From Oscillospiraceae bacterium (GTDB lineage: Bacteria > Bacillota > Clostridia > Oscillospirales > CAG-272): DNA of 33,646 nt. The position numbers and the translations under genes are program-made. The notes below the pieces were generated by a model, which was not told the DNA's origin, made no database searches, and saw only the letters and a list, made by a program, of their open reading frames with translations. This document shows positions 1 through 33,646 of the stretch, piece after piece (the first letter of the stretch is position 1; each line of letters starts with the position of its first letter). The stretch lies in the NCBI GenBank assembly GCA_015065045.1, contig SVRB01000003.1, positions 1 to 33,646 on the forward strand. The letters run 5' to 3'.

Positions 1-2
1 GC

Positions 3-71
3 AAGCCCACAAACAGCGAATTTATCGCCATGATTGCCGATAATTTGCGTTTGAAAAATAAATTCTCCTAA
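3..71 (+). CDS. 3' end of an unidentified CDS truncated by the window edge (KPTNSEFIAMIADNLRLKNKFS*)
   Basis: Open frame from the edge to a TAA at 69-71, followed by a terminator hairpin; too short to assign a family. Confidence 0.4.
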   Translation, partial: KPTNSEFIAMIADNLRLKNKFS

Positions 72-116
72 ATCTATCCCTATTTTATTCCCCATTAAAG
101 TTTTATAACTTTAAAA

Positions 117-155
117 ACAAAAAACCGTGTTCCCCTCACGGTTTTTTGTTTTTTT
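117..155. terminator. Probable bidirectional intrinsic terminator between convergent genes
   Basis: AAAACCGTG-TTCCCCT-CACGGTTTT stem with T-rich tail on both strands. Confidence 0.75.
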
Positions 156-1221
156 ATACATATTTTTCATTTTTCGAGAATATCGTTTTTAAGACTATAA
201 CAAGGACAGGAAAGCTTATCATTCCCCAAAAGCCGCATATTTCAAGACCTATATACATCGAAAATAACGTTGCCAGAGGGTGCAGTCCTATGCTTTTCCC
301 TATTATTTTCGGCTCGGCTATTTCTCTGACCACGCTTACCACTGCAAATATTATCAATAGTCCAAACCCTTGATAATACGATCCTGATAATATTTTAAAC
401 GCCGCCCACGGAATCAGTACAGTCCCAACACCGATAACGGGAAGAATATCGATCAGCGCAGTTATAAGAGCTATGGTAAAAGCATACTCTGTTCCGATTA
501 TAAGAAATCCAATATATAACTGTATGAAAGTAATGGCAATCGTTATAAGATACCCTTTTATTACTTTTATACCCACGATTCGAAGCTTTTGCTTTATGAA
601 ATTTACCCTTTCTCTTTTTTGAGGCGGAAGAAGCTCTATCAGATACGTTGTTATTTCATTATAATCTGCGCAAAAATAATACGAAGCCATAATAAGAATA
701 AGAGACACGAACAACATATTCGGTAGAACGGTTATCAAGGTTTTCAACATTTCGGGAACCTTGTATGTTAGATTCGACAGCATTTCTCTTGACATCTCCG
801 ATATCTTCATCAAAAGCTCTTGTTCGCTTCCGTATGATTTTAGAAATGGAATTTTGTCTAACAGCTTGTTCGTTATTTTTAAAATGTCTGTTATCCACGA
901 GTCAGCGTTGGTGTTTAAAAGAAATACGATTCCGCGTATCTCGTATAACAGCCTGTCAATGATCATAAAAAGAAGCGCGCCTATTAAAACCAGAATGATC
1001 AATACGAGAATGATGCTTAATAATTTTTTCGAAATACGCGTACGCTTGTGTAGTATTTCGGTCATCGGTCTTATTACCATCGCAACGCACCACGCAATTA
1101 TAAACGGAAGTAATATTTTCAAAAGATATTTGAAGAACAAAAAACCAAAAACCACAGATAATATAACGTATAATACTATAACAAGAATTCTTTTATACCC
1201 TTCCTCAGGTAAATAATTCAT
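154..1221 (-). CDS. ytvI: AI-2E family transporter / sporulation integral membrane protein YtvI-like
   Basis: 355 aa multi-TM protein with AI-2E/UPF0118-type organisation (ALITALIDILPVIGVGTVLIPWA; C-terminal EPKIIGKSIGLHPLATLFSMYIG). Confidence 0.75.
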   Translation of the reverse strand: MNYLPEEGYKRILVIVLYVILSVVFGFLFFKYLLKILLPFIIAWCVAMVIRPMTEILHKRTRISKKLLSIILVLIILVLIGALLFMIIDRLLYEIRGIVFLLNTNADSWITDILKITNKLLDKIPFLKSYGSEQELLMKISEMSREMLSNLTYKVPEMLKTLITVLPNMLFVSLILIMASYYFCADYNEITTYLIELLPPQKRERVNFIKQKLRIVGIKVIKGYLITIAITFIQLYIGFLIIGTEYAFTIALITALIDILPVIGVGTVLIPWAAFKILSGSYYQGFGLLIIFAVVSVVREIAEPKIIGKSIGLHPLATLFSMYIGLEICGFWGMISFPVLVIVLKTIFSKNEKYV

Positions 1222-1311
1222 AAGATCCCCCCTTTTCTCGAAATATGTAACTCATATTTATTATATAAAAAAGAAGGGCTTTCCATTCGATGAACTTTAA
1301 AATTTATTTGA

Positions 1312-1348
1312 GAACAAAAAAATAGAGGGGGACAAAACTGTCCCCCTG
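1312..1348 (-). terminator. Intrinsic terminator of the ECF S-component gene
   Basis: AGGGGGACA-GTTT-TGTCCCCCT stem followed on the minus strand by CTATTTTTTTG. Confidence 0.8.
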
Positions 1349-1364
1349 CAAATTTATATCTATC

Positions 1365-1877
1365 TTAGAAAAATAATATTTTATGCTTTTCAAATAGTTT
1401 TATCAAAACAATGCCTATTACAAGTCCCACTATTCCCTGAACTGAATTTGCGGGAATGTTTACTGCCGAAGCAACAAAACCGTACATAAAACCTTCAAAT
1501 ATGAAATATCCGAGCACCATAATTATTTCAGCTAAAACACCGCTGATAATTCTTGATGAAAGCTTGCCAAGCTTTTTGTTGCTCAGCTTGAAAACGTAAA
1601 ATGCAACAAGCGCCATTAAGCCCTTTATTACGGCTGTCGCAGGCGCATAGATCACATATCCTGAAAACAAATCCGCCAATGCTGAACCAAGACCTGCAGC
1701 AATAAAGCCATACGCAGGTGAAAGCATCCACCCTGCCAACAATACCATACAGTCGCCCAAATTTATATATCCGTTTAACGGAGAAGGCAGCTTAATAATC
1801 ATCGTTGCCACACATACAAGCGAAGCCACAAGCGCTGTCATAACTATTTTCTTTAATTTCTTATCCATTTGTATCAA
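1365..1877 (-). CDS. ECF transporter S component, substrate unproven (possibly vitamin B6-related)
   Basis: 170 aa hydrophobic protein with S-component pattern (LPSPLNGYINLGDCMVLLAGWMLSPAYGFIAAGLGSALADLFSGY); divergent from a MocR/PdxR-type regulator. Confidence 0.75.
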   Translation of the reverse strand: MIQMDKKLKKIVMTALVASLVCVATMIIKLPSPLNGYINLGDCMVLLAGWMLSPAYGFIAAGLGSALADLFSGYVIYAPATAVIKGLMALVAFYVFKLSNKKLGKLSSRIISGVLAEIIMVLGYFIFEGFMYGFVASAVNIPANSVQGIVGLVIGIVLIKLFEKHKILFF

Positions 1878-1961
1878 TCCCCTTTACATCCTGATATAAA
1901 TAATGTATACTTAATCTGATATTATAACAATCACCAAAATAGGAGTTTTTTATATAACCAG

Positions 1962-3044
1962 ATGAAATATATTGTTGATAAGAAAACACGTCCCGTATAT
2001 TTACAACTCTATAAACAGATACGCGATGATATTGTTGCGGGAAACTATTCATACAAAACAAAGCTCCCCTCTAAACGTAATCTTGCAGATGAAACAGGGG
2101 TCAGCGTTATAACCGTTGAGCACGCTTACGCTTTGCTTTGTGATGAGGGATATGTCGAAGCTAAAGAGCGAAGCGGATACGTAGTTATATTCAGAAAAGC
2201 CGATGGTTTTGCCGTTTCAGACAATATACATACAAAGACCTATAACCATAACGTCGAACATAATTATCCCGATTTCCCGCTATCTGTTTTAAGCAAAACC
2301 TTTCGAAAGGTATTAAACGAGCACGGAGAGCTTTTACTCGAAAAAACATCGAATTTGGGGTGTGCTGAGCTACGCAATGCAATTCGCCGTTATCTTGCGA
2401 GAAATCGAGGTATCCACGTTGATGCAGAACAGATTATTATAGGTTCAGGCTCAGAGTACCTCTACAGACTTATTGTAGAATTGCTTGGAAGACATAGAAT
2501 TTATGCTGTTGAATCACCGTCATATAAAAAAATAGAGCAAGTATACCTTGCAACCGAAATTACATATGAATCGCTTCCGCTTACAAGCACCGGTATTGAC
2601 AGTAATGCTCTTACAAAAACGAAAGCTGAGGTGTTGCATACAACACCTTATCGTAGCTATCCCAGTGGAGTCACTGCAACAGCAACAAAAATGCACGAAT
2701 ATATACACTGGTCGGATAACGGTAATCGTTACATTATAGAGGATGATTATGAGTCAGAATTTTCGGTTTCTACAAAGCCTACAGAAACGCTATTCGCACT
2801 ATCAAAATTTGATAACGTGATATATCTCAATACGTTTTCCAAAACTATATCCCCCTCACTCCGTGTCGGGTATATGGTTCTTCCGAAACACCTTGTGGAG
2901 ACATTTAATAAAAAACTCGGATTTTACTCATGTACAGTGCCAACGTTTATGCAATATGTTCTTACGGAACTAATAAACAACGGCGATTTCGAACGGCATA
3001 TCAACCGTGTCAGACGAAAGAAAAGAAAGGATAATATTATTTAG
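1962..3044 (+). pseudogene. MocR/PdxR-type regulator (GntR wHTH + aminotransferase class I domain), 3'-truncated
   Basis: N-terminal GntR wHTH (PVYLQLYKQIRDDIVAGNYSYKTKLPSKRNLADETGVSVITVEHAYALLCDEGYVEAKERSGYVV), AAT fold with SKTISPSLRVGYMVLP PLP-lysine motif. ORF stops at 360 aa where family members are about 460-480 aa; its last codons lie in a dispersed repeat module. Confidence 0.75.
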
Positions 3045-3057
3045 CTAATAATATCTC
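3016..3057. repeat. Partial copy of the repeat module GAAAAG(A)GATAATATTATTT-loop-AATAATA, forming the 3' end of the MocR ORF
   Basis: Matches 3355-3392 (AAAAAAGAAAAGATAATATTATTTCGCAAAATAATA) and 31921-31960 (AAAAAAAGAAAAGATAATATTATTTTGACAAATAATA). Confidence 0.7.
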
Positions 3058-3088
3058 TCCCTCCGTCTTTTGCTCCACAAAAGCCACC

Positions 3089-3115
3089 GTCTCGTTGCGA
3101 CTCGGTCACGGTTCG
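3089..3115. repeat. 27-bp direct repeat, copy 1 (GTCTCGTTGCGACTCGGTCACGGTTCG)
   Basis: Identical string at 3423-3449. Confidence 0.9.
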
Positions 3116-3157
3116 CTACCTCGCCAGATGGAGGTAAAAACCAGATTTGCGTAAAAC

Positions 3158-3392
3158 GGGACGTCGTGGGCGCCGTCCCCCACAAATACCAATATTATCT
3201 CATAAAACAATAAATCTTCCGCAGACCACGGAGGGTTCCGAGGGAGGAAAGACCTCGGTCGTTTTAAGGGTAGGGTTCAAAGGGAGGGGAAATCGAAATC
3301 CCCTCCCTTGTGCCTTCTTTGGTTACTTTCTTGGCACGCAAGAAAGTAACGTAAAAAAGAAAAGATAATATTATTTCGCAAAATAATACGTC
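3158..3392. repeat. Dispersed intergenic repeat, block 1, copy 1
   Basis: Closely similar to 31727-31960: TCTCATAAA.CAATAAATCTTCC, GGAGGGTTCCGAGGGAGGAAA, CCCCTCCCTTGTGCCTTCTTTGGTTACTTTCTTGxCACGCAAGAAAGTAACGTAAAAAA. Contains a perfect 12-bp hairpin GTTACTTTCTTG-GCACG-CAAGAAAGTAAC. Confidence 0.9.
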
Positions 3393-3422
3393 TTTGCCCT
3401 CTCAGTCAGCTTTGCTGACAGC

Positions 3423-3449
3423 GTCTCGTTGCGACTCGGTCACGGTTCG
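3423..3449. repeat. 27-bp direct repeat, copy 2
   Basis: Identical to 3089-3115. Confidence 0.9.
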
Positions 3450-3530
3450 GCTCTGACATCACACCGTGATGTCATTCACTCCCTCACCGCCGCTTCGCTA
3501 CCCGAGGGGAGAGCCTAAAAGGCACAGAAT

Positions 3531-3612
3531 GTCAGGAGCTTCGCTCCCGAACCCACACAAGAGGCGCACTTTTGAAAAAGTGCCCTCTTGACTCCCTCAA
3601 AACTTTTAATAG
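3531..3612. repeat. Dispersed intergenic repeat, block 2, copy 1 (structured)
   Basis: GTCAGGAGCTTCGCTCCCGAACCCACAC shared with 32011-32038, then a 15-bp hairpin 3558-3590. Confidence 0.85.
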
Positions 3613-3625
3613 ATTTTGCGAACTT

Positions 3626-3662
3626 TGCAAAAAAACAAACGGGTGAAAAATTCACCCGTTTA
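3626..3662 (-). terminator. Intrinsic terminator downstream of khpA
   Basis: AAACGGGTGAA-TTT-TTCACCCGTTT followed on the minus strand by GTTTTTTTGC. Confidence 0.85.
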
Positions 3663-3665
3663 TCT

Positions 3666-3902
3666 TCATCTTATTTCGACTGTAACTTTTTTGTTGTCTG
3701 CGTTTGCCGCAGCCTTCATAACAGTACGGATCGCCTTTGCAATTCTGCCGTTTCTTCCGATAACCTTACCCATATCCTGAGATGCAACGCTGAGTGTCAA
3801 TACAACACTGTTTCCGTTTTCGCTCTCAATAACGGTAACCATATCAGGTTCGTCAACGATTGCCTTAGCAATATCCGTGAGAATCTGTTTCAAATTCAAC
3901 AT
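3666..3902 (-). CDS. khpA: KhpA family KH domain RNA-binding protein
   Basis: 78 aa, KH motif VASQDMGKVIGRNGRIAKAIRTVMKAAA; directly downstream of rpsP. Confidence 0.92.
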   Translation of the reverse strand: MLNLKQILTDIAKAIVDEPDMVTVIESENGNSVVLTLSVASQDMGKVIGRNGRIAKAIRTVMKAAANADNKKVTVEIR

Positions 3903-3918
3903 GTTTTCTTACCGCAGA

Positions 3919-4161
3919 TTATTCTGTAATGCCGGATTTCTTAAGAAGTGCTCTTACAGTCTCTGTGGGCTGAGCGCCGTTACCAAGCCACTTTGTAGCC
4001 TTTTCTGCATCGATCTTGATTTCTGCAGGGTTTGTCAAGGGATTGTAGTAACCAATCTCTTCAATGAATCTACCGTTACGGGGAGATCTTGAATCTGCAA
4101 CTACTACACGATAGAAGGGTTTCTTCTTTGCGCCAACTCTCTTAAGTCTGATTTTAACCAT
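3919..4161 (-). CDS. rpsP: 30S ribosomal protein S16
   Basis: [41 protein letters not shown] is the S16 signature. Confidence 0.98.
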
Positions 4162-4193
4162 TTTTGTATTCCTCCAAAAATTTTATATAAATT

Positions 4194-5576
4194 TTATTTT
4201 TTCTTTTTCTTATTTTTCTTAAGCTTTTTCTTTGTGAATCTGTTGCCAAAACCACCGAGTCCTCCGAGTCCGGGGATTCCCTTACCCTGAGAAATCTGTT
4301 TCATAAGCTTATTTGTCTGTTCAAACTGCTTAAGCAATCTGTTTACGTCTTCAACAGTCGTACCGCTTCCTGCCGCAATTCTCTTTCTTCTTGACGCTGA
4401 AATGATATCAGGATTTTCCCTTTCTTTCACTGTCATAGAACGAATTATCGCTTCCATACGGTCAATCTGTTTTTCGTCGAGCTTCGCATCCTTGAGGTCA
4501 AGCCCCTTCACACCGGGCATCATACCGAGCAGCTGCTCCATAGATCCCATACCTCTTATCTGCTGGAACTGTTCGAGATAATCGGTAAGTGTAAACTTTG
4601 ACTCGCGAAGCTTCTGTTCAAGCTCTGCCGCCTTTTTCTCGTCGTATGCCTGCTCTGCCTTTTCAATAAGCGAAAGCATATCGCCCATACCGAGAATACG
4701 TGAAGCCATTCTGTCAGGATGGAAAGGTTCGATAGCATCAAGCTTTTCACCCGTACCAACATACTTAATAGGCTTACCCGTAATATATCTTACAGAAAGA
4801 ACAGCACCACCTCTGGTATCGCCGTCCATCTTTGTAACAACAACGCCGGTTATATCAAGAAGATCATTGAACGACTGCGCAACGTTTACCGCATCCTGAC
4901 CTGTCATAGCATCAACTACGAGCAGAATTTCTGTCGGCTCAACCTTGCTCTTTATGTTCTTGAGCTCTTCCATCATATCCTCGTCAATGTGCAGTCTACC
5001 TGCAGTATCGACGAATACCATATCGTAACCGTTTTTCTTCGCGTGCTCAACACCCGCCTTGGCAATTTCAACCGGGCTTATCTTGTCACCCATCGTAAAC
5101 ACGGGAACGCCAATCTGTCCGCCTACAACCTCAAGCTGCTTTATAGCCGCCGGTCTGTAAACGTCGCAGGCAACAAGCAAAGGTCTTTTTCCCTGCTTCT
5201 TAAAATGCGACGCAAGCTTTGCCGCGTGAGTAGTCTTACCTGCGCCCTGAAGACCTGTCATCATAATAACGGTCGGGGGCTTCGGTGATATCGTTATCTT
5301 TGCCTGAGAACCGCCCATAAGATCAATAAGCTCTTCGTTTACTATCTTAACGATCTGCTGTGCGGGAACAAGGCTTTCAAGAACCTGAGTTCCAACGGCT
5401 CTCTCGGTTACTTTATTTATAAAATCTTTAACAACCTTAAAGTTTACGTCAGCTTCAAGCAACGCAAGCTTGATCTCGCGCATACCTGACTTAACGTCGC
5501 TTTCGGTAAGCTTACCCTTACTCCTAAAGCTTTTGAATGCTGAAGATAATTTATCTGTAAGGCTTTGAAAACTCAT
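4194..5576 (-). CDS. ffh: Signal recognition particle protein Ffh
   Basis: GTPase G domain (GLQGAGKTTHAAKLA, DTAGR, TKMDGDTRGG) and Met-rich M domain (GMGSMEQLLGMMPG). Confidence 0.98.
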   Translation of the reverse strand: MSFQSLTDKLSSAFKSFRSKGKLTESDVKSGMREIKLALLEADVNFKVVKDFINKVTERAVGTQVLESLVPAQQIVKIVNEELIDLMGGSQAKITISPKPPTVIMMTGLQGAGKTTHAAKLASHFKKQGKRPLLVACDVYRPAAIKQLEVVGGQIGVPVFTMGDKISPVEIAKAGVEHAKKNGYDMVFVDTAGRLHIDEDMMEELKNIKSKVEPTEILLVVDAMTGQDAVNVAQSFNDLLDITGVVVTKMDGDTRGGAVLSVRYITGKPIKYVGTGEKLDAIEPFHPDRMASRILGMGDMLSLIEKAEQAYDEKKAAELEQKLRESKFTLTDYLEQFQQIRGMGSMEQLLGMMPGVKGLDLKDAKLDEKQIDRMEAIIRSMTVKERENPDIISASRRKRIAAGSGTTVEDVNRLLKQFEQTNKLMKQISQGKGIPGLGGLGGFGNRFTKKKLKKNKKKKK

Positions 5577-5587
5577 TTTTAGCCTCC

Positions 5588-5947
5588 TTAATCAAGCATT
5601 TTTTCGGCAACCTCAATTATGCCGTCTATCTCTTCGGAAAGGTGTGGATTGTTCTCCTTCATACCGATCAGTCTATTGATAATAAAATCCGTATTCGTCT
5701 TATTATCGGAGAACTTCGCAAGAAGTCCTAACTTCTTTTCCATATCGGTAAGTATGATCTTGCACTTATTCAAAGAATCTCTCACTCCCTGCGGTGTGAT
5801 TCCCGTAATTTCCGAAATCTCACGCAAGGACAGATCCTCGTCAAAAGACAGCGATGCGATCTCTTTTTGACGTTCTGTCAGTATATCACCGTAAAAATCA
5901 AACAACAGCGACATATTTATTTTTTCATCATAATTCATCGCAATCAC
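5588..5947 (-). CDS. ylxM: YlxM/p13-type (UPF0122) helix-turn-helix protein
   Basis: FYGDILTERQKEIASLSFDEDLSLREISEITGITPQGVRDSL; immediately upstream of ffh. Confidence 0.9.
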   Translation of the reverse strand: MIAMNYDEKINMSLLFDFYGDILTERQKEIASLSFDEDLSLREISEITGITPQGVRDSLNKCKIILTDMEKKLGLLAKFSDNKTNTDFIINRLIGMKENNPHLSEEIDGIIEVAEKMLD

Positions 5948-5980
5948 CTGTAAAGCAAAACACTTTACACATTATAACAA

Positions 5981-6009
5981 TAAAAAGCCCCTTTGTCAAG
6001 GGCTTTTTT
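5981..6009 (-). terminator. Intrinsic terminator downstream of comF
   Basis: AAAAAGCCC-TTGACAAAG-GGGCTTTTT hairpin with T tail. Confidence 0.8.
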
Positions 6010-6025
6010 CAATATATTTTCTTTA

Positions 6026-6754
6026 TTATCCGTTTTTTGCAGCTAGAACGCAGAAAACAGATTTAGCTCCGTTATTTTTCAAAAGCTCTGCGCAAACACC
6101 GGTCATTGCTCCCGTCGTTCCGATATCGTCAACAAGCAAAACCTTCTTTCCCTCGATTTTCGAAATCTCGCTTTTTTCAATATAACAATTAGCCTTAGCA
6201 TTCAGCTCTCTTTGGAGCTTTTTCAGCTTTTTCTGCTCTATTTTGCCGCCTTTGTGTCTCAATATGTTTACATATTCTACGCCTAACTTGTCAGCAATAA
6301 CCATCGCGAGTTTTTTAGCATGGTCATAACCGTATCTGTTTATTGACCTCGGATTTCTCGGAATATTCACCACAACTGTATTCGACAAGCCTCTTTTTGA
6401 AATAATATTTTTTATCATTTCATCGGCAACAAACTCGAATACTCTATCATTATTTCCATTCTTTAATTGATAGATTATTTTGTTCACCACAGATTCTCTG
6501 TCATAATCCTTATATACAGCAAGATGCCTTACAGAATCAACGCTCCTCTTGCCAAAACCGCAACGGCAGTCTATCTGCGCATCCTTACAATATGGACAAA
6601 TCACCATCTTTGCAAGCTGCCACTGCTCGTCACACTCATCGCATAGCATTTTCTCCGAGTCATATTCTAAAATAGTCTTACAAGCAACACATTTCTTAAC
6701 AAAAATAACGTTAAAAAACGAGTTGATAATTTTCTTTATCTTATTCATAAACAC
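6026..6754 (-). CDS. comF: ComF family phosphoribosyltransferase-like protein
   Basis: N-terminal zinc-finger-like cysteines (CVACKTILEY, CPYCKDAQIDCRCG), PRPP-binding VLLVDDIGTTGAM. Confidence 0.88.
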   Translation of the reverse strand: MFMNKIKKIINSFFNVIFVKKCVACKTILEYDSEKMLCDECDEQWQLAKMVICPYCKDAQIDCRCGFGKRSVDSVRHLAVYKDYDRESVVNKIIYQLKNGNNDRVFEFVADEMIKNIISKRGLSNTVVVNIPRNPRSINRYGYDHAKKLAMVIADKLGVEYVNILRHKGGKIEQKKLKKLQRELNAKANCYIEKSEISKIEGKKVLLVDDIGTTGAMTGVCAELLKNNGAKSVFCVLAAKNG

Positions 6755-8972
6755 TCAAAAGCTGTTCAAGTCCCGTATATCTTTTTGTGGGTATGTTAGT
6801 ATCTACCATACGCTGTACAACGTTTGCTTTTCCTACGAGAATAACCATTTTTTGCGCACGTGTTACAGCGGTATAAAGCAAATTTCTCGTCATAAGACGG
6901 GGAGTAAAGCTGTACATCGGGATTATAACAACAGGGTACTCACTCCCCTGACTCTTATGAACTGTTATAGCATACGCGTGTTCAAGCTCGTCAAGCAGAG
7001 AAAAATCGTAATCAACGTATCGGTTATCGTCAAAAACAATTCTCATCTTTTCGTTCTTAACGTCTATTTCTTTAATAGTACCGATATCTCCGTTAAAAAT
7101 ACCTATCCCTGATTTTTCGTCGTTCTCCCACTCTATATCGTAATTATTCTTCACCTGCATAACCTTGTCGCCCTCACGGAATACAATGTCACGCACCTTT
7201 TTTTCTTTCTTGTAATCCGACTTCGGATTCATAACCCTCTGAAGCAGGCTGTTTAACATTTCCGTTCCCGCTCCGCCCTTTCGTGACGGGGTTATAACCT
7301 GAATATCAGATATGATCTCTTTACCATATTTCTTAGGCAATCTTGAAGCGCAAAGCTCGGCTACGGTCCTTGCGATCAACTCATCGTCCTCTCTCGGAAG
7401 GAAAAAGAAATCACTGTTTGTTGAAGTCAGCTTCGGATATTCACCTGAGTTTATCGCGTGGGCATTGGTAACTATAAGACTTTCCTCTTCCTGACGGAAT
7501 ATCTCCTTCAGTTCAACCGTATTAAAACGATCGCTCTTTATGATATCGTTTAACACGTTCCCTGCTCCAACAGACGGAAGCTGATCGGAGTCACCTATAA
7601 GTATAAGCTTTGCCCCCGGCTTAATTGCCTGAAGCAACGCGGAAAACAGCATTGTATCAACCATTGACGCTTCGTCAATTATAATAATATTTTCTTCTAA
7701 TTTCGAGTTCTCGTTTCTTCTGAAAACAGGTTTTTTATCATTTGAATAATCCATTTCGAGCAAACGGTGTATAGTCTTTGCCTCGTGGAACGTAGACTCG
7801 CTCATTCTCTTTGCCGCTCTGCCGGTAGGCGCCGCTAACGCTATCTTGTATCCTAAATCCTCAAAAACGCGTATTACGCCGCGGATAACAGTAGTTTTAC
7901 CTGTTCCGGGACCGCCTGTTAAAACCATAACTCCGCTGTTCACAGCCTTGACTATAGCTTTTTTCTGCATTGCTGCATATTCAACACAAAATTCGCTTTC
8001 AATACGCATTATCATTCTGTCGATATCTCCGATATCGATCCTTGTCGAAAAATTATCGAGCATCTGTAGTTTATCGGACGCATACTTTTCAGCCTGATAA
8101 TAGCTGTCAAGATAAATACATTTTCTCTTATTATACGATTTTTGTACTATATCTCCCGACAAAATCAGCTCCTCAACTGCCTTTTCGGTCGCATCCTCAT
8201 CAGCGCCAAGCATATTACAAGCCGCAGGAATAAGCTTGTCCTTCGGTATAAATACGTGTCCGTTCTGCGCGGCATTAAAAGACAAAACGTATTTTAATCC
8301 TGCCTTTAATCTTTCTTCCCTATAGTTATCGACACCGAGACTCTTTGCAACCAAATCCGCCTTTTCAAACCCTATTCCGTAAATCTCATCGCAAAGCATA
8401 TAAGGGTTTCTCTTAATTATATCAATGGCGCCTCCGCCCCATTTTTTGTAGATCTTAACTGCAGTCGCAGGGCCGAAAAACTCGCGGCAAAACATCATTA
8501 CCGAACGAAGTCCAAACTGAGCTTTGAAATCCTCGGACATCGCCTTTGCTTTTTTGAGAGAAATTCCGGGCAATTCCGCAAGCCACTCGGGGTGGTTTTC
8601 TATAACGTCGAACGAATCCACCCCATACTGACCAACTATTTTCAAAGCCAAAGACGGTCCAATCCCCTTTATTGTGCGCGAGGAAAGGTATTTTAAAATT
8701 GCATTTTCCGATGCGGGAAGCTCTTTCTCGTAATATTCAACCTTAAACTGACGGCCAAAAGTCGCGTGAAGCGTCCATTTACCCATAGCCTTTATCATTT
8801 CGCCCGCGCCCAAAAAAGGCATCTCGCCGACAACGGTTACAAGCTCGTCGTCAACGGTTGCAATTTCGCATACGGTATATCCGTTTTCCTCATTCTGATA
8901 AATTATATGCTCAACAGTTCCTGCAATCTCAAACTGCTCTTCGCCATATACGTTATCCGCAAATTTCTCCAT
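6741..8972 (-). CDS. recD2: RecD2-type ATP-dependent helicase (SF1)
   Basis: 743 aa; N-terminal GTVEHIIYQNEENGYTVCEI, helix-hairpin-helix GIGPSLALKI, Walker A GGPGTGKTT, motif II IIIDEASMVD, YAITVHKSQGSEY. Confidence 0.95.
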   Translation of the reverse strand: MEKFADNVYGEEQFEIAGTVEHIIYQNEENGYTVCEIATVDDELVTVVGEMPFLGAGEMIKAMGKWTLHATFGRQFKVEYYEKELPASENAILKYLSSRTIKGIGPSLALKIVGQYGVDSFDVIENHPEWLAELPGISLKKAKAMSEDFKAQFGLRSVMMFCREFFGPATAVKIYKKWGGGAIDIIKRNPYMLCDEIYGIGFEKADLVAKSLGVDNYREERLKAGLKYVLSFNAAQNGHVFIPKDKLIPAACNMLGADEDATEKAVEELILSGDIVQKSYNKRKCIYLDSYYQAEKYASDKLQMLDNFSTRIDIGDIDRMIMRIESEFCVEYAAMQKKAIVKAVNSGVMVLTGGPGTGKTTVIRGVIRVFEDLGYKIALAAPTGRAAKRMSESTFHEAKTIHRLLEMDYSNDKKPVFRRNENSKLEENIIIIDEASMVDTMLFSALLQAIKPGAKLILIGDSDQLPSVGAGNVLNDIIKSDRFNTVELKEIFRQEEESLIVTNAHAINSGEYPKLTSTNSDFFFLPREDDELIARTVAELCASRLPKKYGKEIISDIQVITPSRKGGAGTEMLNSLLQRVMNPKSDYKKEKKVRDIVFREGDKVMQVKNNYDIEWENDEKSGIGIFNGDIGTIKEIDVKNEKMRIVFDDNRYVDYDFSLLDELEHAYAITVHKSQGSEYPVVIIPMYSFTPRLMTRNLLYTAVTRAQKMVILVGKANVVQRMVDTNIPTKRYTGLEQLLSVYE

Positions 8973-9273
8973 CAGCTTTGTTTATCCTTTCCGCACGGTA
9001 AATATCCAAGCTCGGATTGTTTTTCCTGATCTCACCGATCAATTCACCGTCCACCTTACAATCTACCAATATTATCGCACGATTTCTCCCCATAATTACT
9101 TTTTCGTTTAAAATCAACTGCTGATTTATATCGGTATCCTTTTCGGCAAAAAAAGCTATACAAGCTCTTGCCTTATTCCTACATAAAAACACGTATGTAA
9201 GATTTATCATCAAAAAGCGCAACCCGTAAACCGACAGAAGCGCCACTATTATCTCAAAAAAAGTAACTAACAT
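8953..9273 (-). CDS. Small single-TM-type hypothetical protein, overlaps the recD2 start
   Basis: 106 aa ORF with SD AAGGAGG and ATG; hydrophobic N-terminus; 20-bp overlap with recD2. Confidence 0.75.
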   Translation of the reverse strand: MLVTFFEIIVALLSVYGLRFLMINLTYVFLCRNKARACIAFFAEKDTDINQQLILNEKVIMGRNRAIILVDCKVDGELIGEIRKNNPSLDIYRAERINKADGEICG

Positions 9274-9315
9274 AAAGTCCTCCTTATTGCTATTATATGT
9301 AATAAGAAGGACTTT
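9274..9315 (-). promoter_or_regulatory. RBS-sequestering hairpin in the leader of the 106-aa gene
   Basis: Minus strand: AAAGTCCTTCTTATT-ACATATAATAGC-AATAAGGAGGACTTT-ATG. 15 bp including one G-U; the 3' arm contains the SD and abuts the start codon. Confidence 0.75.
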
Positions 9316-9321
9316 AGTTAA
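9292..9321 (-). promoter_or_regulatory. Candidate sigma-A promoter of the 106-aa gene-recD2-comF operon
   Basis: TTAACT (9316-9321) -18 nt- TATAAT (9292-9297), inside the hairpin. Confidence 0.45.
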
Positions 9322-9357
9322 ACCGCAAATCTGCCGTTTACGGTTAAATTTATTCTT

Positions 9358-10536
9358 TTATATATGTTTCTTAAGCTGTTCTGCAATATCAGTTGCTTCC
9401 CAAGGAGCGTTAACGTCTTCTCTTCCCATGTGTCCGTATGCAGCAAGAGGGCTGTATATAGGACGGCGAAGGTCAAATCTTTCGATAATTGCAGAGGGTC
9501 TGAGGTCAACAAGCTCTGTAATGATTTCAGAAATCTTTTCGTCAGCCAGCTTTCCTGTGCCGAAAGTATCAATCATAACTGAAAGAGGCTTTGCCACACC
9601 GATAGCATAAGCGATCTCAACCTCGCACTTATCTGCCATTCCTGATGCTACGATATTCTTTGCAAGATAACGAGCCGCATAAGCTGCCGAACGGTCAACC
9701 TTAGTCGGATCCTTACCGGAGAAGGCTCCGCCGCCGTGTCTTGCATAGCCGCCGTATGTATCAACAATGATCTTTCTACCCGTAAGACCCGAGTCTCCTG
9801 CAGGACCGCCGATTACGAATCTGCCTGTGGGATTTACAAAATACTTTGTATTTTCATCAAGAAGCTCAGCCGGAATAATGGGCTTTATAACCTTTTCAAT
9901 CAAATCATTCTTGATCTGTTCCTGAGTAGCTTCGGGATCGTGCTGTGTGGAAATAAGAATAGTATCTACACGAACAGGCTTATCGTCAACGTATTCAACG
10001 GTAACCTGAGTCTTGCCGTCGGGACGAAGATATGTAAGTGTTCCGTCCTTTCTCACCTTTGTAAGCTGTTTTGCAAGCTTATGTGAAAGAGAAATAGGCA
10101 TAGGCATAAGCTCTTCTGTTTCGTTACAAGCATAACCGAACATCATACCCTGGTCGCCCGCGCCCTCGTTAAGCTCATCGGAAAATTCTCCGCGCTTAGC
10201 TTCTTCAGACTTATTAACACCCATAGCAATATCAGGAGACTGCTCGTGGATAGAGTTAATAACCGCGCAAGAGTCGTAGCTGAAGCCATAATCGGATTTT
10301 GTATATCCAATCTCCTTTATTGTGTTTCTAACAATACTCTGAATATCGATATGAGCCTTAGTTGTAATTTCTCCCATAACCATTACAAGACCTGTTGTTA
10401 CAACAGTCTCACAAGCAACTCTTGACATTTTGTCATTTCTCAACATTTCATCAAGAACAGCATCACTTATTTTGTCACAAACCTTGTCGGGATGTCCTTC
10501 TGTTACGGATTCCGACGTAAACAAAAACTTCTTCAT
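9358..10536 (-). CDS. metK: S-adenosylmethionine synthetase
   Basis: [69 protein letters not shown]. Confidence 0.99.
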
Positions 10537-10565
10537 ATTTTTCTTCCTCTCTATAAAAACTAAAT

Positions 10566-10600
10566 TTTTTCAAAAACAAAACCGCCTCGAAAGAAGCGGT
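10566..10600 (-). terminator. Riboswitch-associated terminator hairpin in the metK leader
   Basis: Minus strand ACCGCTTC-TTTC-GAGGCGGT followed by TTTGTTTTTG. Confidence 0.7.
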
Positions 10601-10610
10601 AAATAAAAAA

Positions 10611-10711
10611 CCTCATCTTTCGGATCTGTTCCGCAGGATTTAGCACCTTAAAAAACGTTTTTCAGGTTGCCGGGCATCATAGGGCCTGTCCCTCCGCCAC
10701 TCTTGATAAGG
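10611..10711 (-). ncRNA. SAM-I (S-box) riboswitch
   Basis: Minus strand CCTTATCAAGAGTGGCGGAGGGACAGGCCCTATGATGCCCGGCAACCTG...AAGGTGCTAAATCCTGCGGAAC...GATGAGG, matching the S-box consensus, upstream of metK. Confidence 0.97.
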
Positions 10712-10734
10712 GAATATTCAATTCATACAAATAT

Positions 10735-10762
10735 ATTTTAACATAAACATAGAAAATGTCAA
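10735..10762 (-). promoter_or_regulatory. Sigma-A-type promoter of metK
   Basis: TTGACA (10757-10762) -16 nt- TAAAAT (10735-10740). Confidence 0.75.
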
Positions 10763-10782
10763 TAGAATTTTCTACATTATTT

Positions 10783-11382
10783 TCACTTTTTCAACTTCAA
10801 TAGCGGTGATATTCTTTTGTACACCAAAAAGCATATTCCGGCATCTATCATACCCTTTGCAAAGTTAAACGGCAAGTTAAAGATCACAAGCGCCTTAAAT
10901 AAATTATCTGCAGAAGGAATCAAAGCCTTGTACATTCCGATAATCGCCTCCATAGGCAGACCGTAAAACAGAGAAAAGGCGGGATAAACGATAAAATAGT
11001 TTGTAGCAATACTCACAACAGCCATAGCTATAGCACCGACAACAGTTCCGATAAGCGCATTCTTTCTTGATTTTGCTCTCTTGTAAATAAGCCCTGCAAT
11101 TCCAACGAAAATAGCGCCTAAAATAAAGTTCGAAAGCTCACCGATACAGTTTGACGTAGAAAAAGGCAAATGCAGAACATTCTTTACAAAGCAAACAAGC
11201 ACACCAGCCATGGGCCCATAAGCAAATGATACGATAAGCGCGGGCAGCTCGGAAAAATCAAACTTTATAAAAGACGGAATCAAAAACGGAATAGGAAATT
11301 CAAGAAGCATAAGCACAAAGCTTACCGCGCTCATAATTCCTATAACAGATATAAGCTTAGTATTGTTTCTACTCATTTTCAT
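10783..11382 (-). CDS. ribU: Riboflavin ECF transporter S component RibU-like
   Basis: MSAVSFVLMLLEFPIPFLIPSFIKFDFSELPALIVSFAYGPMAGVLVCFVKNVLH is RibU-like; preceded by an FMN riboswitch. The ORF track starts at 11439, but ATG 11382 (preceded by GGGGG) lies after the terminator hairpin. Confidence 0.9.
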   Translation of the reverse strand: MKMSRNNTKLISVIGIMSAVSFVLMLLEFPIPFLIPSFIKFDFSELPALIVSFAYGPMAGVLVCFVKNVLHLPFSTSNCIGELSNFILGAIFVGIAGLIYKRAKSRKNALIGTVVGAIAMAVVSIATNYFIVYPAFSLFYGLPMEAIIGMYKALIPSADNLFKALVIFNLPFNFAKGMIDAGICFLVYKRISPLLKLKK

Positions 11383-11402
11383 ACATAATAATCCCCCAAA
11401 AA

Positions 11403-11435
11403 ATAAAATTCCCCAAAGCATAAAAACTTTGGGGA
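11403..11435 (-). terminator. FMN riboswitch expression platform hairpin (terminator)
   Basis: Minus strand CCCCAAAG-TTTTTATG-CTTTGGGG followed by AATTTTATTTTTT. Confidence 0.8.
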
Positions 11436-11463
11436 TCAAAACAGCATAGTACTATTTTAATAA

Positions 11464-11580
11464 ACTTCTATCATCCGGACTATACCGTCGGCTTTGGAAT
11501 TACACCAAATCAACCTTATTTTCAAAAAAACAAGGCTCGTGGGCTTTACCACCGGTGAGGAATTGCACCTCGCCCCGAAG
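11464..11580 (-). ncRNA. FMN riboswitch (RFN element)
   Basis: Minus strand CTTCGGGGCGAGGTGCAATTCCTCACCGGTGGTAAAGCCCACGAGCC...GTGTAATTCCAAAGCCGACGGTATAGTCCGGATGATAGAAG. Confidence 0.97.
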
Positions 11581-11597
11581 TTAATTTCTTATCAGCA

Positions 11598-11626
11598 ATT
11601 ATATGACAAATGTCTGATTTTGTCAA
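11598..11626 (-). promoter_or_regulatory. Sigma-A-type promoter of the FMN riboswitch-ribU transcript
   Basis: TTGACA (11621-11626) -17 nt- TATAAT (11598-11603). Confidence 0.85.
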
Positions 11627-11649
11627 TACCACCTACTGAAAATATATAT

Positions 11650-12300
11650 TTATTTTTTTACCTTGTCACACAAATCAGCCAAAAAACAGTTCTCGCACAT
11701 AGGTGAACGCGCAGAACACACCTCTCTGCCAAACTGCACTATTCTATGACAAAAATCCGATTGCTCATTTTCGGGCAAATATTTTTTCAAAGCCATTTCT
11801 ACCTTAACAGGATTCTTTTCGTCAGCCTTGGTAAATCCAAGCCTACCTGAAATACGAATACAATGCGTATCGGCTACAATAGCGGGAAGACCGTAAATAT
11901 CACCCAAAATCAAGTTTGCAATCTTTCTTCCGACTCCCGATAATTCAAGCAGATCTTCCATATTATCGGGCACTCTGCCGTCAAATTTATCTAACAACAT
12001 TCGGCAAGACTCTTTTATATCCTTAGCTTTCATATGATATAATCCGCAAGGCTTAATTATACCTTCAAGCTCCTCTATATCACAATCAGCCATCGCTTCA
12101 AGCGTAGGATATTTTTCAAAAAGAGGAACAGCCACCATATTCACGCGTTTGTCGGTACATTGGGCAGACAATCTTGAAAGAACAAGCAGCTTCCAAGGCT
12201 CACCTTGATATTCCAAAGCGCACTCGGACGAATATCTTTCCTTCAGTCTTTCCGCAACCAAGACTGCTTTTTTTGATAAAGCCTTTTCTTTTGCTGTCAT
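11650..12300 (-). CDS. nth: Endonuclease III
   Basis: HhH motif LSGVGRKIANLILGDIYGLPAIVADTHCIRISGRLG and C-terminal 4Fe-4S cysteines CSARSPMCENCFLADLC. Confidence 0.96.
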   Translation of the reverse strand: MTAKEKALSKKAVLVAERLKERYSSECALEYQGEPWKLLVLSRLSAQCTDKRVNMVAVPLFEKYPTLEAMADCDIEELEGIIKPCGLYHMKAKDIKESCRMLLDKFDGRVPDNMEDLLELSGVGRKIANLILGDIYGLPAIVADTHCIRISGRLGFTKADEKNPVKVEMALKKYLPENEQSDFCHRIVQFGREVCSARSPMCENCFLADLCDKVKK

Positions 12301-12301
12301 A

Positions 12302-13564
12302 TTATCTTATCTGTCCGTTACCGGAAACGAGATATTTAACAGTAGTCAAAGCTTCAAGTCCCATAGGACCTCTTGCGTGGAGCTTCTGTGTCGATATACC
12401 GATTTCAGCGCCGAATCCGAATTCATTTCCGTCGGTAAATCTTGTCGATGTGTTAACGTAAACAGCCGCCGCGTCAACTGTCTTCTGGAAATATTCAGCC
12501 GCAGAAATATTGTTTGTTATTATAGCTTCACTGTGCTTTGTATTATACTTGTTTATATGGCTTACAGCCTCTTCTACGCCGTCAACCACCTTAACTGCGA
12601 TAATATAATCGTCATATTCGGTTGCATAATCTTCCTCAGTAGCCGCCTTTGCAGAATCGAGTATCTTCATAGTTCTTTCGCATCCGCGTATTTCAAGACC
12701 AAACTGCTCGGATATTTCTGCAAACTTCGGCAAAAACTCCTCTGCCTTGTCGTTATGAACAAGCAAAGTTTCAATAGCGTTACAAACCGAAGGTCTCTGG
12801 TTTTTCGCGTTAGATGCAACCTTAACCGCCATATCGATATCAGCGTCCTTATCAACGTACAAATGACAGTTACCGGCTCCCGTTTCAATTACGGGCATTT
12901 TTGCATTTTCAACAACGTTTCTGATAAGACCGGCGCCCCCTCTGGGGATAAGCACGTCGATATAATCTCTCATAGTCATAAGAACAGACGCGCCCTCTCT
13001 CGAGGTGTTATCAACAAATCCCAAAGCATCGGGAGAAATTCCATTTGCCTCCAACGCTTCCTTCATCAAAGAAACGAAAACTCTGTTTGTATTTACAGCT
13101 TCCTTTCCGCCTCTGAGAATCACAGCGTTACCTGTTTTTATGCAAAGAGCCGCCGCATCAACAGTTACGTTAGGTCTTGCTTCATAAATGATGGCAACAA
13201 CGCCAAGCGGTACTCTTACTCTCTTAATTTCAATTCCGTTAGGAATGGTCCAAACGTCTCCGCAACCCAAAACGTCCTTAAGTCCGACAAGCTCGAGCAT
13301 AGCGTCGCTGATACCCTTTATTCTGCTTTCATTTAAAGTGAGACGGTCAACCATTGTGGGTATAACACCGTTCTGCTCAGCGCTTGCAACGTCTATTGCA
13401 TTCGCCTTCAATATCTCGTCCTGCTTTTCGATAAGCTTTGCGGCAATAGTTTTAAGAACGTTGTTTCTCTGCGGCAACGTACTGTCCGCCATAGATCTTT
13501 CGGCAGACTTTACAGTCTTACAGAGCTGTTCTATATATTCATAGATTTCTTTTGTAAATTCCAT
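12302..13564 (-). CDS. proA: Glutamate-5-semialdehyde dehydrogenase (gamma-glutamyl phosphate reductase)
   Basis: VPLGVVAIIYEARPNVTVDAAALCIKTGNAVILRGGKEA, DVLIPRGGAGLI, HARGPMGLEALTTVKY. Confidence 0.98.
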   Translation of the reverse strand: MEFTKEIYEYIEQLCKTVKSAERSMADSTLPQRNNVLKTIAAKLIEKQDEILKANAIDVASAEQNGVIPTMVDRLTLNESRIKGISDAMLELVGLKDVLGCGDVWTIPNGIEIKRVRVPLGVVAIIYEARPNVTVDAAALCIKTGNAVILRGGKEAVNTNRVFVSLMKEALEANGISPDALGFVDNTSREGASVLMTMRDYIDVLIPRGGAGLIRNVVENAKMPVIETGAGNCHLYVDKDADIDMAVKVASNAKNQRPSVCNAIETLLVHNDKAEEFLPKFAEISEQFGLEIRGCERTMKILDSAKAATEEDYATEYDDYIIAVKVVDGVEEAVSHINKYNTKHSEAIITNNISAAEYFQKTVDAAAVYVNTSTRFTDGNEFGFGAEIGISTQKLHARGPMGLEALTTVKYLVSGNGQIR

Positions 13565-13594
13565 ATCAATTCCCTTTTCTGAATGATTCTGAAT

Positions 13595-14389
13595 TTATTT
13601 TGTAAACGGTGCAAAATATGAGCCGTGCTGAATTCCCTCGTAAAGCATATCGTAAAGAATCGAGAAGTCTTCGCCGCTTACGATCATCATAGGAATACCG
13701 CTTCCACAAGCAATCTCTGCCGCGTGGAGCTTTGAGGTCATACCGCCCGTGCCCCTTGCAGAGCCTGCGCCGTCAGCGCAAGCATATAAAGCTTCGTCAA
13801 CCTTTTCAACCCTCTTAAGCATCTTTGCATCAGGGTTGGTTCTCGGGTCGCTATCGTAAAAGCCGTCGGTATCACTCATATTTATAAGCAGATCAGCATC
13901 CGCCAATACAGAAACGTAAGCCGACAACGTATCGTTATCACCGAATTTGATCTCGTCAAAAGCTACGGTATCGTTTTCGTTTACTATCGGAATACAGCCC
14001 ATCTTAAGCAAGATTGCAAAAGTATTTTCAGCGTTAGTCTTACCCGTAGGATTGTTTACTATATCACGTGTAAGAAGGATCTGAGCAACAGAATGACCGT
14101 ATTCACCGAAAAATCTTTCGTATATCATCATAAGTACGCCCTGACCAACAGCAGCCAAAGCCTGCTTTTCCTCAACCGAGGTAGGTCTGCGCTCAAGATT
14201 AAGCTTTCCGATACCCGCGCTTACAGCACCCGAAGATACGAGCACTACTTCTCTTCCTGTATTTTTGAGGTCGCTAAGAACACGGCACATCTTTTCAATA
14301 CGCTGTAAATTAAGCTTACCGTTTTCATAAGTAAGGGTGGATGATCCAACCTTTACCACTATTCTTTTAGCATTTTTCACTTTTTCCAT
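13595..14389 (-). CDS. proB: Glutamate 5-kinase, short form without PUA domain
   Basis: AKRIVVKVGSSTLTYENG, VLVSSGAVSAGIGKL, FGDNDTLSAYVSVLADADLLI, GTGGMTSKLHAA; ends at 264 aa. Confidence 0.97.
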   Translation of the reverse strand: MEKVKNAKRIVVKVGSSTLTYENGKLNLQRIEKMCRVLSDLKNTGREVVLVSSGAVSAGIGKLNLERRPTSVEEKQALAAVGQGVLMMIYERFFGEYGHSVAQILLTRDIVNNPTGKTNAENTFAILLKMGCIPIVNENDTVAFDEIKFGDNDTLSAYVSVLADADLLINMSDTDGFYDSDPRTNPDAKMLKRVEKVDEALYACADGAGSARGTGGMTSKLHAAEIACGSGIPMMIVSGEDFSILYDMLYEGIQHGSYFAPFTK

Positions 14390-14461
14390 AACATCTGTAT
14401 TCTTTCTGTTAAAAATTTTTCAAAAACTCTTTTAATCTTTATAAAAATATATTATAATGGT

Positions 14462-14490
14462 ATTATATTATATTCCTCGTGTTTTTTCAA
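14462..14490 (-). promoter_or_regulatory. Candidate sigma-A promoter of proB-proA-nth
   Basis: TTGAAA (14485-14490) -17 nt- TATAAT (14462-14467). Confidence 0.65.
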
Positions 14491-14556
14491 GGGGATTTTG
14501 CATTTATTTAAGCAATTAAATGTTTACGTTGTATAAAAAGAAGGAGAAAACAAAAA

Positions 14557-14802
14557 ATGAAAGAAAAAATCACTTTGGTCGTATCAGGTGTAAAAATAAC
14601 CGTATTAACAGAAAATGATCCCGAATACGTAATGAGTCTCGGCAGATTGCTCGAAAAACGCGTAAGCGATCTTGTTATCTCATCAACGTCTTGCTCAAAG
14701 AGTGAAGCTCTGTTGCTTTGCGCTTTGGACTATCTTGACGAAAGAAACAAGCTCTTAAAAGAAAACGAAGAACTTAAAGAACAGTTGAAAAATCTTAAGT
14801 AA
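14557..14802 (+). CDS. zapA: Cell division protein ZapA
   Basis: 81 aa; VSGVKITVLTENDPEYVMSLGRLLEKRVSDL...ALLLCALDYLDERNKL. Confidence 0.85.
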   Translation: MKEKITLVVSGVKITVLTENDPEYVMSLGRLLEKRVSDLVISSTSCSKSEALLLCALDYLDERNKLLKENEELKEQLKNLK

Positions 14803-14816
14803 AGGATTTTAAAATT

Positions 14817-15074
14817 ATGATGAAGTTTATTAAATACACAGGCTTCCCCGTTTTGTGCGGAATAGTTCTCGGCATGATGGTAGCATCATTGACAAAAAAC
14901 GTTTCTGCATTATCATGGCTCTCATTCGGCTTGAATTTCGGTATGACCTCTCCGCTCGTACTCGACCTTAAGCTGATAAATTTTACTTTCGGTCTTACCG
15001 TAAGTCTGAACGTTGCAACAATAATATGTATTACACTTTGCCTTATTACTGCAAAATACATATACAAGAGATAA
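14817..15074 (+). CDS. DUF4321 domain-containing small membrane protein
   Basis: 85 aa, two TM segments, pattern LSFGLNFGMTSPLVLDLKLINFTFGLTVSLNVATIICI; precedes maf. Confidence 0.75.
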   Translation: MMKFIKYTGFPVLCGIVLGMMVASLTKNVSALSWLSFGLNFGMTSPLVLDLKLINFTFGLTVSLNVATIICITLCLITAKYIYKR

Positions 15075-15078
15075 TTTT

Positions 15079-15663
15079 ATGAAAATTTTATTGGCATCAA
15101 AGTCTCCCCGCAGACGAAAAATGTTAAAAGAGCTTGGTATAAAATACACGCTTTGGAACGGCGAGGCAGACGAAACCGTTACAAAAGAATATAAGCCCCA
15201 TTCGCTTGTAAAGCTACTTGCAAAAAGAAAGGCTATGGCGGCATATAAAGACGTAAAAAGAAACGATTCTCTTATTATATCCGCAGACACCGTCGTTGCA
15301 TTAAACGGCAAGATACTCGGCAAGCCTAAGGATGATGACGATGCAAGAAATATGCTTCGCAGTATGAGCGGCACTCACCATTCGGTTTATTCGGGCGTTG
15401 CCGCTATATATAACGGCAGACTTGTATCTGATTATCAAAAAACAGATATAAAATTCCGTGATATTGATGACAAAGAAATCGAAAGATATCTTAAGACCGG
15501 TGAGCATAAAGATAAAGCAGGCTCATACGGGATACAGGAAAAGGGCGGATATTTCGTTGAAAAGGTAAACGGAGATATAAACAACGTTGTGGGGCTCCCC
15601 GTTTTGAAGCTTCGAAATATGATTTTAAAAGAGTTTGATATTGATATTTTTAATTTAGATTAA
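15079..15663 (+). CDS. maf: Maf family nucleotide pyrophosphatase
   Basis: ILLASKSPRRRKMLKELGI, SADTVVALNGKILGKPKDDDDARNMLRSMSGTHHSVYSGV. Confidence 0.95.
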   Translation: MKILLASKSPRRRKMLKELGIKYTLWNGEADETVTKEYKPHSLVKLLAKRKAMAAYKDVKRNDSLIISADTVVALNGKILGKPKDDDDARNMLRSMSGTHHSVYSGVAAIYNGRLVSDYQKTDIKFRDIDDKEIERYLKTGEHKDKAGSYGIQEKGGYFVEKVNGDINNVVGLPVLKLRNMILKEFDIDIFNLD

Positions 15664-15683
15664 AAGCTTGAAGAGGTGTTAAA

Positions 15684-16682
15684 GTGGCAAGAACGATAGG
15701 AATCGATTTGGGTACTGCCAACACGTATGTATACAGAAAAGGCAGAGGGATCGTTATAAGAGAGCCCTCTGTAATCGCAATAGACGAAGAAAAATGTAAA
15801 GTGGTAGCTTTAGGTGAGGATGCTTACGAAATGATAGGCAAAGAGCCTACAAACGTAAAGGCTACACGCCCCATTAAAGACGGCGTTATTGCAGAATTTG
15901 ATATAACCGTAGCTATGCTTCACGGATTTATCGTTAAGGCATCGGGAAAAGGAAGTCTCAACCGACCGAACGTTGTATTAACGGTTTCCGAAAGCATCAC
16001 AGAGGTTGAAAAAAGAGCGCTTGAGGAAGCGGCTGCCGAAGCAGGAGCAAGAAGTGTCGCAACTATAAAAGCATCATTTGCGGCAGCGCTCGGAGCGGGA
16101 TTGCCCATCGAAGAACCAAGAGGCAGTATGATCGTAAACATCGGCGGCGGAACGACCGACGTTGCCGTTATGAGTCTTGGTGGCATAATCGAATCCGACT
16201 CTGTAAGGGTTGGAGGAGATAAGATTGACGACGCTATTTTATCTTACTTAAAGAGAAAATATAATTTGATAATCAGCTCTATAGATGCTGAAGAATTAAA
16301 AAGAAGCATCGGCACACTCTCTCCTTCGGCTGAAGAAAAATATGCCGAGGTGTACGGCAGAGATGCTGTAAGCGGACTCCCTCTTACCATAAAAGTAAAA
16401 AATACCGAGCTTATTGACCCTATAAAAGAACAGATTTCACACATTGTTGACTGTATAAAATCAACCTTAGAAAAGCTTCACCCCGAATTATCCTCCGATA
16501 TTCACGACTATGGAATGACACTTTCGGGCGGAGGAGCGCTTTTAGATGGAATCGAAGAATACTTTACAAAGCTTTTTGGCTTTGAAGTCAGAGTTGCCGA
16601 AAACGCAACCGACTGCTGTGTTGAAGGAATACAGAAGGTAATTGATCTCTTCCCTCAGTTTATTTCATTCAATAACCGATAA
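15684..16682 (+). CDS. mreB: Rod shape-determining protein MreB (GTG start)
   Basis: IGIDLGTANTYVYRKGRGIVIREPSVIAID, MIVNIGGGTTDVAVMSLGGI, LSGGGALLDGIEEY. Confidence 0.96.
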   Translation: MARTIGIDLGTANTYVYRKGRGIVIREPSVIAIDEEKCKVVALGEDAYEMIGKEPTNVKATRPIKDGVIAEFDITVAMLHGFIVKASGKGSLNRPNVVLTVSESITEVEKRALEEAAAEAGARSVATIKASFAAALGAGLPIEEPRGSMIVNIGGGTTDVAVMSLGGIIESDSVRVGGDKIDDAILSYLKRKYNLIISSIDAEELKRSIGTLSPSAEEKYAEVYGRDAVSGLPLTIKVKNTELIDPIKEQISHIVDCIKSTLEKLHPELSSDIHDYGMTLSGGGALLDGIEEYFTKLFGFEVRVAENATDCCVEGIQKVIDLFPQFISFNNR

Positions 16683-16703
16683 ATTATCAGGAGAAATATT
16701 AAA

Positions 16704-17543
16704 TTGAAAAATCTGTTTCAAAACAAATTTATGATAGTGCTTATAGTTATTTCGATAATTTTGGTAGGTACTACGTCTTTCATATCAGCCTTAGGCTACA
16801 CATCCTATGTAAGAAATGCCATAGGTATTGTTTTGACGCCTATACAAAAGGGGGCGGATTTTGTTTTTGACAGCTTTGAAAATATTTTTGCCGATAAAGC
16901 AGACTACAAAAAGCTCAAAGAAGAAAATGAAAACTTAAAGCTTCTTCTTTCCGAAAAGGAAAAAGAGCTTGCCGACGCTCAAAACACCGTAAAAGAAAAT
17001 GAAAATTTAAAGGACTTCCTCGGTTTAAAGGAAGAGCATCCCGATTTTGTTCTTGCCGATGCTAAAGTTACCGGAAGACAGACGAATAATTACTCTATCG
17101 TTTATACCTTGGATAAGGGCTCATACCACGGCATAACACCGGGAATGCCCATAATAGACAAGTTTGGTATTGTCGGTTGCATCAGCGAGGTTGGTCTTAC
17201 TTGGTCAAAAGCAACCTCAATTATAAATACTGACGTTTCTGTCGGAGTGATGATACAAAGAACGGGTGAAACAGGTGTTTCAAGCGGAAGCTTTTCCGCA
17301 TTCAAAGATGGACTTTGCGTTGTTTCATATTTGCCGAACGATACCGACGTGCAAGTAGGCGACAGAATAGTTACCTCTGCAAACAGCTCGCTTTACCCTA
17401 AAGACATTCTTCTTGGAAAAGTCGAATCAATAAAGCACGACCCTGTTTCAAGAGAAATTCTTGTATACGTAAAGCCTGCCGCAAATATCACGGAGGTCAG
17501 CTCGGTAATGATAATTACCGATTATAGTATAGCATATGAATAA
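16704..17543 (+). CDS. mreC: Rod shape-determining protein MreC (TTG start)
   Basis: N-terminal TM, coiled coil, VTGRQTNNYSIVYTLDKGSYHGITPGMPIIDKFGIVGCI; follows mreB. Confidence 0.95.
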   Translation: MKNLFQNKFMIVLIVISIILVGTTSFISALGYTSYVRNAIGIVLTPIQKGADFVFDSFENIFADKADYKKLKEENENLKLLLSEKEKELADAQNTVKENENLKDFLGLKEEHPDFVLADAKVTGRQTNNYSIVYTLDKGSYHGITPGMPIIDKFGIVGCISEVGLTWSKATSIINTDVSVGVMIQRTGETGVSSGSFSAFKDGLCVVSYLPNDTDVQVGDRIVTSANSSLYPKDILLGKVESIKHDPVSREILVYVKPAANITEVSSVMIITDYSIAYE

Positions 17544-18081
17544 GCATTTCAATATTGCCGTTATTTTTGATATTGTAATATACGGATTGCTTTTGATTGT
17601 GCTGTCCGTTTTACAGACAACCTTAATTCCCCGTTTTCCGATATACGACGCTATTCCCGATATAATGATCGGCGCTGTATGCTGTATCGGTGTTTACAGA
17701 GGAGAGAGATGCGCCGCAATTTTTGGTCTTATGGCGGGTCTTTGTTCTGATGCGCTCGGAAGCACGGGATTATCATTATTGCCGCTTTTTTACACCCTCG
17801 TTGGTTATATTGCGGGTAATATTGGCGCAAACGCAAGAGAAAAGGCTCGCTTTGCGGCATATCTTATCACTATCCCTGCCGTTTGTTTTGCAAAAACGGC
17901 ATTATCTTTTTTTCACCATATCATAATATATTTTGATTCGATCAAGCTGGGTGATTACTTTTTGCATACTTTTTTACCCGAATTTGTTTATACGCTTTGC
18001 TTGTGTATACCGATCTTTATACTCGTAAAGCTGTTTGATATTCCATTAAACACACTCAGAAAGAGAGGCGGTTATCGTTGA
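17536..18081 (+). CDS. mreD: Rod shape-determining protein MreD
   Basis: 181 aa multi-TM with DIMIGAVCCIGVYRGERCAAIFGLMAGLCSDALGSTGLSLLPLFYTLVGY; overlaps mreC. Confidence 0.92.
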   Translation: MNKHFNIAVIFDIVIYGLLLIVLSVLQTTLIPRFPIYDAIPDIMIGAVCCIGVYRGERCAAIFGLMAGLCSDALGSTGLSLLPLFYTLVGYIAGNIGANAREKARFAAYLITIPAVCFAKTALSFFHHIIIYFDSIKLGDYFLHTFLPEFVYTLCLCIPIFILVKLFDIPLNTLRKRGGYR

Positions 18082-20171
18082 GAAAAAACAGCAGATATCA
18101 TTTCAGATATATATTACCGACCCTTCTCTTTGTGTTGGTCTGCATATGCTTTGCAGCAAGAATAATATACTTGCAAATAAATGCACCCGAGCTTCAAACA
18201 TCATCCGAGCTTACGGTAAGAACTGTAGCCGTTAAAGCTGTAAGGGGTGAAATATATGACCGTAACGGCATCAAGCTTGTAGCAAACAGCTATTCGTATA
18301 ACGTGATGCTTGACGCTAACACCTTCCCTAAAAGCAACAGCGAAAAAAATCAGACATTATCTACACTTATCGATATTTTAGGCAATACTCCCGACACGCA
18401 GTTTCCCGTAATAAACGGATATAAAGAAGCTGAATATAAGGATTTTGATACAAACAGCTCCGAATATAACGGATTTATGAAAATGCTCGACAAATTCAAG
18501 TTACCGAGAAACACCTCGTGTGAAGATCTTGTCAGCTTTTTATTAAAGAGATATGAGCTTGTTGACAAAAACGGAAAGCTTAGCGTAAACGAAGAAATGC
18601 TTATGTCTGTAATGGCTGTCAGATATGAATGCGAAAGACTTAGCTTCAATTCTCTTAGTCCCGTTACTATCGAAAAGAATATTTCTATGGCAACATTGAC
18701 AGCCGTCGAAGAAGCATCTCTTGACGGAGTTAAAATAAGCAAATCTGTAGACAGAGTTTATAATTATCCCAAGTACGCCGCGCATATTATCGGCAGAACG
18801 GGTAAAATTCAAGCCGCAGACCTCGAATACTATACCGAAAAAGGATACCCGATGGACGCTATCGTGGGCATTGACGGTATCGAAAAGGCTTATGAAGAAT
18901 ATTTAAGAGGAATCGACGGAACTCTTGTAATTGTAGAAGATAAGAATAAAAACATCGTTGACGAATACTACAAAAAACAGCCCGTTGCAGGAAACGACGT
19001 TTATCTTACTATCGATATAAATATGCAGATCGTCGCAGAGGACGCTCTTGATTATAATATAAAGTATATCAAAGAAAAAGCTGACGCGACTATTAAAGAA
19101 GAAACCGAAAAGTATACTGATGCAAACGGCAATATTATAGACGCATCCAAAATCCCCCAGTATATAGGCGAGGACGTAACCTCGGGCGCTGTTACTCTTG
19201 TCAATCCGAATACGGGAGAAATATACGCTATGGCTTCAAATCCGACGTATAATCTTTCTACCTATCTTCAGGACTACAGCAGTCTCCTTACAGCAGACAA
19301 CAATCCCCTCTTTAACCGAGCGCTTATGGGAACCTACGAACCGGGCTCGACGTTTAAGATTGGTGTTGCAGCAGCCGCGCTTGAATACGGCGTTATAAAC
19401 AGATATACAACAATGTATGACAGCGGTGTTTATAAATATTATCCCGACTTTCAGCCCGAATGTTGGGTGTATAAATCTCACGGATACGGACACGGAACCG
19501 TAAACGTTATATCCGCAATTCAGCATTCTTGTAACTACTTCTTCTATGAAACAGGAAGACTTTTGACTATCGAAAGAATGAACGAATTTTGCAAGAAGCT
19601 TGGACTTGGCGAAAGCACGGGCATTGAGCTTCCCGAATCAAACGGAATCCTTGCAGGACCTGCATATTCATCGTCAATCAACAAACAATGGATGCCCGGT
19701 GATACGGTACAGTCAGCAATAGGTCAGTCTGATAATACCTTCTCCCCCTTGCAGATCTCGATGTACTTGTCCACAATGATAAACGGCGGAAACAGATACA
19801 GAGCTCATTTGCTTCACTCCGTTCGTGAGTTTGGCACAAATAAAATTATATACGAAGAGCAGCCTGAAACTTTAAATACAGTTGAATTATCAGCTGAAAC
19901 GGTTAATACTATAAAGACCGGTATGAAGAGCGTTATGGAAAACGGTACTGCAGCACCCGTATTCTCCGACTACCCGATAGAAATCGGAGGAAAAACAGGT
20001 ACAGCGCAGGTTGGTTCCAAAAAAAGTAATAACGGTATATTTATGGCATTTGCCCCTTATGATAACCCCGAAATCGTTGCATCTTGTATAATTGAGCAAG
20101 CGGGCGGCAGTAACGACTGTGGTCTGACGATCAGAAAAATGTTTAACTACCACTTCAATATAATTGAATAA
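18078..20171 (+). CDS. Penicillin-binding protein 2 / transpeptidase (TTG start)
   Basis: 697 aa; RGEIYDRNGIKLVANSYSYNV, active site PGSTFKIG (SxxK), SCN motif HSCNYFFYETG, GKTGTAQVG (KTG). Confidence 0.95.
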   Translation: MRKNSRYHFRYILPTLLFVLVCICFAARIIYLQINAPELQTSSELTVRTVAVKAVRGEIYDRNGIKLVANSYSYNVMLDANTFPKSNSEKNQTLSTLIDILGNTPDTQFPVINGYKEAEYKDFDTNSSEYNGFMKMLDKFKLPRNTSCEDLVSFLLKRYELVDKNGKLSVNEEMLMSVMAVRYECERLSFNSLSPVTIEKNISMATLTAVEEASLDGVKISKSVDRVYNYPKYAAHIIGRTGKIQAADLEYYTEKGYPMDAIVGIDGIEKAYEEYLRGIDGTLVIVEDKNKNIVDEYYKKQPVAGNDVYLTIDINMQIVAEDALDYNIKYIKEKADATIKEETEKYTDANGNIIDASKIPQYIGEDVTSGAVTLVNPNTGEIYAMASNPTYNLSTYLQDYSSLLTADNNPLFNRALMGTYEPGSTFKIGVAAAALEYGVINRYTTMYDSGVYKYYPDFQPECWVYKSHGYGHGTVNVISAIQHSCNYFFYETGRLLTIERMNEFCKKLGLGESTGIELPESNGILAGPAYSSSINKQWMPGDTVQSAIGQSDNTFSPLQISMYLSTMINGGNRYRAHLLHSVREFGTNKIIYEEQPETLNTVELSAETVNTIKTGMKSVMENGTAAPVFSDYPIEIGGKTGTAQVGSKKSNNGIFMAFAPYDNPEIVASCIIEQAGGSNDCGLTIRKMFNYHFNIIE

Positions 20172-20185
20172 AAGGATTTAGCTTT

Positions 20186-21388
20186 ATGAAAAGATTATTT
20201 ATTTCGATAATTTTAATATGTATTGTTCTCATAACGGCATCCTGTTCGGGAAAATTACCCGAAACAAACGAATACAAGTGTGAATTTGACACAAAGAACA
20301 AAACCGTATCTATAGTCGGTTACGAAGGCAGCTCGGAGAAAATTGTAATTCCCGAAAAGTTTGGAAAATATACAGTTACCGAGATTGGCCGAAACGCATT
20401 TTCAAAGAACTACGAGCTTTCGAAAATTACAATCCCCGAGACTGTAACATCTATCGGCGACAGAGCCTTTGAATTATGTATAGGCTTAAAAGAAATCGAG
20501 CTTCCGCCCGAGCTTAAAAGTATAGGCAATGCGGCATTTTCTAATTGCCGTTCTTTGAGAAAAATATCAATCCCCGAGGCTGTCGAAAAAATAGGTCTCA
20601 GCGTGTTTACGGGTTGCACTTCACTTGAAAAAATTGAAGTTGACGAAAACAACTCCAACTACGTTTCAGACAGATACGGAGCTTTGCTCGACAAAAACCA
20701 AACTACAGTTATCCAATACCCCACCGGAAGCCAACGCACTAAATACGAGATGCCGAATACTGTTACAACTATAGAGAGCTACGCATTTGAAAAATCAAAG
20801 AACCTTGAAGAAGTTACTTTTTCAGAAAACTTAAAAACAATAAAAAGCTATGCTTTTCAAGCCTCTGGAATACGCAGCGCTGAATTTTCCGACAGGCTCG
20901 AACAAATAGGCAACTTTGCATTTAACGAATCAAAGCTTTCATCAATTACACTTGGTAATTCAGTAAAGAGCATCGGCGACTCAGCTTTCGCTTGGTGCAC
21001 GTCGCTTACGGAAATCGAAATACCCTCAACGACCGACGTTATCGGTGTTTCGGCATTCTTTATGTGTACTTCAATCGAAAAATATACCATAGGTAAAGAA
21101 AATAAGAAATTTGCTTCCGATGATTACGGAGTGCTGTTCAATAAGGATAAATCGATATTGCTATACTACCCCGTCGGCAGCGCGACAGAGGAATACACTG
21201 TACCAAGTACAGTTAAGACGATTTCAGCAAGCTCATTTTCGACTTGCTTGAATATTAAAAAGATTATAATCCCTGACTCCGTTGAAGAAATAAACGACCT
21301 TGCTTTTTCTCAGTGTCCAAACCTTGCCGACGTAATATACGAAGGCACAAAGCCTGAAAGCATCGCTGAAAACGCATTTGAAAAATAA
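20186..21388 (+). CDS. BspA-type (LRR_5) leucine-rich repeat lipoprotein
   Basis: Signal peptide with LITASC lipobox; repeats such as ITIPETVTSIGDRAFELCIGLKEIELPPELKSIGNAAFSNC. Confidence 0.9.
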   Translation: MKRLFISIILICIVLITASCSGKLPETNEYKCEFDTKNKTVSIVGYEGSSEKIVIPEKFGKYTVTEIGRNAFSKNYELSKITIPETVTSIGDRAFELCIGLKEIELPPELKSIGNAAFSNCRSLRKISIPEAVEKIGLSVFTGCTSLEKIEVDENNSNYVSDRYGALLDKNQTTVIQYPTGSQRTKYEMPNTVTTIESYAFEKSKNLEEVTFSENLKTIKSYAFQASGIRSAEFSDRLEQIGNFAFNESKLSSITLGNSVKSIGDSAFAWCTSLTEIEIPSTTDVIGVSAFFMCTSIEKYTIGKENKKFASDDYGVLFNKDKSILLYYPVGSATEEYTVPSTVKTISASSFSTCLNIKKIIIPDSVEEINDLAFSQCPNLADVIYEGTKPESIAENAFEK

Positions 21389-21435
21389 TAAAAAAAGAGA
21401 TTGCATTTACGAGGCTTCTCATAAGGATGTTTAAC

Positions 21436-21500
21436 GTAGGGGCGATCATTGATCGCCCGCAACCATCCGCAAAAAACGGGCGACCGATGGTAGCCCCTAC
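21436..21500. repeat. Palindromic intergenic repeat GTAGGGGCGATCATTGATCGCCCG...CGGGCGACCGATGGTAGCCCCTAC
   Basis: 24-nt arms, imperfectly complementary, around a 17-nt loop. Confidence 0.85.
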
Positions 21501-21510
21501 AAACGGATTT

Positions 21511-21536
21511 CGGCAGAGAACTTGTTTTCTCTGCCG
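21511..21536. terminator. Hairpin CGGCAGAGAA-CTTGTT-TTCTCTGCCG, possible terminator
   Basis: Perfect 10-bp stem followed by ATTTGTGTT. Confidence 0.5.
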
Positions 21537-21562
21537 ATTTGTGTTATAATGGAATCACCGAA

Positions 21563-21702
21563 AAGCCTCCCTCCGAGAGGGAGGTGGCACGGCGTAGCCG
21601 TGACGGAAGGAGCCTGCGTAATTTTGGGTTTGTGCTAACTTTATTGTAACGCACTCTCCCTCAGTCGCTTCGCGACAGCTCCCTCCCGGAGGGAGCCTAT
21701 GG
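21563..21702. repeat. MITE-like composite repeat with roughly 45-nt imperfect terminal inverted repeats
   Basis: GCCTCCCTCCGAGAGGGAGGTGGCACGGCGTAGCCGTGACGGAAGGAG resembles the reverse complement of CTCCCTCAGTCGCTTCGCGACAGCTCCCTCCCGGAGGGAGCC at the other end. Confidence 0.8.
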
Positions 21703-21802
21703 ATGCGCTCGTTCATCTTTAGGGGTATGGGCTTTGCCTTGTGCCTTTGTATTACAAAGGCGAAATTTGCGATAAAATACAAAATCAGAAAGGAACTTAC
21801 CT

Positions 21803-22303
21803 ATGAAAAACCAATACAAAATCACAAAAGAGTTAATGAAAACATGGGCAAAGGAATACCATATACACGGTGCGAAAAATGTAATATTATTTATCCTTTG
21901 GTGCGTATTAGGCGTTATTGGAATAAAGGGGCTTGTTTTTTCTATCTCAACCCACAGCGACTGGATGGATATTTATATCTATGCACTTTTTACTGTCCTT
22001 GCTGTTTTCAAGTTATTTTTTGCTCGTTTCTTTTTTTGGTCAAAAAGATATAAACTGTACTCGACTACATATGGAGTTTCCGAGTGGATACGTACCACAG
22101 AGTTTTTGGATGATGAAATAATTATTACAGACCATACATCAGTCAGCAAATTAAAATATAGCAACATCAAGACAATAAAAGAAAAAAACAATGTTGTTAT
22201 AATATTTATGAATAATAATATGGCCATAAGGTTGTATAAAGATGCTTTTGTAGAAGGCTCCTGGGAAAAATGTAAGGAAAAAATTAATACTATGCTCAAA
22301 TAA
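21803..22303 (+). CDS. YcxB-like membrane protein
   Basis: 166 aa; two TMs then YSTTYGVSEWIRTTEFLDDEIIITDHTSVSKLKYSNIKTIKEKNNVVIIFMNNNMAIRLYKDAF, YcxB-like C-terminal pattern. Confidence 0.6.
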   Translation: MKNQYKITKELMKTWAKEYHIHGAKNVILFILWCVLGVIGIKGLVFSISTHSDWMDIYIYALFTVLAVFKLFFARFFFWSKRYKLYSTTYGVSEWIRTTEFLDDEIIITDHTSVSKLKYSNIKTIKEKNNVVIIFMNNNMAIRLYKDAFVEGSWEKCKEKINTMLK

Positions 22304-22309
22304 GATAAA

Positions 22310-22345
22310 CCCCGACAGTTTTTTAAAATCTGTCGGGGCTAATTA
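22310..22345 (+). terminator. Terminator after the YcxB-like gene
   Basis: CCCCGACAG...CTGTCGGGG stem; weak T tail. Confidence 0.55.
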
Positions 22346-22362
22346 TTTGTTCACTGCGTATC

Positions 22363-22396
22363 AAAAAAGCCTTCTCCTGTGGGAGAAGGCTTTTCA
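22363..22396. terminator. Intrinsic terminator for pgsA (minus strand)
   Basis: AAAAAGCCTTCTCC-TGT-GGGAGAAGGCTTTT hairpin. Confidence 0.8.
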
Positions 22397-22444
22397 ATTT
22401 TCCGCTAAGCGTACACGCTTTCTGCAATCTTTTTTTATTATGTA

Positions 22445-23038
22445 TTACTTTTCGGGATCAAGCAACGGCCAGTATGCTTTAAGATAATCAATACCTGACC
22501 AGATAGTCATAAATACCATGAATGCTACAGATACGTAGCTGAGTATGTGATACTCGTTTATAATTGTATTTGCAAAGAACGCAGGTTCGAGAATCATAAC
22601 GAGAATACATACGATCTGTGATACTGTCTTGATCTTTCCGAGGTATGCTGCAGCAATAACTACTGATGAACCGCTTGATGCAATCATACGCAATGATGTT
22701 ATCGCAATTTCGCGAAGAATAACGATAAACGTTGCCCACGCAAATACCATATAGAAAACTCTGTCGTATGTTATTGTAGAAAGAATCGCGATATATCCGC
22801 CGATCGTCATAAGCTTATCGGCAACGGGATCAAGAAACTTTCCAAAATCTGTTATAAGGTTATGCTTTCTTGCAATCTTTCCGTCAAGCATATCAGTCAA
22901 TGCAGTAAGACCAAATATCACTGCCGCCGCAATTCTTGACCAGAAATCACCAAGAACGGGGAACATTATAATAAACATAAAAAATGGTATCATGACCATT
23001 CTCAACACGGTCAACTTGTTTGGAAGATTCATTTTCAT
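22445..23038 (-). CDS. pgsA: CDP-diacylglycerol--glycerol-3-phosphate 3-phosphatidyltransferase
   Basis: MNLPNKLTVLRMVMIPFFM, DMLDGKIARKHNLITDFGKFLDPVADKL (CDP-alcohol phosphatidyltransferase motif). Confidence 0.96.
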   Translation of the reverse strand: MKMNLPNKLTVLRMVMIPFFMFIIMFPVLGDFWSRIAAAVIFGLTALTDMLDGKIARKHNLITDFGKFLDPVADKLMTIGGYIAILSTITYDRVFYMVFAWATFIVILREIAITSLRMIASSGSSVVIAAAYLGKIKTVSQIVCILVMILEPAFFANTIINEYHILSYVSVAFMVFMTIWSGIDYLKAYWPLLDPEK

Positions 23039-23065
23039 AATCTTTTACTCCTGTCAAAATTATTG

Positions 23066-24394
23066 TTATTTCGTTTCGCCTATAAGGTCATAGTCAAGTG
23101 TTTCGGTTATTCTTACGTTATATATCTTACCCTCTGGAAGTCTCTTGCCGCAAGTAAAATAGATCTTACCGTCAATCTCGGGAGCGTCAGCCTGACTTCT
23201 TCCGTAATGCGCGTTCGAAACGGGATCATAACCCTCGCACAATACTTTTATAACCTTTCCGACTTTTTCTTCGTTCTTTTCTCTGTTTATATCATACTGC
23301 ATATCCATAATGATATCGCAGCGGTCCTGCTTTGTCTGTTCGTCTATCTGGTCTTCCAAATCGTAAGCAGGAGTTCCCTCTTCTCTTGAATATGTAAAAG
23401 CGCCGAGTCTTTCAAACTTCGTTTCCTTTAAGTATTCGCAAAGCTCAACAAAATCTTCTTCTGTCTCACCGGGGAAACCTGTTATAACAGTTGTACGGAG
23501 AGTAATATCGGGAACAGCTTTTCTGAGTCTTTCAACAGCGCTCTTGATTACAGCCTGACCACCGTGTCTGTTCATTCTCTTCAAAACGCTTTCCGAAATA
23601 TGCTGGATAGGCATATCTATGTATTTTACAACTCTGTCGTTACTCTTTATCTCCTCAACAAGCTCGTCAGTGATCTTGTCAGGATAGCAATACAAAAGTC
23701 TTATCCAGGGAATATTCGTTTCGCTCGTTATTCTCCTAATAAGCTCTGCAAGCTTATATTCACCGTAGATATCCACACCATATCTTGTTGTATCCTGAGC
23801 AACAAGAGTAAGCTCAAGCGCGCCTAAAGACTCAAGACTCTTTGCTTCTTCAACGATGTCCTCCATCGTTCTGCTTCTGAATTTACCTCTGATTGCAGGA
23901 ATAGCGCAATATGAGCACTTGTTGTCACAGCCCTCGGCAATCTTAAGATACGCCATATAATCGGGCGTCGTAACAAGTCTGTCACCGCCAAAGTCATAAG
24001 CATCCTTGTCACCGTATTTCTCAACAAACTTCTTGTTTTCTACAGCCTTTACAACCTCGACAATATCGTGAATGGAGGAAACACCCATAATAGCATCACA
24101 TTCGGGAATTTCCTTTACTATCTCGCCCTTATATCTTTCTGCCAAGCATCCTGCAACGATTATACCTTTGCAGTTTGCATTTTGCTTAAGCCATGAAGCA
24201 TCAAGAATATTATCAATAGCTTCCTGCTTTGCGCTCTCGGTAAAAGCGCAGGTGTTTACAATAATTATGTCAGCTTCGCTCTCCTCGGGAGTAATCTCAT
24301 ATCCTGCCTTGTAAAGCTCGTTGAGCATAATTTCGGTATCTATAAGATTCTTCGGACATCCAAGCGAAATAAATCCGATTTTATTCTTCTTCAT
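23066..24394 (-). CDS. rimO: Ribosomal protein S12 methylthiotransferase RimO
   Basis: KIGFISLGCPKNLIDTEIML, radical-SAM CDNKCSYCAIPAIRGKFRSR, C-terminal TRAM. Start chosen at MKKNK rather than the track's upstream ATG. Confidence 0.96.
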   Translation of the reverse strand: MKKNKIGFISLGCPKNLIDTEIMLNELYKAGYEITPEESEADIIIVNTCAFTESAKQEAIDNILDASWLKQNANCKGIIVAGCLAERYKGEIVKEIPECDAIMGVSSIHDIVEVVKAVENKKFVEKYGDKDAYDFGGDRLVTTPDYMAYLKIAEGCDNKCSYCAIPAIRGKFRSRTMEDIVEEAKSLESLGALELTLVAQDTTRYGVDIYGEYKLAELIRRITSETNIPWIRLLYCYPDKITDELVEEIKSNDRVVKYIDMPIQHISESVLKRMNRHGGQAVIKSAVERLRKAVPDITLRTTVITGFPGETEEDFVELCEYLKETKFERLGAFTYSREEGTPAYDLEDQIDEQTKQDRCDIIMDMQYDINREKNEEKVGKVIKVLCEGYDPVSNAHYGRSQADAPEIDGKIYFTCGKRLPEGKIYNVRITETLDYDLIGETK

Positions 24395-24899
24395 TTTCTT
24401 CAAGCAACCTCGTGTATGCATATTTTATTTCAGCGTAACCATAGCCGTATCTTGCCAAAGCGGCATTCACCTTTTGGGCAGTCTTGCTGTCGCGTATCTT
24501 TTTTACCAAGTTCTTCTTGCGAATAAGCTTTACGCAGTTTTCCTCAAAATCCACGTCAGATACACAATCCTCAAAGCTTTCAGAAATAAGCTCTCTGTCA
24601 AACCCTTTTCTTTGAAGTTCAAGCTTGATCCTGCCGCGCCCGTACAGCTTTTTGTCAGCTAAATATTCGGTATAAGATCGAATAAGTCTCGCGTCATTTA
24701 TAAGTCCAGCCTCTTTCAGCTTTACAACAGCGGAATCTATCGTCTCTTTGTCAAAGCCGCGGTTTGAAAGCTTATCGCGTAAGCTTTTCTCGGTATTATC
24801 AGCAAAAACAAGTATATTTGTCGCCGCTGTCATAATATCCTTTGCCGACTTATTCTCTGTCTTATTGTTTATGTTTTCAGAATTTTTATATTCTTTCAT
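24381..24899 (-). CDS. recX: Regulatory protein RecX
   Basis: LRDKLSNRGFDKETIDSAVVKLKEAGLINDARLIRSYTEYLADKKLYGRGRIKLELQRKGFD; directly downstream of recA. Confidence 0.93.
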   Translation of the reverse strand: MKEYKNSENINNKTENKSAKDIMTAATNILVFADNTEKSLRDKLSNRGFDKETIDSAVVKLKEAGLINDARLIRSYTEYLADKKLYGRGRIKLELQRKGFDRELISESFEDCVSDVDFEENCVKLIRKKNLVKKIRDSKTAQKVNAALARYGYGYAEIKYAYTRLLEENEEE

Positions 24900-24908
24900 A
24901 CCTGTCTA

Positions 24909-26012
24909 TCAATTTTCAAGATCAGCAACGGAAATATCAAAATCTTCATCGAGATCAATATTTTCCGACTGCGCTCCCTCTCCGTTTTTAAATCTTTCGA
25001 GAATTCTTTCCTCTACAAGCTTAAACAATTCGGGATTATCCTCCAAAGCCTGACGAGCATTATCTCTACCCTGAGCAAGACGGTTGCCGTCAATATAGAA
25101 CCAAGCTCCGCTCTTTTCGATAATTCCCATATCAACGCCAACTTCAACAAGCTCGCTTGACTTTGATATACCCTTACCGTACAAGATATCAAATTCAGCA
25201 GTCTTGAAAGGAGGGGCAACTTTATTTTTAACGATCTTACATTTAACTCTGTTACCGTATGATTCAGAACCGTTCTTAAGTGTTTCAACACGTCTGATAT
25301 CAATTCTTACGGAAGCGTAGTATTTAAGCGCAGTACCGCCTGAGGTTACCTCAGGGTTTCCGTACATAACGCCGATCTTCATACGGAGCTGGTTAATAAA
25401 GATAACAACGCAGTTAGACTTTGCGATAGAACCTGAAAGCTTACGCAATGCCTGAGACATAAGTCTTGCCTGTCCTGCAACCTGAGCGTCTCCGATATCA
25501 CCGTCAATTTCCTGCTGTGTAACAAGCGCCGCTACAGAGTCAACTACAACAACGTCAACAGCACCTGAACGTACCAAAGCATCAAGAATACCGAGCGCCG
25601 CTTCACCGCTTTCGGGCTGTGAAACAAGAAGCTCGTCAACGTCAACACCAATAGCTCCCGCATACTGAGGGTCTAATGCGTTTTCAACGTCTATATATGC
25701 AGCAGTACCGCCGGTTTTCTGAACCTCAGATACAACGTGCAAAGCAAGTGTAGTTTTACCCGATGCTTCAGGGCCGTAAATTTCAATTATTCTTCCTCTC
25801 GGAACACCGCCGACACCCAAAGCCAAGTCCAAAGACAATGACCCCGTAGATACAGCAGTAACGTTCATGCTTGTATTTTCGCCAAGCTTCATAATTGAGC
25901 CTGCGCCGTGATCCTTTGTAATCTGCATAAGCGCAGTTTGAAGCGCTTTTTTCTTCGCTTCTTTATCTTGTATTTGTCCAACAGTTTCAGTCTTTTTTGC
26001 TTTCTGTGCCAT
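24909..26012 (-). CDS. recA: Recombinase RecA
   Basis: [76 protein letters not shown]. Confidence 0.99.
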
Positions 26013-26087
26013 AATTTTAATATCCCCTTCTTTTTATCTGCAAACGATTAAAAATCTTCAAAAAATTACACACTTACATATAAAATT

Positions 26088-26116
26088 ATTTTATCAAATT
26101 CTAACCGTTTTGTCAA
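26088..26116 (-). promoter_or_regulatory. Sigma-A-type promoter of recA
   Basis: TTGACA (26111-26116) -17 nt- TAAAAT (26088-26093). Confidence 0.75.
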
Positions 26117-26267
26117 TCTTAACATTATATCTATTATACTTTATTTACAAAATATTATATACTTTTTGCAAATACTGTGATATAATAACATAAACAAAAA
26201 AATGTTTCTCCCCACGTTTAACTTTTTTAATAAATATAACTAATTCAAACCAAAGAGGATATAACAA

Positions 26268-27266
26268 ATGGCAGAAAAAAATTGTCGTCTCGGTACTGTC
26301 GGCGGTCAAGCCGTTATCGAAGGCGTTATGATGAAAAATAAAGACAAATTTGCCCTTGCCGTACGTATGCCCGAAGGTAACATAAGAGTTACCGAGGACA
26401 GCTGTAAAAGCATTAAGGACAAATACAAAATATTTAATCTTCCCATAATCAGAGGAATTGTAAATCTTGTTGAATCGATGATCTTGTCGATGAAAACACT
26501 TACTATTTCCGCTGATGCTTTTGGAATAGAGGAAGAAGAAACCAAGTTTGAGATATGGCTTAAAGAAAAATTCGGAAAAAGCCTTATCGACGTTATAATG
26601 GTGATAGCAATGATTCTCGGAGTTGCTCTCGGAGTCGGACTTTTCTTCTTTCTTCCGTTATGGCTTTCATCGTTCGTATCAAAGGGTACAAGCGGAGAAT
26701 CAAAATGGTACGCAACCCTCATTGAAGGTGGAATTAAGATTGGTATTTTCATTTTGTACATCTGGCTCGTTTCATTTATGAAGGATATTAAGCGTGTATT
26801 TGAATATCACGGTGCTGAACATAAAACGATCTTCTGTTATGAAGCAGGAGAAGAGCTTACTCCCGAAAACGTAAAGAAATTCAAAAGATTTCATCCCAGA
26901 TGCGGCACAAGCTTTATTTTCGTAATACTTTTGCTCAGCATACTCGTTTCGTCCATTGTGTATTCACTTCCCTTTATCAAGTCAAGCATTTATCTTAAGT
27001 TTGCATCAAAGCTTTTAACCCTTCCGCTTACTGTCGGTATCGGATATGAATTTATAAGATTTGCAGGAAAGCACGACAACGTAATTACAAGACTTTTGTC
27101 AGCTCCGGGTCTTTGGATGCAAAAGCTTACCACAAAAGAACCTGATGAAACACAGATCGAAGTAGCTATAGCATCACTCAAATGCGCTCTTCCCGAAGAA
27201 TTTCCCGAAGCCAGAGAAATATATAACCCCGAAGAATACAAAAAGGCAGAAGTAACAAAAGAATGA
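26268..27266 (+). CDS. DUF1385 (YqhQ-like) membrane protein
   Basis: VGGQAVIEGVMMKNKDKFALAVRMPEG and EYHGAEHKTIFCYEAGEELT...FKRFHPRCGTSFIF. Confidence 0.95.
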   Translation: MAEKNCRLGTVGGQAVIEGVMMKNKDKFALAVRMPEGNIRVTEDSCKSIKDKYKIFNLPIIRGIVNLVESMILSMKTLTISADAFGIEEEETKFEIWLKEKFGKSLIDVIMVIAMILGVALGVGLFFFLPLWLSSFVSKGTSGESKWYATLIEGGIKIGIFILYIWLVSFMKDIKRVFEYHGAEHKTIFCYEAGEELTPENVKKFKRFHPRCGTSFIFVILLLSILVSSIVYSLPFIKSSIYLKFASKLLTLPLTVGIGYEFIRFAGKHDNVITRLLSAPGLWMQKLTTKEPDETQIEVAIASLKCALPEEFPEAREIYNPEEYKKAEVTKE

Positions 27267-27970
27267 ACGATATCGATATTATAAAATCGTATTATTCTGG
27301 TGATGAACTAAAAATTGCGCTCGAAAAATACGAAAGCGGAATTCCTGCTGCTTATATCATAGGTGAATGGGAATTTTTCGGAGACAGATATTACGTAAAC
27401 GAAGACTGTCTTATTCCGCGATGCGATACAGAAAGAGTTGTCGAAAAGGTTCTTTCTTGCATAAACGGAAGTAAAACCATTGCCGATATATGTACGGGCT
27501 CAGGCTGTATTGCAATTTCTGTTTTAAAAAGAAAAACAGAAGCTGTCGGACTTGCCATTGATATTTCAAGTAATGCTATAGAAGCTGCAAAAAAGAACGC
27601 TGAGATCAATAATGTTTCTGACAGACTTGAATTTATCTGCGCTGATATATTCAGTGATCCTTTAGGCGATAAAAAATTTGATATAATAATTTCAAACCCA
27701 CCGTATATACGCACAGACGTTCTCGACTCTCTTGATGAATACGTAAAAAAAGAACCCGTAATAGCTCTTGACGGCGGAGATGACGGTATGATGTTTTACA
27801 ATTATATCGTTACTAACTGCAAAAAGAACCTGAAACAAAACGGCATATTTATTTTTGAAATAGGCTATGATCAGGAAGATAGCATAAAACTATTGGCAAA
27901 GCAAAACGGCTTTGACTGTGAAATTACAAAAGACTACTCGGGCAACCCCCGTGTTGCTTTATTAAAATAA
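27263..27970 (+). CDS. prmC: PrmC/HemK release factor glutamine methyltransferase, short N-terminus
   Basis: PAAYIIGEWEFFGDRYYVNEDCLIPRCDTE, ADICTGSGCIAIS, IISNPPYI. Confidence 0.93.
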   Translation: MNDIDIIKSYYSGDELKIALEKYESGIPAAYIIGEWEFFGDRYYVNEDCLIPRCDTERVVEKVLSCINGSKTIADICTGSGCIAISVLKRKTEAVGLAIDISSNAIEAAKKNAEINNVSDRLEFICADIFSDPLGDKKFDIIISNPPYIRTDVLDSLDEYVKKEPVIALDGGDDGMMFYNYIVTNCKKNLKQNGIFIFEIGYDQEDSIKLLAKQNGFDCEITKDYSGNPRVALLK

Positions 27971-27990
27971 TATATTTCTTTGGAGGAAAT

Positions 27991-28992
27991 ATGAAAAGAT
28001 CAATAAAATTACTCAGTTTAATACTTGCTCTCATTATGTCAGCATCTATTCTTACAGGATGCTTCGGAAGAAGAAAAGGCGAGCCCCCTGTTTCAACATC
28101 CGATAAAAGGGTTGTTATGACACTCGGTGGATACAACGTTACTTACGATTTTTACAGATATCTTTTCCTTAACACAAAAGACTATCTTTCTGACGGCGAT
28201 AAAGACTTCTGGACAAAAGAAGGCAATGACGTTGAAATGGTAAAGAAATATATTATTGATTCGCTCAATGATACTTATGCAATGTTTACTCTTGCAGATA
28301 AATATGAAATTACTCTTCCCGACGAAGAAAAGAGTTATATTGATAATATGATCCAGCAGAGCAAGGGCACGATGACTGATGAGGAATTCAAGAAATCTCT
28401 TGCAGAAAGCTATATGACACCTGAATTATATAGATTTATTCTTGAAGTACAGCAGCTCGAAATTTTGGTATACAATCACATTATTGCAGAAGACAGCGGT
28501 ATTATTTTTGCAGATGACAAAACGGTAAAAAAAGCAGTAAGTGAAGATTTTGTAAGAGCAACTCATATACTTTTCTTAATTGAAGACGAAGAAGGAAAAA
28601 CTGAAAAGAAGGAATTAGCCGATCAGCTTCTCCAAAGACTTAAAAACGGCGAAGACTTTGAAGCTTTAAAAGAAGAATACAGTGAAGATACCGGCCTTAA
28701 GGGCAATACCGACGGATATTACTTCTTGCGTGGCGTATACGATAAAGCCTTTGAAGATGCAGCGTTTAATCTCAAAGAAGGCGAAATAAGTGAAGTTGTT
28801 ACAAGTGATCTCGGATATCACATTATAAAAAGACTTCCCATTGATGATAAATACGTTGACGACAACCTCGAGGATCTTCGTTCTCAGTATTTAACTTCAA
28901 AGTATTATGAAATAATCGAAGAAACGTATAAGGATTTTGAGGCAAGCTATAAAAAGGATTACTCTGACATTAAGCTTGATTCCTTCAACTGA
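27991..28992 (+). CDS. PpiC-type peptidylprolyl isomerase lipoprotein (PrsA/SurA-like)
   Basis: Lipobox SILTGC; RATHILFLIEDEEGKTEKKELADQLLQRLKNGEDFEALKEEYSEDTG and GEISEVVTSDLGYHIIKRL rotamase motifs. Confidence 0.92.
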   Translation: MKRSIKLLSLILALIMSASILTGCFGRRKGEPPVSTSDKRVVMTLGGYNVTYDFYRYLFLNTKDYLSDGDKDFWTKEGNDVEMVKKYIIDSLNDTYAMFTLADKYEITLPDEEKSYIDNMIQQSKGTMTDEEFKKSLAESYMTPELYRFILEVQQLEILVYNHIIAEDSGIIFADDKTVKKAVSEDFVRATHILFLIEDEEGKTEKKELADQLLQRLKNGEDFEALKEEYSEDTGLKGNTDGYYFLRGVYDKAFEDAAFNLKEGEISEVVTSDLGYHIIKRLPIDDKYVDDNLEDLRSQYLTSKYYEIIEETYKDFEASYKKDYSDIKLDSFN

Positions 28993-29915
28993 TGTGTATG
29001 AGCGAATTTATTAAGGGTACTATAATAAAAGGGCTCGGCGGTCTTTACGAAATATTGACCGAAGACGGAAACAGAATAAACTGCAAGGCAAAGGGGTCTT
29101 TCAGACACGAAAAAATAACGCCCTATGCAGGCGACAACGTTATAGTTAAGCAAACGGACAACGGCGCTGTTATAGAAGAAATAACAGACAGAAAAAACAA
29201 TCTAATCCGTCCGCCCGTCGCAAATATTGATATATTATTTGTAATCATCGCGGCGGCGAAACCCTCTCCCATATTGGCTATCACCGACAAGCTTATTTCG
29301 ATTGCCGAATTTAACAAAATCGAGCCGGTGATTATCGTAAGCAAGACCGACCTTGACGGTGCGGAGGCTGAACGAATTGCCGATATATACAGAAGATCAG
29401 GCTTTACTGTGTTTACGTCAAGCATTGACAGCGACAAGAAATCTCTCACCGAATTCGTAAAGCAATACGCAAACGGAAAGATCTCCGCATTTGCAGGAGC
29501 GTCGGGCGTTGGAAAATCAACGGTCATTAACGCTCTATTTCCCAAGCTTTCACTTGAAACGGGTGACGTTAGCCATAAGACCGAAAGGGGTAAGCATACA
29601 ACAAGACACGTTGAGCTTTTCGGACTCGACTATTTGACAGACGATGAGAATATGACCGGTTACATAGCCGATACTCCGGGATTCAGTCTTATTGATTTTA
29701 CAAGATTTGACTTTTATAAAAAGGACGACCTTGTGTACACGTTCAGAGAATTTGACGACTATCTCGGCACTTGTAAATATACAAAATGCTCACACACAAC
29801 CGAGGACGGCTGTAAGATCATCGAGGCTGTCAATAACGGAATTATCCCAAAAGAAAGACACGACAGCTATATTGAAATTTACAACACAATAAAAAATAAA
29901 CACGATTGGGATTAA
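28992..29915 (+). CDS. rsgA: Ribosome small subunit-dependent GTPase A
   Basis: GASGVGKSTVINALFP, TERGKHTTRHVELF (circularly permuted GTPase), Zn motif CKYTKCSHTTEDGCKI. Confidence 0.97.
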   Translation: MCMSEFIKGTIIKGLGGLYEILTEDGNRINCKAKGSFRHEKITPYAGDNVIVKQTDNGAVIEEITDRKNNLIRPPVANIDILFVIIAAAKPSPILAITDKLISIAEFNKIEPVIIVSKTDLDGAEAERIADIYRRSGFTVFTSSIDSDKKSLTEFVKQYANGKISAFAGASGVGKSTVINALFPKLSLETGDVSHKTERGKHTTRHVELFGLDYLTDDENMTGYIADTPGFSLIDFTRFDFYKKDDLVYTFREFDDYLGTCKYTKCSHTTEDGCKIIEAVNNGIIPKERHDSYIEIYNTIKNKHDWD

Positions 29916-29922
29916 GTAAAAT

Positions 29923-29953
29923 AAAAACGGATGCAATAAGCATCCGTTTTTTT
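29923..29953. terminator. Bidirectional terminator between convergent rsgA and flavin reductase
   Basis: AAAAACGGATG-CAATAAG-CATCCGTTTTTTT. Confidence 0.85.
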
Positions 29954-30542
29954 ATTTCTTTTTGTTATAATGCTTTTTCGGCTTTTTCTTCTTAACGGAA
30001 AAACCGAAGTTACCAATCTTCTTACCAAGCTCAAAATATTCGCCGTGAGCAAAAGCGCACAGCTTCGCTTTTTCAAGATGAAGCTTACCATCCTCGCCAA
30101 GCAAGCTTTCGTCAACGTTTATGGCAGTTATATCAGCAATAAACATATGATGCGAACCAAGCTCAACTATATCAGTTACCTTACATTCAAGATTCATAGG
30201 ACATTCTTCGATCAAAGGACATTCAACCGTCTCAGCCTTAGCTTTTGTAAGCTTGCATTTTTCAAATTTGTCAACCTTTGCACCCGTATATATCCCGCAA
30301 TAGTCCGCTTCCTTTACAAGCGAAGAGGGGGTAAGATTTATGACAAATTCTTTTGTTGACTTAATCATCTCAAAAGAGTGTCTTTGCGGTCTTACAGATA
30401 TATAAGTTTTCGGAGGATTTGAATTAAGTATTCCCGTCCATGCGATCGTGATAATATTAGAATTATCCATATCACCGCACGATACCATAACAGGCGGAAC
30501 GGGTGCTAAAAGAGTACCGCCCTTCCAAACAACCTTACTCAA
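29952..30542 (-). CDS. Flavin reductase family protein (FMN-binding split barrel)
   Basis: GTLLAPVPPVMVSCGDMDNSNIITIAWTGILNSNPPKTYISVRPQRHSFEMIKSTKEFVINLT. Confidence 0.9.
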   Translation of the reverse strand: MSKVVWKGGTLLAPVPPVMVSCGDMDNSNIITIAWTGILNSNPPKTYISVRPQRHSFEMIKSTKEFVINLTPSSLVKEADYCGIYTGAKVDKFEKCKLTKAKAETVECPLIEECPMNLECKVTDIVELGSHHMFIADITAINVDESLLGEDGKLHLEKAKLCAFAHGEYFELGKKIGNFGFSVKKKKPKKHYNKKK

Positions 30543-30548
30543 TTTATT

Positions 30549-31631
30549 TTATCCTTTCTTTTGCTGAACAGCAAGATCAACAAGCTTATCAATAAGATTT
30601 GTATACGTATATCCGCTATGTATTGCCATTTTGGGATAGAGACTTATTGAAGTGAAACCGGGAAGCGTATTTATTTCATTAAATACGATTCTCTCTTCCT
30701 CTCCGCACACGAAGAAATCAACTCTTGAAAGACCCTTGCAGTCAAGTGTCTTGAAGATCTTTTCTGCTGTATTTTTCAAATTTATCCAGGTTTCTTCTTT
30801 TACCTTCGCAGGAATCTGGTTTGTTGACGTGCCGTTATTGTACTTGTCATCGTAGTCATAGAAATCAGCATCAGAAATAATCTCACCGCAAGTGAGCGCA
30901 ACAGGATCTTCGTTGCCGATCACAGCGACCTCTACTTCTCTGCCGACTATGGCTTCTTCAATAAGAATCTTACCGTCAAACTTTTCGGCATTTTCGATTG
31001 CAGCTTTTAATTCAGTATCGTTTCTTGCCTTTGACACTCCAACAGATGAACCTGAGTTTGCAGGTTTAACGAAAACGGGATAACCAAGTTTTTCCTCAAC
31101 ATCGCTCTTAATAGCGTCAAATTCGTTTGCAACCTGACCTTTTAAAACGTAAACGCATTTTGCAAGAGGGATATCGTAGTTTTCGAGAAGCATTTTTGTA
31201 AACGCTTTATCCATACATACTGCAGATGATGCGCATCCGGGGCCAACGTATCCAACACCACTCATATCGAGCATACCCTGAAGTCTTCCGTCCTCGCAGT
31301 ACGCTCCGTGCATAACGGGAAATACAGCGTCAACAGCCACTCTTTCAGCTTTGCCGTCAGCGTCTACAGCATATACGGCATGATCGCCGAAGCTCGTGGA
31401 AAAGAGTGCTTTTTTAAGGAACGCGCTATCATTTGCCCAAGTGTTGTTTAATATATTTTCGTCAGCGCCACTATACAAGTACATCTTACCGTCTCTTGTT
31501 ATGCCCACTCTTGAAATATTGTACTTTTCTCTGTCAATGTTTGAAAGAACAGAATAAGAAGACTTTAAGGAAACCTCATATTCTGTGGAATTTCCACCAA
31601 ACATTATGCACAAATTTATTTTTTTCTCCAT
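30549..31631 (-). CDS. ddl: D-alanine--D-alanine ligase
   Basis: MFGGNSTEYEVSLKSSYSVL, FVKPANSGSSVGVSKA, omega-loop FYDYDDKYNNGTS, EINTLPGFTSISLYP. Confidence 0.96.
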   Translation of the reverse strand: MEKKINLCIMFGGNSTEYEVSLKSSYSVLSNIDREKYNISRVGITRDGKMYLYSGADENILNNTWANDSAFLKKALFSTSFGDHAVYAVDADGKAERVAVDAVFPVMHGAYCEDGRLQGMLDMSGVGYVGPGCASSAVCMDKAFTKMLLENYDIPLAKCVYVLKGQVANEFDAIKSDVEEKLGYPVFVKPANSGSSVGVSKARNDTELKAAIENAEKFDGKILIEEAIVGREVEVAVIGNEDPVALTCGEIISDADFYDYDDKYNNGTSTNQIPAKVKEETWINLKNTAEKIFKTLDCKGLSRVDFFVCGEEERIVFNEINTLPGFTSISLYPKMAIHSGYTYTNLIDKLVDLAVQQKKG

Positions 31632-31671
31632 TACAAATCATCTCCGTAAATATCGTATATAATACCATATT

Positions 31672-31700
31672 ATTCTATCATAACCCGATATGTTTGTCAA
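31672..31700 (-). promoter_or_regulatory. Sigma-A-type promoter of ddl
   Basis: TTGACA (31695-31700) -17 nt- TAGAAT (31672-31677). Confidence 0.8.
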
Positions 31701-31726
31701 TAAATCCATACCATAAGTTATAATAC

Positions 31727-31960
31727 GGGAGGAGCAAGCCCCTCCCCTACCAATATCAATATTTTCTCATAAAGCAATAAATCTTCCACATACCAGGGAG
31801 GGTTCCGAGGGAGGAAATCCCTCGGCCGTTTGAAAGGGTGGGGTCAGGGGGAGGGGAGGATCGGAACTCCCCTCCCTTGTGCCTTCTTTGGTTACTTTCT
31901 TGACACGCAAGAAAGTAACGTAAAAAAAGAAAAGATAATATTATTTTGACAAATAATACA
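31727..31960. repeat. Dispersed intergenic repeat, block 1, copy 2
   Basis: Closely similar to 3158-3392, including the GTTACTTTCTTG-ACACG-CAAGAAAGTAAC hairpin and AAAGATAATATTATTT module. Confidence 0.9.
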
Positions 31961-32010
31961 TCTTAGAAAAAAAGAAAAAAGCTGACGCTTTTTTCGAAGG
32001 AGCACAAAAA

Positions 32011-32090
32011 GTCAGGAGCTTCGCTCCCGAACCCACACCAAAGATGCTTTTTGAAAAAAGCACCTTTGGAATCCGCAAAAACTTTAATAC
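32011..32090. repeat. Dispersed intergenic repeat, block 2, copy 2 (structured)
   Basis: GTCAGGAGCTTCGCTCCCGAACCCACAC identical to 3531-3558, then a hairpin 32038-32069 of different sequence. Confidence 0.85.
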
Positions 32091-32132
32091 TTTATTATTT
32101 TTGCAAAAACTATAAATAGGCAAATTATCACA

Positions 32133-32168
32133 TAAAAATAATCCCCTTTAAATAAAGGGGACTATTTT
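32133..32168 (-). terminator. Intrinsic terminator downstream of clpC
   Basis: Minus strand GTCCCCTTT-ATTT-AAAGGGGATTATTTTTATG. Confidence 0.75.
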
Positions 32169-32171
32169 TAT

Positions 32172-33646
32172 TTAATTCTTTTCGTAGACAATAACACCAT
32201 TGTCTGCTTTTGCTGTAACCGTATCACCTGTCTTGATCTTGCCTTCAAGCATTTCCGTAGAAAAGCTATCTTCAATCAACCTCTGGATCGTGCGTCGCAA
32301 GGGACGCGCTCCAAATGACGGATCAAATCCCTCTTTTGATACAAGCTTTGTTACGCTTTCATCAAACGTAATATCGACACCGATAGCCTCTATTCTCTTG
32401 CCTATCTCTCTAAGCATAATGCCGGAAATTCTTTCAATATCCTCGCCCACAAGCTTATTGAATATAACGATCTCATCAATACGATTTATGAATTCAGGCC
32501 TGAACGTTTGCTTAAGATGCGACATAAGCAAGCTCTTGACATCAGCCTTCTCTTTTTCTGTATTTTCTGCCGATGCAAAACCAAGGCTTCTCTTTGTTTC
32601 AAGCGCAGATGCGCCTACGTTTGAAGTCATAATGATTACCGTATTTTTAAAATCAACTCGTCTTCCCTGAGAATCGGTCAATATTCCGTCCTCAAGCACC
32701 TGCAAAAGCATATTAAACACGTCGGGATGTGCTTTTTCAATCTCGTCAAACAAGACGACCGAATAAGGCTTACGTCGTATTTTTTCGGTAAGCTGTCCGC
32801 CCTCGTCGTATCCTACGTATCCGGGAGGAGAGCCTATAAGCTTTGATACGCTGTGTTTTTCCATATATTCAGACATATCAATTCTTATCATAGCGTTTTC
32901 GTCACCGAAAAGTATATCCGCCAAAGCCTTTGTAAGCTCTGTCTTACCAACACCCGTAGGACCTAAAAACAGAAAGCTTCCCATAGGTCTCTTTGGATCT
33001 TTAAGTCCCATTCTGCCTCGTCTTATGGCTCTTGAAACTGCAGAAACAGCATCGTCCTGACCGATTATTCTTGCTTTAAGAATACTTTCAAGCTTCAATA
33101 ATTTTTCGCTTTCTTCCTCAGCAAGCTTCTTAACGGGAATTCCCGTCCAAAGAGTAACTATGTCGGCAATATCCTCTTTTGTTAAGCTCAAAGTCTCTCC
33201 GCCCAATTTTTCTTTCCAAGCAGTCTTATTCTTTTCATATTCTTCGCGAAGCTCTTTTTCTTTATCACGCAAGCTTGCTGCCTTTTCGAAATCCTGCGCC
33301 TTTATTGCCTCTTCCTTTTCCGATGATATGTTCTTCAAATCTTCCTCTATCATCTTTATATCGGAAGGCATCGTATAGTTATTTATTCTCTTTTTCGACG
33401 CCGCCTCGTCAATTAAATCTATCGCCTTATCGGGAAGGTATCTATCGTTTATATAGCGTGTCGACAGCTTAACTGCTTCCTCGATACACTCATCGGGGAT
33501 TTTTACTTTGTGGTGGGATTCATACTTATCTCTAAGCCCCTTGAGTATCAATACAGCCTCTTCCTTTGTCGGCTCGCCAACCATAACCGACTGAAAACGT
33601 CTCTCAAGCGCCGAATCCTTTTCTATATGCTTTCTGTATTCCTCGA
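32172..33646 (-). CDS. clpC: ATP-dependent Clp protease ATP-binding subunit ClpC, 3' part (truncated by window edge)
   Basis: UVR-like linker QDFEKAASLRDKEKELREEYEK, Walker A GPTGVGKTELTKALA, GSPPGYVGYDEGGQLTEKIRRKPYSVVLFDEIEKAHPDVFN. Frame stays open upstream of the track's Met (EEYRKHIEKDSALERRFQSVMVGEPT). Confidence 0.95.
   Translation of the reverse strand, partial: EEYRKHIEKDSALERRFQSVMVGEPTKEEAVLILKGLRDKYESHHKVKIPDECIEEAVKLSTRYINDRYLPDKAIDLIDEAASKKRINNYTMPSDIKMIEEDLKNISSEKEEAIKAQDFEKAASLRDKEKELREEYEKNKTAWKEKLGGETLSLTKEDIADIVTLWTGIPVKKLAEEESEKLLKLESILKARIIGQDDAVSAVSRAIRRGRMGLKDPKRPMGSFLFLGPTGVGKTELTKALADILFGDENAMIRIDMSEYMEKHSVSKLIGSPPGYVGYDEGGQLTEKIRRKPYSVVLFDEIEKAHPDVFNMLLQVLEDGILTDSQGRRVDFKNTVIIMTSNVGASALETKRSLGFASAENTEKEKADVKSLLMSHLKQTFRPEFINRIDEIVIFNKLVGEDIERISGIMLREIGKRIEAIGVDITFDESVTKLVSKEGFDPSFGARPLRRTIQRLIEDSFSTEMLEGKIKTGDTVTAKADNGVIVYEKN

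Follow-up and report, generated by a model that had tools for sequence, protein, structure and literature searches.

The formation and role of DNA triple helices in bacteria is an old question that has rested on test-tube work and sequence searches. Third strands that pass from a pyrimidine into a purine motif are known from designed alternate-strand triplexes, and bcr1, BOX, RUP and similar Gram-positive repeats are non-coding, intergenic sequences of Firmicutes with conserved secondary structure, as is the element described here; to our knowledge third-strand covariation has not been described for these Gram-positive repeats. The closest described systems are the BoxC, PIT and TM elements and the ITxF classes I-IV (PMC4666352), in which a single strand folds back twice and the third strand, which in a triplex must be the mirror image of the purine strand of the duplex, mirrors the purine arm. 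BoxC, PIT and TM elements lie in many intergenic copies at unstable loci, PIT elements being known to stall polymerases in vitro and to mark such loci, and purine-motif triplexes have been reported not to form in RNA (PMC4666352, where neither Clostridia nor covariation is mentioned). REP, BIME and REPIN sequences (PMC3116915, PMC6006769) are short extragenic hairpins of high copy number with inverted doublets and compensated stems, and the LE and RE ends of IS608 (IS200/IS605) consist of a single-stranded DNA hairpin with functional sequence 5' of its foot and with base triples (PMC6006769).

Here we analysed a window of 33,646 nucleotides, that is the whole stretch of DNA presented above, which corresponds to contig C109 of an assembly of 1.40 Mb (137 contigs, 80% complete). 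Two copies of an intergenic repeat in this window are members of a DNA repeat with dozens of copies per genome in most of the genera of a single family. Judging from sequence comparison, we think it rather probable that we are dealing with a dispersed non-coding repeat, about 75 nt in length, the minus strand of which would fold, when single-stranded, into tandem intrastrand triplex hairpins. The features listed above for BoxC, PIT and TM elements, for REP-type repeats and for the IS608 ends have their likeness in it, the inverted doublets in several genera and the third strand and base triples as proposed features, and in kind it resembles the BoxC/PIT motifs while falling outside their published search criteria. 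Its hundreds of natural copies form a mutational record in which the third strand tracks the hairpin base by base, and the fold can hence be read from evolution; if the reading is true, this covariation would be evolutionary evidence of a DNA triple helix forming and mattering in bacterial cells.

Anatomy of the repeat

Read on the minus strand of the window, which is the informative one (5'-AAAGTTTT...CTCCTGA-3'), the element follows the plan 5'-AAAGTTTTTG-linker-(hairpin 1, apex CTTTTTTCAAAAAG)-yGGGGT-(hairpin 2, GGGGC-nnn-GCCCC)-3' (Table 1). When the sequence was re-read, the copies that the initial annotation had placed at 3531-3612 and 32011-32090 were both present and shared GTCAGGAGCTTCGCTCCCGAACCCACAC (28 nt), the long hairpin of each copy was located as claimed, and the four changes described in the inner 8 bp (G-C/T-A, C-G/G-C, A-T/C-G and C-G/T-A) indeed leave the pairing intact. 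Other parts of that description had to be amended. The small hairpin exists, and on the minus strand its stem extends to 8 bp with one G.T pair; similarly, the A/C mismatch of copy 2 is read on the minus strand as a G.T pair. The repeat is about 20 nt longer than the hairpin formerly delimited and reaches into AAAGTTTTTG and the linker, which are themselves part of the structure, and this third strand, missed at first reading, is the most informative feature of the element. Folded as DNA, each strand of both copies exceeded dinucleotide shuffles in stability by 4.1-5.1 sd. The small hairpin searched by itself as the pattern GGAGCTTCGCTCC with up to 2 mismatches gave 3 matches against 0.4 expected, which is near chance. 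The 86-nt block yielded 46 matches in the own genome.

Table 1. Positions in the window of the parts of the two repeat copies and of adjoining features
Feature	Position	Strand	Remark
Copy 1 leader AAAGTTTTGAGGGAGT	3591..3606	-	Proposed third strand of hairpin 1 (T-run + linker)
Copy 1 hairpin 1 CAAGAGGGCACTTTT-TC-AAAAGTGCGCCTCTTG	3558..3590	-	One bulged base
Copy 1 TGTGGGT	3551..3557	-	Proposed third strand of hairpin 2 (GTGGG against GGGAG)
Copy 1 hairpin 2 TCGGGAGC-GAA-GCTCCTGA	3532..3550	-	
Copy 2 leader AAAGTTTTTGCGGATT	32070..32085	-	Proposed third strand of hairpin 1
Copy 2 hairpin 1 CCAAAGGTGCTTTTT-TC-AAAAAGCATCTTTGG	32038..32069	-	Unbroken stem, one G.T pair on the minus strand
Copy 2 TGTGGGT	32031..32037	-	Proposed third strand of hairpin 2
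Copy 2 hairpin 2 TCGGGAGC-GAA-GCTCCTGA	32012..32030	-	
khpA terminator-like hairpin and T-run	3625..3665	-	Directly upstream of copy 1 (sense); outside the element
Further mosaic-block modules beside copy 1	3173..3530	-	
Further mosaic-block modules beside copy 2	31740..32010	-	

Covariation between the hairpin arms

Alignment of 84 distinct copies, fitted to a covariance model, had 98.4% of its cells paired, and 21 of the 23 pairs had changed on both sides with pairing kept, which supports the earlier suggestion that selection acts on structure. Compensated cells numbered 405 against 88 in shuffles, none of the 500 shuffles reached the observed values, and the signal was lost once the partner was slid by 1-3 columns. 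A free MAFFT alignment of the own-genome copies, which is the cautious version of this analysis, gave 92.8% paired cells and 40 compensated against 15. The sense strand showed a modest asymmetry, with 19 distinct G.T events against 7 A.C events (p = 0.03 in an unbiased count).

Matched arms could also arise in a functionless repeat through intrastrand repair or template switching, the likeness of the leader to the stem then being due to composition or ancestry, an explanation that we regard as unlikely. Template switching would indeed restore arms without selection, and chimeric and truncated copies are common: the copies of the own genome carry three stem types (CAAGAGGGCAC..., CAAGAGGGGC... 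and CCAAAGGTGC...), and a few chimeras, whose two arms differ in type and whose stems are broken, persist (for example, L014 and L031). It is the relation of the third strand to the stem that this explanation fails to accommodate, as examined in the following section. Truncated copies consisting of leader and left arm were also seen (L035, L037, L038, L039 and L029), fused to GTAGGGGGCGACGTCCCCGACGCCCCG-type hairpins at the loop or close to it; these hairpins begin with GTAG, a tag typical of REPs, in a genome without a Y1 transposase.

A proposed third strand

The T-run of the leader matches the run at the apex of hairpin 1 (TTTT with TTTT, TTTTT with TTTTT, TTTTTT with TTTTTT, and TTCTT-type with TTCTT-type). 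Taking one copy per genus in 34 genera, the length of the T-run was coupled to that of the apex T/A-run (r = 0.87) and the length of the linker to that of the lower stem (r = 0.93); this sampling reduces shared ancestry and leaves some of it, the genera not being independent lineages. A stricter second parser applied to all copies gave 0.86-0.92 for the T-run and a weaker coupling for the linker (r = 0.78 for the first set, 0.62 for a separate one). At the level of single positions, mutual information peaked between linker positions 2, 3, 4 and 5 and left-arm positions 2, 4, 5 and 6 counted from the apex (z 5.9, 5.7, 6.1 and 10.1, respectively). Linker positions 2, 3 and 5 replicated in a second set, fetched separately and covering 16 genera (z 5.6, 5.0 and 7.6), in which position 4, which hardly varies, did not (z 1.0). 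The register was also recovered within a single length class (z 5.6, 8.4, 3.1 and 11.3), where linker 6 with arm 7 was added to it (z 6.2), and its one-base skip falls where the purines switch strands.

Linker and arm pairs such as GAGGGG/CAAGGGG, GAAAGG/CAAAAGG, GAGAG/CAAGAG, GGGA/CCCAG and GGGG/CCCCG illustrate this tracking, as does genome G050, in which the linker GAGGTT accompanies CAAGGATTC and GGGGTT accompanies CCCCGATTC. When linkers were swapped between copies of one genome the mirror score fell by 6.8 sd, or by 3.7 at equal length, where direct similarity changed by only 0.07 sd. Composition does yield some mirror signal in control hairpins of the same loci (z 2.2-3.0), as a functionless repeat would lead one to expect, but 120 copies of the element reached 13.6-14.8 and base composition accounts for a minor part of the signal. 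Two details depart from the pattern, namely the lowest linker bases (ATT), which do not track the stem, and linker position 2, whose code (C over left G) is a non-standard triple. In hairpin 2 the strand between the two hairpins mirrors the purine arm in the same manner (AGGG/GGGA, GGAG/GAGG and GGGAG/GAGGG; for the window see Table 1), with a mirror z of 5.2 across 36 genera and 7.5 within genera, against 1.65 for direct and 0.1 for complement controls.

These results bear on the choice between a functionless repeat and a folded one, because no polymerase process makes mirror copies, and because the direct and complement controls drop whereas the signal persists inside genomes as well as in a single length class. 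Watson-Crick pairing would yield complements, and a mirror relation is impossible by polymerase copying, hence our preference for a triplex. The third strand mirrors the purine strand or matches it under the code T.A-T, C.G-C, G.G-C and A.A-T. We infer from this pattern that the covariation probably reflects a real triple helix and that the fold would be the selected feature. Whether selection maintains throughout the family an alternate-strand intrastrand triplex, with pyrimidine-motif and then purine-motif triples followed by a second, class I triplex, is a proposal for which we see the arguments as evenly balanced.

In hairpin 1, the stem groove would take up the 5' leader. The T-run of the leader, in some copies TTCTT, would sit on the T-A apex and run parallel to the purine right arm with T.A-T and C.G-C triples, and the linker would continue towards the foot over the purines of the left arm with G.G-C and A.A-T triples. 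The hairpin would thus start as class IV (T/C, right-arm purines, parallel) and continue as class I (G/A, left-arm purines, antiparallel), and since the polarity does not change, one third strand could follow both arms. For hairpin 2, the part of third strand would fall to the GGGG-type strand before it, giving the class I order of third strand, purine arm and pyrimidine arm (PMC4666352). Hairpin 1 would differ from the published classes in combining class IV and class I within one third strand. Of 165 units only 6, all of class I, were detected under the ITxF criteria (triplex stem 6-15, loops 1-6), the proposed triple tracts being short (4-6 per motif) and the linker long; the TM-ECO consensus CCCTCNCCC N3-6 GGGNGAGGG N3 GGGNGAGGG had no match on either strand of the window.

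Distribution and relation to mobile repeats

A first covariance model, built from 28 own-genome copies, found the element in 84 of 119 genomes and 53 of 71 genera of the same family, many of the counts being lower bounds, with up to 103 copies per genome where up to 122 candidates were scored per genome. A broader model extended this to 263 of 397 family genomes (55 of the 71 genera). Outside the family the element is rare: the counts were 10 of 288 genomes at class level, where the copies are shorter and the plan is unchanged, and, at phylum level, 5 of 398, one of which is the own genome. Neither 72,556 plasmid records (best E about 0.01) nor 50,697 phage records (best E about 0.004) held a clear full-length match, for which reason a phage or plasmid origin was rejected, and among 2.9 million viral contigs, from which the element is almost absent, a loose pattern matched one. 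The search of Rfam that had been proposed, run with the window and with divergent copies, gave no match above the gathering score and no family that fits. The repeat is common in gut-type, Clostridia-like genomes and apparently still unnamed, and it fragments assemblies and reshuffles intergenic DNA.

Among the three explanations offered by the initial annotation, a single-stranded, REP-like substrate came nearest, although the marks of a canonical REP and a linked Y1 transposase were not found. A REP- or REPIN-like non-autonomous mobile element, with single-stranded hairpins moved by an HUH (Y1, RAYT-type) transposase, would account for the intergenic position, the large number of copies, the head-to-head doublets seen in several genera and stems compensated like those of REPINs (PMC3116915). 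It would also agree with new blocks that stand at orthologous sites in two species and are missing, at the sites compared, from a third congener. We nevertheless hold this to be an improbable origin. Y1_Tnp (PF01797) was not found in the own genome, complete to the degree given above; it occurs in 41 of 119 family genomes but is missing from most of those with high copy number, and several genomes that have it lack the element. Since the presence of Y1 does not track the element, a link to a Y1/RAYT transposase was rejected. The foot of hairpin 1 has no conserved GT[AG]G guide: GTAG or GTGG was absent 0-2 nt 5' of it, and GATTC, GAGTC or GTGTC-type sequences stand there in the copies read, whereas GTGG precedes hairpin 2 in many copies, not in all (for example, TCAAGGG and CGGGG). 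Two hairpins per unit and the third-strand covariation further separate the element from REP, BIME and REPIN sequences. From IS200/IS605 ends it differs in that no transposase gene lies between copies in the loci read, the guide would be far from the foot, and the leader would pair along the stem and not with a cleavage site; the AAAG at the start of the leader recalls what we take to be the left guide of IS608. Head-to-head doublets, laid out like REPINs and with spacers of 17-65 nt, were observed in several genera (L078-L082, L090, L106, L112, L121 and L199-L202), while the own genome carries single copies.

Genomic context and proposed role

In the own genome the element has a constant 5' end just past gene ends, usually past a terminator, and for 26 of the 29 copies with a called upstream gene that gene is co-directional and ends 16-230 nt before the element. 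This position is what an intrinsic terminator, or an element associated with one, would show, as had been guessed at first. We consider that reading highly improbable: T-runs lie inside the stem and the leader, and none follows either hairpin on either strand; separate terminators precede the element, a simple scan of 35 genus copies placing a terminator-like hairpin up to 110 nt upstream in 18 and on the opposite side in 5, against 6% at random; and in relatives the element shows no fixed relation to gene direction. We class the element neither with ordinary terminators nor with canonical REPs.

A structured RNA, within a 5' or 3' UTR or a read-through transcript and with its leader making tertiary contacts to the stem, would agree with the strong covariation of one strand and its excess of G.T, with the stability of U.A-U and C.G-C triples in RNA, and with some copies standing just 5' of start codons. 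Much of the third-strand code, however, belongs to the purine motif (G.G-C, A.A-T), whose triplexes are reported to be absent from RNA (PMC4666352), the relation to genes is not fixed across the family, and in the window's genus most copies lie past gene ends and often past terminators and are thus probably poorly transcribed; Rfam, as stated, gives no match. We accordingly judge an RNA to be quite improbable, and the same report of absent purine-motif triplexes in RNA is our reason to favour a fold in DNA.

For such a DNA fold, orientation offers a clue. In this genus the sense strand coincides with the coding strand of the gene upstream and would be the lagging-strand template if that gene is co-directional with replication. 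Together with the shared orientation of copies per contig in congener G040, this makes a fold on transiently single-stranded DNA the most economical interpretation. On the contigs concerned (C5, C6, C7, C15, C21, C23, C24 and C26) nearly all elements point one way, as do 9 of the 10 on C26, suggesting a replication- or gene-direction bias in the genus. The fold may then serve as a single-stranded DNA substrate or as a replication roadblock on the lagging-strand template, which is the use we prefer. It is possible, and we put it forward tentatively, that host machinery copies, exchanges and amplifies the repeat via this fold. Congener G040 has the ortholog of every one of 22 flanking genes, and at most loci read the element block is there too, with another subtype or module order; congener G099 has none of these blocks at the sites compared, where its intergenic DNA is highly diverged. 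The exchange of modules at orthologous sites in G040 agrees with polymerase stalling and unstable loci as known for PIT elements (PMC4666352).

Neighbouring modules

The 3' side of the element is a mosaic of other hairpin modules, and in the window the repeat forms a single module within a larger mosaic (blocks at about 3170-3612 and 31740-32090). One neighbour, at 3315-3345 and 31884-31914 on the minus strand, reads TTTCTT-GCGTGCC-AAGAAA-GTAACC-AAAGAA, its last purine strand mirroring the purine arm in the manner of class II (3' third strand). From 21656 onward, also on the minus strand, GGCTCCCTCCGGGAGGGAGCTGTCGCGAAGCGACTGAGGGAG comprises a Y-R hairpin, then a small hairpin, then a mirror purine strand, and relatives of this module (CTCTCCC..GGGAGAG..GAGAGGG and CCTCC..GGGAGG..GGAGGGAG) were seen in L002, L014, L039, L138 and others. 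The window also carries FMN and SAM riboswitches on its minus strand, at 11459-11586 and 10610-10712, respectively.
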